Assembly: GCA_011391695.1 (NCBI GenBank) | Contig: JAABQB010000009.1 | Coordinates: forward strand, 1-64,000 | Source of the DNA: Desulfobacteraceae bacterium | GTDB lineage: Bacteria; Desulfobacterota; Desulfobacteria; Desulfobacterales; RPRI01 | Direction: 5' to 3' | DNA: 64,000 bases | Shown: positions 1-64,000 of the stretch, in pieces | Numbering within the stretch: the first letter of the stretch is position 1 | Layout of the letters: every line of letters starts with the position of its first letter | Position numbers and translations under genes: made by a program | Notes under the pieces: generated by a model | What the model saw: only the letters and a program-made list of their open reading frames with translations | What the model was told of the DNA's origin: nothing | Database searches by the model: none

Positions 1-895
1 GGTAAATAGAAGACATGTATCTTTGCATTATTTTCAGAGCAGAACTTTTCATTATACGCTTTGAAGGTATCTCATCATCAAAATTTATCGGTTTTTTATT
101 TGAAATATCTTCCTTTATCAAATAATTATCCATATATTCACTAACATCAATATGCTTTCCAAACCTGATATCAATATCGACCCCGGATACAAGCATAGTG
201 CCTTCAGTCATTATCTCTTCCATAAAACGATCAGGCATGTCGCCAACAAGATTTTCTGCCAGCCTGCTCAGACTGTTTTCATAGGCTCTGACCGGATAAT
301 AAGTTATGTTTACGGGAACAATGAATGTTTTTTTTGAAAGGACAGGTTCTATCGATTCTATCCTAAACAAACCGGCAATACGTCTTGCTTCGTCTGGCAT
401 TACCTCAACCATCTTCCTTAAGCGTTGCCTGTAAAATTCGGTTCTTAATGCAAGAGTGGCTGCGCCCGTGTGTGGCGGATGTTTTCCCCCGGCGTATGAA
501 ATCATGAACTTGCCTTTTTCAACAATCTTCTTGTCTTTTACCATCTGACCTTCGGGATAAATTATCCACGAAGCCTCACCTGTAAGAAGGCTTTTTACTA
601 TAAGGCGGTCACGGTGCGGATCTTTTGTAGAAACTACTCCGACCTTTTCAAGAAAATCGCCGAAAGCGCCTTTGAAAAGAGAATAGTCGGCGAGAGACCA
701 TACCGGGACGTTGTTTGTGAGATTATGAATATGGTACGGGAGCAACAATGTCTCGATTCGCGTAAAGTGATTTATCACGAAGATAATAGAGCCGTCGGGT
801 ATATTCTCTTTTTCATGAATAAATATCTTTGCTTTCGATATGTTGGAAAGGGTTTTTATTGCAAACCCAGCCAGTTTATAAGCAAACGGGTTCAT
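1..895 (-). CDS. PlsC-like 1-acylglycerol-3-phosphate acyltransferase family protein (partial)
   Basis: Open reading frame running off the left edge; 298 codons are visible and the C-terminus is missing. The protein has the two hallmark blocks of glycerolipid acyltransferases: an NHFTRIET block about 40 residues in, equivalent to NHxxxxD but with Glu in place of Asp, and a YPEGQ block equivalent to FPEGT. This family moves an acyl chain onto lysophosphatidate at the membrane, but the substrate here is not determined. The ATG at 895 has a good ribosome site (AGGAAGGG, six bases away). In-frame ATGs at 955 and 958 would add about 20 basic residues and have weak sites. It diverges from the NIL-ferredoxin operon. 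Confidence 0.8.
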   Translation of the reverse strand, partial: MNPFAYKLAGFAIKTLSNISKAKIFIHEKENIPDGSIIFVINHFTRIETLLLPYHIHNLTNNVPVWSLADYSLFKGAFGDFLEKVGVVSTKDPHRDRLIVKSLLTGEASWIIYPEGQMVKDKKIVEKGKFMISYAGGKHPPHTGAATLALRTEFYRQRLRKMVEVMPDEARRIAGLFRIESIEPVLSKKTFIVPVNITYYPVRAYENSLSRLAENLVGDMPDRFMEEIMTEGTMLVSGVDIDIRFGKHIDVSEYMDNYLIKEDISNKKPINFDDEIPSKRIMKSSALKIMQRYMSSIY

Positions 896-960
896 TGGTA
901 TCCCTTCCTGAAAGCCCCGTAACTTCAGAGCCCGGAGCTTCTTTTTTGAAACCATCATTA

Positions 961-990
961 TTGACATTTCATATGAATGCAGATTAATAT
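961..990 (+). promoter_or_regulatory. Putative sigma-70 promoter of the NIL-ferredoxin/mnmA/mtaB operon
   Basis: A perfect TTGACA box lies at 961-966. A TAATAT-like -10 box lies at 985-990, 18 bases downstream. It is about 40 bases upstream of the GTG start at 1032 and points toward the operon. It abuts the start region of the divergent acyltransferase gene. Confidence 0.5.
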
Positions 991-1031
991 CAATCGAAAA
1001 AAAAATAAAGAATTTTTCTGGAGGGTTAATC

Positions 1032-1460
1032 GTGTATTCAAAAATACTTATTCTTCGCTTTCCCCAATCCGAAGTCCAAAAACCAATAGTCTGCAATCTT
1101 GCCAGGAACTATGATCTGATTTTTAATATATTAAACGCAACCGTTCTTCCCCGTAAAGAGGGGGTTATGGTACTTGAGCTTTCAGGCTCACGAAAAAATT
1201 TCAGCGATGGCGTACAATATCTCAAAAACCAGGGAGTCGTTGTTCAAAATGCCTCTCAGGAAGTAAAACGGGATAATGACAAATGTACTCATTGCGGAGC
1301 CTGTACAGCCGTATGCCCGACAGGCGCACTCTCAATCAAACGACCTGAAATGATTGTTAATTTTGATCAGAGCCGATGCAGCATCTGCGAATTGTGCGTC
1401 CCAGCCTGCCCTCCCCGCGCAATGAAAATACGTCCGATAAACAATTCTTTTTTTGAATGA
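1032..1460 (+). CDS. NIL domain / 4Fe-4S dicluster ferredoxin
   Basis: 142-residue protein. Residues about 3-75 resemble the NIL domain, a small fold otherwise found at the end of methionine ABC transporter ATPases. Residues about 80-135 form a two-cluster ferredoxin with Cys85/88/91/95 and Cys116/119/122/126. Archaeal and bacterial NIL-ferredoxins have been linked genetically to sulfide assimilation into homocysteine. Here the gene overlaps mnmA by four bases (ATGA), so supplying electrons or sulfur for tRNA thiolation is a reasonable inference. The GTG start is chosen because GGAGGG lies just upstream and the promoter at 961 fits. Confidence 0.88.
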   Translation: MYSKILILRFPQSEVQKPIVCNLARNYDLIFNILNATVLPRKEGVMVLELSGSRKNFSDGVQYLKNQGVVVQNASQEVKRDNDKCTHCGACTAVCPTGALSIKRPEMIVNFDQSRCSICELCVPACPPRAMKIRPINNSFFE

Positions 1461-2557
1461 AGAAAAAAACTGCCATTGCAATAAGCGGCGGGGTTGACTC
1501 ACTCGTAGCCGCATACCTTTTAAAAGAAAAAGGACATGATGTATTCGGAATACATTTTATCACAGGCTATGAAAGCATGCCCGGTACTTCGGCAGTAACT
1601 AGTCCGGACTCTCATGAAAACTCTATTTCTGAAATTACCGGACATGCAATCGGAAAAATATCAAAAATTGCCCGGGAACTTGATATAAAGATAGAAGTAT
1701 TGGATTGCAGCAAGGACTTTAAGACAAAAGTAGTTGATTATTTTTCACAAACCTACCTGGCTGGAAAAACTCCAAATCCATGCCTTGTTTGCAATCCTTC
1801 GATCAAGTTTGGAACGGTTCTTGGCTATGCGCGGAAAATGGGGGCTTCATTGCTTGCAACAGGGCACTATGCCGCGAATATAATTGATAATAAAGGCATG
1901 TATCACCTGATTAAAGGTGTGGATACGGAAAAGGACCAGTCATATTTTCTTGCTTTTCTCAACCAGGAACAACTTTCGCGCGCAATATTTCCCCTTTCTG
2001 AATTAACAAAAAAAGAGGTAATAAAACTGGCAGAAAAAAAAGGACTTAATCCACTGATAAATAAAGAGAGTCAGGACATATGTTTTGTTAAGGACAAAAA
2101 TTATGTTGAATTCCTTAAGCGTGAAACAGCTTTCAAGTCCAGGTCGGGAGTTATCGTCAACAGAAATGGTGAAATACTCGGAAGCCACAGGGGTATTTAC
2201 AATTTTACAATCGGACAACGACGAGGCATTAACTGCCCTGCGGCGGAACCTTATTATATTCTTGGAATTGATGCTGGAAAAAACACCGTTGTTGCCGGAT
2301 CAAAAAAAGAGCTCCTTACCAGTAAGTGTCATTTGATAAACATTAACTGGGTGGCAGAGAAATATTTGTCTCCGGTTAAAGTTCACACCAGGATCAGGTA
2401 CCGGAGTCAGGAATTTTCATCTACACTGTTTCCGGGAGCTGATAATACCGGAACAATTAGATTTGATACCCCGCAGTCGGCTGTGACTCCCGGACAGGGT
2501 GCCGTTTTTTACCTTGAAAATGAAATCCTCGGAGGAGGGTTCATAGATAATGCCTAA
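1457..2557 (+). CDS. mnmA: tRNA-specific 2-thiouridylase MnmA
   Basis: 366 residues, normal family length. MnmA adenylates U34 of tRNA-Lys, -Glu and -Gln and replaces O2 by sulfur. The N-terminal PP-loop SGGVDS is at residues 10-15. The catalytic pair is present: Cys112 (with Cys109) in the NPCLVCNPSIKFG block and Cys209 in SQDICF. The C-terminal region carries the GQRRGI block typical of the central domain. The start overlaps the stop of the NIL-ferredoxin and the end overlaps mtaB by eight bases, so the three genes are probably translationally coupled. Confidence 0.97.
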   Translation: MKKKTAIAISGGVDSLVAAYLLKEKGHDVFGIHFITGYESMPGTSAVTSPDSHENSISEITGHAIGKISKIARELDIKIEVLDCSKDFKTKVVDYFSQTYLAGKTPNPCLVCNPSIKFGTVLGYARKMGASLLATGHYAANIIDNKGMYHLIKGVDTEKDQSYFLAFLNQEQLSRAIFPLSELTKKEVIKLAEKKGLNPLINKESQDICFVKDKNYVEFLKRETAFKSRSGVIVNRNGEILGSHRGIYNFTIGQRRGINCPAAEPYYILGIDAGKNTVVAGSKKELLTSKCHLININWVAEKYLSPVKVHTRIRYRSQEFSSTLFPGADNTGTIRFDTPQSAVTPGQGAVFYLENEILGGGFIDNA

Positions 2558-3872
2558 ATTTACCACGGCAACCCTTGGATGCAAAGTAAACCAGTGTGAA
2601 TCGGAATCAATTGCACAATGTCTTGCCTTATCAGGGTGGACACACGCCCGGAACGGCAATTGCGCTGATCTGTGTATTATCAACACGTGCACAGTTACTC
2701 ACAAAGCCTCCATGCAGTCAAGGCAGGCTATACGGCATGCCATGCGCTTGAACCCGGCCGCTCAAATCATAGTAACAGGTTGTTATGCTGAAACAGAACC
2801 GGATGAATTAAAAAAGATTAAAGGAATACATAGAATAATCGGGCAAAATGAAAAACATAGAATATTTGAAATAATAAAGAACGAGTTGAATTTTGAAACA
2901 CCCTGTTCATTTGTCTGTAAAGAAGGTATCTCCGAAAACGGATTCATGCCGGCTCCCGCTGTACATTCCGGAAGCAGGAGCAGGGCCTTTCTGAAGATAC
3001 AGGATGGCTGCGATGCCTTTTGTTCATATTGCATTGTGCCATACACGAGAGGCAGAAGCCGCAGCATGCCGGTTGAAACAGTAATTAAAAGCATAAAAAA
3101 TCTCGGGGAAGCCGGATACCTTGAAGTTGTTCTGTGCGGTATTCATCTCGGGCGATACGGCATTGATCTTACCCCTGGAACAAGCATTTCCTCAATTCTT
3201 GGCTTAATAAACGGTTTGAAAATCATAGAGCGGATACGTTTAAGCTCCATTGAACCTAATGAACTGTCTCCGGAGATCATTAAACTTGCAGAAGATTCAG
3301 ACAGCATCTGCCACCATTTCCATATACCCCTTCAGAGCGGAGATGATTATCTGTTAAGTAGAATGCGAAGGCCCTATACGCGCGAATTTTTTAAAACCAT
3401 TGTAAAAAATATTAATGAATCAATACCTGATGCCTCGATAGGCGCGGATATTCTTGTTGGTTTTCCCGGAGAAACGGATTCAGCTTTTGAAAACACTTAT
3501 TCACTTATAGAAGAATTGCCTGTAAGCTATCTGCATGTATTTCCCTTCTCGCCACGAAATAAAACTCCCGCAAACTCTTTTCCGGAAAGGATTCCGGCAG
3601 AAATTGTCAAAAAGCGATGTGCCAGAATGCGCAGGCTGGGCAATTTGAAAAAAAGTTTTTTTTATCAAAAAGCTGTTGGGAAAATGGTCAATGTGCTTGT
3701 TGAAGATAAACGAGATGCTTCAAATGAATTTTTAAAAGGAACATCTTCAAATTACCTTTCGGTTCTTTTACACGGTGAAGACGGAATTAAAAGCAAGATA
3801 GTCAAAGCAAGAATTGACAGAATAGCCGGAAATTTTGCAGTAGGAACAATCTGTTCGGATATTTACACATAA
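2550..3872 (+). CDS. mtaB: tRNA t6A37 methylthiotransferase MtaB
   Basis: 440-residue radical SAM methylthiotransferase. The N-terminal UPF0004 domain has the cluster-binding Cys11, Cys47 and Cys78. The radical SAM motif CDAFCSYC supplies Cys154/158/161. The C-terminal part fits a TRAM RNA-binding domain. The MPKFTTATLGCKVNQ start and TRGRSRS block are closer to MtaB (t6A to ms2t6A at A37) than to MiaB or RimO. An SD (GGAGGAGGG) lies inside the end of mnmA. It is the last gene of a compact sulfur-tRNA operon. Confidence 0.93.
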   Translation: MPKFTTATLGCKVNQCESESIAQCLALSGWTHARNGNCADLCIINTCTVTHKASMQSRQAIRHAMRLNPAAQIIVTGCYAETEPDELKKIKGIHRIIGQNEKHRIFEIIKNELNFETPCSFVCKEGISENGFMPAPAVHSGSRSRAFLKIQDGCDAFCSYCIVPYTRGRSRSMPVETVIKSIKNLGEAGYLEVVLCGIHLGRYGIDLTPGTSISSILGLINGLKIIERIRLSSIEPNELSPEIIKLAEDSDSICHHFHIPLQSGDDYLLSRMRRPYTREFFKTIVKNINESIPDASIGADILVGFPGETDSAFENTYSLIEELPVSYLHVFPFSPRNKTPANSFPERIPAEIVKKRCARMRRLGNLKKSFFYQKAVGKMVNVLVEDKRDASNEFLKGTSSNYLSVLLHGEDGIKSKIVKARIDRIAGNFAVGTICSDIYT

Positions 3873-3948
3873 TACTTCGTTATGTCTGCTCCGGACATGA
3901 GGATTGGTTGGGAGAAAAGTCAAGCATTCGCTTGCTTTTCCGGTCGCT

Positions 3949-3983
3949 GGAATCCTTGAATCCTGGGACCCTTGAATCCTCTT
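3949..3983. repeat. 35-bp dispersed repeat, copy 1 (CCTTGAATCC type)
   Basis: The intergenic stretch after mtaB holds a 35-base unit made of two CCTTGAATCC-like submotifs and ending CCTCTT. The same unit, equal length and with only a few differences, recurs at 62035-62069. A short stem (AAGCA/TGCTT, 3923-3938) precedes it. The rest of the 3873-4099 gap is AT-rich and shows no gene. Confidence 0.6.
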
Positions 3984-4099
3984 ATTAATTATTTTAGGTT
4001 GCACCATAAAGGGTTTTCATATATTGTTAAAATAAATATTTGCCTTCAAAGATCTAATGAGAACAAAGCGATATAAATCAATTGAAGGAGCTAATGTGT

Positions 4100-6499
4100 A
4101 TGAGCGGCATCGCTTCTAGCGGAATAAACATAAAAAATAAAATAAAGGAAGCCGAAACATATTATTCCATGGGAATGCTCAGTGATTCCCTGGATATATA
4201 TGAGCAGATACTTGCAAACAGCAATAATATGGCGGACCAAAATGAATTAGCCCAGATCGGGGAAAGGATCAGCCGGATTAAAAAAGACCTGTCATTGAAC
4301 AACATGACAAAACAGTCTGCAAATTTAACAAACGCGACATTGTCTTTGATACAGAAGACCATGTCGACCCGGGGAAGCATAAAAGATATAATAGATAATG
4401 CCGCTGCGCTTAAAGAGCTTGGACTAATCAGGGAGGCTGCCACCGAATATGAAAAACTCCTGAAAGCTGACTATTCGGAAGACGGATATACACCGGTTCG
4501 CATTGTTACCGAACTCCTTTCAAACCTCTTAAACATTGCTCCCCACGCAGATGTAATCACGAAAGCTGAAAACATTATAAATGAATATAAGCTTTCAAAC
4601 CGAGATGCCTCACAGATAAAATTATGGTTAGGATCTCATCTGGATAAAAAAGGGCATAAAGAGCTTGCGGTTTCATTGTACAAAAGCGCCCTGAATCTCG
4701 ATTCTGAAAATATTGAAATATCAAATCTGCTTAATTCCGTTGTTTCAAGTCTTTCTTACAATTCGAAGTTTGATTACCTTATCAATTCTTCTATTGTAAA
4801 CCCTGACCAGCTTCAACAAGCTCTTGCTAATTCAAGGAAAACGGGCAAGAGCGTTGAAATGGTGCTGATTGAAAGTTTTAAGATAAAGAAGCAGGATCTG
4901 GGCAAATCACTCTCAATGTTCTATGATTGTCCTTTCAAAGAGTTTGATCCCGACATGCCTACCCCGGTGGAACTTATCAGCAAATTAAAAAAATCATTTC
5001 TGCTTCACTATACATGGGTTCCTTTAAGCTGGGGGAAAAATTATCTGGAGATTCTTGTCGATGATCCCAGAGATCTCAGGAAAACCGACCACATCAAAGC
5101 ATTGATGGCAAATCAGAAATTGCATTTTTCAGTCGGGGTCAAAGAAGACATTGTTAAATATATAGAGCGTTTTTTTTCAGCTGATAAATTTTCAGAATCA
5201 CTTGAAAACAATCTTGATAATATTGACAGTTTCGTACCCGATGTTTCTTTCGAGGTCGAAGAAGATACAGAAATTGAAAAGGATATCGTAGACGAATCAT
5301 CAAGCCAGGTTGTTAAACTGGTTGATCAGATCCTTATAACAGCATTCAGGAAAAAAGTGTCCGACATACATATTGAGCCTTCCCCTGTAATTAAAAAGAC
5401 CTTAATACGATTCAGAATGGACGGTGTATGCCATGAATACCTTCAGGTCCCCAACACTATGGCTCCAGCAATTCTTTCCAGGCTGAAAATAATGGCCAAT
5501 CTTGACATAGCTGAAAGGCGGCTTCCGCAGGACGGCAAAATAAAAATTAAACGTAAAGGTGTGCCATCATTTGAACTGCGAATGTCAACCATGCCGACTG
5601 CAGGCGGATTCGAAGATACTGTATTAAGAATTCTTGCCAAAGCAGGCGCCATGAGACTTGATGAAATGGGACTGAATGATCGAAATTTAACAATCATGAA
5701 AGAAATCATATCTCAGCCTTATGGACTCATACTTGTTGTCGGTCCGACAGGTTCAGGCAAAACAACTTCTCTTCATTCAGCGCTCGGACATATAAATAAG
5801 CCCAATATAAAAATATGGACTGCAGAGGATCCGATCGAAATTACCCAGTCCGGATTGCGCCAGGTTGAGGTTAAGCCAAGAATCGGACTTGATTTTGCAA
5901 GAGTCATGCGAGGCTTCCTGCGTCTTGACCCGGATGTTATTATGATTGGTGAAATGCGTGACAAAGAAACAGCCTCTATAGGTGTCGAGGCTTCACTTAC
6001 CGGACATCTCGTTTTTTCGACGCTTCACACGAACAGTGCTCCTGAGACTGTGACAAGGCTTCTTGACATGGGTCTTAATCCACTCAATTTTTCCGATGCT
6101 TTCCTTGGAGTTCTTGCCCAGAGACTTACAAGAAGGTTATGCACAAACTGCAAAAAAACGTTCAATCCATCAAGGGAAGAATTCGAGGAAATTGTTTCTT
6201 TATATGGCATAGAACAATTCAAATCCACAGGAATCGTATATTCCTCTTCTCTTGTTCTCTATCGTTCCGCAGGATGCGAAGTTTGTTCAGGATCGGGATA
6301 TAAAGGCCGAATGGGAATACACGAACTCATGGAAGGCACTCCCGTTATGAAAGGATTAATTAAAAGAGCGGCAAATACGGAAGTACTTTTTGAACAGGCT
6401 TACAAAGATGGAATGAAAACCTTGAAGCAGGATGGAATTGCCAAGATTTTTGAAGGTCTGACAGACATAAACGAAGTTAAGAGAGTTTGTATAAATTAG
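4100..6499 (+). CDS. TPR-containing type IV pilus/type II secretion ATPase (PilB/GspE-like)
   Basis: About 799 residues, longer than usual PilB or GspE because of an extra N-terminal helical region (about 1-220) resembling TPR repeats. Residues about 230-360 look like the GspE N-terminal (MshEN-type) domain. The ATPase core follows: Walker A GPTGSGKTT near 550, Asp box AEDPIE near 574, Walker B region near 615, and His box STLHTNSAP. A CxxC...CxxC zinc site is near 681/684/726/729. Such ATPases drive assembly of pilus or pseudopilus subunits at the inner membrane. The ATG at 4100 is preferred because AAGGAG lies nine bases upstream; a TTG at 4082 overlaps that site. It is followed directly by chemosensory genes. 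Confidence 0.9.
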   Translation: MSGIASSGINIKNKIKEAETYYSMGMLSDSLDIYEQILANSNNMADQNELAQIGERISRIKKDLSLNNMTKQSANLTNATLSLIQKTMSTRGSIKDIIDNAAALKELGLIREAATEYEKLLKADYSEDGYTPVRIVTELLSNLLNIAPHADVITKAENIINEYKLSNRDASQIKLWLGSHLDKKGHKELAVSLYKSALNLDSENIEISNLLNSVVSSLSYNSKFDYLINSSIVNPDQLQQALANSRKTGKSVEMVLIESFKIKKQDLGKSLSMFYDCPFKEFDPDMPTPVELISKLKKSFLLHYTWVPLSWGKNYLEILVDDPRDLRKTDHIKALMANQKLHFSVGVKEDIVKYIERFFSADKFSESLENNLDNIDSFVPDVSFEVEEDTEIEKDIVDESSSQVVKLVDQILITAFRKKVSDIHIEPSPVIKKTLIRFRMDGVCHEYLQVPNTMAPAILSRLKIMANLDIAERRLPQDGKIKIKRKGVPSFELRMSTMPTAGGFEDTVLRILAKAGAMRLDEMGLNDRNLTIMKEIISQPYGLILVVGPTGSGKTTSLHSALGHINKPNIKIWTAEDPIEITQSGLRQVEVKPRIGLDFARVMRGFLRLDPDVIMIGEMRDKETASIGVEASLTGHLVFSTLHTNSAPETVTRLLDMGLNPLNFSDAFLGVLAQRLTRRLCTNCKKTFNPSREEFEEIVSLYGIEQFKSTGIVYSSSLVLYRSAGCEVCSGSGYKGRMGIHELMEGTPVMKGLIKRAANTEVLFEQAYKDGMKTLKQDGIAKIFEGLTDINEVKRVCIN

Positions 6500-6534
6500 C
6501 TTTATAAAAGCAAATCAATAACCAGGGTGAAGAG

Positions 6535-7338
6535 ATGCAAAAAAATGCTTTAGTAGTGGATAATGATTTTTTTTTCGTGGAGTTTTTAGGAGAACTGCTG
6601 GAAAAAAGAGGCTATAAAGTTATCAAGGCTTATGACGGAAAAGATGGGATTTCAAAAATTGAAACCGAGAATATCGATTTATTGTTTGCAGATATTGTCA
6701 TGCCAAAAATTGACGGTCCTGAACTAATAAAATTTGTCCGCATGAAATATAAAGAGAATTGTTTTCCCATTATCGCCGTATCCGGAATAATAATCGAGCA
6801 TCTCGGGAATCTGGACAAAATAGGTGCGGATTATTATATCGCAAAGGGCCCGATAGAAAAAATGGCAACAATGTTTAATGATTTTATGAACACGATCGAA
6901 AGTAATTCCGTCTTACCTGATCTTATCAGCAGCATAATTGAATCAGGCACCGTTTTCCCAAGACGTGAATCTGTTGATCTGATTGATTCGCTTCATTTCC
7001 AAAAATCGGTTATTAAATGCATAGGGATCGGGGTAATAATCCTTGACTCTGATACAAAAATTATGGAAGTAAATCCTTTAGTTATAAAATTATTAAACAG
7101 GTCTTACTCCGAACTCTTGAACCGCTCTATCATCTCAATTTTTCCGCATGAAAAACAAAAACTTATTAATGCATTAAAAGAGGTGATTCATAACAAGGAG
7201 CTTGATAATAAAGAATTGATTGCTACAGCAGATTCAAATAAAATCAGGGTAATTGTGTCGCAGTTGATTGTTGAAGATAATAATGTTGGATGGATACTGG
7301 CATTGGAGGATTACGGAAAATGGAAAGAACTAGTATAA
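6535..7338 (+). CDS. Response regulator: receiver domain plus PAS domain
   Basis: 267 residues. The N-terminal receiver domain (about 1-120) has acidic pocket Asp9/Asp11, phospho-acceptor Asp53 in LLFADIVMP, and the conserved Ser and Lys (AVSGI, YIAKGP). Residues about 150-260 look like a PAS domain. No DNA-binding or enzymatic output domain is visible, so it probably works through protein contacts. It lies 35 bases after the ATPase gene and overlaps the MCP gene. It may be the receiver of the CheA encoded at the end of this cluster; that pairing is inference. Confidence 0.87.
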   Translation: MQKNALVVDNDFFFVEFLGELLEKRGYKVIKAYDGKDGISKIETENIDLLFADIVMPKIDGPELIKFVRMKYKENCFPIIAVSGIIIEHLGNLDKIGADYYIAKGPIEKMATMFNDFMNTIESNSVLPDLISSIIESGTVFPRRESVDLIDSLHFQKSVIKCIGIGVIILDSDTKIMEVNPLVIKLLNRSYSELLNRSIISIFPHEKQKLINALKEVIHNKELDNKELIATADSNKIRVIVSQLIVEDNNVGWILALEDYGKWKELV

Positions 7339-8621
7339 AAAACAAGCTGATATTGTACTTCCTGCTTCTGTTGCTGGTTGTTCTGGTTGTTGCCGGAGTG
7401 ATAAATCATATAACAAAGGATTTTATCACTGCACAGGGGATTACAATGGCTCTGGCAATGGGAATTGGCACAATATTCGGAATTATTTTCTCAAGATCAA
7501 TTTTGAAACCGCTCAACAACCTGAACAATGCCGCAAGAGAAATAAGTAATGGAGATCTGTCGCGGGAAATCAATATAACATCACTTGATGAAATCAGGGA
7601 TCTCGAAGAAGTATTTTCTTTGATGGTCAACCAATTGAGGCTGCTCTTATATGACATGAAAAATGTTTCCCTGAAAATTCATGAGACTAATTCTATACTC
7701 GCAAGGCTTGCAAAGAAACTTCTCCAAAGCAGCAATGAAATTGATGTGACAGCAAAATCAATCGCGACAAGTTCTGCGGAACAGACACAGATTGTACAAA
7801 AGGTAACGCAAAAACTGGAAAGAGGCATTAAAGTAATGGATGAACTTGTAAAACAATCCTCCAATACAATTTCAAAGGTTGATGCGGCAATCCAAAAGAC
7901 TCAAAGGGGTGAAACCAATGCCCGTGAAACTCTTAACCATTTAGAGCTTGTGCTCAAACAGATGAGCGACTACGCCCAACAGGTATCACGTCTTCCAGAC
8001 AAGGTTGAAAAAATAAAAGTTATAACAAATGTAATGGAAACCATAGCACAAAAGACCGACCTTCTTTCTTTAAATGCTTCAATCGAAGCTACAAGGGCGG
8101 GCGAATCCGGAAAAGGCTTTGCCATAGTTGCAGATGAAATCCGGAATATGGCAGAAAACTCAAAACAATCATCCCAGACAATAGCGAAGCTGGTTGAAAA
8201 TATTCTTGAAGACAACAGCATGCTAAAAGAATATCTCACAAAAAATCAGATCGATATAAATGAAGGAAGAAAAATAATCAAAGGGATAGTCCAGACATTC
8301 AGCGAAACGCTGTTTGGTGTAAGAGAAATTTTTGAAGAAACAAAAGGCATGGGTGAGGTAACTGCCAGGCAGGCTGAAGAATTGAGAAGTTTCACAGAAA
8401 ATTTCAAGGAGCTCTCAGGTTTCGCCCACAAGAATTATGAATCTACGCAAAAAACGACCATTGCATCAAAGAATCAGAAAGTCGAGGTAATCAGGATTAC
8501 CAACGCCATAACATTGCTTGATAAACTTTCAAAAAAGATGATACAAACCCAGCAACAATTCAAGCTTCCCGAAATATCCAAACCTTCAGCCGATAAACTT
8601 CCGGAAGAAAACATAAAATGA
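7320..8621 (+). CDS. Methyl-accepting chemotaxis-like protein without a periplasmic sensor domain
   Basis: 433 residues. Two hydrophobic segments (about 10-27 and 39-57) are separated by only some ten residues, so there is no periplasmic ligand domain. A HAMP domain follows (about 58-110), then a long coiled-coil signalling domain with the conserved hairpin SLNASIEATRAGESGKGFAIVADEIRNMA. The ATG at 7320 has GGAGG ten bases upstream, inside the end of the previous gene; an in-frame ATG at 7290 is less likely. The stop overlaps the cheW start by four bases. The signal is probably sensed in the membrane or cytoplasm, or by a partner. Confidence 0.92.
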   Translation: MERTSIKNKLILYFLLLLLVVLVVAGVINHITKDFITAQGITMALAMGIGTIFGIIFSRSILKPLNNLNNAAREISNGDLSREINITSLDEIRDLEEVFSLMVNQLRLLLYDMKNVSLKIHETNSILARLAKKLLQSSNEIDVTAKSIATSSAEQTQIVQKVTQKLERGIKVMDELVKQSSNTISKVDAAIQKTQRGETNARETLNHLELVLKQMSDYAQQVSRLPDKVEKIKVITNVMETIAQKTDLLSLNASIEATRAGESGKGFAIVADEIRNMAENSKQSSQTIAKLVENILEDNSMLKEYLTKNQIDINEGRKIIKGIVQTFSETLFGVREIFEETKGMGEVTARQAEELRSFTENFKELSGFAHKNYESTQKTTIASKNQKVEVIRITNAITLLDKLSKKMIQTQQQFKLPEISKPSADKLPEENIK

Positions 8622-9022
8622 AATTTTTTGTTTTCAAAGTCAGTGATGAGTTCCTTGGAATAGAATCACAATTTATCCACAGAATAATCGATGATTCAAA
8701 AGCAACACCCGTATGCCTCACCCCGGACTGCTACGAAGGATTATTGTATTACAGGGGTGAGCTTTTTGATGTAATAAACCTTGCGCCCTTTTTCGGACAC
8801 CCTAAAAAAGAAGATGTGGAAAATACACGTATTATTATCCTTAAATGGGCAAATAAAAAAATGGCGATAATCCCGGATGATATTATCGGTATGATATGGA
8901 TGAAAGATGATTCTGAAGATCGAACGGTATTTCATTACGAAGGCCATGTTGCACGGCTTTTAAATCCTGATGATATCTGGAAGAAATTAACAGGGCTTTT
9001 CTATGGACCTAACAAAATATGA
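8618..9022 (+). CDS. cheW: CheW-like coupling protein
   Basis: 134 residues, one CheW/SH3-like domain (LYYRGELFDVINLAPFFG is the recognisable core). It should bridge the MCP at 7320 to the CheA-like kinase at 9003. It overlaps both neighbours (4 and 20 bases), which implies coupled synthesis. It is a little shorter than classical CheW and divergent in sequence. Confidence 0.85.
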   Translation: MKFFVFKVSDEFLGIESQFIHRIIDDSKATPVCLTPDCYEGLLYYRGELFDVINLAPFFGHPKKEDVENTRIIILKWANKKMAIIPDDIIGMIWMKDDSEDRTVFHYEGHVARLLNPDDIWKKLTGLFYGPNKI

Positions 9023-10580
9023 AAGAATTTTTTCTCAGGAATCAGACAAGTATCTTAAAGAACTTGATGATTTATTATTACATGTTGAAAAAGATTTATC
9101 AAACAGCAGCCTTTGGACTGAAATTCATGGTAAAATCCATTCCATAAAAGGAATGGCACGAGCTCTTAGTTTCGATAAGATTTCAGACCTGTGCCATTTA
9201 ATGGAAGACTGGTGCCTCAAATTTCAACAAGGCATAAGCACGTGTTCTGCCGCTTCTGTCCAACTGATCTTTGACGGTTCAGATATTCTTCGTTCTCTTG
9301 TTTTAAAAAGCGGCAGGATTGAATCACATGAAGAGCATAAATTATATAACAGCATTATATCCGGATTCCAAAAACCTCCTGCAGAAGTTACAAATAACAA
9401 TCAGAACCAGCCGGCTTCTTTACTGACTGCTTCCCAGCCGAGATTAACAAGCATCGATCATGTTAAAATACGGTATTCTCATATTGAAGAACTTCTCGGT
9501 CTCACACAGGAGATTCAGCTTTTAGCAAAAAGGTTCCCCCTATTTTCACAAGAGAAGCTGTCAGTCGGTTTAAAAAGTTGGGTTGATCATTATAACACGC
9601 TTATGAAGACCCTCTATTTTCAGCTGACCCAGTTAAGACTCATGTCTTTCGGCGATTTCGCGGATTTATTCCAGAAAAGCATCAGGAACATAGCCAAGGA
9701 ACACAATAAAAATATTTATGTTGAAATACTTGGAAGCGAGATCCAGGCAGATATAACAATTCTTGAGCGTCTCAGAGAGCCCATGATTCACATATTCAGA
9801 AATTGCATAGCCCATGGAATTGAATCACCGGAAGAGCGTCTCAGCAAACATAAACCCGCCGAAGGCAGAATTACAATTGAAGCAAAAAGCGAAAAAGAAA
9901 ATCTGTATCTTAAAATACGAGATGATGGCAGGGGTATAAACAAGTCGCTGATTATAAAGCATCTAAAAGAAAGACAGTCACTGACTGACAATGACATCAA
10001 CAATATGAACGAAGAAGAAATCTTTAACACTATTTTAAGTCCTGATTTTTCTTCCGCAAGGGAAACGACCGATTTATCAGGAAGAGGCATAGGTATGAGC
10101 GTGGTCGCCCAGACGATTGACTACATGGGCGGTTCATTATCCATCTCTTCGGAATTAGGCAGACAAACTGAATTTACTATAAAATTACCTATTTCTCTTT
10201 CAGTTATTTATGCTATAATATTTACTCTTGGAAAACATACTCTGGCTGTGCCGACTCTGAATGTAAAATCAATAGGAAGATTGTATGACAGTTCTGACAA
10301 TAACACAGAATCATGTTATGACTTAAGAAAACATCTTGGAATTACTGATTCTGAAAAAAGATTATCTAACTTTCTGAGTCTTAAATATGCCAGGCCTCCG
10401 GCAAGCCCCATCTCTGAAGGGAACAACCTAAAACTGCTTGCCGATAATATAATAGGAAACAGGCCTCTTATGGTCCTGCCAGCCGGAGAACTTATTTCAA
10501 AGATAAAGCTTTTTTCAGGAATAGGCATCATGGAAAATGGTGACATCTGCATTCTTCTTGATGTGGACAATCTGCCTTAA
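9003..10580 (+). CDS. cheA: CheA-like chemotaxis histidine kinase
   Basis: 525 residues. The P1 HPt domain is at about 1-110 with phospho-acceptor His46 in IHSIKGMARALSF. No CheY-binding P2 domain is apparent. A helical region (about 150-230) corresponds to P3. The ATPase domain has N box RNCIAHGIE (Asn267), G1 DDGRGI (about 307) and G2 SGRGIGMSVV (about 359). A CheW-like P5 domain occupies about 395-520. It is the last gene of the cluster. No CheR, CheB or stand-alone CheY is in the window, so the pathway may lack methylation adaptation or share those proteins. Confidence 0.92.
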   Translation: MDLTKYERIFSQESDKYLKELDDLLLHVEKDLSNSSLWTEIHGKIHSIKGMARALSFDKISDLCHLMEDWCLKFQQGISTCSAASVQLIFDGSDILRSLVLKSGRIESHEEHKLYNSIISGFQKPPAEVTNNNQNQPASLLTASQPRLTSIDHVKIRYSHIEELLGLTQEIQLLAKRFPLFSQEKLSVGLKSWVDHYNTLMKTLYFQLTQLRLMSFGDFADLFQKSIRNIAKEHNKNIYVEILGSEIQADITILERLREPMIHIFRNCIAHGIESPEERLSKHKPAEGRITIEAKSEKENLYLKIRDDGRGINKSLIIKHLKERQSLTDNDINNMNEEEIFNTILSPDFSSARETTDLSGRGIGMSVVAQTIDYMGGSLSISSELGRQTEFTIKLPISLSVIYAIIFTLGKHTLAVPTLNVKSIGRLYDSSDNNTESCYDLRKHLGITDSEKRLSNFLSLKYARPPASPISEGNNLKLLADNIIGNRPLMVLPAGELISKIKLFSGIGIMENGDICILLDVDNLP

Positions 10581-10617
10581 TTTTTTCATTCGGGTAATCG
10601 CCGCGGACACCTCTTTC

Positions 10618-11907
10618 TCATCTGGCCAGAAAAAGGCTCAATGACGGAATATAGGTCACAATCATAAGAAAAAGTAGCATAAGGGCAATATAAGGGATAG
10701 AGGCTCTATAAAGTTGTGTTACCGGCTTATTGAATTTCAGGCTGGCTATAAATAAATTTATTCCTACAGGCGGTGTTGAATAACCAATTTCAAGATTTAA
10801 AAGAAAAATGACGCACAAATGAACCGGATCAATACCATACTTCATTGCAACCGGAACCATAATAGGAACGATAATTATAATTGCTGAAAATATATCCATA
10901 AGGCAGCCGGCAACAAGGAGAAAAAGATTTAACCCGGCAAGAAAAAGCAGTTTGTTTTCTGTTAAATCCACCAGAAATGATAGAAGACGGCCGGGGATCT
11001 CTTCATCAACTAGGTATCCTGTAAATCCAAGAGCAACTCCAAGAATTACAATAATAGCGCCTGACACCATGGTGCTTTCTATTATTATTACAGGAAGTTG
11101 TTTAAAAAAATCGACCTCTTTCAATATCAGGCATTCAACTATAAGCACATAAACGAGAACAAGTGCCGAAACCTCTGCTATAGTTACAAATCCGCCATAA
11201 ATTCCAAATATTATTACCAATATAACGGGCCAATCCCAGATTCCTTCTTTTAATGCAATTTTCACATCATCCAAGCTTGCCTTTTTTAATACAACATGCC
11301 TGGTTTTTTTTGTAAGATATTCATGAAGAAATGAATAGATTGAAAGAATTGCGATCAGAAGTATTCCGGGGATAAGCGCAGCTTTGAAAATCCTTGCTAT
11401 ATCGACCTGCGCAACAACACCATAAAGAATAACAGGGAGACTGGGCGCAAACAAAAGACCCAGGCTTCCTGATGTGGTTAATAGCCCCAATGAAAAATTA
11501 TCTTCATATTCCTGCGCCCGAAGAACAGGATATAAAACCCCTCCTATTGCAACAATAGTTACACCACTTGCACCCGTTAAAGCGGTAAAAAAAGCACAGG
11601 AACCAAGAGCGGCTATGGCTATACCTCCAGGAAGACGGCCGGTTAATGCCCGCATTAGATTCATGATCCGTTTGGGAGCACCTGTTTCGGCAAGCAAACA
11701 CCCGGTGAAAGTAAAAAGAGGCAGAGCAACAAGTACCGGCATGGAAGCAAGCCTGTTCATCTCAATCACAATTGTTTGAATTGAGGAAAAATCATTGTCG
11801 ACGAAATAGAAGCTGACTATCGATAACCCGGCAATAACTGTAAACAGAGGAGTTTCGATCAGTGCAAAAAATATTATTCCAGAAATAATGAGAGTCAGAA
11901 TATCCAT
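10618..11907 (-). CDS. dctM: TRAP transporter large permease (DctM)
   Basis: 429 residues of almost continuous hydrophobic helices, as expected for the 12-helix DctM subunit that carries the Na+-coupled translocation path. It starts 10 bases after dctQ and is the last gene of the transporter operon. Blocks such as GASGVTIVAIGGVLYPVL and the C-terminal IGYSTPPVGINLF are typical of the family. It is convergent with cheA with only 37 bases between and no obvious terminator. The substrate is unknown. Confidence 0.95.
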   Translation of the reverse strand: MDILTLIISGIIFFALIETPLFTVIAGLSIVSFYFVDNDFSSIQTIVIEMNRLASMPVLVALPLFTFTGCLLAETGAPKRIMNLMRALTGRLPGGIAIAALGSCAFFTALTGASGVTIVAIGGVLYPVLRAQEYEDNFSLGLLTTSGSLGLLFAPSLPVILYGVVAQVDIARIFKAALIPGILLIAILSIYSFLHEYLTKKTRHVVLKKASLDDVKIALKEGIWDWPVILVIIFGIYGGFVTIAEVSALVLVYVLIVECLILKEVDFFKQLPVIIIESTMVSGAIIVILGVALGFTGYLVDEEIPGRLLSFLVDLTENKLLFLAGLNLFLLVAGCLMDIFSAIIIIVPIMVPVAMKYGIDPVHLCVIFLLNLEIGYSTPPVGINLFIASLKFNKPVTQLYRASIPYIALMLLFLMIVTYIPSLSLFLAR

Positions 11908-11917
11908 ACATCAACAA

Positions 11918-12409
11918 TCACAACCGGGTAAAAGTTTCTTGTACGCCCCTGCCCTTTTGAGGGAAATCGTAAAGCATCCATGTAAAATACCTGAAAAATG
12001 AAATCGCAAAGAAGAGTGGAAATATTAAAGAAAATAAGCCTTTATTGCCAAAGATATGAATCTCGTTTTCAACAAATTGGAGGGATGAATAAAACAGAAT
12101 GCCCATCACTGCCATACCAAAAAGAGATACGGCAAGGTTTGTGTAATACCGGCATGCTTTGGGGCAAAGCCTGAGCACAAGCTCAAGTTTGATATGTCGT
12201 CTGTTTTTTAATGCAAGAGAAGATCCGGCCAGCGAAAGCCACAATACTGCGGCAGGAGCAGTTTCATATATCTCTTCAAACGAATAATTAATTATATTCC
12301 TTGAAAGTATGTTCAACGTTATAAGAAAAACAAGCAGGGAAAATAAAAATATTACAAGGTATTTTTCGAGCTTTTCAAGAAAATCATCTATTTTTTTAAT
12401 AAGCTGCAT
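11918..12409 (-). CDS. dctQ: TRAP transporter small permease (DctQ)
   Basis: 163 residues with four predicted membrane segments. The block SLAGSSLALKNRRHIKLELVL is the recognisable DctQ core. It forms the membrane complex with DctM. It is positioned between dctP and dctM with short gaps, in the order P-Q-M. Confidence 0.92.
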   Translation of the reverse strand: MQLIKKIDDFLEKLEKYLVIFLFSLLVFLITLNILSRNIINYSFEEIYETAPAAVLWLSLAGSSLALKNRRHIKLELVLRLCPKACRYYTNLAVSLFGMAVMGILFYSSLQFVENEIHIFGNKGLFSLIFPLFFAISFFRYFTWMLYDFPQKGRGVQETFTRL

Positions 12410-12421
12410 AATTTATATCAA

Positions 12422-13453
12422 TCAAGGTCGTTTAGCAGTTTTCTGTGTTTCCCTGAACTCCATCAATATCTCCTGAACCCTGTTAAATAAATCTTTTGAA
12501 TAAAGTTCTGGAATATTTATCTCATATGTTTTTTTTGCATTCTCTTCAAAAGAGGAAACTTCCTGCTTTGAAGGCAAAACAAATTTAACCCCGGATTCTT
12601 TGAGAATTGCTCTTGCTTCATCATTGTCACGCCTTGTCAGGCGAACCAATTCGGCGCAATATTTCTTTCCGGCTTCTTTTAATATTGACTGGTTCTGTTC
12701 AGATAACTGCTCAAATGCCTTTTTGCTCATAAGGAATGCGCCCGTCGAATTAACCATTGGATAATCGAGCATATTTTTTATTTTGGTGTACCATTGGAAA
12801 GCAACTGCCGCAAGAGTCGGGGAATAAAAAGAATCTATCATCCCGGTTTCAAGTCCCGTGTTTACATCGGCAAGATGGAGCGGAAACGTCTTTATTCCAA
12901 AAGTGGAAAAAAAGGTCTGCGCTACAGGATCTCCCTTCCATACCCACATTTTGATCTTCTTTAAATCATCCTGTTTAGATATTTCATTTGAAGAGAAAAA
13001 GTATACGAAACCGGCTTCGGCAAACCCCAGGAGAATATACCCCTGTTTTTCGAAATCATATGAGAATTCTTTGTAAAGTCTCTCCTTTACAAAATCAATT
13101 TCTTCATAGCTTTTATAAAGAAGCGGTGCTTCCAAAATCCGCATTTTCGGTAAAATAACTCCGAGTCCTACGCCGGAAAATCCCGCTGCATGTATTCGTC
13201 CTGCCTGGATCTTCCTTATTACGTCGAGCTCGTCTCCACTGATACCGCCGGCATAAACTTTTAAATCTATTTCCCCACCTGTTTTTGCTCTAACTTCATC
13301 GACCATCCTGCGCAGAGTATTTGTCCATGTGCTTCCTTCCGGTGTAACAAGGGCAATTTTAATTACTGTTTTTTGGGCATTGACCGAAGCCGCTGAAAAA
13401 AGCAGGAGTGCTGAAACAAATACTGAAATCAGTGTACTAAAATAAGTCCTCAT
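12422..13453 (-). CDS. dctP: TRAP transporter substrate-binding protein (DctP)
   Basis: 343 residues. An N-terminal signal peptide (about 1-26, ending SVNAQ) exports it to the periplasm. The DctP/SmoM fold is seen from IKIALVTPEGSTWTNTLRRMVDEV onward. The usual carboxylate-binding Arg is hard to place in this branch; the pairing with TatT resembles P-T pairs of treponemes for which hydrophobic ligands have been proposed. The gene lies 15 bases downstream of tatT. Confidence 0.92.
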   Translation of the reverse strand: MRTYFSTLISVFVSALLLFSAASVNAQKTVIKIALVTPEGSTWTNTLRRMVDEVRAKTGGEIDLKVYAGGISGDELDVIRKIQAGRIHAAGFSGVGLGVILPKMRILEAPLLYKSYEEIDFVKERLYKEFSYDFEKQGYILLGFAEAGFVYFFSSNEISKQDDLKKIKMWVWKGDPVAQTFFSTFGIKTFPLHLADVNTGLETGMIDSFYSPTLAAVAFQWYTKIKNMLDYPMVNSTGAFLMSKKAFEQLSEQNQSILKEAGKKYCAELVRLTRRDNDEARAILKESGVKFVLPSKQEVSSFEENAKKTYEINIPELYSKDLFNRVQEILMEFRETQKTAKRP

Positions 13454-13468
13454 TTTCTATCGGCCTTT

Positions 13469-14392
13469 TTAATCAAAAAAATAATCAATTCCTTCAAGAT
13501 ATATTCTTGCCCTTTGAGCAGCGATCTTGTTATAAAAAACACTCTCTTTTCCCTTGCCGGAATGATTCAAAATATCATTCATGATTTTTTCAAATTTTTC
13601 TTTTTCCTGTTTTCTAGATAGATAATATCGGGCAAAATATAAATCGGCGAGAAGGAATTGTCCGTCCCTGCGTTCTTTTAATTTCTTGTAATGAAAAAGG
13701 GAAAGATCCAGCTTCTCATCCGAGTATGGGGGTAAAGACGAATAATATGACAGCAGAATAAGATGAGGGCCTCCGAAAAAATATTCAGGATCAAGTTCTA
13801 TAATCCGTTTCATAATTTTTTCAATGAGGTAAGCCTTTGAAAGTAGAATCACTGAATCCCGGTTATTATTAATAAGCGAGCTTAAATTAAAACCGTACCA
13901 GAAAAGCGCCTTGACATCTTCTTTGCTCATGGTTTTTAATAAGCTGTCAGCCGAGTCAGGTGTCTTTAATTTTTCAACTGCTCCGGGATGACAGGATTCT
14001 ATTGCCCTGAGAGCATATTCTGCTCCCCTTGAGTAATACCTGTTTACTCTTTCTCTTATGAGGTTTTGTTCGGATAAAGGAGAGTAACTTTTTCCGATAA
14101 GAGAAGATTCAAGTTTTCCCTCAAAAAATCCGAAAGAGTAAGCAGCATAAAGTCTTGATAAAAGAACAAGTATCTTATAATTATCCGGGTCGTTTTCAAG
14201 GATAACCTCAAGAATTTTTATATTCCCGGGAATACCTTTTTCCACCATTTCAAGATCATCATCCTGTTCGAAAGCAACCGCACCAATTTCAGATATTTTT
14301 GATATTTCATTTACGATAATTATGCGTGTTGAACAAGATGACAGGCTGATAACCAAGACAACAGATAAAAAAAGCCGGCATAAGAAATACAC
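13469..14392 (-). CDS. TatT-like TRAP transporter-associated lipoprotein
   Basis: 307 residues. The N-terminus MYFLCRLFLSVVLVISLSSC is a lipoprotein signal with the lipobox LSSC. The mature part is helical, TPR-like, and matches the TatT family that partners DctP-type binding proteins. The GTG start is supported by GGGGAGG eight bases upstream. It is the first transporter gene of the T-P-Q-M operon and lies 25 bases downstream of the bactofilin gene. In the family, TatT trimers bind the P protein in the periplasm. Confidence 0.85.
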   Translation of the reverse strand: MYFLCRLFLSVVLVISLSSCSTRIIIVNEISKISEIGAVAFEQDDDLEMVEKGIPGNIKILEVILENDPDNYKILVLLSRLYAAYSFGFFEGKLESSLIGKSYSPLSEQNLIRERVNRYYSRGAEYALRAIESCHPGAVEKLKTPDSADSLLKTMSKEDVKALFWYGFNLSSLINNNRDSVILLSKAYLIEKIMKRIIELDPEYFFGGPHLILLSYYSSLPPYSDEKLDLSLFHYKKLKERRDGQFLLADLYFARYYLSRKQEKEKFEKIMNDILNHSGKGKESVFYNKIAAQRARIYLEGIDYFFD

Positions 14393-14417
14393 CCTTTAAT
14401 CCTCCCCGCTCATTAGC

Positions 14418-15263
14418 TCAGTTATCTTTTAATTCAGGCAATGGAACAGAAACAGAACTGATCATGTGAGATCGGCCCTCAAACAACGCGCCTTCCTTTA
14501 TATCTATGGAACGGGCTGAAATATCACCCTGAATTTTTCCTGAAGGCTGAATTATAAGCTGCTGACGAGCAAAAACATTTCCTGAAATCTTCCCGAGTAC
14601 AGATATGTTATCGGCTTCGACATCGGCTTCAATAACTCCTGTACTTCCAACGACAATATTGCCTTTCAAGCTGATCAAACCCTTTATTAACCCTTCAACA
14701 ATGATATTTTCATTGCCACTTACGTTGCCGTCAACTCTCGAATTCCTGCTTATTAATGAGGCTGTTTTGTTTGAAATAAAATCTTTAGCCTCCTCAATAA
14801 CCTCAGACGGAGTATTTTTTCTTATTTGTTTTAGGGAATTAAAAGTTTCTTTGTCTTTAAATAAATTATCCGTCTCCGGGTTACTACTCATTCTTGCCTC
14901 ACCGTCAAACACAGCCCCATCTTCAACAGATAGCCGTTTTGCAATTATTACACCTTTTATCTTTGCTGTCTTTTCGAGACAGATACGTTCTGACGCAAAA
15001 ACAGTTCCCTCAATAAGACCACCTGCAAATATTTTTTCGGCATAAATTTTACCGTTTATCTTTGATGTATCACCTATTTTAATGTCCCCAGACAATTCAA
15101 CCTCACCATTTATTGAACCCATTGCAATAATATTATCAATTCCTGAAACAGTCCCGGTTATAATTAAATTTTTTCCAATATAAGCAGTTCCCTCCGGAAG
15201 GGTTACTTTTCCGGTATCAAAAAAATATTTTTCTTCATTTTTTTTCTTTTTGAAAAAAAGCAT
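14418..15263 (-). CDS. Tandem bactofilin (polymer-forming cytoskeletal protein)
   Basis: 281 residues with two bactofilin domains, about residues 15-115 and 165-265, joined by a charged linker. Each is a run of short beta-helix repeats with Gly and hydrophobic periodicity, and the two align with each other (GTVSG and GNVSG opening blocks, then SINGEVEL and LIKGLISL). Bactofilins polymerise into filaments or membrane patches that organise envelope proteins. The ATG at 15263 is preferred over 15296 because AAAGGAG lies just ahead. The gene is co-directional with and close to the TRAP genes. Confidence 0.9.
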   Translation of the reverse strand: MLFFKKKKNEEKYFFDTGKVTLPEGTAYIGKNLIITGTVSGIDNIIAMGSINGEVELSGDIKIGDTSKINGKIYAEKIFAGGLIEGTVFASERICLEKTAKIKGVIIAKRLSVEDGAVFDGEARMSSNPETDNLFKDKETFNSLKQIRKNTPSEVIEEAKDFISNKTASLISRNSRVDGNVSGNENIIVEGLIKGLISLKGNIVVGSTGVIEADVEADNISVLGKISGNVFARQQLIIQPSGKIQGDISARSIDIKEGALFEGRSHMISSVSVPLPELKDN

Positions 15264-15458
15264 TACGTTCTCCTTTAATGCCATCTTATTAAGCATTATA
15301 AGATTTTAATTTTCTCTCAGCAAGACTTCTACGAGTTTTATAGAATCTCAACAGAGTTAGCTGGCACCGTTTGGCTTTGATTTCCTGAATATACCAGCAA
15401 ATTATAAAAATCAATGTATTACAAAAAAAAGCTCTGTGTTATAATCAGAAGCAGTATT

Positions 15459-15505
15459 ATCGAATATCGTACATCGTACATCGAATTTCGTACAAAAATT
15501 TCGAA
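15459..15505. repeat. Short tandem TCGTAC-rich repeat
   Basis: The 15297-15539 gap holds a run in which ATCGAATATCGTAC is followed by ATCGTAC and then ATCGAATTTCGTAC. These are imperfect 7- and 14-base direct repeats. No gene is visible. The run lies about 35 bases before the glutaredoxin start, so it could be a protein-binding site or a fragment of a dispersed repeat. Confidence 0.45.
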
Positions 15506-15539
15506 ACGCAATACCCTATTTCCGAACTAAGGAGTCTTT

Positions 15540-15794
15540 ATGCTGAATCTTTATGCTGCCAAATGGTGTATCCACTGCAAGAAAACTGAGGAGTTTTTAA
15601 ATAAGAACAAAATTGAATTCAATTATATTGATATTGAAGCTCAAGCAGATGATATCGTAAAAAAAGTGATTGATGTAAACGGAGGATTTGACTGGGTTGT
15701 TCCAACGCTCGAATATAAAGGTTTTTGGCGTAAGGGGAAAATTTTTAACGAAGAAGAATTGACCGGAGATTTGAAGAAATTGGGAATATTATAA
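15540..15794 (+). CDS. Glutaredoxin-like protein
   Basis: 84 residues, one small thioredoxin fold. The redox motif is CIHC (residues 9-12) in AKWCIHCKK, followed by a cis-Pro region at VVPTLEY. This looks like a glutaredoxin/NrdH-type thiol-disulfide reductant in the cytoplasm. An SD-like AAGGAG lies just upstream of the ATG. The downstream hydrolase begins about 50 bases after its stop, so the two may be cotranscribed. Confidence 0.88.
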   Translation: MLNLYAAKWCIHCKKTEEFLNKNKIEFNYIDIEAQADDIVKKVIDVNGGFDWVVPTLEYKGFWRKGKIFNEEELTGDLKKLGIL

Positions 15795-15844
15795 TAAAAG
15801 ACGTGTCACAAAGTTCGTCGTGGGAAATAAAAAAGTGTAAAATT

Positions 15845-16840
15845 ATGAGAGAAGAATTCAATCCGCCTCTGTTCTTAAGAAATCCCCGCATTCAGACATA
15901 TCTTGCAAGCAGCAGGGTTAGGGCAAAGGGGAAAAACTCCATGCTTGATGCTTCAAAAGAGGTTATTATCGATACAGGAACAGGTGTGCGTCTCCTTGCC
16001 GGTTATTCACCCAATATGAATGCCTATTCAAAAGGGACTGTATTGCTTTTGCACGGGTGGGAAGGGAGTATCGAGTCCGCCTATATTTTGAGCGCAGGAA
16101 GATTTCTTTTTAACAATGGTTTTTCTGTTTTCAGGTTAAATTTGAGGGATCACGGGGAAAGCCACCATCTTAACAAGGGGCTTTTTTATGCAACCCTGAT
16201 TGATGAGGTATTTGGAGCTGTTAAGGCTGTTTCTGAAATTACAGGAGATTCGCCTTTATTTCTTGCCGGATTTTCACTCGGGGGAAATTTTGCTCTCCGG
16301 ATCGGGCAAATGCATTCAAAAGAACCCGTAATGAATTTACGTCATATAGTCAGCATCAGTCCTGTAATAAATCCTGATAAGGCAACAAATGCCATAGACA
16401 GGAATATAATTATAAGAAGATATTTTCTTTTAAAATGGCGGCGCTCGTTATCACTGAAACAGAAGCTGTTTCCAGAACTGTATGATTTCAGAGAGATTAT
16501 TCCCTTAAAATCTTGCCGCAGCATCACAGACAGGCTCATTGAGCGCTATAGCAGCTACAAAGATGCAGATGAATATTTTAAGCGCTACGCCATCACAAAC
16601 AGCACTTTAAACGATATCAGCATACCTGCAACCATAATAACTTCAAAAGATGATCCTGTCATACCCGTTAACGATTTTTACAGCCTCAATGCAAAGGCGC
16701 CTGTTAACCTTGTAATTCACAGTTATGGCGGCCATAACGGATTTATCAATAACCTTTCATTTGACTGCTGGTACGAAGAAAAAATGATCCGGCTGTTTGA
16801 GAGATCGAATAAACAAGTGAGCCAATTGCAAAAGTCCTAA
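15845..16840 (+). CDS. YheT-like alpha/beta hydrolase
   Basis: About 331 residues. The N-terminus FNPPLFLRNPRIQTYLASSR is typical of the YheT/hydrolase-4 family, and its position argues for the ATG at 15845 rather than the GTG at 15803. The oxyanion-side block LLHGWEGS is followed by the nucleophile elbow GFSLGGN. A late Asp (SKDDPVIP) and His (YGGHNGF) complete the catalytic triad. The substrate is unknown; relatives act on esters or lipids. Confidence 0.87.
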   Translation: MREEFNPPLFLRNPRIQTYLASSRVRAKGKNSMLDASKEVIIDTGTGVRLLAGYSPNMNAYSKGTVLLLHGWEGSIESAYILSAGRFLFNNGFSVFRLNLRDHGESHHLNKGLFYATLIDEVFGAVKAVSEITGDSPLFLAGFSLGGNFALRIGQMHSKEPVMNLRHIVSISPVINPDKATNAIDRNIIIRRYFLLKWRRSLSLKQKLFPELYDFREIIPLKSCRSITDRLIERYSSYKDADEYFKRYAITNSTLNDISIPATIITSKDDPVIPVNDFYSLNAKAPVNLVIHSYGGHNGFINNLSFDCWYEEKMIRLFERSNKQVSQLQKS

Positions 16841-16854
16841 AAAGAGAAGAATTT

Positions 16855-16875
16855 GTCATTCCCACGAAAGTGGGG
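16855..16875. repeat. REP-like hairpin (GTCATTCCCACGAAAGTGGG)
   Basis: The GTCATTCCCACGAAAGTGGG element folds into a short stem (CCCAC/GTGGG). It sits between the convergent hydrolase and bioN genes. Similar GTCATTCCC-hairpin elements are common intergenic repeats in proteobacteria. On the minus strand it is followed at a distance by T-rich sequence, so it may also end bioN transcription. Confidence 0.5.
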
Positions 16876-16930
16876 CACGTAGTGAAGCATAGCGCTACCC
16901 ACCCGCTCTGCGGCTGGGAGCTTCATTAAC

Positions 16931-17689
16931 TCACAAAAATAAAACGGAAATAATACCTATCAATAGAATCACAATGAGAGTTATCCAGTCATTCATTGTT
17001 GATGATAGCTTTTGGCCGGTTCTCATATCGGAATAACATCTTGCTTCCATAGCCATGGATATTCTGCCGGCATTATAGAAAATTCTCTCAATAAGCGGGA
17101 CTGAAAATTTAACCATCCGGTAGACAGGATTTTTCCTGTTTTCAATACTTCTTGCCTTTTGGGCGCTTGCAGTTTCCCTGGCCTGTTCCAGAATGACGGG
17201 TATAAAACGCATCATAAGACCCGTCATGGTTGAAACTCTGCTACCTGAAATAAACGGTAAAGGCTTAAATATCCAATCAATAGCAGCCTTGACTTCGGCA
17301 ATCCTTGTTGTAGAAGTAAATAAAAGGCCAAGAAGAATCATAAGAATAATCCGCAGACAAACAAGTGATCCTTCAATCAAACCTTCATATGTTAAGCCCA
17401 TTTCAAAAATAGTTATAAAAACAGCTCCACCGGCAGAAAAGGCCCGGATAGCAAAAACAAATGCCAGAAAAAATATAAAGATGTAAAGATCTCTTACGAC
17501 CTGCCAAATGCTTATTCCGATCCTGACCAGCCCGTAAACGACAAACACGGAAAGCAGTAAAACACTTGGCAGAGAAGCCTTAAGACTCAAAAACCCTATT
17601 ATGACAATGAACAATAATTTAAATCTTGCATCAATCTTATGAATAAGTGATATTCTTGGACGGTAGCTAAAAGAGGTCAGCTCAGCCAT
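16931..17689 (-). CDS. bioN: ECF transporter T component, probable BioN
   Basis: 252 residues with about five membrane helices. Two Ala-Arg signatures of EcfT coupling helices are visible, AQKARS and AMEARC, which contact the ATPase. The gene overlaps bioM by 13 bases and ends the birA-bioY-bioM-bioN operon. The biotin assignment rests on its neighbour bioY. It links the S component to ATP hydrolysis in the inner membrane. Confidence 0.88.
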   Translation of the reverse strand: MAELTSFSYRPRISLIHKIDARFKLLFIVIIGFLSLKASLPSVLLLSVFVVYGLVRIGISIWQVVRDLYIFIFFLAFVFAIRAFSAGGAVFITIFEMGLTYEGLIEGSLVCLRIILMILLGLLFTSTTRIAEVKAAIDWIFKPLPFISGSRVSTMTGLMMRFIPVILEQARETASAQKARSIENRKNPVYRMVKFSVPLIERIFYNAGRISMAMEARCYSDMRTGQKLSSTMNDWITLIVILLIGIISVLFL

Positions 17690-18426
17690 GATATCATTCC
17701 AAGTCCCATTCGTGAAAAATACGGCTCCTTTATTCCAAACAATTCTGCATCTGAAATAATTTGTTCCGGAAAGCCTGCTCTGACAATTTTACCGTCTTTC
17801 ATTATTATCAAGCGGTCTGCATGGGCAATCACCTTTTCAAGATCATGTGTTGTAATAATAATTGTACAGCCGCTTTTATGCAGTTCAATTATCTGTTTCA
17901 GCACCTGTCTTGTCCCGGGATAATCGAGATTTGAAAAAGGCTCATCAAAAGTAAGGACATCGGGTTTCATGGCAAGAACACCGGCTATTGCAAGCCGCCT
18001 TTTTTCTCCTCCTGAAAGCAGGTGCGGCCTTGAATCAACCATACATGTAAGCCCTGTAATTCTTAAAGCCTCGGAGGTCCTTTGTTCAATTTCTTTTCTG
18101 CCCAGACAAAGATTTTCAGGACCAAAAGCCACATCCTCACGCACTGTTTCGCCTATTATCTGGGTATCGGAATCCTGAAACACCATGCCGACAATCCGCC
18201 TTGCTCTTACCGGATCTTCAGATACACTGACACCATCCACCATTACTGTTCCGCCAGTCGGGAAAAGGAGCCCGTTTAAATGTCTTAGTAGAGTTGTTTT
18301 CCCTGATCCGTTAGGACCTGCAATAACTATAAACTCACCCTTTTTTACGGAAAAATCAATCTTATCAAGAACCAGGGTGCCGTTTGAAAACATGTGGCTC
18401 AACTCTTTGATTTCAATAATATTCAT
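17677..18426 (-). CDS. bioM: ECF transporter ATPase, probable BioM
   Basis: 249-residue ABC ATPase. Walker A GPNGSGKTT is at about 36-44, the Q-loop is at VFQDSD, the signature LSGGEKRRLAIAG is at about 137, Walker B is LTFDEP, and the switch His is TTHD. It overlaps bioY by four bases (ATGA) and bioN by 13. As the only ATPase in this ECF operon it should energise biotin import. Confidence 0.92.
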   Translation of the reverse strand: MNIIEIKELSHMFSNGTLVLDKIDFSVKKGEFIVIAGPNGSGKTTLLRHLNGLLFPTGGTVMVDGVSVSEDPVRARRIVGMVFQDSDTQIIGETVREDVAFGPENLCLGRKEIEQRTSEALRITGLTCMVDSRPHLLSGGEKRRLAIAGVLAMKPDVLTFDEPFSNLDYPGTRQVLKQIIELHKSGCTIIITTHDLEKVIAHADRLIIMKDGKIVRAGFPEQIISDAELFGIKEPYFSRMGLGMISWLS

Positions 18427-18959
18427 GACCGGCCATTTCCGATTAAAGGCCTGACAGATCTCGCTATAAATGCTGCGGCCGCAATTTTTAACGCATCGCC
18501 GGGAAGAAAAGGTAGCATTCCGACAGCAACAGCCTTATTCAACTCCATTCCCGTAACAACCTTGAGCCATGAAACCCCGAATGCATAAATCAGTGCCGAA
18601 CCGCAAATCATCGCAACCACGTCCTTAAAAACAGTTTTTCTTTTTTCACTAATCAGGCCGGTAATATAAACTGCCGGAAGAAAACCAAGCAGATAACCGC
18701 CTGTCGGCCCGAAGAACCGCCCTATTCCACCGACGCCGCCTGCAAAGACAGGAAGGCCGAATGCTCCGGCAAGAAGGTATATCCCAACGCTTGCAGTTCC
18801 CCACGTTCTTCCAAGCAGGACTCCGGCAAGGAGAATAAAAAGACTCTGAAGAACTATCGGAACCGGACCTATTGGTATCGATATAAAGGCTCCGACTGCC
18901 GTAAGAGCTGCAAGAAGTGAAGCGTACACCATCCTTTGAAGATCTGAATTCTTATTCAT
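18423..18959 (-). CDS. bioY: Biotin transporter S component BioY
   Basis: 178 residues, about six membrane helices. The family blocks are clear: IGPVPIVLQSLFILLAGVLLG near the N-terminus, GIGRFFGPTGGYLLGF in the middle, and LPFLPGDALKIAAAAF at the end. BioY binds biotin with high affinity. The ATG at 18959 is 10 bases past the birA stop. A TTG at 19004 would lie inside birA and is not preferred. Confidence 0.95.
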   Translation of the reverse strand: MNKNSDLQRMVYASLLAALTAVGAFISIPIGPVPIVLQSLFILLAGVLLGRTWGTASVGIYLLAGAFGLPVFAGGVGGIGRFFGPTGGYLLGFLPAVYITGLISEKRKTVFKDVVAMICGSALIYAFGVSWLKVVTGMELNKAVAVGMLPFLPGDALKIAAAAFIARSVRPLIGNGRS

Positions 18960-18969
18960 ATGGTTTTTT

Positions 18970-19902
18970 TCAGTTTGCTCTATCTGTGTGAAAACAATCC
19001 CCAAACAGTACAGTTTTTATACAACCGTCGGGCTGTTTTAAAAGCAGAGAGCCGTTGTCATCAATATCAATTGCGGTTCCATGGAATTCTCCGGAAGTGG
19101 TAACAATTGTTACCTCTCTGTTCAAGGTCGCCGTATTTTCCTTCCATTGAAGCATAACATTATCATAGTTACCTTCTTTAACTTTTTTTTCAAATAAATT
19201 CAGGAAGCTGTCCAATATTTCTTTTCTTGACACATTTCTGCCAACAAGACGCTTCAGGGAAGTTGACATCGGCTCTTCCCGGACAGGATCATTATTTACA
19301 TTAACGCCTAAGCCAATATTTATAAATGAAACCAGATCTCCTTCTGCCTCCATTTCTGAAAGCATCCCCGATAGTTTTCTGCCGCCAACCAGTATATCAT
19401 TGGGCCATTTCACCATGGCTTCTATTCCGAACATATCTCGCAATGTTTTCACAAGAGCAACGGAAACCATAAAATTAACTCTTGAGCTCATTATGAGGGG
19501 AATATCAGGCCTTATCACAACAGTAAAATAAAGCCCGCCTTCATCAGACAGCCAGATCCTTTTTAAACGCCCGCGCCCCATTGTCTGGCTCCCGGCAATG
19601 ACCACAGTAAATGAAGGGCACCCTTTGCGGGCAAGATCCCTTGCAATATCCATTGTCGAAGAAACTTCAGTATAATAACGGATATATTTCTCTCTTTCCG
19701 GAAATTCCCATGGATAAAGAGCATCCGGCGAGCTTACAAGCTGGTATCCGATTGGAGTTGATCTTATATCATAACCGGCTTCTAAGAGTTTATGTATGTG
19801 TTTCCATATGGATACTCTCGAAATACCAAGAAGAGCGCTTATTGTTTCACCGGAAACTATTCCGCCTTCAGCCTTGAGAATATTTAAGATACGTCCCTTC
19901 AT
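18970..19902 (-). CDS. birA: Bifunctional biotin-[acetyl-CoA carboxylase] ligase / biotin repressor BirA
   Basis: 310 residues. The N-terminal winged HTH (about 1-60, VSGETISALLGISRVSIWKHI) indicates a DNA-binding, bifunctional type. The ligase core has SSTMDIAR, GRGRLKR (biotinoyl-AMP loop) and KWPNDIL. It attaches biotin to carboxyltransferase carrier proteins and probably represses this operon when biotin is plentiful. I could not find a convincing BirA palindrome in the 19903-20026 gap. Confidence 0.95.
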   Translation of the reverse strand: MKGRILNILKAEGGIVSGETISALLGISRVSIWKHIHKLLEAGYDIRSTPIGYQLVSSPDALYPWEFPEREKYIRYYTEVSSTMDIARDLARKGCPSFTVVIAGSQTMGRGRLKRIWLSDEGGLYFTVVIRPDIPLIMSSRVNFMVSVALVKTLRDMFGIEAMVKWPNDILVGGRKLSGMLSEMEAEGDLVSFINIGLGVNVNNDPVREEPMSTSLKRLVGRNVSRKEILDSFLNLFEKKVKEGNYDNVMLQWKENTATLNREVTIVTTSGEFHGTAIDIDDNGSLLLKQPDGCIKTVLFGDCFHTDRAN

Positions 19903-20026
19903 TTCGCCCTCTTAGGGTATCTAACTTAAACAATTAATATAATTACCAGATAAAAGATCGGTATGATTTTCGTTAGCTATTAGCTTCAACATGGTTAACG
20001 AAACGGCTAAAAAAAGTCAATCGCTA

Positions 20027-20920
20027 TTATTCTTCTGGCCTGTTTTCGATAAGAGTTGAGATGATTTGAGGAATATATTCTCCTGCCCTGCTTGTCAAAA
20101 ACCTGCAGGCTCCCGCACCTTTGTGCCCTCCCCCGCCAAATTTTGAAAGCATTTTTCCAATATTTACTCTGCATTTTGGGTTAAAAATATTATGCCCTGC
20201 ACTCAAGGCTATTTTTTGCCGTTCAGGATCATCGTATCGTATTCTGACGCTTACAACCGCTTCTGAAAAAAGCGAGTAAACCAGAAAACGGTTTCCTTCG
20301 GGCGCTTTATCGTATGAACGCAAATCGGTTATTGATACATTTTTATTTAAAACTGTGTTTTCTGATAACACAGTTTTATAAATTCTGTTCTCTTCAACAA
20401 CAGCCCTGCATCTTTCTTTTACTTCCGAATCATTGATCACGCCCGTTATATCATGCTTCATCAACAGACCAACCAGTCTGTTCCAGTAAGGCTCTTCTGT
20501 GACACCGCGATTTGAAACAGTCATTGAAATAAGAATATATGGATATGCTTCAGGATGAAGCACTTCATCTATTGATAAACATGCTGAATCTATTTTATCT
20601 GTTTCTTTAACAAGCTGCTTGTAATCTCTTTTAATTTTACCTTTATAATAAGAATAAACAACTCCTGCTGCTGAAGGTGCTTTTTTAAAAGATCCGGTAT
20701 AGGCACTGCCAATTCTGTTTGATTCATGATGGTCAAACCATACTGAGCATCTATCATCAAAAGGGAGGTTAGCCATTATATCTCCCTCTTTTATTTCGAT
20801 CAGCCTGTTCTGTATTTCGTGCGGCTCAACCCACTTTATGCTCTCTGTTATCTTTTCTGCTTCGCATATCAGGACAGCACAAACAATACCGTCAAAATCA
20901 GGTCTTGTGACTATTCTCAT
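20027..20920 (-). CDS. DHH-family phosphoesterase
   Basis: 297 residues. Metal-binding motifs of the DHH superfamily are present: RPDFDG near the start and WFDHHES at about residue 62. A DHHA1-type C-terminal domain carries the GGGGHKGAGA loop. Related proteins hydrolyse oligonucleotides, cyclic dinucleotides, pAp or polyphosphate; the substrate cannot be chosen from sequence. It stands alone between birA and the etf terminator. Confidence 0.88.
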   Translation of the reverse strand: MRIVTRPDFDGIVCAVLICEAEKITESIKWVEPHEIQNRLIEIKEGDIMANLPFDDRCSVWFDHHESNRIGSAYTGSFKKAPSAAGVVYSYYKGKIKRDYKQLVKETDKIDSACLSIDEVLHPEAYPYILISMTVSNRGVTEEPYWNRLVGLLMKHDITGVINDSEVKERCRAVVEENRIYKTVLSENTVLNKNVSITDLRSYDKAPEGNRFLVYSLFSEAVVSVRIRYDDPERQKIALSAGHNIFNPKCRVNIGKMLSKFGGGGHKGAGACRFLTSRAGEYIPQIISTLIENRPEE

Positions 20921-21010
20921 ATATCCCTCAAAAGGTTTAATATTGGTAAAAACGCGCTTTTTATAAATCCGTAGAAATTTATAAACTGTATTGGATTTCC
21001 TCGCAAGAAA

Positions 21011-21050
21011 AGAAATAAAATAGCCGGTTGCCTAAAAAGACAACCGGCTA
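21011..21050 (-). terminator. Rho-independent terminator of the emo-etfBA operon
   Basis: A perfect 10-base stem (TAGCCGGTTG at 21021-21030 and CAACCGGCTA at 21041-21050) with a 10-base loop. On the minus strand it is followed by a T-rich run (TTTTATTTCT). It lies 29 bases after the etfA stop. Confidence 0.9.
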
Positions 21051-21078
21051 AAATAGGTGTGGTCTATTTCGAGTTGTT

Positions 21079-22056
21079 CTACTTCATCTCATTGATTTTT
21101 TCTGTCAATAGAGGAACAAACTCGAGCAAGTCTTCAACAACTCCAATTTCAGCAACCTGGAAAATGGGAGCTTTAGGATTCTTGTTCACGGCAACAATAA
21201 AAGGTGAGCCCTTGATTCCGCCAAGATGCTGGAATGAACCGCTTATACCAAGAGCCATGTACACTTTTGGTTTGACAGTCTGCCCGGAAGTTCCTACCTG
21301 GCGTGATTTTTCAAGCCATTTGGCATCAACGATGGGCCGCGAACATGACACGTCACCACCGACTGCTTTTGCAAGCTCTTTGATAATGTCGATATTTTCC
21401 TGCTCGCCTATACCTCTTCCGACAGAAACAAGAATTTCTGACTTAGTAATATCGACATCCCCGACTTCGGCCTGTAAAACTTCAACGTAGCGCCGCGCAC
21501 CGCCAGGCAGACCTCCGGTTGTGGCATCTGCTGTTTTATCAATAACTGTTCCATCCGCACCACCGGGTTCAACCGCACGGAAAGAGCCAGGACGTATTGT
21601 AATCACAGCTCCGCCGGAAATATCACAAAGAACATGCGTGCTCACCTGGCCGCTGTATTCCTGGCGGACAGCCTTTAGTTTTCCGCCTTCGATCCCGTCA
21701 AAATCAACCGCATCCGGAACATATACGCCTTCTAATTTTATGGAGAGTCCAGGGCCGATATCCATTCCAAAAGGATCGAGCGCAAAAATGACAGCGCTTC
21801 CTTTAGGAATAACACGTGTAAGAAGACCGCGAATCACTTCAGCATTAGGATATGAAAGCGAATCATTATCAATCTTCCAAACCTCTTTGAAAGAAGCGAT
21901 CAGGCTGTTGCATACCGCGTCTGTTTTACTGCCAACAACAATAGCTGTCAGAGAAGCTGCAGGATCAATTTTTCCTGCGGCTGCAACCATTTCAAGGGCT
22001 GTATCATCGATAACCCCGTCCTTATGTAATATATATGCAAAGATCTGAAGGGCCAT
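21079..22056 (-). CDS. etfA: Electron transfer flavoprotein alpha subunit
   Basis: 325 residues. The C-terminal FAD domain is clear: SVGRGIG, RQVGTSGQTVKPKVYMALGISGSFQHL and IVAVNKNPKAPIFQVAEIGVVEDL. With EtfB it accepts electrons from acyl-CoA dehydrogenases. The start overlaps the etfB stop by one base with AAAGGAGG ahead of it. It is the last gene of the operon and is followed by a strong terminator. Confidence 0.97.
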   Translation of the reverse strand: MALQIFAYILHKDGVIDDTALEMVAAAGKIDPAASLTAIVVGSKTDAVCNSLIASFKEVWKIDNDSLSYPNAEVIRGLLTRVIPKGSAVIFALDPFGMDIGPGLSIKLEGVYVPDAVDFDGIEGGKLKAVRQEYSGQVSTHVLCDISGGAVITIRPGSFRAVEPGGADGTVIDKTADATTGGLPGGARRYVEVLQAEVGDVDITKSEILVSVGRGIGEQENIDIIKELAKAVGGDVSCSRPIVDAKWLEKSRQVGTSGQTVKPKVYMALGISGSFQHLGGIKGSPFIVAVNKNPKAPIFQVAEIGVVEDLLEFVPLLTEKINEMK

Positions 22057-22847
22057 TATTTAATACCTCCTTTGGATTTTAATAGTTCGATCAGTTTTTC
22101 AACTTTTTCTTCAATGCTTCCCTCAAGGAGTTCAGCGCCTTTCCCAAGCGCGGGCACAAAATAATCGACCTTTGAGATTTTAGCTGACGCCTTTCCCACT
22201 GAAGCGGAATTTACTCCGAGCTCGGATGCACCATGAACCGGAATCTCAACAGATGCTACTTTCCTGATTCCTCTGATGCCGACATAGCGTGGTTCATTTA
22301 TACCGGTCTGAATTGAAAGAACGCACGGAAGATCTATTTCGTTTATTTCCTGGTTTCCGCCGGCAATTTCACGGCCTATCTTTATTTTTTTATCGTCAAG
22401 GAGTTCTATGCGATTTACAAGGGAAGCATACGGCCAGTCAAGCATTGCGGCGAGCATGCCGCCAATCTGACCGGCTCCGTCATCAGCCTGTGCCCCGGTG
22501 AAAACGAGATCATATTTGCCTTTAATAATTTCAGATTTCAAAATTGTCGCAAGCCCTTTTCCATCTGAACCTGTAAAAGCATCATCGGAAAGCAGTATGC
22601 CTTTATCAGCACCCATGGCCATTTCTCTTCTCAGCACTTCTTCCGACTCGGCATCACCTACAGAAACAACTGTAACGCTTCCTCCAACCTTGTCCCGAAT
22701 CTGAATAGCTTCCTCAACAGCATAATTATCCCACTCGTTAACCGAATAGACGAGATCGCCCCTTTCTATATCCGAACCGGAGCTGTTTACGCTGATTTCG
22801 TTTTCAGCAGTATCGGGGACTCTTTTAACACAAACCAAAATTTCCAT
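22056..22847 (-). CDS. etfB: Electron transfer flavoprotein beta subunit
   Basis: 263 residues. MEILVCVKRVPDT at the N-terminus, the GAQADDGAGQIGGMLA nucleotide block and the YVGIRGIRKVASVEI block are typical. The ATG at 22847 has GGAGGG four bases upstream; the TTG at 22859 overlaps that site. Whether this ETF bifurcates electrons cannot be told here, but its linkage to an EMO-type oxidoreductase and two acyl-CoA dehydrogenases suggests simple transfer to quinone. Confidence 0.96.
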   Translation of the reverse strand: MEILVCVKRVPDTAENEISVNSSGSDIERGDLVYSVNEWDNYAVEEAIQIRDKVGGSVTVVSVGDAESEEVLRREMAMGADKGILLSDDAFTGSDGKGLATILKSEIIKGKYDLVFTGAQADDGAGQIGGMLAAMLDWPYASLVNRIELLDDKKIKIGREIAGGNQEINEIDLPCVLSIQTGINEPRYVGIRGIRKVASVEIPVHGASELGVNSASVGKASAKISKVDYFVPALGKGAELLEGSIEEKVEKLIELLKSKGGIK

Positions 22848-22917
22848 TTTACCCTCCAAATGTCAGTTTCTTTCAATCGATTTGCAGGCATACATATTAA
22901 TACAGTGCCTGCTTGGT

Positions 22918-24987
22918 TTATTTATCTGCAATATGGGCCTCGATCAGTTCCGCAAGATCGATTGCCTCCATTTTTCCTTCCATTCCGCTAACCTTGATTG
23001 CATCCTCAATATTAACCATGCAGAAGGGACAAGCCGTAACAATAACGTTCGCGCCGGCCTTCTTTGCCATTTCCACCCTTACGACGCCCATTCTCTGTTC
23101 TTCTTCGGGTTCATAGAAAAGCATCAGCCCTCCGCCGCCGCAGCAGAATGAACGGTCTCTGCATTTTTCCATATCGACCCTCTTGATCCCGGAAATAGCG
23201 TCGATGGCAGCTCTTGGATCTTCATAAACATCATTGTGTCTTCCAAGATAGCACGGGTCATGGTAAGTATATACCTTGCTCACGTCCTCAATGCCTTTTA
23301 ACTTAATCTTTCCCGATTCAACACATTTAACTATTGTCTGACTGATATGCTCAACAGGGGGGAGCCCGCTGTAATCATTCTTCAAGGCATTAAATGCATG
23401 CGGGTCTGAAGTCACTATTTTCTTCACTCCTGAATTGACAATCTCCTCGGTGTTATTGGTCTTTAAATCCTGAAAAAGCATCTCTTCCCCGAAGCGCCTG
23501 ACCTCGTTTCCGCTGTCCTTTTCAAGAGAACCCAGTATCCCGAAATCAATTCCTGCAGCAGATAATATTTTTGCGGTCGCACGCCCTATGTTTTGCATCC
23601 TGTCGTCAAAGGATGTGATGCTGTCGACAAAATAGAGTGTTTCCGCCTCATCACCTTTTTCCAGCATCTTTACATTACATCCATCCGGTAAACCCTTGGT
23701 CCAGTCCGCACGTTTTTTCTCCATCTTACCCCATGGATTACCGCGTTTTTCAAGGGCGCTTAATGGTTTTTGAAGGGATTGGGGGACCATTCCTTCATCA
23801 ACCATGCCTCTTCTTAAATCGACTATCTTATCTATATACTCGATCATGATCGGGCATTCCTGTTCGCAGGCACCGCAGGTTGTACAAGACCAGATTTCAT
23901 CCTCACTGAAAATGTTTCCGATGAGAACCTCATCCATCTTCTCCGCACTCCCGAAAAGAGGATATTTTTTAAAAGAATGATCCCGCCCCTTTATCGAAAT
24001 AAATCTCGGCGAGAGCGGGCGCCCGACTGTATTTGCAGGACACTGGTCTGAACATCTGCCGCAATCGGCACATGAGTAAAAATCAAGAATGTGCTTCCAG
24101 GTAAAATCTTCTAGTTTTTTGACACCGAAAGAAGCAATTTCGTCAAGTTTGCTCTCGTCAACACCGTATCTGACAGGCTTTATGTTCCCCCTGTTAAGGC
24201 GCATAAAGAAGACGTTAAAAATTGAAGTAATAACATGAAAGTGCTTTCCCATTGGCAGAAAACAAAGGAAAAAGAAAAAAGTAAGATCATGTAGAAAATA
24301 AGAGCCCAAATGGATTGTTTGCAGGCTTTCAGAAGAAGCGCCAAGCAGCATGTTTTTAAACACCCAGACCAGTGTGCCCGGAGCGAGAAAATCAGCTTCT
24401 GAGCCTGATATAGCCTGAGCAGCTACAAAACTGGCTTCAAAAAGGCTTTCTGAAATCATAAGCGTTGAAATAACACCTAAAACAAATACAGCTTCTGCCG
24501 TATGATCTTTGCCGTATTTTTCCGGAACAGCATATCTTTTCGGCCTGAAAAAGCCTCTGCGTACCGCCGCAATAATACAAGCGGCAAGAACCATTGTCGC
24601 TGCATAATCCTTTAATATATCGTAAAAATGTCCGATTATTCCTTCAAATCCGGGCAGAATAAATCCATCCCAGAAACCTATAACAACAAGAGAGGTTGAT
24701 CGGACAGAAAGGATTATAAAACCGGCAAATATAATTATATGAAGCACACCTGCCAGCATATATCTTGGCTGGCGATACTGAATGAGCCATAATTTAATCA
24801 GACCGGTAACTCGTTCAGGAATACGGTCGAACCGGTAATCTGGAGATGCTTTCAACAGCGGCATAACTCTCTTTTTCATAATAATAATGAATAGACTTAT
24901 ACCTATAATGGGTATCAGAATTGAAAATATTATGGTTGGAATCCCAAATACCGATGCGCCAGCCGGAGAGATCAGAGCCGTTTCCAT
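22918..24987 (-). CDS. Membrane FeS oxidoreductase, probable ETF:menaquinone oxidoreductase (EMO/DUF224 type)
   Basis: 689 residues. An N-terminal membrane part (about 1-270) has five or six helices like the NarI/HdrE cytochrome b domain. Then come two 4Fe-4S motifs, CADCGRCSDQCP near residue 300 and CTTCGACEQECP near 365. The C-terminal part has two Cys-rich CCG-type blocks (HDPCYLGRH and FCCGGGG...CPFC). EMO proteins of this family take electrons from EtfAB to menaquinone in fatty- and aromatic-acid oxidisers. It begins the emo-etfB-etfA unit behind a FadR-type operator. Confidence 0.9.
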   Translation of the reverse strand: METALISPAGASVFGIPTIIFSILIPIIGISLFIIIMKKRVMPLLKASPDYRFDRIPERVTGLIKLWLIQYRQPRYMLAGVLHIIIFAGFIILSVRSTSLVVIGFWDGFILPGFEGIIGHFYDILKDYAATMVLAACIIAAVRRGFFRPKRYAVPEKYGKDHTAEAVFVLGVISTLMISESLFEASFVAAQAISGSEADFLAPGTLVWVFKNMLLGASSESLQTIHLGSYFLHDLTFFFFLCFLPMGKHFHVITSIFNVFFMRLNRGNIKPVRYGVDESKLDEIASFGVKKLEDFTWKHILDFYSCADCGRCSDQCPANTVGRPLSPRFISIKGRDHSFKKYPLFGSAEKMDEVLIGNIFSEDEIWSCTTCGACEQECPIMIEYIDKIVDLRRGMVDEGMVPQSLQKPLSALEKRGNPWGKMEKKRADWTKGLPDGCNVKMLEKGDEAETLYFVDSITSFDDRMQNIGRATAKILSAAGIDFGILGSLEKDSGNEVRRFGEEMLFQDLKTNNTEEIVNSGVKKIVTSDPHAFNALKNDYSGLPPVEHISQTIVKCVESGKIKLKGIEDVSKVYTYHDPCYLGRHNDVYEDPRAAIDAISGIKRVDMEKCRDRSFCCGGGGLMLFYEPEEEQRMGVVRVEMAKKAGANVIVTACPFCMVNIEDAIKVSGMEGKMEAIDLAELIEAHIADK

Positions 24988-25014
24988 TTTTACTTTCCTT
25001 CATATTTCAAATAT

Positions 25015-25056
25015 ATTATAACATATAACAATGAATGAATACTCATTCATTGTTAT
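25015..25056 (-). promoter_or_regulatory. FadR-type operator and promoter of emo-etfBA
   Basis: A perfect palindrome with 14-base arms and a 4-base centre spans 25025-25056. Its core TGAATGAATACTCATTCA fits the Bacillus FadR consensus TGAATGANTANTCATTCA at every fixed position. A perfect minus-strand TATAAT lies at 25020-25015, so the palindrome covers the -35 region. That geometry fits repression. The emo start is about 28 bases further downstream. Confidence 0.85.
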
Positions 25057-25109
25057 CAGACAGATTTTCTTGCTGTCAAGAAAATATTTTTGTTGGAAAT
25101 GATTCCAAT

Positions 25110-26894
25110 TCAATAAGGATACCTCTGGGTCTTTATTATCTTTTCAGCGATAATCCGCCTCATAGGAATGGTGTTTATAGGCATGTAAGAAGCAAGCCTG
25201 TCAATAGTTTCATACTTCTGATAAAGGGTTTCACCAGCTTCAACAAAGGCAAACACCTGTTTTGCCCGGCTTGCGATCTTTGGAATAACATCGTTTATAT
25301 AAACCTTGACCGCGGCAATGTGGTATTCGGCCTTTTGTTCACCCTTAGAATCAAGCATTTTCCTTGCTCTTAAAAGTCCGCTTTCCATGGCATAAATCAT
25401 TATTATCATATCAGCAAGCATTGCCATAACTTCCTGTTCCTCTGCGATATTTGACAAAAGCTTGGTTACCGCCGCTCCACAAGTCATGAGATGAATTTTT
25501 TTGCATATCTTAACCATATGTTCCTGCAAAGATAATGGAGATTCATCATGTTTAAAACTCCCGGCAGAATCTGTTTTCATTTCGCTTTCAAGCTTGGCAA
25601 GGGCATTCATAACCGGAAGCCTGTTCTGCAATCCTCTTTTCACAACTGTTCCTGGAATAAGGAGACGGTTTACCTCGTTTGTCCCTTCAAATATCCTGTT
25701 TATTCTTGAATCCCTGTACATGCGTTCAGCCGGATACTCGGTGATGTAGCCATTCCCTCCGAATATCTGAACAAGTTCATCCACACAAAAATCAAGGCAC
25801 TCGCTTCCAAATACCTTTGCGATAGAACACTCTACGGCATATTCTTCAATCGCCTTTGCATTCTCTGCGCCATCCTTCTTACCCTTTTCATCAAGAACAC
25901 CGAGCCTGTCATCAATAGCCGCGGCAGTGCGGTATGCAAGTGACTCTGCCATGTATGTCATAATACTCATGTCGGCCAGCTTGTTTTTTATCATCCCGAA
26001 AGAGCTTATCTTTCTGCCAAACTGTTCTCTCATGTTCGCATACTTGGCAGCTTCGGATATTGCTACCTTGCTTGGCCCGACCACGCTTGCTCCAAGCTTC
26101 AAGCGGCCAATATTAAGAACATTAAATGCGATCTTGTGCCCCTGGCCAATCTCAAAAAGCACATTTTCAGCAGGAACAACACAGTCTTTCAAAATCACCG
26201 GAGTAGTTGAAGATCCCTTTATTCCGAGTTTCTTTTCTTCCGCACCGCTTGATATCCCCGTGAAACCGCGCTCTACAATAAATCCGGTGAATTTATCACC
26301 ATCAACCTTTGCATATATTATGAAAACATCCGCCCAGGCGCCATTTGTTATAAATATCTTTTCTCCGTTCAAAATATAATTCTTGCCGTCGCTGGATAGA
26401 ACAGCAGTGGATTGTGAATTAAGCGCATCCGATCCGGCACTCGATTCGGTAAGGCAGTATGCGGCAATCAATTCACCGGAAGCAAGTTTCGGGAGATATT
26501 TTTTTTTCTGATCCTCGGTTCCAAAAAAAACAATAGGAAGTGTTCCGATCCCTGTATGGGAAGAATGCGTAACAGCAAAAGAGGCTCCGGCACCCATAGC
26601 CTCTGTCACAAGGCAGGTACTTATTTTATCCATTCCCTCGCCGCCGTATTCTACAGGAATATCTATCCCGTTAAGTCCCAGTTCCCCTGTTTTTTTTATC
26701 AGGGAGCGGGCAAAAGATTCTTTTTTTTCCTCTATCCGTTCAATGTTGGGTATAATCTCTTTTTTTACGAAAGCGACAGCGCTTTCGTAAACCATTTTGT
26801 GTTCCCGGCTTATATCTTCAGGGATAAACACGTCTTCGGGCAAAACATCTGAAATAAGAAATTCCCCGCCTATAAATATTTTTCTATCGGCCAT
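25110..26894 (-). CDS. Acyl-CoA dehydrogenase (C-terminally extended)
   Basis: 594 residues. The core family spans about 30-420, with FAD/substrate signatures YCLTESSAGSD and the end block IFEGTNEVNRL, which holds the probable catalytic Glu. About 170 extra residues at the C-terminus give a VLCAD-like length. It oxidises an acyl-CoA at C2-C3 and passes electrons to ETF. The ATG at 26894 follows a GGGAG site. It is the last gene of the fadR-acd-acd unit. Confidence 0.93.
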   Translation of the reverse strand: MADRKIFIGGEFLISDVLPEDVFIPEDISREHKMVYESAVAFVKKEIIPNIERIEEKKESFARSLIKKTGELGLNGIDIPVEYGGEGMDKISTCLVTEAMGAGASFAVTHSSHTGIGTLPIVFFGTEDQKKKYLPKLASGELIAAYCLTESSAGSDALNSQSTAVLSSDGKNYILNGEKIFITNGAWADVFIIYAKVDGDKFTGFIVERGFTGISSGAEEKKLGIKGSSTTPVILKDCVVPAENVLFEIGQGHKIAFNVLNIGRLKLGASVVGPSKVAISEAAKYANMREQFGRKISSFGMIKNKLADMSIMTYMAESLAYRTAAAIDDRLGVLDEKGKKDGAENAKAIEEYAVECSIAKVFGSECLDFCVDELVQIFGGNGYITEYPAERMYRDSRINRIFEGTNEVNRLLIPGTVVKRGLQNRLPVMNALAKLESEMKTDSAGSFKHDESPLSLQEHMVKICKKIHLMTCGAAVTKLLSNIAEEQEVMAMLADMIIMIYAMESGLLRARKMLDSKGEQKAEYHIAAVKVYINDVIPKIASRAKQVFAFVEAGETLYQKYETIDRLASYMPINTIPMRRIIAEKIIKTQRYPY

Positions 26895-26992
26895 TTTAAA
26901 TCTCCCTGTAAACAAAGGTTGATGTATATGTTAACATTCACAACCTGTTTGATCCGCCGCGGCGGAGATTTCCTGGGATTCAGCGTAATTAT

Positions 26993-28864
26993 TCATCCTC
27001 CGAATGAAACCTCCGGAATTTCAATCGCGGCACCGTTTGAATCGAGAATGGCTTTCATCTTTCCAAAAGTAACCGGCAGAACCGTATTGATAAAAAATTC
27101 GGCGCTCCTTAGCTGGCCTTCGTAGAACGCGCCATTTTTGTCTTTTTCTATCTTGGCCCGCCTTTCCAGATAATTGATTCCCTCTTCAAGCCTGACACTT
27201 CCAACTATTTTTTCGAGTTTTGGAGCTGCAACAGAGGCTCTCCAGAGGAGCATCCATGCCATGACTATATCTCCACACACTTCCATGAAAGGATAAGCAA
27301 ATGAAAATGCAGTTAAAACCTTCGGGGACATTGCTGAAGCCCCGATGTGCATTGCAACCTCTCCGAGCTTGTTTAGATATTTTTCCAGCTTTGCAGCAAA
27401 ATCTTCAACTCCATGAATTCCTCTGGCAGCTGCTATTGTCTTTTGGATCTCACTGAAAAGATCCATGACTGCCTTGCCCTTATGCATGCCAAGTTTGCGC
27501 CCCAGAAGATCCATTGCCTGAATACCGTTTGTTCCTTCATAAATCATGGTAATCCGGCAATCTCTCAATAATTGTTCAACCGGATACTCTTTTATGAAGC
27601 CGTATCCTCCGTAAATTTGAATGGCATGGCTGCAGATTTCAAAAGATTTGTCGGTTATATAGCCTTTGACTACAGGAGTAAGAACATCGATTAGCCCCTG
27701 ATATCTTGCTTTTTCTTCCTCGCTCTCTGCAGTTGCAATCTTGTCGGAACAGAATCCGGAGTAATAAATGAGACTCCTCATCCCTTCAACAAATGATTTC
27801 ATGATCATCAGCTGGCGGCGTATATCCGGATGCTGTATTATCGGAACGGAGGGAGCATTGGCGTCCATCATCTGCATCAGATTCTTCCCCTGTACACGCT
27901 GCCTTGCATAATTTACAGCATACATATATGCAGAAGAAGCGCAGCCAAAACCCTGGAGACCAACAAGCTGACGCGCTTCATTCATCATGAGGAACATAGC
28001 TCTCATACCTTTATTCTCTTCTCCGAGGAGAGTTCCCCGACATTTGCCTTTTCCACCGAGTGCAAGAGAACAAGTTGAATTGCCATGGATTCCCATCTTT
28101 TCTTCAATCCCTGTACAAACCACATCATTGAATTCTCCCAAACTTCCGTCGTCGTTAACCCAGATCTTTGGAACAAGGAACAAGGATATTCCTTTTGTTC
28201 CGGCAGGCGCGCCCTCAATGCGGGCTAGGACAGGATGTATAATGTTTTCAGAAAGATCGTGCTCCCCGCCGGAAATAAATATCTTGTTTCCGGTAATGGA
28301 ATATGTACCATCGTCATTTTTTTTTGCGCTTGTCGTAAGAGCCCCGACATCAGATCCTGCCTCTGGTTCCGTAAGAAGCATTGTTCCGCACCATTTGCCG
28401 GTAAACATGTTTTTTAAAAAAAGTTTTTTCTGCTTTTCGGTGCCGAATTCCTCAATTAACTTCCCGGCGCCATGTGTCAGCCCGGCATACATCATGAAAG
28501 AGTAATTTGCGCCAACGAGATAGTCGCCCGCAGCCAGGGCAAGGGTCTTGGGCATTCCCTGGCCTCCCCATTCGGGGTCTTCTGTCATGGCTACCCATTC
28601 TCCATCTTTAATCAGATCAAAGGGCTTGTGGAAACACTCAGGAACACTTACTTTGCCGTTCTCCAGCCTGCAACCTTCCCTGTCACCCAATTTCTGTGTT
28701 GGAAGAATTTCCTTTATTGCCAGATTACGAGCCTCTGACACAATCATATCAACTGTTTTTTTATTAAACTCTGCAAATTTTTCATGCTTGCTCAAATCTG
28801 CAACCTGCAATTGCTCATGAAGGACAAAATCGACATCCCTTCTGTCAGCTATTAGCTGTGCCAT
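26993..28864 (-). CDS. Acyl-CoA dehydrogenase (long form)
   Basis: 623 residues. It has TEPEAGSDVGALTT, the FAD block IYGGYGFIKEYPVEQLLRD and the MIYEGTNGIQAMDLLGRKL block with the catalytic Glu. The N- and C-terminal extensions match the long acyl-CoA dehydrogenases that carry an extra C-terminal domain. It begins 24 bases after the fadR stop, so it is very likely cotranscribed with the regulator. The chain length of the substrate is unknown. Confidence 0.94.
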   Translation of the reverse strand: MAQLIADRRDVDFVLHEQLQVADLSKHEKFAEFNKKTVDMIVSEARNLAIKEILPTQKLGDREGCRLENGKVSVPECFHKPFDLIKDGEWVAMTEDPEWGGQGMPKTLALAAGDYLVGANYSFMMYAGLTHGAGKLIEEFGTEKQKKLFLKNMFTGKWCGTMLLTEPEAGSDVGALTTSAKKNDDGTYSITGNKIFISGGEHDLSENIIHPVLARIEGAPAGTKGISLFLVPKIWVNDDGSLGEFNDVVCTGIEEKMGIHGNSTCSLALGGKGKCRGTLLGEENKGMRAMFLMMNEARQLVGLQGFGCASSAYMYAVNYARQRVQGKNLMQMMDANAPSVPIIQHPDIRRQLMIMKSFVEGMRSLIYYSGFCSDKIATAESEEEKARYQGLIDVLTPVVKGYITDKSFEICSHAIQIYGGYGFIKEYPVEQLLRDCRITMIYEGTNGIQAMDLLGRKLGMHKGKAVMDLFSEIQKTIAAARGIHGVEDFAAKLEKYLNKLGEVAMHIGASAMSPKVLTAFSFAYPFMEVCGDIVMAWMLLWRASVAAPKLEKIVGSVRLEEGINYLERRAKIEKDKNGAFYEGQLRSAEFFINTVLPVTFGKMKAILDSNGAAIEIPEVSFGG

Positions 28865-28888
28865 AATTTATTCTCCTTGATTAGTTGT

Positions 28889-29527
28889 TTATTTATCTTC
28901 CTTTTGGGAATTATTGCTGTTTATAATTTCTGCATTTCCTATGCCCCTTATGAAGAGGTCAACGAGCGGGTCGGCCATTGATACAAGGTCGTATTTACCA
29001 CCTGAATGGAGCCAGGTATTAATAACCTCATCGACACCGCCTAAAATAAATCTTTTGACAAGGCTCACGTAAACATCTTTGCGTATTCGCCCCTCTTCCT
29101 GTCCCTGCTCAACTATTTCTGAGACAATGTCCAGATAAAGCTTCGACATCTCTTTTATTTGCTCTTCAACGAGGCGACTGTTCTGATGCGTCTCAGCCTG
29201 GTATAACACGGCCATATTCCTGTCATTCTGGAATTCTTCAAGGTGACGGCGCACCAGATTTCTTAGCTTCTCAAAGCAATTGTCTGCTTTATCGACTTCC
29301 TCTCTGAACCTGTCGAAAACCAGCTTGGTTTTGTAAGAAAAAAATTGGACAAGAATATCGTCCTTGTTTTTAAAATAGAGATATATGGTACCATCCGCCA
29401 CTCCAGCTTCCCTTGCAATCTGTGATATGGTTGACTGATAAAAACCCTGTTCGGCGAACACTTTTACTGCGGCTTCCAGTATACGTTGGTACTTGTCATT
29501 TCCTTTAGTAGCTTTATTATTATTAAT
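28889..29527 (-). CDS. fadR: TetR-family fatty-acid regulator, FadR (Bacillus type)
   Basis: About 212 residues. The N-terminal HTH reads KYQRILEAAVKVFAEQGFYQSTISQIAREAGVADGTIYLYFKNKDDIL, close to Bacillus FadR as I recall it (GVADGTIYLYFKNKEDIL). The ligand domain also resembles it near EVINTWLHSGGKYDLVSMADPLVDL. FadR proteins repress beta-oxidation genes and release DNA on binding long-chain acyl-CoA. No good ATG or GTG start exists: GTG 29575 is inside the operator, and ATGs 29554 and 29548 overlap the likely -10 box and lack an SD. An ATT at 29527 has GGAGG six bases upstream and gives the expected N-terminus, so it is my preferred start. Gene identity is firm; the start is inference. Confidence 0.9.
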   Translation of the reverse strand: MNNNKATKGNDKYQRILEAAVKVFAEQGFYQSTISQIAREAGVADGTIYLYFKNKDDILVQFFSYKTKLVFDRFREEVDKADNCFEKLRNLVRRHLEEFQNDRNMAVLYQAETHQNSRLVEEQIKEMSKLYLDIVSEIVEQGQEEGRIRKDVYVSLVKRFILGGVDEVINTWLHSGGKYDLVSMADPLVDLFIRGIGNAEIINSNNSQKEDK

Positions 29528-29546
29528 AGCAAACCTCCATTTACAC

Positions 29547-29582
29547 ATTATCATAATAAGTTTATGAATGAACACTCATTCA
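29547..29582 (-). promoter_or_regulatory. FadR-type operator and promoter of fadR
   Basis: Core TGAATGAACACTCATTCA at 29565-29582 differs from the FadR consensus at one fixed position. A minus-strand TATGAT/GATAAT-like -10 lies at 29555-29547, about the same distance from the core as at the emo operator. This predicts autoregulation of fadR and of the two acyl-CoA dehydrogenases behind it. Confidence 0.75.
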
Positions 29583-29788
29583 TTAACAATAACAGTTTTC
29601 CCGTGTCAAGAATAATCGTAACGAATGAATTCTAAAAATATAATATGGATCAATCTTCCAATAATTCAATGGTTAAACTTTATTTCATAAATATTCAATA
29701 TCTTCCGACAGCCTGTTAATCTCATTGAACACGTTGAGTACTTATTCATAAAATATCCGTTTTATAAAACATATAATTTCAGATCGTA

Positions 29789-29880
29789 TGAGCCAAGAGC
29801 AAAAGTCTCAAAAATCCCCTCTCCCCTTGCGGGAGAGGGTTAGGGTGAGGGGAAACACACTTTCGCAATAAGCTAATACG
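29789..29880. repeat. 92-bp dispersed repeat, copy 1
   Basis: It begins TGAGCCAA, has a central perfect hairpin (CCCTCTCCC/GGGAGAGGG, 29817-29839), and ends in an AACACACTTTCGCAATAAGC-type tail. A second 92-bp copy lies at 62936-63027 with conserved ends and a different central hairpin. The remaining sequence between fadR and here (29583-29788) is AT-rich with no gene. Confidence 0.7.
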
Positions 29881-29900
29881 TATTTGAATGGGGTTTCGAA

Positions 29901-30276
29901 ATGCCTACAAAAAAAGCAAATGAATATCTTTTAAAAGCAGTGGAAGCCTTTAAAACAAAGGTTGTTATAATATCCCCCGGATTTTAAAATTATTTCTATA
30001 AAAACCGATGAAACCCATGTTGTGGAAAGAGATGGGGAAAATATCACCGTCAATGTTAAGGATAACGGTTTTGAAATAGACCCGGCATATCATGAGAAAA
30101 TATTCGATAAGTTTTCCAGGGTAAAAAATGAGAAAACAAGGTATATAACCGGCACCGGACTCGGACTTCCTATCGTAAAAGGACTTTTAAATGACCTTGG
30201 CGGATCAATAAGATTAGAAAGTGCACCGGGGAAGGAAAGCGTTTTTACCGTATCGTTTCATGTTAATAAAAAATAG
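29901..30276 (+). pseudogene. Remnant of a sensor histidine kinase (ATPase domain)
   Basis: From 29971 the reading frame encodes the end of a HATPase domain: YPPDFKIISIKTDE, VKDNGFEI (a damaged DNGxGI G1 box), KIFDKFSRVKN, GTGLGLPIVKG (G2) and an ESAPGKESVFTVSF end. The upstream part is in another frame (ATG 29901, stop 29987) and encodes an unrelated-looking 28 residues. There is no HisKA domain or N box. This looks like a truncated and frameshifted relic next to a dispersed repeat. Confidence 0.75.
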
Positions 30277-30292
30277 TTAAAGATACCGTTTT

Positions 30293-32398
30293 TTAGTCCA
30301 GACTGTTCTTCGCAAGTTCATTCAGTACGAATGTCAGCGGCCTCTCATCTTCACACTTTCCAACAAATCTTATAGGTCCGGGCCTCCGGTAGTCGTCTTC
30401 ACCCGGGAAAGCACCGAGCCATTTTTCTCTAAGCGCTTTAACTATCTTAAAACACGGTGAATGCACATCTACAAGAGTTTTTTCCAAAACAAGATCAAGT
30501 TTCCCTTTTCTTTCTTCTATGTGCATAAGCGAAGCTATGGGAATACCAATGGGCTCCCAAAGAGCAAACTCTTTTTCAAGGTTTTTTATAGCCGCCATCT
30601 GGCCGGTTGCACCATTTGCAACAAGACTAAAGGCAGTCAAACCCAGATTATACGCGTAAACGCAGTCAAAACCGCTTGGATCATTTCCTCTCCCGTCATA
30701 GCCGTAAAAATGGACTTGGGTTTTAAAGATAGGAACAGATTTTTTAAATACTTTTTCAACGCTGGCAGGGATTCTACCGCTCTCCCCGATGATACCTTCC
30801 TTAACGAGAACTTGCTTCAGGGTTTTAACAGATGTAACTGATTCTTTAAAAATAAGGAAATCATCTTTGTAATTTTTAAATAAAACGGGGCCAAAAAGAT
30901 CAGGTTCGAGATTTCCCTTTTCAAGAGCCTTCCTGTAATAATTAGTTGATATTCCTATCTTGTACTGGCCTTTTTCTTTAAGGATATCAAGATAGTCTTT
31001 CACAAGACCCATAAGCACCTTGTCTGTTTCAACCTGGGAAAACTGAAAATTACCATGACTGTCCCTTTCCATGAGAAGACCTTCCTGGAAAAATGCGGGT
31101 ATATCATTAAATAAATCGTCATCCCTTGTATTCCATATGGTGAATATTCCGTCTTCGCGTGAAGTTTTTGCCAGCCGCCGCAAATATTCCAGTTTATCCT
31201 CAAGGAGCGGAAAATTGGTATGAAAATCGGTATCGTGAGTCGAATTATACTGGGCAATAATGGTATTGAATTTGATGATAAAAACCTGAATTTCATTTAT
31301 AAATTCCAGTATGCCTTCTGGGATCACGATTACGCCGTAGTTTTTCCCGACAGCCGCCCTGCGAACAATTCCATCGCATATCACCCGGGACAGATGCCTT
31401 AAAGTCATTCCAAAAGCAGTATAATCGACAGTTCCTTCTTTTGTTGCCTTATCGATCCTTCTTTTATCCGTATAATTGGCGAGATCTTCTCCTATCAGAG
31501 TTATATTGGGATGGGTCTGAAGAGCTACTTCAAGCGCAAGATGGCTTGCAACTCTTCCCATCACTTTACATATATGCCAGTATTTGACATCTGAACTGCT
31601 GTCAGTGCAAAGATTACTTATTGCATTTGCGAAAGCAAGCGCCGCGGTATGAAATCCAAACGAAATTGCACACAAGACTTTTCCTTTTGAATCCCGTACC
31701 TGTATGTCCCCGTCAATTGTCTTTGGAACTCCTATAATTTGTATGCCGTCTTTAAACATCTCCTGCGAAAGGAACGCTGCATTCGTATTCGAATCATCAC
31801 CTCCCACAATTACAAGCGCATCCAGCTTAAGCTTTCTGCAGGTCTCTTTTGAAAGGTGCATTTTCTCTTCAGAATCTATTTTGGCGCGACCCGTCTTTAT
31901 CATGCCAAATCCGCCAAGATTCATGTATTCATCCACAATGCCGTCAGTCAGTTCAACATATTCATTTTCAACAATCCCGTCCGGACCAAGCAAAAAACCG
32001 AATATGCTGCTTTGAGTATTGGCCTTTTTCGCTGCATGATAAAGCCCCGCTATGACATTATGACCTCCGGGAGCAGGTCCGCCTGAAAATACAATACCAA
32101 TATTCCTTCGTTTATTATATTTTTCCTTAAAAAAGCTGTCAGGAGAGCTTATGGATTCAACATATTGAACCTTGTTATGTATTATGTCAGGCAATCGCTT
32201 TTTAGCTTCTTTATCAATATTAAACGTGAATTCGTCGCCTTTCCTCAGCGTGTTATATTCATTTAAGAACACTTTGCATATTGAAGGTTTGTTTCTCCTT
32301 CTTGTAATAAGCTCATGATTAAGATTGCTTACTGCCTGTTTTATATCAGGATTATTTTCAATAAGGGCAGCATAATCAACATATTTGTCATTTTTCAT
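30293..32398 (-). CDS. pfp: Pyrophosphate-dependent 6-phosphofructokinase (PPi-PFK, long form)
   Basis: 701 residues, about twice the short bacterial PFK. Active-site blocks are FSGGPAPGGHNVIAG near residue 105, VGGDDSNTNA, and PKTIDGDI. GGDD in place of GGDG and the Lys of PKTID mark PPi rather than ATP as phosphoryl donor. The enzyme reversibly converts fructose 6-phosphate and fructose 1,6-bisphosphate. The long, plant-like clade is common in anaerobes. It is monocistronic and divergent from the zinc-ribbon gene. Confidence 0.93.
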   Translation of the reverse strand: MKNDKYVDYAALIENNPDIKQAVSNLNHELITRRRNKPSICKVFLNEYNTLRKGDEFTFNIDKEAKKRLPDIIHNKVQYVESISSPDSFFKEKYNKRRNIGIVFSGGPAPGGHNVIAGLYHAAKKANTQSSIFGFLLGPDGIVENEYVELTDGIVDEYMNLGGFGMIKTGRAKIDSEEKMHLSKETCRKLKLDALVIVGGDDSNTNAAFLSQEMFKDGIQIIGVPKTIDGDIQVRDSKGKVLCAISFGFHTAALAFANAISNLCTDSSSDVKYWHICKVMGRVASHLALEVALQTHPNITLIGEDLANYTDKRRIDKATKEGTVDYTAFGMTLRHLSRVICDGIVRRAAVGKNYGVIVIPEGILEFINEIQVFIIKFNTIIAQYNSTHDTDFHTNFPLLEDKLEYLRRLAKTSREDGIFTIWNTRDDDLFNDIPAFFQEGLLMERDSHGNFQFSQVETDKVLMGLVKDYLDILKEKGQYKIGISTNYYRKALEKGNLEPDLFGPVLFKNYKDDFLIFKESVTSVKTLKQVLVKEGIIGESGRIPASVEKVFKKSVPIFKTQVHFYGYDGRGNDPSGFDCVYAYNLGLTAFSLVANGATGQMAAIKNLEKEFALWEPIGIPIASLMHIEERKGKLDLVLEKTLVDVHSPCFKIVKALREKWLGAFPGEDDYRRPGPIRFVGKCEDERPLTFVLNELAKNSLD

Positions 32399-32715
32399 AT
32401 AAAACTCCGCGACATGTTGAAATTATTTTATAAACACCGGATTTTAAATCAACAGGAAAATTCTTATTATTCATAGCTTCTGGGAAATATTCATGTCAAG
32501 CTTATTTAATTTATTTCAGAGCCGTGTCAGGATTGTTGTTTTTACCAGGATTATATTAATTATGCACCAAGTAATTCATTAAAACATTTAACATTTTTAT
32601 CTATAAATTATTGCTATAAATTATATAATCCCTTACTTTACATTATAATTTTTATGATATATAGAATTTTTTAAATGTCGTTTCTTAAACCATCCTTTAA
32701 ATCCTGGAGCAGCCG
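32399..32715. other. AT-rich divergent intergenic region
   Basis: This 317-base gap separates divergent pfp and the zinc-ribbon gene. It is very AT-rich, holds no open frame of note, and should carry two promoters. I see no strong palindrome, terminator or RNA gene. Confidence 0.5.
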
Positions 32716-32868
32716 ATGCGGGAAAAAAAAGAAGCTGTAGAAGTAATATGTCCTAAATGTAAAAGGACTGAAATAGTATATATACCAAAAGAGGATATAC
32801 CCAAATGCCCGGACTGCGGTATTAAGATGGTATTCAGGGAGCTTCTGACGGAAGGCAAATCATATTGA
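32716..32868 (+). CDS. Small zinc-ribbon protein
   Basis: 50 residues with two CxxC knuckles, CPKC (residues 12-15) and CPDC (31-34), the normal spacing of a zinc ribbon. A GGAG site lies about eight bases before the ATG. It lies 48 bases upstream of the amino acid binding protein gene and may be cotranscribed. The function is unknown; similar peptides bind nucleic acid or other proteins. Confidence 0.72.
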   Translation: MREKKEAVEVICPKCKRTEIVYIPKEDIPKCPDCGIKMVFRELLTEGKSY

Positions 32869-32916
32869 TTTTGTCATTAAATTAAAACAAACATTGATTG
32901 ATGGAGGAGGTATCGG

Positions 32917-33795
32917 ATGAAGAGAAATTTTAATTTTTTATGTGCAGCCGGTATATTTGTTGTTAGCCTGCTTCTGGTTGCAGGCTGTGGAAAAGTGGCA
33001 GAAAAAAAAGCTGAGGGACAAGCCGGATCCTCTTCGGACAACGTGCGCATGCAACTTGTAAAACAATCTACTCTGGAACAGATCCTTCAGAAAGGAGAAC
33101 TCCGCGTCGGCTTTGAAGCCGGATATATGCCTTTTGAAATGACCGATAAAAACGGAAATTTCGTGGGATTCGATATTGACGTAGCTAGAGAAATGGCACA
33201 GGCGCTCGGAGTCAAATTTGTTCCTGTTAATACGGCATGGGACGGTATTATTCCTTCTCTGATTACAGAAAAGTTCGACATAATCATGAGCGGAATGACG
33301 GTAACACAGGAAAGAAATCTTAAAATTAATTTTGCAAATCCCAATATTGTAGTTGGTCAGACAATTCTTATTAACAAAAAACATAAGGGCGTTATTAAAT
33401 CTTATAAAGATCTTAATGATTCTAAATACATTGTTACATCAAAGCTTGGCACAACAGGTGAACAGGCTGTAAAAAGAGTCCTGCCGAAAGCAACATACAA
33501 ATCTTTCGAGACGGAACCTGAAGCAGCCCTTGAAGTAGTGAACGGGAAAGCCGATGCTTTTGTTTATGACCTTCCATACTGTGTCGTTTTCATGGCTCAG
33601 CAGGGAGCCGGGAAGCTCGTATTCCTCGATACGCCTTTTACATATGAACCTCTCGCGTGGGCAATAAGAAAGGGTGATCCTGATTTTCTTAACTGGCTTA
33701 ATAACTTTTTAAGTCAGATAAAAAATGACGGCAGATATGACAAGATTTATGACAAGTGGATTAAAAGCACAGACTGGATAAAAGATGTCCAGTGA
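32917..33795 (+). CDS. Polar amino acid ABC transporter substrate-binding lipoprotein
   Basis: 292 residues. The signal peptide ends in the lipobox LVAGC (Cys about 24), so the protein is anchored in a membrane. The mature part is a family 3 solute-binding protein: LRVGFEAGYMPFEMTDKNGNFVGFDIDVAREMA, then IIPSLITEKFDIIMSGMTVTQER. It delivers an amino acid, polar or acidic, to the permease encoded downstream. GGAGGAGG precedes the ATG. Confidence 0.93.
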   Translation: MKRNFNFLCAAGIFVVSLLLVAGCGKVAEKKAEGQAGSSSDNVRMQLVKQSTLEQILQKGELRVGFEAGYMPFEMTDKNGNFVGFDIDVAREMAQALGVKFVPVNTAWDGIIPSLITEKFDIIMSGMTVTQERNLKINFANPNIVVGQTILINKKHKGVIKSYKDLNDSKYIVTSKLGTTGEQAVKRVLPKATYKSFETEPEAALEVVNGKADAFVYDLPYCVVFMAQQGAGKLVFLDTPFTYEPLAWAIRKGDPDFLNWLNNFLSQIKNDGRYDKIYDKWIKSTDWIKDVQ

Positions 33796-33811
33796 AACAG
33801 GCTGAAAACAT

Positions 33812-33848
33812 AAACCGGCCCGGCAAGAAAGTCCAGGCCGGTTTTCTT
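33812..33848 (+). terminator. Intercistronic hairpin terminator/attenuator
   Basis: Nine-base perfect stem (AAACCGGCC at 33812-33820 and GGCCGGTTT at 33836-33844) followed by TTCTT. It lies between the binding-protein gene and the permease gene. Such a partial terminator would give more binding protein than membrane components. Confidence 0.72.
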
Positions 33849-33920
33849 ATGATATCAGCTTATTGTTAATCTGCACCGACAAAATACCAGATTATTATCA
33901 AGGAGGCTGTCAGCATAAAA

Positions 33921-34928
33921 ATGAACCAGCCTGCAATTATGAAAAAAAGCAACAAAAGCGCTTCTTATTACGCCTGGGTGGGCGTTTTCTTCCTGAGCCT
34001 GGCCATTCTGATTGGCGCTTTGTATTACTCCACAATAAAAATTGACTATGTCTGGCGATGGTATCGGATTCCCCAGTATTTTGCATTCAAAGAAAAGATT
34101 GATATTAAATCCCAGGTTACCGGAAGGATATCCGAAATTTCATATCAAAAGGGCGAGGCTCTTATTGTTGTAAAAACTGATGGAGAAGATAAAACATATG
34201 CGGTTCCCGAAGGCGACATTAAAGTATCCGAAGGAGAATATGTTAATCATGGATATGTATTGGCTTTCTACGAAAAATGGAAACCCGGTATCTTGATTCA
34301 GGGCTTATGGCTTACGATAGAGGTAAGTATAATATCCACTCTCCTTGGAATACTGATAGGCCTTATCGGCGGTCTTGCACGTCTCTCGTCCAACCCTGCT
34401 TTTAAATGGGCATCCATAACATACATAGAAATTATACGCGGATCTCCCCTTCTTGTTCAGATATTTATCTGGTATTTTGTTCTTGGGACTCTCATAAATA
34501 CGATTTTAGACAAATACGGAATAAGTCCCATACCCCCTTTGTGGTATGGGGTAGCCGCTCTTGCATGTTTCACCGGAGCATATGTTGCTGAAATAGTAAG
34601 AGCCGGAATACAATCAATACACCGCGGACAGGTTGAAGCATCCAGATCTCTCGGCATGACATATGCCCAGTCCATGCGATATGTAATCCTCCCCCAGGCA
34701 TTGCGAAGAATACTTCCACCGCTGGCAGGCCAATTCATAAGTCTTATAAAAGACTCTTCCCTTTTAGGAATAATTGCAATAAGAGAGCTTTCAAAAGCAA
34801 CAAGAGAGATTGTTACAACCAGCCTCCAACCCTTCGAACTCTGGTTTGTTTGCGCACTTTTGTATCTTGTTCTAACATTTACACTCTCCATGTTTGTTCA
34901 GTACCTTGAAAGGAGGACTGCGGTATAG
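33921..34928 (+). CDS. Polar amino acid ABC transporter permease with an N-terminal inserted domain
   Basis: 335 residues. The HisM-type permease core starts near residue 130 ([16 protein letters not shown]) and includes the EAA loop [30 protein letters not shown]. Ahead of it there is a separate membrane helix (about 18-38) and about 85 residues resembling a barrel-sandwich or lipoyl-like beta domain ([21 protein letters not shown]). This insert is absent from ordinary permeases and would be extracytoplasmic. Starts at 33921 or 33939 are both possible. Confidence 0.9.
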
Positions 34929-35659
34929 TGATCGAAGTTCAAAATATCTATAAAACATTTTTGGTCCCCCATAGAGTAGAGGCGCTGGTTAACGTCTCAT
35001 GCAAAGTAGAAGCAGGTGCAGTGGTTGTGGTCATAGGACCTTCGGGATCCGGGAAAAGCACCCTTTTAAGATGTCTTAACCACCTTGAAACAGCAGACAG
35101 CGGTAAAATTATTATTGAAGGGATTGATACCCTTGATCCCAAGACCAATATCAACAAACTTCGGGCTGAAGTGGGAATGGTTTTCCAGTCCTTTAATCTC
35201 TTTCCTCACAAGTCAGTTTTAGAAAACATAACTCTGGCCCAGAAAGTCGTTCGCAAACGAACAAAGAAGGAATCCCTGGAAAAAGCATTTTCTCTGCTGA
35301 ACAAAGTGGGGATTAAAGATAAGGCAAATGTATATCCTGACCAGCTTTCAGGAGGACAGCAACAGCGTGTGGCTATAGCAAGAGCCCTTGCGATGGATCC
35401 AAAGATCATGCTCTTTGATGAGCCGACTTCGGCTCTTGATCCGGAAATGATAGGGGAAGTTCTGGACGTTATGAAAAACCTTGCAAGAGAAGGAATGACC
35501 ATGGTCGTCGTAACCCATGAGATGGGATTCGCAAAAGAAGTTGCGGACAGAGTAATTTTCATGGACATGGGAGCAATAGTAGAAGAAGGAACACCCGAGC
35601 ACTTTTTCACAAATCCCGAGAATCAAAGGACAAAATTATTCTTAAGCCAGATACTTTAA
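34928..35659 (+). CDS. Polar amino acid ABC transporter ATPase (GlnQ-like)
   Basis: 243 residues. Walker [12 protein letters not shown] (about 36-46), Q-loop [10 protein letters not shown], signature [15 protein letters not shown], Walker [15 protein letters not shown] and switch [11 protein letters not shown] are all present; this is typical of amino acid importers. The GTG start overlaps the permease stop by one base, with GGAGG 11 bases upstream. Confidence 0.94.
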
Positions 35660-35890
35660 TATATTCCGGTCTCCTCTCTTTTCAAGTTTAACTTGTTTAA
35701 AACAGTGCACCATATATTGTACCTTTAATATCAAAATATACCCTCCATTGTGTTTTTTCCTTTACAACCTGTTTATTATCTGTTAAAGTCAAAGTGATGG
35801 AATGTTGTCCGATTCTTTTATAATGAAATTTCCGATTTTATGCGGTTCGAAGTATTATAAGAAACAATCAAAAGGAGGGTATGTCTTTAT

Positions 35891-38800
35891 ATGAAACTTA
35901 AATCGCTGGACATAAGCGGATTTAAATCTTTTCAAGACAAGGCAAGTATTGAGTTCCCTCCTGGCATCTGTGCAATAGTTGGTCCTAATGGTTGCGGCAA
36001 GAGCAATATTGTTGATGCGCTAAGATGGGTTATGGGCGAACAAAGCGTTAAACAACTGCGCGGCAAATCTATGGAAGACGTCATATTCTCCGGCACAAAC
36101 GGAAAACCTCCATTGAATATGGCTGAAGTTACGCTAACGCTTGCAAACGACAATGGGTCTGCACCGGAAGAGCTTAAAGATTTTACTGAAATAATGCTGA
36201 CGAGACGCCTTTATCGTTCAGGTGAAAGCGCATACTATTTAAATAAAAGGCCCTGCCGTCTTAAAGATATCCACAATATTTTCATGGGCAGCGGTCTTGG
36301 CCCGAAATCATATTCGGTAATCCAGCAGGGCAATATCGGTGCGATTATCGACGCAGGTCCTGAAGAAAGAAGATTTTTCATAGAAGAGGCTGCAGGAATA
36401 ACCCGTTATAACAGTCGTAGAAATGAAGCTCTCAAAAAGGTTGAAGCAACAAATCAGAATCTTCTCCGGGTAACGGATATAATTTCCGAAATTAACCGGC
36501 ATATGTCGGGATTAAAGCGTCAGGCAAGAAAGGCGGAGATTTATAAAAGTGTCCAGGATCGCATCAGGAAGCTTGACACCTGTATTACCATTCACCAGCA
36601 TGATGAACTTACAAGACAGATTGATGAAGCTGATGCCATATTGAAAGACCTGAAAGATGCGGATATAGGTCATGTTTCAAAACTGCAGAAACTTGATGCT
36701 GTTGTAGAAGAAATAAAGCTGAAGTTGTCCCTGAAAAATAATGAAATATCCGGCCAGAAATCGAGCATATTTGAAATACAGAGAAATACGGACCGGTTCG
36801 AAAATGATATTTTACATCTACGCAAGGATATTGAACGGCTTCTTGCGGAAGTTTCGGAACTTGAAACGGCGCGAACCGGCCTCGATGAAAGAAGCGCAAA
36901 AATTCTTTCGGAAATATCCCAGACGGAAAAGGAAATTCTTTCAGTTAACTCTGAAATAAACACGACACGCTCGGTGCTCGATAAGGACCGCAACACACAT
37001 CAAAATATAAAACTCAAACTGTCAAACCTAGACCAGGAACTCGATACATGCAAAACGAATATGATGAATCTTGTCGCCCATGAAGCAAGATATAAAAACA
37101 TCTATCAAAACGCATCAAACAACAAGGAAAATCTTAAAAGAAGATTGAAAAGAGCGGACGAAGAATTGGTTGTTGCTTCAGAAAAAGTTACTGCAACATC
37201 CGGTATAGAGATTAGCGCAAAAGAGAACCTTGAGTTTTGCCGTCAAAACCTTGAAAAAATCGGAAAAGAGATAAATTCAGCCGAACAGAGTCTTACAGAC
37301 AAGAGAAGGTCACTCGGAAGCCAGGTAAAAATGGTTATGACACTCGAAATGGATAGAAATAAACTCAGATCAAATTATGCGACCTTAAAGAAAATGGAAG
37401 ACAATTTCGAGTGGTATAAAGACGGCGTAAGATCCATAATGAAAAGCCGGGGCTTACAGAACGGTCTTGAAGGCAACATTGCTGACGGTATTATGGGGCT
37501 TATGGCTGATATTCTTGAACCTGAGCCTTCCTTTGAAACTGCAGTAGAGGCCGCCCTTGGAGAATCACTCCAGTACATTCTCGTAAAAGACCAGAATACC
37601 TGTAAATCTCTAATGGAATTTCTGCAATGCCAGGGAACTGGACGCAGCGGATTCATTCCCATATCATCCCTTAAGAAACTTGAATGTGAACACTACTCAA
37701 AACCTGATTCTTCAAAACTGCTGATAAACCACGTGGCGGTAAAAGCCGGTTACGAAAAAACGATAGAAACCCTTATCGGGCATGTTATTTTCTCCAGTGA
37801 TATTAATGAAGCAATTGAAATATTCAACGCCAACGGATCTTTTCAAACGGTTGTCACTAAAAATGGTGAAATTATTTCCCACAACGGTACTATGGCAGGT
37901 GGAAGTAAAGAAGCTTCTTCGGGAATCCTTGCGAAAAAACATGAAATCAAAGAGGTCGAAAAACAAATATCAAAGCTTGATCTGAATCTTGAAACCGCCC
38001 GTGCTGTCCAAAAAGCGCTGGAAGCAGATGTAAGGTCTTGCGAAATAACTCTGCAAAAGTTCATGGAACAAAAAAATGAATTGGTCCAGGATGAAATTGA
38101 GGCTGAAAAATACCTTTACAAGATATCTGAAGATTTAAAACATGCGCGCCATCATCTTGAAATTGTGCAACTCGAACAGGAACAGCTTATAGGTGAGCGG
38201 AGCGATATTGATGAAGAAATTTCAAAATACAATGAAGCCCTGGCAAAAGTTGAAAGCGAGGTTTCAGATGCCAGGCAAAAGGTTGCGGTAATTTCTGAAA
38301 AGATAGCATCATCATCATCCGAACTTGCCGGTTACGATCATAAAGTTGTCGATCTTAAATTAAAACTCACAACCCTCAATGCCAGGCTGGAAAACTGGAA
38401 CAATTCACTCAATCGCCTTAAAGATTATTATAATGACGGGATAAGCCGTTTGCAAATCCTTGTGCAGGAGATATCACAAAAAACCCGAAACATTGAAGCA
38501 TCGAAAATCAAGCTTATTGAAAATGAACAGGCTCTTCATGATATGTACAACCGAATATCAATCTTAAAGAAGGCTCTTGAAAACAATGAGGCTGATTACA
38601 ACACCACAGATGTTACACTGAAAGAACACGACAGCCTGATTACAAATGTCAGAAATGAGCGCGAACAGACATTGCAGAAATTGCGACTGCTCGAAATTGA
38701 ACAATCCCAGAGGCAGATCCAGAGGGAAAACATTTCCAAACGTTTTGAGGAACGTTATCAAAGCCTTCTTTCGGAAGAAGAGACTATATCTGATTTCGCT

Positions 38801-39484
38801 GTTGATAATCCTGAAATGGCCATCACCGGGATGGAAGAAGAACTGGAACGGTGCAGAAAAAAAATCGGAGACTTTACGGATGTTAACCTTGGCGCAATAA
38901 AGGAATACGAACAACTTAAAGAACGCTTCGATTTCCTCTCCAGGCAGCGCGATGACCTTGTTAAAGCTATTGAAGACCTCCACAAGGTCATAAAAAAAAT
39001 AAATAAAATATCACAGGAAAGATTTTTAAACACATTCAATGAAGTTAATAAGAAAATCGGGGAAGTCTTTCCAACCCTTTTTGAAGGAGGCACGGCCAAT
39101 CTTATTCTGACCGAACCCGACAAACCTCTTGAAACAGGAGTCGAATATATGATTCATCCGCCCGGAAAAAAACTGACAAGGATGAGTCTTCTTTCGGGGG
39201 GAGAGAAAGCTCTTGCCGCCATAGTATTTGTATTTGCGATATTCCTGCTGAAGCCGGCCTCTTTCTGTGTAATGGATGAAATAGACGCGCCTCTTGATGA
39301 TTCAAATGTTTACAGATTCAATAACCTTCTGAAAATCATAGGCGATAAATCTCAAATCATAATGATTACTCACAATAAAAATAGCATGGAATTTGCTGAT
39401 ATGCTGTTTGGAATAACAATGGAACACATGGGTGTTTCAAAGGTTGTTTCGGTCAACCTTGAAAGTACAAAGGGGGATATGTAA
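35891..39484 (+). CDS. smc: Chromosome segregation protein SMC
   Basis: 1197 residues, full length. Walker A GPNGCGKSN is at about 32-40. Long coiled coils flank a hinge near 520-670 (GLMADILEPEPSFETAVEAALGESLQYILV). The C-terminal signature LLSGGEKALAAI is followed by Walker B CVMDEIDAPLDD near 1135. It compacts and resolves replicated chromosomes with ScpAB. AAAGGAGGG precedes the start. It is followed by ftsY after 37 bases. Confidence 0.97.
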   Translation: MKLKSLDISGFKSFQDKASIEFPPGICAIVGPNGCGKSNIVDALRWVMGEQSVKQLRGKSMEDVIFSGTNGKPPLNMAEVTLTLANDNGSAPEELKDFTEIMLTRRLYRSGESAYYLNKRPCRLKDIHNIFMGSGLGPKSYSVIQQGNIGAIIDAGPEERRFFIEEAAGITRYNSRRNEALKKVEATNQNLLRVTDIISEINRHMSGLKRQARKAEIYKSVQDRIRKLDTCITIHQHDELTRQIDEADAILKDLKDADIGHVSKLQKLDAVVEEIKLKLSLKNNEISGQKSSIFEIQRNTDRFENDILHLRKDIERLLAEVSELETARTGLDERSAKILSEISQTEKEILSVNSEINTTRSVLDKDRNTHQNIKLKLSNLDQELDTCKTNMMNLVAHEARYKNIYQNASNNKENLKRRLKRADEELVVASEKVTATSGIEISAKENLEFCRQNLEKIGKEINSAEQSLTDKRRSLGSQVKMVMTLEMDRNKLRSNYATLKKMEDNFEWYKDGVRSIMKSRGLQNGLEGNIADGIMGLMADILEPEPSFETAVEAALGESLQYILVKDQNTCKSLMEFLQCQGTGRSGFIPISSLKKLECEHYSKPDSSKLLINHVAVKAGYEKTIETLIGHVIFSSDINEAIEIFNANGSFQTVVTKNGEIISHNGTMAGGSKEASSGILAKKHEIKEVEKQISKLDLNLETARAVQKALEADVRSCEITLQKFMEQKNELVQDEIEAEKYLYKISEDLKHARHHLEIVQLEQEQLIGERSDIDEEISKYNEALAKVESEVSDARQKVAVISEKIASSSSELAGYDHKVVDLKLKLTTLNARLENWNNSLNRLKDYYNDGISRLQILVQEISQKTRNIEASKIKLIENEQALHDMYNRISILKKALENNEADYNTTDVTLKEHDSLITNVRNEREQTLQKLRLLEIEQSQRQIQRENISKRFEERYQSLLSEEETISDFAVDNPEMAITGMEEELERCRKKIGDFTDVNLGAIKEYEQLKERFDFLSRQRDDLVKAIEDLHKVIKKINKISQERFLNTFNEVNKKIGEVFPTLFEGGTANLILTEPDKPLETGVEYMIHPPGKKLTRMSLLSGGEKALAAIVFVFAIFLLKPASFCVMDEIDAPLDDSNVYRFNNLLKIIGDKSQIIMITHNKNSMEFADMLFGITMEHMGVSKVVSVNLESTKGDM

Positions 39485-39521
39485 TGAAAGCTTGTAGGAA
39501 TGATACCTGGAGACAAAAATA

Positions 39522-40487
39522 ATGTTCGGATGGTTTAAAAGAAATAATGATTCGAAAGCTGGAACAGATGATTCGTCAGGTTCATTAAACTACTTTAAAC
39601 GTCTTAAAGAACGCCTTTCAAAAACCCGGGACATCTTTTCAGGAGGAATTGAAAAGATTTTTTCAGGGAAAAAACATATCAATGATAACCTGCTCGAAGA
39701 GCTCGAAGAGCTTCTTATCACTTCCGACATCGGTGTTCAGACTGCCACCGATCTTATACAATGCATATCCAAAAAATCCTCTGAAATCTCAGGACCGGAT
39801 CAAATCAAGGCTATTCTGAAAAACGAAATAATCAGGCTTTTTGATGACAACACTCCCCGGCTTAAAGCGTCGGACAGCCGACCACACGTAATCATGGTCG
39901 TTGGAGTCAACGGTGTCGGCAAAACCACAACAATAGGGAAGCTCGCAACAAAATTCGCTGCGGCAGGAAATAGGGTCCTTATCGCAGCAGCAGACACTTA
40001 CCGCGCCGCAGCAGTTGAACAGCTTACCATATGGGCCGAGAGAGCCGGAGCCGAAATTGTGAAACACAAAGATAACGCCGATCCTGCAGCTGTAGCATAC
40101 GACGGCATTGAAGCTGCTTTGGCAAGGAATATCGATGTGGTTATTGTCGATACTGCCGGAAGACTTCATACAAAAACAAACCTGATGGAAGAGCTTAAAA
40201 AAATAAAACGATCGATTTCAAAAAAAATGCCGGATGCGCCTCATGAAATACTTCTTGTACTTGACGCCACAACCGGTCAGAACTCCATATCACAGGCAAA
40301 ACTTTTTAACGAGGCGCTTGGAATCACAGGGATAGCGCTTACAAAACTGGACGGAACAGCAAAGGGTGGAATCGTCATCAGTATATGCAATACCTTTAAA
40401 TTACCGATTCAGTACATCGGGATAGGAGAAAGCATTGATGACCTTCAGGACTTTGACCCTGTGGTTTTCGTCAATGCTCTTTTTTAG
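39522..40487 (+). CDS. ftsY: Signal recognition particle receptor FtsY
   Basis: 321 residues. A short charged N-terminal region leads to the NG domain. GTPase motifs are GVNGVGKTTTIGKLA (about 126), DTYRAAAVEQL, DTAGRLHTK and TKLDGTAKGG. It docks ribosome-SRP complexes at the inner membrane. The acidic A domain is short, as in many Desulfobacterota. The 40488-40738 gap downstream shows no SRP RNA or other RNA gene. Confidence 0.96.
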   Translation: MFGWFKRNNDSKAGTDDSSGSLNYFKRLKERLSKTRDIFSGGIEKIFSGKKHINDNLLEELEELLITSDIGVQTATDLIQCISKKSSEISGPDQIKAILKNEIIRLFDDNTPRLKASDSRPHVIMVVGVNGVGKTTTIGKLATKFAAAGNRVLIAAADTYRAAAVEQLTIWAERAGAEIVKHKDNADPAAVAYDGIEAALARNIDVVIVDTAGRLHTKTNLMEELKKIKRSISKKMPDAPHEILLVLDATTGQNSISQAKLFNEALGITGIALTKLDGTAKGGIVISICNTFKLPIQYIGIGESIDDLQDFDPVVFVNALF

Positions 40488-40651
40488 CCTTACGTAATTG
40501 ATGCTCCAGAACGGTCACCAGGCTGCATGATAACTGTATTTTATTTTCCTGTTAATATGATTTTCCCATACGGGTATCGTCTAAGAGGCTGACATGGCTC
40601 GGTTCAAGATAGCTGTAGCCTTAAAAAGTGTTGCGGGATGCTGATTTTCAC

Positions 40652-40678
40652 TTGACATCAATAAATTCCTGCTATATT
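40652..40678 (+). promoter_or_regulatory. Probable promoter of the HU gene
   Basis: A perfect TTGACA at 40652-40657 is followed by a TATATT box at 40673-40678. The 15-base spacing is slightly short; the shifted TATTTG gives 17. The HU start is about 60 bases downstream and has AAAGGGGGG before it. Confidence 0.5.
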
Positions 40679-40738
40679 TGCAGGGGGAAAGAGGATGTCC
40701 GTTATTAACCAACAAAAATTAAAAGGGGGGAAAGCACT

Positions 40739-41005
40739 ATGACAAAAGCAGAATTGGTAGACAAGGCGGCACAGGATGCCGGAATTCCTAAGGTCGCGGC
40801 GGCAGCTGCTCTAAAATCTTTCATGGACAGCATTTCAAAAACTCTTAAGAAAAAAGACGGCAAGGTCACTCTTGTTGGTTTTGGCACTTTTGCAAAAGTC
40901 CACCGTAAAGCCCGAAAAGGCCGCAATCCTCAGACAGGTGAGCCCATCAAAATCAAAGCTTGCAGCGTTGTCAAATTCAGACCAGGCAAGAATCTCAAAG
41001 GATAA
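40739..41005 (+). CDS. HU family DNA-binding protein
   Basis: 88 residues, one HU/IHF fold. The beta-arm block GRNPQTGEPIKIKA holds the Pro that intercalates in DNA, and the C-terminal VVKFRPGKNLKG is typical of HU. It bends and compacts DNA. It has its own promoter and a clear terminator, so it is monocistronic. Confidence 0.94.
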   Translation: MTKAELVDKAAQDAGIPKVAAAAALKSFMDSISKTLKKKDGKVTLVGFGTFAKVHRKARKGRNPQTGEPIKIKACSVVKFRPGKNLKG

Positions 41006-41028
41006 GATCAAATTTAAAATCCACTTTA

Positions 41029-41075
41029 GGGCGGTCTGTTTTTTTCATCTAAAGAAAAAGCAGGCCGCCTTTTTA
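41029..41075 (+). terminator. Terminator of the HU gene, possibly bidirectional
   Basis: A GC-rich stem pairs GGGCGGTCTG (41029-41038) with CAGGCCGCCT (41061-41070) using one G-U pair, extended by a T-run/A-run pair. It is followed by TTTTTA. It lies between convergent HU and acylphosphatase genes, and the inner T-run could also serve the minus strand. Confidence 0.8.
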
Positions 41076-41357
41076 TCCAAACCTTATATCAAACCCTTCA
41101 AATTCTCCTGAATAAGAACCCTCTTCGATATCAACCTTCACAACTTTTGAATAGGGCGGGCCTTTTTTGCACCATTCAATCACCGAAGCCACACCACTCA
41201 TTTCACCTTCAAAAACTGCTTCGACCGTCCCGTCTCTGTTATTCCTAACCCATCCGCAGACATTAAATCTGTCCGCAACCCTTTTAGTCTCCATCCTGAA
41301 GCAAACGCCCTGGACTTTACCGGCAATTATAACACAAGATTTTATCTTGTCCGACAT
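41073..41357 (-). CDS. acyP: Acylphosphatase
   Basis: 94 residues, normal for the family. The catalytic GKVQGVCFRMETKR block holds the phosphate loop and Arg; Asn is in GWVRNNRDGTVEAVFEG. It hydrolyses acyl phosphates. The ATG at 41357 has GGAGG eight bases ahead. A longer frame from a TTG at 41456 would add 33 residues without family support. It lies just downstream of ligA. Confidence 0.92.
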   Translation of the reverse strand: MSDKIKSCVIIAGKVQGVCFRMETKRVADRFNVCGWVRNNRDGTVEAVFEGEMSGVASVIEWCKKGPPYSKVVKVDIEEGSYSGEFEGFDIRFG

Positions 41358-41456
41358 ATGCATTTCCTCCATGAGACTTTTGAGAGACATCACGTTAAAG
41401 GCCGGTTCAGCTCCTTCAATCTTTTCCTTTAAATTTGGCAAAAAGATATGGATCAA

Positions 41457-44209
<2,753 letters not shown>

Positions 44210-44294
44210 GAGCTGTGCAGTTTATAATAAAAAAGTGCGGCTTACCCGTCAACTCCTGGAGGGGCGGGGGATTTGCGGGCACAGATGATGAGAA

Positions 44295-44546
44295 TTATCC
44301 GGGACCAGCCAGTTTTGAAAGCTCTTCTTTGACTTCATCAATAATTTCGTAAAACCAGAGCAGATCCTCAATTGAAAGACGGCCGGCCTTACGCTGGCTT
44401 TCATTTCCATCTTTTCTCAGGAACACTCTCGGACCTATCTGTAGTTTAGGTTCACCAGCCCCATACTGATTTATGGAAATCACAAGACCTGTCTCTTCAT
44501 TTTTCCACTGCTTTAACATTTTATCCATATCGGGATCAAAAGGCAT
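44295..44546 (-). CDS. Small PC4/YdbC-like protein
   Basis: 83 residues. The pattern LQIGPRVFLRKDGNESQRKAGRLSIEDLLWFYEIIDEVKEELSKL resembles the PC4 (transcriptional coactivator p15) fold: a beta sheet with a Lys/Arg-rich turn and one C-terminal helix. PC4-type proteins bind single-stranded DNA. The similarity is from inspection only. GGAGG-like sequence precedes the ATG. It is co-directional with glyS upstream and the nucleosidase downstream. Confidence 0.65.
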   Translation of the reverse strand: MPFDPDMDKMLKQWKNEETGLVISINQYGAGEPKLQIGPRVFLRKDGNESQRKAGRLSIEDLLWFYEIIDEVKEELSKLAGPG

Positions 44547-44592
44547 TTTATCCTCCTTATTTTAAATTATAAAACGTTCATATCATACAACT

Positions 44593-46683
44593 TCATATTT
44601 TTGAAAAATCTGCAAACAAATCGAAAAGATCGGATATGCAACCGAGCAGTGCAAGCCGGTTATTCCTGATATTTATATCTTCAGCCATTACAAGTACTCC
44701 GTCAAAAAATGCGTCAACAGGTTTTTTTAGTGCTGCAATATCAAGAAGCGCCTGATCAAAAGCTCCGTTTTCTAAATTCTTCAGGACCATTTCCTTAACA
44801 TTCCTGTAAGAAGCAAACAGAGCTGACTCGCATTCATGTTCAAATAATTTATCGTTTACACCGTCAATCCCTTTAAGGCTTACTTCATGCCCGGATTTTT
44901 TTATTATGTTTACTACTCTTTTAAAGGCAATCGCAAGAGGCTCAAAATCAGGAGCTGCTTTCATTTTTTCCAGCGCCTTTGTCCTGCTCCAGACATCAGG
45001 CACAATATCAGACGCGACACTGATTACAGCAGAGATAACATCCCTGGAATAGCCCTGTTCGGCCATAATATGTGACATGCGGTTTTGAAGGAAACCGTAT
45101 ATCTTATCAGCGCTGTCATTTGCCCCACCTGTCCTTTTGGTGTCAAAGAGTGTCAGGCTTTTTTCGACAAGGGCTCTTAATGAAAAAGAAAAACCTTTAT
45201 CTATTATTATTTGAATTATACCTATCCCCTGCCGCCTTAACGCGTAAGGATCGGAAGCTCCGGTAGGAATGAGTCCTGCTGAAAAACAGCCGCATATTGA
45301 ATCAATCTTATCAGCAATACCAACTATTGCTCCAACCAATGTTTCAGGAAGAGATCCGCCTGAATAGTTTGGCCTGTAATGCTCTTCAATGGCATAAGCG
45401 AGATTTTCCGGCTCACCGCCTTTTATCGCATAGATTCTGCCCATTATGCCCTGCAGCTTGGGGAATTCCCCGACAACCTGACTGACAAGGTCTGCTTTGC
45501 ACAAGCGGGCAGCTCTTAAAGCCTGCCTTTTAATTTCCGGGTCATCAGATACTTTATCTGCCAGATATCCTGCTATTTTTTCAACTCTTTCAATTTTTTC
45601 ATACATTGAACCGAGCTTTGCCTGGAACAGTACTCCTTTTAGTTTTTCAACCCATTCATCAATAGGCACTTTTACATCACTTCTGTAAAAAAACCTTGCA
45701 TCTTCAAGTCGCGCTCTCAAAACACGCTCATGGCCCTTTGCAACGAGCAACATGTCATTGGCTTTGGTATTATTTACAGCTATAAAACACGGCAAAAGAC
45801 GCTTGCTGCTGTCAATTACCGCAAAATATTTCTGATGCTCCCGCATGGAATTAATCAATATTTCATCCGGAACTTCGAGGTACGACTTGTCAAATCTACC
45901 GGCGACAGGCACAGGATATTCAACAAGGTTTGTTACTATATCGACAAGTTCGTTGTCTTGCAAAACGCTCCCGCCCAGCTTTATAGCAACTTCCCCGATA
46001 AGCTTTTCGATATTTGCTTTCCTCTCGTCTATATCCGCAATGACACTGGCTGCCCTCAATTTATTAAGATATTCGTCCGGGTGGGATATTTTTATTCTTC
46101 CGGGAGATAAAAATCTGTGACCGAAAGTATACCTGCCGCTTTTAATATTCCCTGCTTCAAACGGCACAACCTGTTTGCCAAGAAGGGCTAAAACCGATTG
46201 GATGGGTCTTGCAAATCTGATATCGAGGTCGCCCCACTTCATGACTTTGGGGAAGGGAACGGCCGCAATTACCTGTGGAAGCAATTTAGTTAAGACGGTC
46301 CTGCTTTCAAGACCGGTCTCTGTTTTGACGGCGCAAAGATACGGTCCTTTTTCAGTCTGCCTGACGCATATTGCCTTTAAGGGAATGCCCATCTTTTCCG
46401 CAAATTTTCTACCGGCAATCGTCGGCTGACCATCGCTGTCAAATCCCACTTTTTCAGGAGGGCCGATAATTTCGGTGGTAAGCGGTTTTTGTTTCGTAGA
46501 AATATTATCAACCTGCAGAGAAAGCCTCCTTGGAGTTCCGAACATCTTTGCCTCTCCGTGTTCAATCCTCTCCTCGGTCAATCTCCGCAAAAGAATTTCA
46601 GACATCGCATTTAAAGCTGGTTTTATATAACCGGCAGGAATTTCTTCCGTGCCTATTTCAAGCAATAGAGTCTCCATATTCAC
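44593..46683 (-). CDS. glyS: Glycyl-tRNA synthetase beta subunit
   Basis: 696 residues. The N-terminus LLLEIGTEEIPAGYI and the GHERVLRARLEDARFFY block are diagnostic. The C-terminal anticodon-binding HD-like region ends near ISDLFDLFADFSKI. With GlyQ it forms the bacterial alpha2beta2 enzyme; the beta subunit binds tRNA-Gly. It lies 60 bases after glyQ. Confidence 0.97.
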   Translation of the reverse strand: MNMETLLLEIGTEEIPAGYIKPALNAMSEILLRRLTEERIEHGEAKMFGTPRRLSLQVDNISTKQKPLTTEIIGPPEKVGFDSDGQPTIAGRKFAEKMGIPLKAICVRQTEKGPYLCAVKTETGLESRTVLTKLLPQVIAAVPFPKVMKWGDLDIRFARPIQSVLALLGKQVVPFEAGNIKSGRYTFGHRFLSPGRIKISHPDEYLNKLRAASVIADIDERKANIEKLIGEVAIKLGGSVLQDNELVDIVTNLVEYPVPVAGRFDKSYLEVPDEILINSMREHQKYFAVIDSSKRLLPCFIAVNNTKANDMLLVAKGHERVLRARLEDARFFYRSDVKVPIDEWVEKLKGVLFQAKLGSMYEKIERVEKIAGYLADKVSDDPEIKRQALRAARLCKADLVSQVVGEFPKLQGIMGRIYAIKGGEPENLAYAIEEHYRPNYSGGSLPETLVGAIVGIADKIDSICGCFSAGLIPTGASDPYALRRQGIGIIQIIIDKGFSFSLRALVEKSLTLFDTKRTGGANDSADKIYGFLQNRMSHIMAEQGYSRDVISAVISVASDIVPDVWSRTKALEKMKAAPDFEPLAIAFKRVVNIIKKSGHEVSLKGIDGVNDKLFEHECESALFASYRNVKEMVLKNLENGAFDQALLDIAALKKPVDAFFDGVLVMAEDINIRNNRLALLGCISDLFDLFADFSKI

Positions 46684-46743
46684 CTCAATTTATTAATAAA
46701 CACAAGACACACGTGATAAGAACTCAACTTTAACATACCGGCT

Positions 46744-47640
46744 TCAGGTGTTTATATCTTTCCCTGTCTCCGTCCTTTTTAACAGTGGAAATCCCATAAC
46801 CTCCCTCTGCTTTAAATATCCTTCAGCACATGCCCGCGCAAGATTTCTGATTCGCGCAATATAACCGGTTCTTTCCGTGACACTGATAGCCCCGCGTGCA
46901 TCGAGAAGATTGAAGGTATGGGAACACTTTAAGCAGTATTCATAAGCCGGGAGAATAAGTGATTCTCCGATTATACGCATTGATTCGGCTTCGTATCTGG
47001 CAAAAATGTCCAACAGGAAATTAATATCAGACTTTTCAAAATTATAAGTCGACTGTTCAACCTCCTGCTGGTGGTGCACATCGCCATATTTTATCACATC
47101 ATTCCATTTCAGGTCATAAACGTTGTCAACACCCTGGAGATACATCGCAATCCGTTCAAGACCGTATGTTATCTCAACTGAAATGGGATGAAGGTCTATG
47201 CTTCCTGCAATCTGGAAGTATGTAAACTGGGTTATTTCCATTCCGTCAAGCCATACCTCCCATCCGAGACCTGAAGCCCCAAGAGTTGGAGATTCCCAGT
47301 CATCTTCAACAAACCTTATATCATGATCAAGAGGTTTAATTCCCAGGGCCTTCAGACTCATAAGAAACTGCTGCTGAACGTCGAGCGGTGAAGGTTTGAG
47401 TATTACCTGAAACTGGTAGTAATGCTGAAGCCTGTTGGGATTTTCTCCATACCGGCCATCGGTGGGTCTTCTGGAGGGCTGGACATAGGCGACATTCCAC
47501 GGCTCCGGCCCTAATGCCTTGAGCAAGGTTGCGGGATGAAATGTACCGGCGCCGACTTCCATGTCATATGGCTGGACCAGAACACATCCCTTGCGGGCCC
47601 AGAATTTTTGCAAGGACAGAATAACTTCTTGAAAATTCAT
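46744..47640 (-). CDS. glyQ: Glycyl-tRNA synthetase alpha subunit
   Basis: 298 residues. [74 protein letters not shown] and [11 protein letters not shown] are highly conserved blocks of the catalytic class II subunit. It is paired with glyS immediately downstream. Confidence 0.98.
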
Positions 47641-47683
47641 TTTTCATACCTCATATCTAACAATAAAATATATCGTTGTTTTT

Positions 47684-48733
47684 TTACGAAACGCCTTTTG
47701 AATCTATACCGAATTCAAGCAAACAGGCCCCTTTCCTTCCTGATAATATTGACTCCCATTTGTTTTTCAATTTCTCAATATCGCTGGTTTCACCTATGGC
47801 CCATATGCAGCCTCCACCTCCTGCGCCTGTAAATCTTGCTCCACATCCGTTTTTCCGGGCAGACATAATAAGTTTACGCCCGATCTCGTCAACGACATCC
47901 GGCGTCATGCTTCTTCTTATCGCCGTCTCCTGATTCATAAAAAACGCGGCGTCATTGAACCTGCGGTTTGATACCGCGTCGACAAACCTGCCTGTACACA
48001 CAACTATTTCGTCCCAAAGATCGCGGTATTTCCCGGAAACAAACTGATTGACCCACCTGCCATTGATATTTTTCGATTCATGTGGAACGCCACAATATGC
48101 AAGCATAATGTTTTTTCTGAAATCGTTTAGTAATTCCTTTTTAAATATGCTCTTTTTCACAAACCCCGGGCTTTTCGTTCCATCTTTCCAGAACCATGCG
48201 TTTACCCCGCCAAAAGCTGCGGCCAGCTGATCCTGCAATCCGCAAGGCACGCCCGCTACACTTTGCTCAATTGCATGGGCAAGAAAAACGGCTTTCTGCC
48301 TCAATAAGGATTTTTGCTCTGATCTTTCAGATATTTTTAAAAAACCCGCGACAAGCGCTACGGCTGCCGCCGAAGATCCTCCCAGAGCGCTTCTTGGCGG
48401 AGACGATGATTCAATTACAATATGGACTCCGTCTGCATTGAAAAACGACGAAATAGCGAATATAAGTCCTAACGGGTGATTAAACGGCGCTTTGCGCGAA
48501 GCAAACACTGTGCTTCTGAAACCCCGCGAAGAGACCTTGACCCTCCCTTCTTCAAACGGGAGAAGGTAGACCCTTGTTCTTAAATCTATCGAAATATTAA
48601 AAGTACATGGATTAAGGTGCATCAGTGGATAATAGAATGTGCTTATATCGAGTGTTCCCCCCATATCTATCCGGCACGGGGCAGAAATTTCAATCTGTTC
48701 AGTCTTTATAATATCATTTAAATTATCCGGCAT
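47684..48733 (-). CDS. GHMP-family sugar kinase
   Basis: 349 residues. GHMP motif 2 is PPRSALGGSSAAAVALV near residue 110, and motif 3 is TGAGGGGCIW near 310. An N-terminal APCRIDMGGTLD corresponds to motif 1. The nearest functional class looks like heptose-7-phosphate or galactose-type kinases, but the substrate is not assignable. It lies between recO and glyQ in the same direction, 43 bases before glyQ. Confidence 0.87.
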   Translation of the reverse strand: MPDNLNDIIKTEQIEISAPCRIDMGGTLDISTFYYPLMHLNPCTFNISIDLRTRVYLLPFEEGRVKVSSRGFRSTVFASRKAPFNHPLGLIFAISSFFNADGVHIVIESSSPPRSALGGSSAAAVALVAGFLKISERSEQKSLLRQKAVFLAHAIEQSVAGVPCGLQDQLAAAFGGVNAWFWKDGTKSPGFVKKSIFKKELLNDFRKNIMLAYCGVPHESKNINGRWVNQFVSGKYRDLWDEIVVCTGRFVDAVSNRRFNDAAFFMNQETAIRRSMTPDVVDEIGRKLIMSARKNGCGARFTGAGGGGCIWAIGETSDIEKLKNKWESILSGRKGACLLEFGIDSKGVS

Positions 48734-48771
48734 TATATATCCGAGTTAATTGTTATAAAAAAAAGCAATAT

Positions 48772-49548
48772 CTACTTCCTCTTTTTGTTTCTAATCTGTC
48801 TTAAAATTTTAAGACTTTGCATCTCTTTGCCAAGATAATAAGTCATAAAAGCTTCTAAAAAGCTCAACCCTTCATCTAAGGCTAAACAGGTAAATCGTAT
48901 TTTCCCGACCTTTTCCAAATCGCCGCTGTTAATCCAAAGAAGCTGCTTAATCGTTCCTTTTGAAAGAGAAAGCCGGTTTCCGGAGTTTCCTGTGCATTTC
49001 CGGCAGACAATCCCACCTTTTTGGAAGTCGAAGGATATACGTTCTTCCCTGAGACTGTCAACTGAAAGCTGACACATGCTGCAACGAATCAAATTCGGAC
49101 AGATACCGGCTATCGACGCAAACCTCATCTGGAAAAGTATGCTCAATATTTCTGCGGAAATACAGCCTGAATTAATTTGTTCAAGAACATAATAAAGCAA
49201 CCGGTAAAGCCGTTCCTGTTTCGTATCATTTTCAGCCCATGCATTAACTATTTCGGACCAGTAACACGCATATGCTGTTTTATTAAAATCAGTCCTTATA
49301 TCCGAAAGAGAACTTATCAGATCAGCCTCCTGCAGAACAACAAGACTTCCTCCCTTCCCGGAACTGCAAACTACATTCAAAACAGAAAATATTTCGAGAA
49401 TTCCCCCAAACCTTTTTATGCTTTTCTTCGCAGACTTTGCTATCGTTGATATCTTGCCTCTTTCAAGAGCAAATAAAGTTAAAATTACATCGTAATCTCC
49501 AAAATCAAGGCGCCTGAGAATTATTGCAGGAGATGAAAAGGATTTCAT
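48772..49548 (-). CDS. recO: DNA repair protein RecO
   Basis: 258 residues. The N-terminal OB fold (AIILRRLDFGDYDVILTLF...GKISTIAKSAKKS) and a Cys4 zinc site (CPNLIRCSMC...CRKC) identify RecO, which loads RecA with RecR. The ATG at 49548 is four bases past the mgtE stop. A TTG at 49581 would overlap mgtE and is not preferred. Confidence 0.92.
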   Translation of the reverse strand: MKSFSSPAIILRRLDFGDYDVILTLFALERGKISTIAKSAKKSIKRFGGILEIFSVLNVVCSSGKGGSLVVLQEADLISSLSDIRTDFNKTAYACYWSEIVNAWAENDTKQERLYRLLYYVLEQINSGCISAEILSILFQMRFASIAGICPNLIRCSMCQLSVDSLREERISFDFQKGGIVCRKCTGNSGNRLSLSKGTIKQLLWINSGDLEKVGKIRFTCLALDEGLSFLEAFMTYYLGKEMQSLKILRQIRNKKRK

Positions 49549-49552
49549 CCGA

Positions 49553-50905
49553 TTATATTCCGAGAAGATGTGTTGCAACAATAAAATATATTGATACGCT
49601 TATAATGTCGATTGCGGTAGTAACAAAGGGACCTGTGGCAATAGCAGGATCAATATTGATCCTTGCAAAGATCATCGGAACCATAGATCCGGATAATGCG
49701 GCCAGGGTCATTGAACAAACAACGGCAATACCAACGGATAGGGCAAGGTCGAATGTGCTATAACTAACCTGAGCGACAGTAGCTATAAGCACTCCATAGA
49801 TAGTACCCAGCAATAGCCCTATAACAATTTCTTTAAATATGACCGGCCACATATCTCTGATGTTAAGCCTTCCTGTTGCAAGGCCTCGTACAACAATTGT
49901 GGAGGACTGAATTCCAATATTCCCCCCCATACCCATAATAACCGGAATAAAAGCTGTAAGATAGGCAATTTTACTTATAGATCCCATAAATTGCCCGATA
50001 ATAACAGATGCTATGATACCGCCGACACAACTGGCAAAAAGCCATGGCAGCCTCAATCTGGAACTTTTCAGAACAGACTTGGTTTCAATAAATTCTTCAC
50101 CGACACCTGCCATCTTTAGCATATCTTCCGTAGCTTCACGCCGGAATATATCAATGACATCATCAACAGTAACAATACCTACAAGTTTATTCGATTCATC
50201 AACAACAGGTACTGCCAGAATGTCATATTTCGCCACAATTTTTGCTACTTCTTCCTGATCCATGTCGGTATGGACAGAAAAAACGTCCCTTGTCATAAAT
50301 TCTTTTAACGGCTTATCAGGAGGAACAACTACTAGCTGTCTTAAAGAGCTGACGCCAACAAGCTTATCGTATTCATCAACGACATAAAGATAAAAAGGCA
50401 TTTCAACATCAAGATGCTCCTTCTGCAAAGATTCGATAGCCTCTTTCGCGGTAATATCCTCTTTCAGGGCTATAAAATCGGGCACCATGATCCCGCCGGC
50501 TGTGTCATCTTCGTATCTCAGCAGGCCCTCGACTTCATCGGAACCCTCCTTTTTCATCTTATCCAATATTGAATCGGATAATTCATTTGGAAGCCGTCCT
50601 ATCAGATCCGCAACATCATCTGTGGGCATATTCTCCAGAATCACTGCTATATCGTCAGTTTTCAGCTCTGAAATGAGTTCTACGGAGGCATCCTCATCTA
50701 TTTCGCTGAGCAGGGTGCCTTTTTTTTCTACATCTTTTATCATGTCAAAGAGTCTGCGCTGATTTGGAAGAGAGAGCTCTCTGAAAACTTGAGATAAATC
50801 AGCAGCATGTGTCTTGTTCATTATTTTGCGGAGATGAGAAGTTGCTTCACGGCGGAGCAATCTTTTCACGCTTTCAATGAGTATTTTTATTCGATCCCCT
50901 TCCAT
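49553..50905 (-). CDS. mgtE: Magnesium transporter MgtE
   Basis: 450 residues. The cytoplasmic N domain (about 1-130) is followed by two CBS domains (about 135-255) that sense Mg2+. Five membrane helices come from about 285. The family block GMGGNIGIQSSTIVVRGLA and the Asp-bearing pore segments INIDPAIATGPFVTTAIDII are present. It imports Mg2+. It is followed by recO after only four bases. Confidence 0.96.
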   Translation of the reverse strand: MEGDRIKILIESVKRLLRREATSHLRKIMNKTHAADLSQVFRELSLPNQRRLFDMIKDVEKKGTLLSEIDEDASVELISELKTDDIAVILENMPTDDVADLIGRLPNELSDSILDKMKKEGSDEVEGLLRYEDDTAGGIMVPDFIALKEDITAKEAIESLQKEHLDVEMPFYLYVVDEYDKLVGVSSLRQLVVVPPDKPLKEFMTRDVFSVHTDMDQEEVAKIVAKYDILAVPVVDESNKLVGIVTVDDVIDIFRREATEDMLKMAGVGEEFIETKSVLKSSRLRLPWLFASCVGGIIASVIIGQFMGSISKIAYLTAFIPVIMGMGGNIGIQSSTIVVRGLATGRLNIRDMWPVIFKEIVIGLLLGTIYGVLIATVAQVSYSTFDLALSVGIAVVCSMTLAALSGSMVPMIFARINIDPAIATGPFVTTAIDIISVSIYFIVATHLLGI

Positions 50906-50967
50906 ATCAAACCGCCGGTATTTATCTGTTTAAGTTGTAAAGCATAAAAAACTTCTGTACTATCAAA

Positions 50968-51681
50968 TCATGGAATCTGAATGTTTGCGGGACGTCCGCT
51001 TTCCCTCGCTATATCATATGCCTTTTCATTGAAGCTTAATTTGATGGCACCTGCATCTCCAACAAGCAAGTTATAGCCTTTTAATGCATTTAGTTCGAGA
51101 AAATCCCCGCTATTTAAAATATATTCTTGAGGGTTCTGTCCGTCAATTATCACTTTTAGCCATGTGTCCTTTATGGCAAGTATTTTTAACGATAGCTTGT
51201 CGCCAATTTTTTCTGAACTTTTTCCCTCAATCACTTTTTTTTGAATATCTGCCGAATGCTTTTCCTGTTTGCTGATCTCTGCTGATCCGGTCTTATCAGA
51301 TAATTCATAGACTGAAGCTACTGAAATTATTATGACGCACAAAAAAACTCCCGAAAGCAAAAATATTTTATGCCAGTATCTCAAACCTGTTTTGTTTAAT
51401 GCTTTCTCTGGGTTAATCATTTTCTTGATAGCACCGGTAGACGCGAGATAACGCCGGACAGCTTCTTCTCCATCCGCATTGACAGCCTTTGCATAAGAGC
51501 GCAAAAAGCCCTTTACGAAGACCTCTGGAGGAAGCTTATCAATCTGTTCATTTTCTATTAATGAAAGACAATCAATGCCTATTTTTGTTTCCCTTGATAG
51601 CTCCTCAAGTCCAATCTTTTTCTTTATTCTGAAAGTTTGAAGATAATGCCCGAATGAAAATGATTTGTTTTCTGAAATCAT
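50968..51681 (-). CDS. RodZ-like helix-turn-helix membrane protein
   Basis: 237 residues. The N-terminal HTH (GHYLQTFRIKKKIGLEELSRETKIGIDCLSLIE) and FVKGFLRSYAKAV match the RodZ cytoplasmic domain. One membrane helix (about 109-127) follows. The C-terminal region (LSLKILAIKDTWLKVIIDGQNPQEYILNSGD) is a DUF4115 beta domain. RodZ ties MreB to the cell wall machinery; mreB itself is not in the window. Confidence 0.87.
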   Translation of the reverse strand: MISENKSFSFGHYLQTFRIKKKIGLEELSRETKIGIDCLSLIENEQIDKLPPEVFVKGFLRSYAKAVNADGEEAVRRYLASTGAIKKMINPEKALNKTGLRYWHKIFLLSGVFLCVIIISVASVYELSDKTGSAEISKQEKHSADIQKKVIEGKSSEKIGDKLSLKILAIKDTWLKVIIDGQNPQEYILNSGDFLELNALKGYNLLVGDAGAIKLSFNEKAYDIARESGRPANIQIP

Positions 51682-51769
51682 ATGTTCAAATCAACATTAA
51701 TAAGGTTTATCAAGTATTGTCTGGGATATGTAAACTCAACTGTATCCAAATCTTGTTTCCGGCAGGACA

Positions 51770-52741
51770 CTATTTAATAACCTTGATATGGGATTTTTGT
51801 CTTAAATCTCCGATCCAGGTTTCAAATTTTCTTTCAACTAATTCGCCAAACAGGATCTCCTGTATTTCAGGTGTAACTTCTTCAAGGGATTTGTCCTGTT
51901 TTTCTTCCGTCTTTTCTACGTAAATAATCTGATATCCAACTTCAGTTTCAACAACTTTCGTAAAATCACCCGCTTTGAGTTCTTTTATTGCCTCCTGTAT
52001 CTCTGGAGATAATTCATTATATTTAAACATTCCCAAATCCAGATTCTTTATATCAAAATCGGAGTCAACATAATCCGTGATGACATCCTCAAATTTTTTC
52101 CCGCCCTTTAATTTGTCATGAATTTCTTCCATCTTTGATCTGATATTTTGTTTTTCATTATCGCTGATATCCAACCCGACTCTCTTGATGATATTTTTAA
52201 GATAGTATTTTTTTTCTCCCCGAAACTTCTCAATATTGCTGTTGTAGTACGACGTTATTTCATCTTTCGTTATAATTATTTTGGATTTAATCGCGTAATT
52301 AAGAAGTTTTGACCTGATGAGATGTTCCTTAACCTTACTGCGATAGCCCTCTATAGTCATATCTTCTCTGGCCAGCATGCTTCTTAGGTCTTCGTCCGTA
52401 TAATTATTGACCTCTTTGACTCGCTCAATAGCATTATCAAGCTCCTTCTCGCTTACGGAAATACTGTACTTTTTACTCTCCTGATCGGTAAGCTTCTGGT
52501 TAATAAGCTGGTTAAGCATATCTTCTCTGACTTTAAAGAGCATTTCGCGTTCTTTTTCCGGCGGATATCCAAGCGATTTTATTCTTTGAGCATAGGGATT
52601 GAGAGTATTGGAAAGTTCCGAAAGGGAAATTATTTCTTCGTTAACAACTGCTACAACCCTATCTACAACTTCAGCACTATATGCATAAGTATTTAATATA
52701 ACGATATATATGAGAGCAATTATTATTTTATATTTTTGCAT
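51770..52741 (-). CDS. surA: SurA-like periplasmic peptidyl-prolyl isomerase
   Basis: 323 residues. A signal peptide (about 1-22, ending AYSA) is followed by VVDRVVAVVNEEIISLSEL, the usual start of SurA. The N-terminal chaperone domain reaches about 190. A divergent parvulin domain follows, recognisable by LDLGMFKYNELSPEIQEAIKELKAGDFTKVVETEVGYQIIYVE. It assists outer-membrane protein folding. It lies downstream of the SurA-N lipoprotein and mfd. Confidence 0.9.
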   Translation of the reverse strand: MQKYKIIIALIYIVILNTYAYSAEVVDRVVAVVNEEIISLSELSNTLNPYAQRIKSLGYPPEKEREMLFKVREDMLNQLINQKLTDQESKKYSISVSEKELDNAIERVKEVNNYTDEDLRSMLAREDMTIEGYRSKVKEHLIRSKLLNYAIKSKIIITKDEITSYYNSNIEKFRGEKKYYLKNIIKRVGLDISDNEKQNIRSKMEEIHDKLKGGKKFEDVITDYVDSDFDIKNLDLGMFKYNELSPEIQEAIKELKAGDFTKVVETEVGYQIIYVEKTEEKQDKSLEEVTPEIQEILFGELVERKFETWIGDLRQKSHIKVIK

Positions 52742-52842
52742 TTTATGTTTTTCTCTCCATAATTCTCCGGTTGGTATCTGAATTGAACATTGTTATTCTT
52801 TACTGTTCCGGCAACGATATATAGGAACAATATACTGTCACT

Positions 52843-53544
52843 TTATGAAGACAGAATTTTTTCCCATTGTTTATGATTTATTTCTATCTTATATTTTTTC
52901 TGCAAACCTTCAAACCATGTTTTATACGATTCTTCGGCTTTTAAATTTCGCAGATTCTTTATGACTTCTTCAGTTGTCGGCTTATTGGCCAATTTGCCAT
53001 CGGAACCGTTTTTAACGTATTCACTATAATACCTTGATAAATCATCGGGTGTTATCAGGATATTATTTTTGAGATCTTCAGCAATGACTTTCTCGATGAG
53101 CAGGCGTGTTCTTAATTTTGTCTCCCACATGTTGTAGGAAATTGCATACTCAAGAAGCATTTTTTCAAACTCACCTTCGGGGTAATCCGCTTTAATTTTC
53201 CTTACAGTCTCTTCAAGCTCTGAATCTGTGACTGCAATATTCAGTTCCTTGGACCTTACAATTAATATTAACTCCTCAACCATTTGATTTAATAATTGTT
53301 TTTTTGCATCGCTGTAAACGGAAGCTTTCTGTTCAATATCATTATATGAATAAGCAGACTTGGTTATTTCAAATTCTCTTTGAAAGTCGAGCACCATTAA
53401 AACACCTTCTTGAACTCTAACAAGATATTCATCGCCCTGAACTGATTCTGTCCTGGAACAGCCTGAAAGTATCAACACTAACAGTAAGGCGCACCCAGCA
53501 AATATCTCGGAGGTAAAACGTTTATGTACTTTAACATATATCAT
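52843..53544 (-). CDS. SurA-N domain lipoprotein lacking a parvulin domain
   Basis: 233 residues. The lipobox ILSGC (Cys about 29) marks a lipoprotein. The mature part is the helical SurA-type chaperone core (LMNQMVEELILIVRSKELNIAVTDSELEETVRKI). Where relatives have a parvulin domain after the SRYYSEYVKNG block, this protein goes almost directly to the C-terminal helix SYKTWFEGLQKKYKIEIN. It lies between mfd and surA, a common placement for envelope folding factors in this group. Confidence 0.82.
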   Translation of the reverse strand: MIYVKVHKRFTSEIFAGCALLLVLILSGCSRTESVQGDEYLVRVQEGVLMVLDFQREFEITKSAYSYNDIEQKASVYSDAKKQLLNQMVEELILIVRSKELNIAVTDSELEETVRKIKADYPEGEFEKMLLEYAISYNMWETKLRTRLLIEKVIAEDLKNNILITPDDLSRYYSEYVKNGSDGKLANKPTTEEVIKNLRNLKAEESYKTWFEGLQKKYKIEINHKQWEKILSS

Positions 53545-53653
53545 AAATACAGGTTCTTCTTTTCCAGCATATTGGAGAAGGTGGTACGGGATTCAAGTGT
53601 TCAACTGTTTGTTTTCTAATGAATTTATTTTTGACATTCATTAATATAAGTAT

Positions 53654-56600
53654 TCAGCCGTTAACACGTTGAATAATTTCTTTCAAGATGTTTTTGGCTT
53701 TCACAATGTGCCCTACAATGCTTTGTTTCGGGAGTCTTACTTTCAGGACATGTTCCGGAGTAAATTCAAACCGGTTTTTATCTGAAACTACCATATCTAT
53801 TATACCTGAAGGGTTATTAATGTAAGACGGCGCAGCAAAATGAATTGAAAGTTGTTGATCCTTCAAATCTAAGCGTTTAACACCCGCTTTTTGAGACAAT
53901 ATCTTCAGCATGATTTTTATTAGAAGATTTGAGGCTTCTTCCGGCAGGGCTCCGAAACGATCTGTAAGTTCCGATTTAAAGTCGGCTATCTCCTTAATTT
54001 CCGTCATCTTTGCCAGACGCCGGTAGGATGTCAGGCGCTGATCGATATCAGGCATATATGATTCGGGAAGATACGCTGATATCGAAACATTTATCTCTGG
54101 ATCCAGGGTTTTCTGAACAGGCTCTCCCTTAAGCTCCGATATGGCGTTTTCCATCAACTGGAGAAACATTTCGTACCCAACGGCAGCTATATGACCGGAT
54201 TGGGAAGCTCCGAGTATCGTTCCCCCTCCTCTGATTCTCAAGTCACTCATCGCAATCTGAAATCCTGATCCTAGATCACTGTGTTCCATCAATACTTTCA
54301 ATCGTTTTTGAGCATCCTTTGTGATAGTACTCTCTTTAGGGATAAACAGATAAGCGTAAGCCTGCTCGTCAGCCCTTCCTACCCTTCCGCGCAACTGATA
54401 GATCTGAGCCAGTCCCAGTTTATCAGCTCTGTTTACTAGTATGGTGTTTGCTGAAGGTATATCAAGTCCTGATTCTATAATTGTTGTGCAGACAAGCATG
54501 TCAATTTCTTTTTTCATGAACTTGTACATAACATTTTCAAGCTCATCATCATCAAGCCGTCCGTGCGCGATATCAATCCTCGCCTCTGGTACAAGCTCCT
54601 GCAACTTTCGGGAAATCTTTTCAATAGTATAAATATTGTTGTGGACAAAAAAAATCTGGCCCTTTCTGCTCAACTCTTTTCTTATCGCCCCGGCAACTAT
54701 GGCATCATCTAATTCCGAAACATATGTAATTATAGACTGCCGATGTTCGGGAGGTGTTGAAATTATGCTGATATCACGAACACCCATTAAAGACATGTGC
54801 AATGTTCGTGGAATCGGTGTTGCAGTGAGAGCAAGAACATCTACGGTATTTCTTAATTTTTTAAGCTTTTCCTTATGCTTGACTCCAAAACGCTGCTCCT
54901 CATCGAGCACAACAAGTCCGAGATCCTTAAAAACAATGTCCTTCTGGAGAAGCCTGTGAGTTCCTATAACAATATCAATCTTCCCGGATTCAAGATCGGA
55001 AATTATTCTTTTTTGATCCCGGACTGACCTGAACCTGCTAAGGCATGCGATGTTAACCGGATACCGCTCAAATCGTAAGTTAAAAGTCGTAAAATGCTGT
55101 TCTGCAAGAACTGTGGTCGGAACCAGCACCGCAACCTGCTTGCCGGAATTGACCGCAAGAAAGGACGCCCTTAAAGCCACTTCTGTTTTACCGTAGCCGA
55201 CATCTCCGCAGACCAGCCTGTCCATAGGAACCGGCCGTTCCATGTCACTCAAGACATCATCTATTGCATGAAGCTGGTCCGGTGTTTCTTCGTATGTGAA
55301 ACCGGCCTCAAAATCTTGAAAATAGGTGTCCGGCATTCCATATCCGTATCCATCGCTCACTTTTCTGAGTGCATATAGTTCAAGGAGTTCTGCGGCAATT
55401 TTTTCAGCCGATTTTTTTACTTTTTCCTTTATTTTATCCCAGGACTTTCCACCCATCCTGTCAAGAACAGGCTCCATACCATCGACGCCCATATACTTAT
55501 GTACTATGTTCATTCTTTCAACAGGAAGGTAGAGTTTATCACCGTCCTTGTACACTATCAGCAGAAAATCATTTGTCGAACCGTTCAGTTTCAGCTTTAC
55601 AAGCCCTTCATACTGACCTATTCCATGATCATCATGTACAACAAGATCCATTTTTTTCAGATCTTCAAAGGAGATAATCTGGGAAACCGTTTTCCTTGCC
55701 GAATCCCTTCTTCTGCCGCGTTTTGCTCCGAATATTTCATCTTCGGTTATTATGGCTAATGATTCTTCAGGCCAGACAAATCCCGATGAAATACGGCCTA
55801 TACATATAAAAACGCCCCCCTTCCCGCGGGAAGTATCAGGAAATCCTTTTTTTGTTTCCATTTGAATTCCGTAAGGCGTCAAAAGAGACCTGATCCTTTC
55901 GGCTTGAGATTTTGTGCTGCAAACAACCAGGGTTATATATTTGGAATTTATATTTTCATTGATCCAGTCGGCAAGCGGCAAAAGGTGATTGTCTTTTTCT
56001 ATGCGGCACCTGATTTCCTGAATCAGCAGATTGTTATTTTTTATAAAACAATCGCATTGTAAAGAATGCCCGTTTTTTTCTTCATTTTCGCATACAATTT
56101 TGAGAGCCCGTAAATTTAAAGGTTTCTTTGAGTTTATTACTTCACGCATATTCGCCCAGGTAAGATACAGGCTCTCTGGTTCAACACACAACCTGCGATC
56201 CGCGCGAGCAGAGATATAATTTTTTAATTCCCGGTTCTCTACTTCCTCCGCTTCCTTTTGGATCTGTTCGGGTTCATCCTGTACAAAAAGAGTATTTTCA
56301 GCAAGATAATCAAAGAAAGAATCGGGCTTTGAATAAACAAGCGGAATCAGGCCTTCAATATCCGGGAGCACACCCTCTCTTTTTATCCTGTCAATTAAAT
56401 CTCTGATTGTTGTAACAGGAATATCAAGCCTCGAAGCCTGTTCTCTTATCCTGCTTATTATAAAATTAAGATCCTCATTTTTATAAACCGCTTCCCTTGC
56501 AGGAAGTATAACCGCCTCGGTTATATTTATTGAGGTCCTCTGGCTTGATGCGGAAAAAAACCTTATCGACTCCACCATATCGCCCAAAAACTCGATTCGT

Positions 56601-57175
56601 AGAGGATCAGGATAACAAGGTGTAAAAATATCTATAATACCACCTCTTACACAATAATCTCCGGTCTCTTCAACTATCATAGACCTGGAATATCCGCCCG
56701 AAACCAGTTTTTCCAGAAGCCTTTCCCTGTCCGTTTCTTCGCCCTCCATCACCAGTTCCGCGAAACTTAACAATTCCTGTTTGGGAATCAGTTTCTGGAG
56801 AAGAGCTTCCGGAGTTGTAACAATTATCGGAGGAGTATCACTTACCGCAATCTTGTACAGCGTGTTTATTCGAGTCGCAGAAGTCTCGTTGTGATAAGCG
56901 ACATGTTTAAATGGAGAATCATTATACGGCGGGAAAAGCAGCACGGGGATTATGTGCCCGGTTAAAAAAAAAATCAGATCCTGAATAAAACTCTCTCCAT
57001 CCTTAACTGAAGGCGCAACAAATACAACAGGCAACCTGCATTTCAGATAGTATTTCGATATTATGAATGCTTTTTCTGAACCAGACAATCCTGTAATATC
57101 TGCAACTTTTTCTCTTGTGATAATATATTCATAAAGAGAATCGAAAGAATAATTTTTCTCTTGATTTTGATACAT
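53654..57175 (-). CDS. mfd: Transcription-repair coupling factor Mfd
   Basis: About 1173 residues. The UvrB-like N-terminal part is followed by the RNA-polymerase-binding domain (VVHDDHGIGQYEGL), then the RecG-like translocase with GDVGYGKTEVALRA, DEEQRFGVKHKEKL and QLRGRVGRADEQAYAYL, and a C-terminal TRCF domain. It removes stalled polymerase and recruits UvrA. The ATG at 57175 is chosen because the longer frame to 57220 would read into the divergent tRNA gene. Confidence 0.97.
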   Translation of the reverse strand: MYQNQEKNYSFDSLYEYIITREKVADITGLSGSEKAFIISKYYLKCRLPVVFVAPSVKDGESFIQDLIFFLTGHIIPVLLFPPYNDSPFKHVAYHNETSATRINTLYKIAVSDTPPIIVTTPEALLQKLIPKQELLSFAELVMEGEETDRERLLEKLVSGGYSRSMIVEETGDYCVRGGIIDIFTPCYPDPLRIEFLGDMVESIRFFSASSQRTSINITEAVILPAREAVYKNEDLNFIISRIREQASRLDIPVTTIRDLIDRIKREGVLPDIEGLIPLVYSKPDSFFDYLAENTLFVQDEPEQIQKEAEEVENRELKNYISARADRRLCVEPESLYLTWANMREVINSKKPLNLRALKIVCENEEKNGHSLQCDCFIKNNNLLIQEIRCRIEKDNHLLPLADWINENINSKYITLVVCSTKSQAERIRSLLTPYGIQMETKKGFPDTSRGKGGVFICIGRISSGFVWPEESLAIITEDEIFGAKRGRRRDSARKTVSQIISFEDLKKMDLVVHDDHGIGQYEGLVKLKLNGSTNDFLLIVYKDGDKLYLPVERMNIVHKYMGVDGMEPVLDRMGGKSWDKIKEKVKKSAEKIAAELLELYALRKVSDGYGYGMPDTYFQDFEAGFTYEETPDQLHAIDDVLSDMERPVPMDRLVCGDVGYGKTEVALRASFLAVNSGKQVAVLVPTTVLAEQHFTTFNLRFERYPVNIACLSRFRSVRDQKRIISDLESGKIDIVIGTHRLLQKDIVFKDLGLVVLDEEQRFGVKHKEKLKKLRNTVDVLALTATPIPRTLHMSLMGVRDISIISTPPEHRQSIITYVSELDDAIVAGAIRKELSRKGQIFFVHNNIYTIEKISRKLQELVPEARIDIAHGRLDDDELENVMYKFMKKEIDMLVCTTIIESGLDIPSANTILVNRADKLGLAQIYQLRGRVGRADEQAYAYLFIPKESTITKDAQKRLKVLMEHSDLGSGFQIAMSDLRIRGGGTILGASQSGHIAAVGYEMFLQLMENAISELKGEPVQKTLDPEINVSISAYLPESYMPDIDQRLTSYRRLAKMTEIKEIADFKSELTDRFGALPEEASNLLIKIMLKILSQKAGVKRLDLKDQQLSIHFAAPSYINNPSGIIDMVVSDKNRFEFTPEHVLKVRLPKQSIVGHIVKAKNILKEIIQRVNG

Positions 57176-57205
57176 AAACAAAGTACCTACTTTGGCCTGT
57201 GATAT

Positions 57206-57281
57206 GCCGGCGTAGCTCACTTGGTAGAGCAGCTGATTCGTAATCAGCTGGTAGGCGGTTCAACTCCGCCCGTCGGCTCCA
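57206..57281 (+). tRNA. tRNA-Thr (anticodon CGT)
   Basis: 76-base cloverleaf. Acceptor GCCGGCG pairs with CGTCGGC (one G-U). The D arm is GCTC/GAGC, the anticodon stem is GCTGA/TCAGC around TTCGTAA, and the T arm is GGCGG TTCAACT CCGCC. CCA is encoded. The anticodon CGT reads ACG (Thr). It is 30 bases from the divergent mfd start. Confidence 0.95.
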
Positions 57282-57647
57282 TTAATTTTCAAGGGGTTCC
57301 TGCATTTCCTGAAATCATTTTATATTAAATAAACTCCTTAATATGATGTATTTTTATCCCATATTATGCCATTGTGCAACCTTGTTTGTCCGGTAGCAAC
57401 CAATTGCCATAAAATGTTTTTTGCCATTTTTACCGGAGGTTTACAGGCAAGGAAATGTTAATTCACAATAATATGTTGATATAATTCATGTTTATTACAT
57501 ACTATGTCAAGGCACTTGCCGAAATATTCTTTCTTTAATTTCTTGACATACACTCAATGTCCGTATATTTTAAATACTTACATGGTTTTGCAAACTATGA
57601 TATTTAATAAGTTATATTCCGGCTCGTAATTTGAAAACGGGAATTTA
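57282..57647. other. AT-rich gap downstream of tRNA-Thr, with a promoter
   Basis: 366 bases without a gene. No tRNA 3'-end duplication (attachment site) or integrase is visible. Near its right end it has a TTGACA (57543-57548) and a TATATT/TATTTT -10 (57564-57571), which would serve the small-ORF/ihfA unit. Confidence 0.5.
57543..57571 (+). promoter_or_regulatory. Putative promoter of the small-ORF/ihfA unit
   Basis: Perfect TTGACA at 57543-57548, then TATTTT at 57566-57571 with 17-base spacing, or TATATT with 15. The layout is nearly the same as at the HU promoter (40652). The first ORF starts about 77 bases downstream. Confidence 0.5.
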
Positions 57648-57986
57648 ATGAATTGCATTGATGCTGTTGAAGGAACAGCTAAAACTGTTATTGACGGGCT
57701 TTTCCGTCTTTTTATTGAATATAATCTTGACGATACTGAATACATTCGGAACATCAAGGCAGTCATGGATTCAACTGATATTTTTTTACAAAACAATAGA
57801 GAAATATCCGATAATCCACGTACCCTTAAGAAAGTACTTTATGAACATGCAAAAGATTTATGGCTGAATAATCTTTTTAGTAAAATAGGAACCGATAACA
57901 TCAATGACGATCAAATTCCCGAACGCATTGAATATAATGGATATTACTTCGATTATATTTATAACCACGGTTCATATCCTCTTTAA
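57648..57986 (+). CDS. Hypothetical protein, 112 residues
   Basis: No family recognised. The protein is acidic and helical at the N-terminus (TVIDGLFRLFIEYNLDDTEYI), with an aromatic C-terminus (YNGYYFDYIYNHGSYPL). It lies downstream of a good promoter and upstream of a 42-residue ORF and ihfA, all in one direction. An SD-like GGGAA is near the start. Another frame from 57658 overlaps but looks less protein-like. Confidence 0.6.
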   Translation: MNCIDAVEGTAKTVIDGLFRLFIEYNLDDTEYIRNIKAVMDSTDIFLQNNREISDNPRTLKKVLYEHAKDLWLNNLFSKIGTDNINDDQIPERIEYNGYYFDYIYNHGSYPL

Positions 57987-58028
57987 CAATATTGTTGCCG
58001 GTTTGCATGTAGTCAGGATAGTTTTAGA

Positions 58029-58157
58029 ATGAATGATTCGGAAGAAGATGCAAAATTGAAAGCCGAAATGGATGAGATATTAATAAAGATTGATAATATA
58101 ATTGAAAAGATTGAAAGTTCTATGCCTCCTGAAAGGGATGACTTAAATCAGGAATAA
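58029..58157 (+). CDS. Small acidic hypothetical protein, 42 residues
   Basis: 42 residues, highly charged and predicted as a single amphipathic helix (KAEMDEILIKIDNIIEKIESSM). It lies 42 bases after the previous ORF and about 90 before ihfA. No clear SD. It may be a small partner protein; no function can be assigned. Confidence 0.45.
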   Translation: MNDSEEDAKLKAEMDEILIKIDNIIEKIESSMPPERDDLNQE

Positions 58158-58250
58158 CAGAGAAAGAGCATCACGGCTATTATTTATAACTGGGGAATAT
58201 AAAATTTATTTAAATCTATCTGTAAGGAAATATTATTATTAGGAGGTCCC

Positions 58251-58535
58251 ATGGCGTTAACTAAAAATGACATTGTTGCTCGGGTACATGAACTTGGCTT
58301 TACCAAGAAGAAATCGGTCGAGATCATTGAGTCACTGCTTGAAATTATTAAAAATAATCTTGAAAAAAGTGACGATGTCCTGATCTCCGGTTTTGGAAAA
58401 TTCTGTGTCAAGAATAAGAATCAAAGAAGGGGCAGGAATCCGGCCACTGGTTCCGATCTTCTTCTCCGGGAAAGAAAAGTGGTTACCTTCAAATGTTCAG
58501 GCAAGTTGAGGGACAAAATAAACGCCGAGGGTTAA
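58251..58535 (+). CDS. ihfA: Integration host factor alpha subunit (IHF/HU family)
   Basis: 94 residues. The blocks LLEIIKNNLEKSDDVLISGFGKFCVK and RRGRNPATGSD...VVTFKCSGKLRDKIN resemble IHF alpha more than HU. It bends DNA at specific sites and can help sigma-54 promoters, which fits the sigma-54 regulator next door. AGGAGG lies just ahead of the ATG. Confidence 0.9.
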   Translation: MALTKNDIVARVHELGFTKKKSVEIIESLLEIIKNNLEKSDDVLISGFGKFCVKNKNQRRGRNPATGSDLLLRERKVVTFKCSGKLRDKINAEG

Positions 58536-58567
58536 AAGGTAAAAATATCAAATAGCTGCATTATTTT

Positions 58568-58609
58568 TGCCTGGGGCGGATCAAGTAAGTTCTAACGGCG
58601 CCTCAGGCA
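58568..58609. repeat. Inverted repeat between ihfA and the NtrC-like regulator
   Basis: 11-base stem TGCCTGGGGCG / CGCCTCAGGCA with one G-U and a 20-base loop. There is no proper U-run on either strand side, so it is not a classic terminator. It lies between convergent genes. Confidence 0.5.
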
Positions 58610-58662
58610 GAGTAAACGTATCATAGTCCTCGCAGCTTTAAGAAATGATGGACCGCCATAAC

Positions 58663-60081
58663 TCAAAGCTTGATATTATAAGCCTTTATTTTGCTCAAAA
58701 GTGATGGATGGCTTATTTCAAGAAGGTGGGTTGCTTTTGTTCTGTTGCCTCCTGTTGCATTGAGAGCTTTTTCGATTAACTTTTTCTCAATGGTAATCTG
58801 CGCCGCTTTTAGTGAATATCCTCCATATGCATCACCTTCTATGCACGATTTCACCCCCGGTTCAGGTTGAAAATTTTCCGGCAATAGAACAGGTCCTTCT
58901 GCCAGCACGATAGCTCTTTCAATTATGTTTTCAAGCTCCCTGACATTACCGGGCCAGTCATGCTTCAACAAGAGCGCCATTGCTCCAGAAGATATCTCTT
59001 TAATATTTTCCCCAAATTTAATACTGAGCCGGTTTATGAAATGTTCGCATAAAAAAGGAACATCTTCCATTCGTTCCCTGAGAGGCGGCAATTTTATTGT
59101 AAAAACATTAAGCCTGTAATAAAGATCCCGGCGAAAAGCGGAATTTTTGATCTCATCTTCAAGATTTTTTGACGTGGCAGCTATAACACGCACATTAATT
59201 TTTTTTGTTTTTGAATCCCCCACGGGCCTTATTTCATTCTCCTGCAAAACACGCAGGATTTTCACCTGTAAAGAAAGTGGGAGTTCTCCGATCTCATCAA
59301 GAAAAATGGTTCCGCCGTCTGCTTCTTCAAACAGACCTTTTTTATCTTTTTCGGCTCCCGTAAAAGCTCCTTTTTTATATCCAAAAAGCTCGCTTTCAAG
59401 CAGGTTTTCGGGGATTCCTCCGCAATTAACGGGAACGAGAGTTTTTTTTGCACGCAATCCTCCGAAATGAATTCCCTTTGCAATAAGCTCCTTCCCTGTT
59501 CCGCTTTCACCCGATATCAAAACCGTGGTATCATACTGGGCAGCTTTAGAAGAAAGATTAAAAACCGACAGCATGCTCTTGCTTTTGGCAACCATATTGC
59601 CGAACGAATACTTCTCCTCTATTTTTCTTATCTGTTCCTGAAGAAAAAGATTCTCCCTTTTTAAACTTTCTCTCTCTTCGGCTTTCTTTAATGCAAGAAA
59701 CACCTCATCAGCCTTGAACGGCTTTGATATATAATCGTAGGCGCCCTCTTTCATTGCCTCAATAGCTGTATCTATGGTGCCGTATGCCGACATCATGATA
59801 ACAGTCGTCGAACCTATTTTATCCCTGGTTGTTTTAAGAAAATCGATCCCGTTCATTTTAGGCATTTTTATATCGCAGAGGATAAAGTCATACCTCTCTT
59901 TGTCAATCATGCTGAGTCCCTCGAGCCCATCCGCAGCAGTATCGACAATATAACCGGATTTTTTCAGCATTGCAGTCAGCATGTGACGCATATTCTCTTC
60001 ATCATCAATTACAAGAAGCCGCTTTTTATTGTTTATATTTTCCATAGACCGGTCAATCCTGTTGGAGGTTGTTTTTTGCAT
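58663..60081 (-). CDS. Sigma-54-dependent response regulator (NtrC family)
   Basis: About 472 residues. The receiver domain has its Asp in FILCDIKMPKMNG. The AAA+ domain has Walker A GESGTGKELIAKGIH, the GAFTGAEKDKKG loop that contacts sigma-54, and GGTIFLDEIGELP. A Fis-type HTH ends the protein. It activates RpoN promoters when phosphorylated by the adjacent kinase. ATG 60081 is two bases past the kinase stop; ATG 60045 is an alternative. Confidence 0.95.
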   Translation of the reverse strand: MQKTTSNRIDRSMENINNKKRLLVIDDEENMRHMLTAMLKKSGYIVDTAADGLEGLSMIDKERYDFILCDIKMPKMNGIDFLKTTRDKIGSTTVIMMSAYGTIDTAIEAMKEGAYDYISKPFKADEVFLALKKAEERESLKRENLFLQEQIRKIEEKYSFGNMVAKSKSMLSVFNLSSKAAQYDTTVLISGESGTGKELIAKGIHFGGLRAKKTLVPVNCGGIPENLLESELFGYKKGAFTGAEKDKKGLFEEADGGTIFLDEIGELPLSLQVKILRVLQENEIRPVGDSKTKKINVRVIAATSKNLEDEIKNSAFRRDLYYRLNVFTIKLPPLRERMEDVPFLCEHFINRLSIKFGENIKEISSGAMALLLKHDWPGNVRELENIIERAIVLAEGPVLLPENFQPEPGVKSCIEGDAYGGYSLKAAQITIEKKLIEKALNATGGNRTKATHLLEISHPSLLSKIKAYNIKL

Positions 60082-60082
60082 G

Positions 60083-61645
60083 TTATATTCTATCAGTCTC
60101 ATTATTAAGAGTAAGATATACAGACATGGTAGTGCCTTCGCCATCAACACTCCGGACTTTAATTTTACCTCCCATGCCATCAAGAAGCGCAAAACTTACA
60201 AACAACCCAAGTCCCGTTCCTTTTCCAGGCTCCTTTGTTGTATAAAACGGATCAAAGATATTGCCTATGCTTTTCTCAGGAATACCTGATCCGTTATCTA
60301 TAAATGATATTTTCAAGTAAGGCTTGTCATTTATTGGCTTATTATCCGGTTCAGAAACCACCTCGCTCTTAATCAATAACTTACCTATAAGTTTGTTTTT
60401 GGATGATGAAATAGCATCGGCTGCGTTTATAATAAGATTTAAAAATATCTGTCTTAATTGATTCGGATCCGATAGAACCCCGTCTTCTTCAGCTTCAAGA
60501 GATATTTTAAAATCGATACCGGACATAAAAGGCTGGAACCTGATAATCTCGGCAACATCTTCAATTACTTCATGTGCACTTACAATTTCCGGTTTCACCT
60601 CGGACGGTCTTGAAAAATCCAGAAGCTGCCCTATTATGCCGTTTACCCTGTTAATCTCATTTTCGGCTCTTTTGATATATTCATTTTTCTCATCATCAGG
60701 TATATTCTTTTGCTTTAAAAGCTCAAGATAGCCTATAATGATTCCGATAGGGTTTCCAACTTCATGAGCAATCCCGGAAGATAGCCTTCCAACAGAAGCC
60801 AGCTTTTCCGCCCGGATAACATCATTTTGTGCCTGCTTTAAATCTACGTTTGCTTTCTCAAGAGAGCTGATTGTTGCATGGAGTTTTGCCTTGTCTTCAG
60901 AAACTCTTTTCAGCAGCCGGTTTAAAGCCTTCGACAGCTTGTCGAACTCATTGTCCTGACTTCCGTACAGGAAAAAGAAGTCATCTTCTTCCCTGAATTC
61001 TTCAGCTCTCTTGACTATTCTTTGAACCGGCTTAACTGCGATATTCAAAATAAGGTAAAGCCCTGTCAATGTTAGCACAAACAGATTAATGACAAAATAA
61101 ACGAATAAAACTTTTTGTGTTCTCCTTAAAACCTTGTATATATTTTCAAGCTCCATGACAATGCCGGCTCCAGCTTCGGCCCGGCCATCCATAAGCAGAG
61201 GTACCGACACGACAAGGTGTCTATCCTGCATCCAGAAAACTCCCCAGGCAGTTCCTGTAAGTCGAGTCTTTTTTCTTGAGGATTCGATTGACTCCTTGGT
61301 AATAACCTTTAGCTCATCAAACAACGGGCAGGCCGGACTGTTCTGATATATTATATTTGAATTCCTGTCCTGTATTATAGCGCAGGAAAAGCCGGCCATA
61401 TTAAGAATTACGCTAAGCATTTCGCTGTAGTCGGGTTGAAGGATAAAAACGCCGGTATCGGACTTTTTTATCAAATGTTTCTCTATATCGTATGATAAAA
61501 GATATCCTTTTGAAATAGCGGATTGCACATAGTCTCTTTGCGCTGTGATAACCATTATTATATCAACGAGAAGCATTGAAACGGCCAAAAGGAATGCAAG
61601 TTTAATGGCGATATTGGTTTTAATTCCGTGAAAAGCCACCGTCAT
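60083..61645 (-). CDS. Membrane sensor histidine kinase, partner of the NtrC-like regulator
   Basis: 520 residues. Two membrane helices (about 13-30 and 180-205) enclose a periplasmic sensor domain of about 150 residues. HAMP follows, then HisKA with ASVGRLSSGIAHEVGNP and the HATPase with NAADAISS, DNGSGIPE and GTGLGLFVS. It probably phosphorylates the regulator encoded two bases downstream. The start may be a GTG at 61639, which has better spacing from GGAG than the ATG at 61645. Confidence 0.94.
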   Translation of the reverse strand: MTVAFHGIKTNIAIKLAFLLAVSMLLVDIIMVITAQRDYVQSAISKGYLLSYDIEKHLIKKSDTGVFILQPDYSEMLSVILNMAGFSCAIIQDRNSNIIYQNSPACPLFDELKVITKESIESSRKKTRLTGTAWGVFWMQDRHLVVSVPLLMDGRAEAGAGIVMELENIYKVLRRTQKVLFVYFVINLFVLTLTGLYLILNIAVKPVQRIVKRAEEFREEDDFFFLYGSQDNEFDKLSKALNRLLKRVSEDKAKLHATISSLEKANVDLKQAQNDVIRAEKLASVGRLSSGIAHEVGNPIGIIIGYLELLKQKNIPDDEKNEYIKRAENEINRVNGIIGQLLDFSRPSEVKPEIVSAHEVIEDVAEIIRFQPFMSGIDFKISLEAEEDGVLSDPNQLRQIFLNLIINAADAISSSKNKLIGKLLIKSEVVSEPDNKPINDKPYLKISFIDNGSGIPEKSIGNIFDPFYTTKEPGKGTGLGLFVSFALLDGMGGKIKVRSVDGEGTTMSVYLTLNNETDRI

Positions 61646-61766
61646 CTCCGCCGGTTATAATGATTTGAGAAAAATGTTTACCAGTGTTTATTATTACAAT
61701 ATAACAACGCCTGCTTGCAACAGCTAAACGGAATCGATAAGGAAATAACAGGGAAGGAAATAATGT

Positions 61767-61961
61767 TTGGAAAAATGTGTTAATCACAAAGAGAGGCTTA
61801 CCAGCTATTCGTGCATGAAACACGGTGTCTATATGTGTGAAGAGTGCATGCACTGCACCGATCCTACTATCTATTGCAAATTCCGCCAGTCCTGTCCGAT
61901 ATGGTACACAGATAAAAACAATAAATCGGAGGATAAAACTTCTGAATCTTCTCCCAATTAG
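61767..61961 (+). CDS. Small Cys/His-rich protein (B-box-like)
   Basis: 64 residues with eight Cys (CVNH, CMKH, CEECMHC, CKF, C) and several His, spaced like a B-box zinc finger. The TTG start has GGAAGGA about eight bases upstream. It is divergent from the histidine kinase and is followed by a repeat. Its role is unknown; it probably binds zinc and a protein partner. Confidence 0.6.
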   Translation: MEKCVNHKERLTSYSCMKHGVYMCEECMHCTDPTIYCKFRQSCPIWYTDKNNKSEDKTSESSPN

Positions 61962-61973
61962 AAGGAAGAAAGG

Positions 61974-62069
61974 GAACCAGGATTCCGGGGTTCAAATGTT
62001 TGTTTTTTAAAGTTCTGACAGTCTTTCTTTCACTGGAATCCTTGAACCCTTGAGCCCTTGAATCCTCTT
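61974..62069. repeat. Inverted-repeat element containing the 35-bp repeat, copy 2
   Basis: The left part (GGATTCCGGGGTTCAA, about 61980-61995) is roughly the inverse of the right part (TTGAACCC...TTGAATCC). The right part at 62035-62069 is the same 35-base unit as at 3949-3983. A related fragment (ATTCAAGTGTTCAACTGTTT) occurs at about 53592. It separates convergent B-box and mrp genes. Confidence 0.6.
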
Positions 62070-62071
62070 CC

Positions 62072-62923
62072 TCATATTCCGGTAAGCTTAGCCATTTTGT
62101 CTGCTATATGTTCAAATGCAATTGCAACAAGAGAGTCGGAATGCTTGTCAATCAAAGATTTACCAGCATCACCGCATGATACAACGTTCTGATCAAACGG
62201 AATTTTTCCTAGAAATTCTATACCCGCTTCTCTTGCCGTTTTTTCTCCTCCCCCTGCGCCGAAAAGATCGATAGTTTTATTGCAATGGGGGCAGATAAAG
62301 CTGCTCATGTTTTCAATCAGCCCGAATATTTCCATTTTTACGGTTTTACAGAAATTAATAGACTTTCTGACATCCGCAAGAGATACTTCCTGTGGTGTTG
62401 TGACAATAATTGCCTTTGCATCTTTTATGGTTTGCGCGACAGTCAAAGGCTCATCACCTGTGCCGGGAGGGCTGTCTATAATAAGAAAATCAAGTTCTCC
62501 CCAGTCAACATCTCCTATGAATTGCTTTATAGCGGAATACTTTATCGGACCGCGCCATATAATAGCATCGTCCTTATTAGGAGTTAGAGATTCTATGGAT
62601 ACAGCGCTTAAATGATCGGAATATTTCATGGGAGAAAGTTTATGGTTCTTGCTCAAATCGAGCATCCCGTTCAGGCCAAGCATTCTCGGAACGTCCGGAC
62701 CGTGAAGATCGACATCCATTAATCCAACCTGGAATCCTTTGTTTGAAAGGGCTATGGAAAGATTCACGGAAGTGCTTGTTTTGCCGACTCCGCCTTTACC
62801 GCTCATAATGATAAACTTGTGTTTTATTTTTTTAAGAGATCCTTCGACAGAATCATCCTGAGCATCTTTTTTCAGTTTCTGTTTTGCCGCGTCACAACCG
62901 GCACCGCTATGAATTATTTCCAT
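62072..62923 (-). CDS. mrp: Mrp/NBP35-type iron-sulfur carrier ATPase
   Basis: 283 residues. The deviant Walker A GKGGVGKTSTSVNLS is at about 43-57, the Mrp signature DVDLHGPDVPRMLG follows, and the switch is IIDSPPGTGDEPL. A CxxC pair, CPHC, lies near residue 209 and would bind the bridging 4Fe-4S cluster. It transfers FeS clusters to apoproteins. The ATG at 62923 has AAAGGAG just upstream. The 92-bp repeat copy 2 lies immediately before that site. Confidence 0.93.
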   Translation of the reverse strand: MEIIHSGAGCDAAKQKLKKDAQDDSVEGSLKKIKHKFIIMSGKGGVGKTSTSVNLSIALSNKGFQVGLMDVDLHGPDVPRMLGLNGMLDLSKNHKLSPMKYSDHLSAVSIESLTPNKDDAIIWRGPIKYSAIKQFIGDVDWGELDFLIIDSPPGTGDEPLTVAQTIKDAKAIIVTTPQEVSLADVRKSINFCKTVKMEIFGLIENMSSFICPHCNKTIDLFGAGGGEKTAREAGIEFLGKIPFDQNVVSCGDAGKSLIDKHSDSLVAIAFEHIADKMAKLTGI

Positions 62924-62935
62924 TAAACACTCCTT

Positions 62936-63027
62936 TGAGCCAATTGAAAAAGTCTTAATAATCCCATCTCTCCTCAATCCCCTCCCATCAAAGGTGGGAA
63001 AACATACTTTTGCAACAGGCTTATATG
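62936..63027. repeat. 92-bp dispersed repeat, copy 2
   Basis: Same length as the element at 29789-29880. It shares TGAGCCAA, the AAAAGTCT block and the ACTTTTGCAAC-type tail. The centre has a different hairpin (TCCCATC AAA GGTGGGA, 62983-62999). It lies between mrp and the SurA-like gene. Confidence 0.7.
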
Positions 63028-63111
63028 ATTAACCATTATTTTATGATTAAGAATCATCCACTCAAAATGCCCCACTAATTTATTTTTCAGTCCCGGTCAA
63101 GTGAAAATATA

Positions 63112-63831
63112 CTAAGGCAACGTCCTTTCCACTTTGGCTTTTTCTTTCAATTTATCAAGATACAAGGCAACTTCGGCCTGAATTTTTTCCTGTTTCAGAT
63201 TCTGTTCGATTCTGCTTTTCAGGTGAGTTTCAAAAAATGCCTTCAATTCTTCCTCTGAAACAGTTATCTTCTGAATGAATTCCTTGTCTATTAACTGCTG
63301 TATAGTCATAACTTGTTTAATCTGGCTTTTAAGGGAAGCTTCGGTCAATTTGACCTTAACCAGTTCTTTATTAAACTCTTCAGCATTCGGAAACTGTGCT
63401 TTGAACTTTGCGAACTGTTCGTCAACCACAGAGTCTTCAACCTTAAACCCCATTTTCTGGCTTTCCTGATAAAGAAGTTCGCCATCAATAAGTTTTTCGA
63501 GAATCCTTTTTCTTATTTCGGAGAGACTGGCTTCATCAAGTTTTTCTCCCCGGTTGGCGGACTGCTCCGCAATACCAATAAGCTCCCGGTTAAAATCGTC
63601 CTGCGTAATGGCCACCCCGTTAACAACTGCAACATTACCCTTTGGAACTTCTTTTATTTCAACCGGTTCGGGTTTTGCCGCTTTTGTTTCTTTCACAACT
63701 TTTTCAGCTTTCACGGTTTTCTGCTCTTTTACCGCTTTATTCTCATCTCCCGCAAAAACCGGTGAGGAAAAGAGTACAAATATCAACGCCAAAACAAAAA
63801 ACCGAAACAATACTCCATTTAATGAACGCAT
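63112..63831 (-). CDS. SurA-like periplasmic chaperone lacking its parvulin domain
   Basis: 239 residues. A signal peptide (about 1-27) is followed by a Lys/Glu-rich low-complexity linker (about 30-62), then the SurA N-terminal domain starting GNVAVVNGVAITQDDF. Relatives continue VSEEELKAFYE...then parvulin...then a KxRIEQxLKQEK helix. Here VSEEELKAFFETHL runs straight into KSRIEQNLKQEKIQ, so the isomerase domain appears cleanly missing. It may act as a holdase only. Confidence 0.87.
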   Translation of the reverse strand: MRSLNGVLFRFFVLALIFVLFSSPVFAGDENKAVKEQKTVKAEKVVKETKAAKPEPVEIKEVPKGNVAVVNGVAITQDDFNRELIGIAEQSANRGEKLDEASLSEIRKRILEKLIDGELLYQESQKMGFKVEDSVVDEQFAKFKAQFPNAEEFNKELVKVKLTEASLKSQIKQVMTIQQLIDKEFIQKITVSEEELKAFFETHLKSRIEQNLKQEKIQAEVALYLDKLKEKAKVERTLP

Positions 63832-64000
63832 TTATGTTCTCCTTATTTATTAATTTTGTTCTTCTTCCAATCAATTGAAACCTTAAACCCTGGAATCTTA
63901 TAACAACAAATGTGTGCCACATACCATCTATTAATATTATTCTGCAAACAGTATTTCATTTTAAGGGAATATAAAACTTGGAATGAAAAACAGTCTATGT

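Follow-up and report, generated by a model that had tools for sequence, protein, structure and literature searches.

A chemosensory operon tied to a TPR-fused PilB-type ATPase in an uncultured Desulfobacterales bacterium

The window analyzed here is a 64,000-nucleotide stretch of DNA from an uncultured Desulfobacterales bacterium. Genes for a TPR-MshEN-T2SSE ATPase, a REC-PAS protein, an MCP, CheW, and CheA form a single run on the plus strand at positions 4100–10580:

4084..4090, plus strand: GAAGGAG, likely ribosome-binding site for the ATPase ATG at 4100 (read from the sequence)
4100..6499, plus strand: TPR-MshEN-PilB-type assembly ATPase, 799 aa from ATG 4100 (Pfam, alignment of eight orthologues, AlphaFold/Foldseek/VIA)
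6535..7338, plus strand: REC-PAS response regulator, 267 aa (Pfam REC and PAS; conserved residues)
7290..8621, plus strand: MCP, 443 aa (Pfam, hydropathy, alignment to solved MCPs, orthologues)
8618..9022, plus strand: CheW (Pfam), the sole stand-alone CheW in the genome
9003..10580, plus strand: CheA (Hpt, dimerisation, HATPase, weak CheW-like P5), the sole CheA in the genome

The gene order given in a preliminary description was confirmed by open reading frames and Pfam, with E values of 6.5e-118 (T2SSE) and 2.5e-10 (MshEN) for the ATPase, 4e-16 (REC) and 1e-6 (PAS) for REC-PAS, 4e-12 (HAMP) and 2e-30 (MCPsignal) for the MCP, 7.5e-16 for CheW, and 1.4e-10 (Hpt) and 1.5e-16 (HATPase) for CheA. 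The ATPase reading frame opens at TTG 4082, and the starts of orthologues correspond to the Met at 4100, downstream of GAAGGAG. Judged from orthologues, the true start of the MCP is probably 7320. The run is as tight and partly overlapping as first described: a 35-bp spacer separates the ATPase from REC-PAS, and overlaps of ~19, ~4, and ~20 bp join REC-PAS/MCP, MCP/CheW, and CheW/CheA. Promoter-like sites occur at chance frequency, with none on the plus strand in the gap upstream of the ATPase. The reported absence of CheR, CheB, CheY, and pilus genes was also borne out. None of these, a lone CheY included, lies near 4100–10580; no CheR, CheB, or pilus gene was seen in the window, and CheR and CheB have no match genome-wide. 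Within 3872–10618, there is no ORF for a lone CheY (DifD) or CheC, and REC-PAS is present instead. The wording of a chemosensory cluster "fused" to an ATPase is loose: fusion is confined to the TPR domain and the ATPase, and the che genes are neighbors.

Counted from TTG 4082, the ATPase consists of a helical TPR region (residues 9–226), a degenerate MshEN domain (229–370), and a T2SSE ATPase domain (405–801). The extra TPR domain, originally a sequence-based guess, is upheld by TPR profile matches at residues 107–130 and 182–210, which fall under the models' cut-offs, and by an AlphaFold model of residues 1–230 (pLDDT 84) that resembles TPR domains. The T2SSE core is complete, with Walker A, Walker B, Asp/His boxes, and a tetracysteine; Walker A (GPTGSGKTT), the DPDVIMIGEMRD and TGHLVFSTLHTN regions, and the four Cys are conserved across 40–49 relatives. 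The top Foldseek matches are Geobacter PilB, and sequence matches likewise place PilB first. NCBIfam scores were 506 bits for PilB (cut-off 675.65) and 470 bits for GspE; since the genome's canonical PilB, encoded beside PilY1, also falls below the PilB cut-off (530.9 bits), this threshold is non-discriminating here. The protein is a complete motor of the PilB type, and its N-terminus bears a genuine TPR fold. It shares the full catalytic core, zinc tetracysteine, and overall fold of canonical PilB, the type IVa extension ATPase, but differs in its N-terminal TPR domain, in a degenerate MshEN domain lacking the c-di-GMP motif, and in having no adjoining pilus genes. A relaxed form of the published MshEN pattern (two 24-residue RLGxx... 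motifs) matched 0 of 146 TPR-ATPases and matched the positive control, ATPase L320, three times. The NCBIfam MshE-related c-di-GMP domain aligned to residues 231–278 with a score of 28.7 bits, short of the required 38. Control by c-di-GMP through MshEN is therefore unsupported, and the customary input to motors of this type seems to have been replaced. TPR-fused PilB goes unmentioned in a 2024 PilB review and in a targeted full-text search of the open-access literature.

REC-PAS carries the phospho-acceptor D53 together with D9/D11, S83, and K104. Besides its HAMP domain, the MCP has two TM segments separated by a very short loop and ~22 heptads per signaling arm, as judged by hydropathy and heptad counting. 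From HAMP to past the tip, the MCP is ~30 residues longer than Escherichia coli Tsr (36H), and its span nearly equals that of Thermotoga maritima 2ch7. This MCP is Dif-like, of class 44H by length alone. CheA (525 aa) has a single Hpt domain with HSIKG, the N, G1, and G2 boxes of HATPase, and a weak CheW-like P5; a REC domain is absent, and there is too little space for P2.

The genome, 98% complete, contains no further MCP, CheW, or CheA. Flagellar chemotaxis is excluded by the failure to find FlhA, the single receptor, and the lack of CheR and CheB. Elsewhere in the genome are one PilC, pilMNO, PilB, two PilT-like genes, and a type II secretion (T2SS) gsp operon with its own GspE and GspF; no pil genes were recognized in the window. 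Given these separately encoded pilus and T2SS components, the window ATPase is an extra, orphan PilB-like motor. The genome also encodes an MglA-like GTPase (G000:C36) with 55% identity to an ATPase-linked one, adjoined by a stand-alone TPR protein that shares homology with the N-terminal part of the ATPase.

Comparison of gene neighborhoods, which the preliminary description had proposed as a check, found that the ATPase stays beside the che genes rather than losing that place, the outcome named there as refuting. Seven genomes of the genus and one from another family carry the block with all five genes, and its flanks vary within the genus (mnmA-mtaB/TRAP or malic enzyme); it recurs with other flanks across the Desulfobacterales, including the isolate NaphS2, which also has an ATPase–REC-PAS pair at a second locus (L192). 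Because gene order persists across families as the flanks change, a chance neighborhood is ruled out. Among 71 REC-PAS sequences, 64 follow an ATPase gene: 42 neighborhoods contain the ATPase only, 22 the ATPase and an MCP, 3 an MCP only, and 4 neither (some cut by contig ends), where absence of an MCP means none visible. Matches in Vagococcus/Enterococcus (L195–L209) were excluded as mostly receiver-only hits from a pattern scan. Of the 81 TPR-ATPase loci whose downstream sequence was long enough to judge, 9 have CheA, and all nine include REC-PAS. The preliminary description envisaged a dedicated signaling unit that may tune the ATPase. There is good support for a dedicated unit linked to this ATPase, given an adjacency kept despite changing flanks, REC-PAS as the constant partner, CheA never following a TPR-ATPase without REC-PAS, and an array that is unique in the genome. 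The tuning itself belongs to the mechanism proposed below.

We consider it somewhat probable that REC-PAS is the link between sensing and motor, being phosphorylated by a minimal Dif-like array and acting on the TPR-PilB protein to set pilus extension. In an adaptation-free array of one MCP, CheW, and CheA, CheA would pass phosphate to REC-PAS. REC-PAS would then act on the ATPase, probably via the TPR domain, and determine the time or place at which this second motor powers extension on the cell's single shared type IV pilus platform. The direction of the signal, from array to motor, and the pilus rather than the T2SS as its target are both presumptive. There are precedents. The Xanthomonas REC protein EmvR binds PilB and reduces its ATPase activity (PMC11973254), PilG of Pseudomonas aeruginosa governs PilB localization and relies on the hubs FimV/FimL for its own polar placement (PMC12632253), and the TPR protein SgmX connects MglA-GTP with PilB (PMC7668184, PMC7519303). 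D53 is retained in 25 of 25 che-linked REC-PAS proteins and missing in 6 of the 42 found only as an ATPase pair, which is no clear difference; its loss suggests that phosphorylation is not always required for the pairing. Apart from the weak candidate E124, no TPR position clearly divides REC-PAS-linked from MglA-linked ATPases, so no docking site is visible. At locus L158, ATPase-REC-PAS and REC-PAS-MCP-CheW-CheA stand apart as two units with one REC-PAS apiece, which speaks for this reading; L159, where REC-PAS-MCP-CheW-CheA occurs with no ATPase nearby, speaks against it.

Signal flow could instead run from the motor, a less probable arrangement in which the MCP array would read the motor's nucleotide or engagement state and CheA would signal via REC-PAS to exopolysaccharide or other outputs. 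The Dif type of the MCP and the lack of CheR/CheB (PMC2577667, PMC3945109) fit such a scheme, and flow may be reversed here given that PilB acts upstream of DifA/C/E in Myxococcus xanthus (PMC5544727). However, the ATPase–REC-PAS pairs without a visible MCP indicate a linkage between REC-PAS and the ATPase that does not depend on the array, and no exopolysaccharide genes were recognized adjoining the block in the window. These pairs, many of them without CheA as well, also count against REC-PAS being an array-side regulator, whether a phosphate sink or a redox or ligand sensor feeding CheA, that is merely co-expressed while an MglA-like GTPase encoded elsewhere drives the ATPase TPR. We regard this as unlikely, although the genome does hold such a GTPase beside a TPR homologue, and MglA adjoins many TPR-ATPases.

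Less likely still, the ATPase could power the T2SS or another filament, with the array controlling secretion. The gsp operon, equipped with its own GspF, and scores intermediate between the PilB and GspE models would allow this, but that operon already encodes GspE, PilB ranks first in sequence and structure matches, and the related family adjoins MglA/roadblock genes, whose known role lies in type IV pilus and gliding polarity. Ordinary co-transcription without functional coupling is highly improbable in light of the gene order conserved amid changing flanks.

The operon shares features with several known systems and differs from each. Like Dif of M. xanthus (compared by description) and Dif-like Geobacter clusters, it pairs CheW and CheA with an MCP having HAMP, two TM segments, a tiny periplasmic loop, and the arm length of 44H (PMC2577667, PMC3945109). 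M. xanthus dif works without CheR/CheB, both absent here, and PilB is genetically linked to that pathway (PMC5544727). In contrast to Dif, the operon has REC-PAS in place of a lone CheY (DifD), CheC, and CheD, includes the TPR-PilB gene itself, and encodes a CheA shorter than DifE (857 aa). As in the M. xanthus MglA–SgmX–PilB system, a TPR module would couple signaling to a PilB motor, and most relatives of the ATPase have MglA-like GTPase and roadblock genes alongside; unlike SgmX (1,060 aa, set against it by description), the TPR is fused to the motor, and the partner gene in the operon is REC-PAS, the MglA-like gene lying elsewhere. Chemosensory or orphan receivers also act on PilB or its localization in Pil-Chp and EmvR (PMC12632253, PMC11973254), but Pil-Chp employs a multi-Hpt ChpA, PilG/PilH, and PilK/ChpB, none of which occurs here, where CheA carries a single Hpt and lacks a REC, and EmvR is a lone receiver domain without a kinase array.

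Even for Pseudomonas and Myxococcus, in which hubs or adaptors intervene, it is only partly understood how chemosensory arrays or Ras-like polarity switches gain access to a pilus motor. In the window operon, the presumed adaptor is built into the motor, and the whole chain comprises five genes and lacks both adaptation enzymes and a rival array; phosphotransfer, docking, and ATPase activity should thus be rebuildable from purified parts. Docking motors beside REC-PAS or a Ras-like polarity switch suggest that sensing feeds directly into pilus extension. The surface behavior of sulfate-reducing and related bacteria is poorly known, and the neighborhood survey predicts an MglA-gated PilB family among them.

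More tentatively, TPR-PilB proteins may be signal-gated pilus motors whose fused docking adaptor serves different switches: an MglA-like GTPase in most lineages and, in other lineages, REC-PAS; a Dif-like array would have been added or lost repeatedly on top of this. If so, the window operon would represent a chemosensory take-over of a motor formerly gated by a polarity GTPase, with a single operon covering every step from the receptor up to pilus extension. When TPR-ATPases were sampled by their N-terminus, every one of the 65 loci with full flanks had REC-PAS or an MglA/roadblock-type cluster alongside, and some loci (L120, L058) carry both REC-PAS and MglA. With neighborhoods from other orders judged on 1.5-kb flanks, the family adjoins MglA/roadblock genes even more often than REC-PAS.

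All five genes of the preliminary description, encoding an ATPase, a REC-PAS protein, an MCP, CheW, and CheA, were found intact in the window. They form the tight, partly overlapping run it had claimed: a gap of 35 bp separates the ATPase and REC-PAS genes, and the next junctions overlap by about 19, 4, and 20 bp. The description of the cluster as "fused" holds for the TPR domain, which is joined to the ATPase, and not for the che genes. The block is flanked upstream by mnmA and an mtaB-like gene and downstream by a TRAP transporter (DctM, DctQ, and DctP) on the opposite strand. Comparison with orthologues located the ATPase start (ATPase residues below are numbered from the TTG):

4082 (+): TTG opening the ATPase reading frame; orthologues start at the Met at 4100
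4084-4090 (+): GAAGGAG, preceding the Met at 4100

Just past the TRAP genes, near the ATPase operon, lies a bactofilin gene (14418-15296, - strand; PF04519, E 7e-43); bactofilins help position pilus motors in M. xanthus. The window also carries an adjacent, slightly overlapping pair encoding a histidine kinase and a sigma-54-activator response regulator (58663-61645, - strand).

The window ATPase is a full PilB-type motor. Its T2SSE domain matched Pfam at E 6.5e-118, PilB entries were the top PDB matches, and Foldseek matched it to Geobacter PilB. Walker A, the Walker B region, the His box, and four cysteines are kept among 40-49 relatives. The extra TPR domain proposed earlier gave no Pfam match above cut-off; it is supported by weak TPR-model matches at residues 107-130 and 182-210 and by the modelled fold. 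The top fold matches of the predicted structure of residues 1-230 (mean pLDDT 84) were overwhelmingly TPR domains, with HOP TPR2A as the best VIA-align match (Z 12.8, rmsd 4.2, 125 residues over 97-227). A pattern search with the relaxed MshEN c-di-GMP motif (PMC5013675) matched 0 of 146 TPR-ATPases and, three times, a control: an 885-aa PilB-like ATPase of genome G010 (L320:42-2699, - strand). A few genes from this control lies a cluster of a stand-alone TPR protein, MglA, and DUF4388 (L320:8221-9834).

Elsewhere in the draft assembly (2.8 Mb, 98% complete, 116 contigs), T2SSE matches comprised GspE in the gsp operon, a PilB beside a PilY1-like gene, a GAF-domain ATPase, two PilT-like proteins, and one more PilT/CpaF-like protein; pilMNO are on contig C21. 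Given these other ATPases (GspE and PilB) and only two platforms, GspF and one PilC, the window ATPase is an extra, orphan PilB-type motor. The GAF-domain PilB-like ATPase (L060:6769-9075, - strand, contig C32) has a similarly degenerate MshEN and is the closest outgroup of the TPR-ATPases in the tree; by eye, no signalling neighbours were recognised beside it.

Chemosensory genes genome-wide amount to one stand-alone CheW, one CheA, and one clear MCP. Within the usual limits of a draft assembly, the reported absence of CheR and CheB near the block extends to the whole genome, where FlhA also had no match, and CheB is likewise absent from a close relative (G004). In CheA, HSIKG is kept, as are the N, G1, and G2 boxes; the protein contains a single Hpt and lacks an insert of the size of P2. 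Two hydrophobic segments of the MCP, around residues 19-40 and 47-66, flank a very short loop and precede a HAMP domain. About 22 heptads separate HAMP from the tip glutamate of the MCP, residue 272. Measured from HAMP to beyond the tip, the MCP exceeds E. coli Tsr (36H) by about 30 residues, and its span is close to that of the T. maritima receptor 2ch7; both fit the expectation for 44H, a class assigned here by length rather than by a class HMM. REC-PAS retains D9, D11, D53, S83, and K104. D53 is conserved in 25/25 REC-PAS proteins linked to che genes and 36/42 paired with an ATPase without a visible MCP, a difference too small to count. R143, in the REC-to-PAS linker, occurs in all 67 of these sequences, more constantly than the phospho-acceptor Asp, and is a candidate contact site.

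Neighbourhood comparison showed that the block is kept in genus relatives while its flanks differ. It is complete in seven genus genomes (G000, the window's own, and G001, G002, G004, G005, G006, and G009), split or interrupted by contig ends in G003, G007, and G008, and also present in another family (G053). Some genus members share mnmA/mtaB upstream and TRAP genes downstream; others have a malic-enzyme-like gene downstream. In two genus members, a 971-aa hybrid histidine kinase follows CheA (L054:4035-6950, - strand; L055:12347-15262, + strand), with REC, PAS, GAF, HisKA, and HATPase assigned on L055. A genome-wide REC-PAS alignment scan retrieved about 65 loci; each came from Desulfobacterales or from a record labelled Deltaproteobacteria/Proteobacteria. 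Among 71 distinct REC-PAS proteins, several of whose incomplete loci sit at contig ends, 42 follow an ATPase alone, 22 lie between ATPase and MCP, 3 precede an MCP without a nearby ATPase, and 4 do neither. Isolate NaphS2 has two copies, one with che genes and one without, and a further locus (L158:3790-8926) carries divergent ATPase-REC-PAS and REC-PAS-MCP-CheW-CheA units. Mapped onto trees, the che state shows at least 10 changes for REC-PAS and 11 for the ATPase, counts partly inflated by incomplete contigs. At some loci without the array (L179 and L188), the gene immediately upstream of the ATPase encodes a large protein with REC, probably a hybrid histidine kinase.

The most likely reading is that the chemosensory array phosphorylates REC-PAS, which would then control the TPR-PilB motor, presumably by contact, with a pilus as the putative target. 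Receivers acting on PilB have precedents in EmvR (PMC11973254) and PilG (PMC12632253). The main rival is that the signal would flow the other way, from PilB to the array, as in the Dif pathway, where PilB acts upstream (PMC5544727); the MCP type and the absent CheR and CheB match Dif-like clusters (PMC2577667, PMC3945109). Dif, however, has a lone CheY and CheC, neither of which is in the window cluster, and the array is therefore not classed as Dif. Control of pili by chemosensory systems and small GTPases has been described before; the open-access papers searched, a 2024 PilB review included, did not mention a PilB motor that contains its own TPR domain and lies beside such switches.

On contig C36 of the window's genome, an MglA-like GTPase gene is preceded by one for a 321-aa protein and followed by one for a DUF4388-cNMP protein. 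Profile comparison matched the 321-aa protein to the ATPase N-terminus (94% probability, E 8e-8, residues 15-190). When 4,061 ORFs were scanned with the HMM of this protein, TPR-ATPases filled the places after its own family among the matches listed, a ranking that is supportive only, since the ORF set is rich in TPR-ATPases. Conversely, the ATPase-TPR HMM found such stand-alone proteins beside MglA in other genomes (E 3e-18 and 1e-16). The TPR protein SgmX of M. xanthus is a binding partner of MglA-GTP and works upstream of PilB (PMC7668184, PMC7519303).

The wider family was sampled in 389 genomes of the order using only the ATPase N-terminus, a choice that avoids bias towards REC-PAS. Full flanks, meaning 6.4 kb or more upstream and 3.8 kb or more downstream, were available for 65 of the 121 TPR-ATPase loci, and every one of these 65 had a signalling partner: an MglA/roadblock-type cluster in 47, REC-PAS in 14, and both in 4. 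This type was defined by any upstream MglA-like GTPase, roadblock protein, REC-DUF4388, or small Robl2-labelled protein; the GTPase itself is present in 48 loci. G053 has the full set of roadblock, MglA, ATPase, REC-PAS, MCP, CheW, and CheA. Most REC-PAS-linked ATPases fall in one group of 57 with modest support (82) among the MglA-linked ones (FastTree, with no direction of change inferred). In other orders, G590 and G632 each have MglA directly ahead of a TPR-ATPase. Many TPR-ATPases follow a long conserved cluster, as at L124:600-11137, in this order:

First part: roadblock, MglA-like GTPase, four to five uncharacterised proteins, PAS protein
Rest: REC-DUF4388, small 115-aa protein, ATPase, RsmG-like gene

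Several members lack a Pfam match, among them the 115-aa protein, whose Robl2 label is a guess. The two main cluster genes match the Pfam families Ras and Robl_LC7, a third matches REC plus DUF4388, and one uncharacterised member is a membrane protein with a zinc-ribbon-like start.
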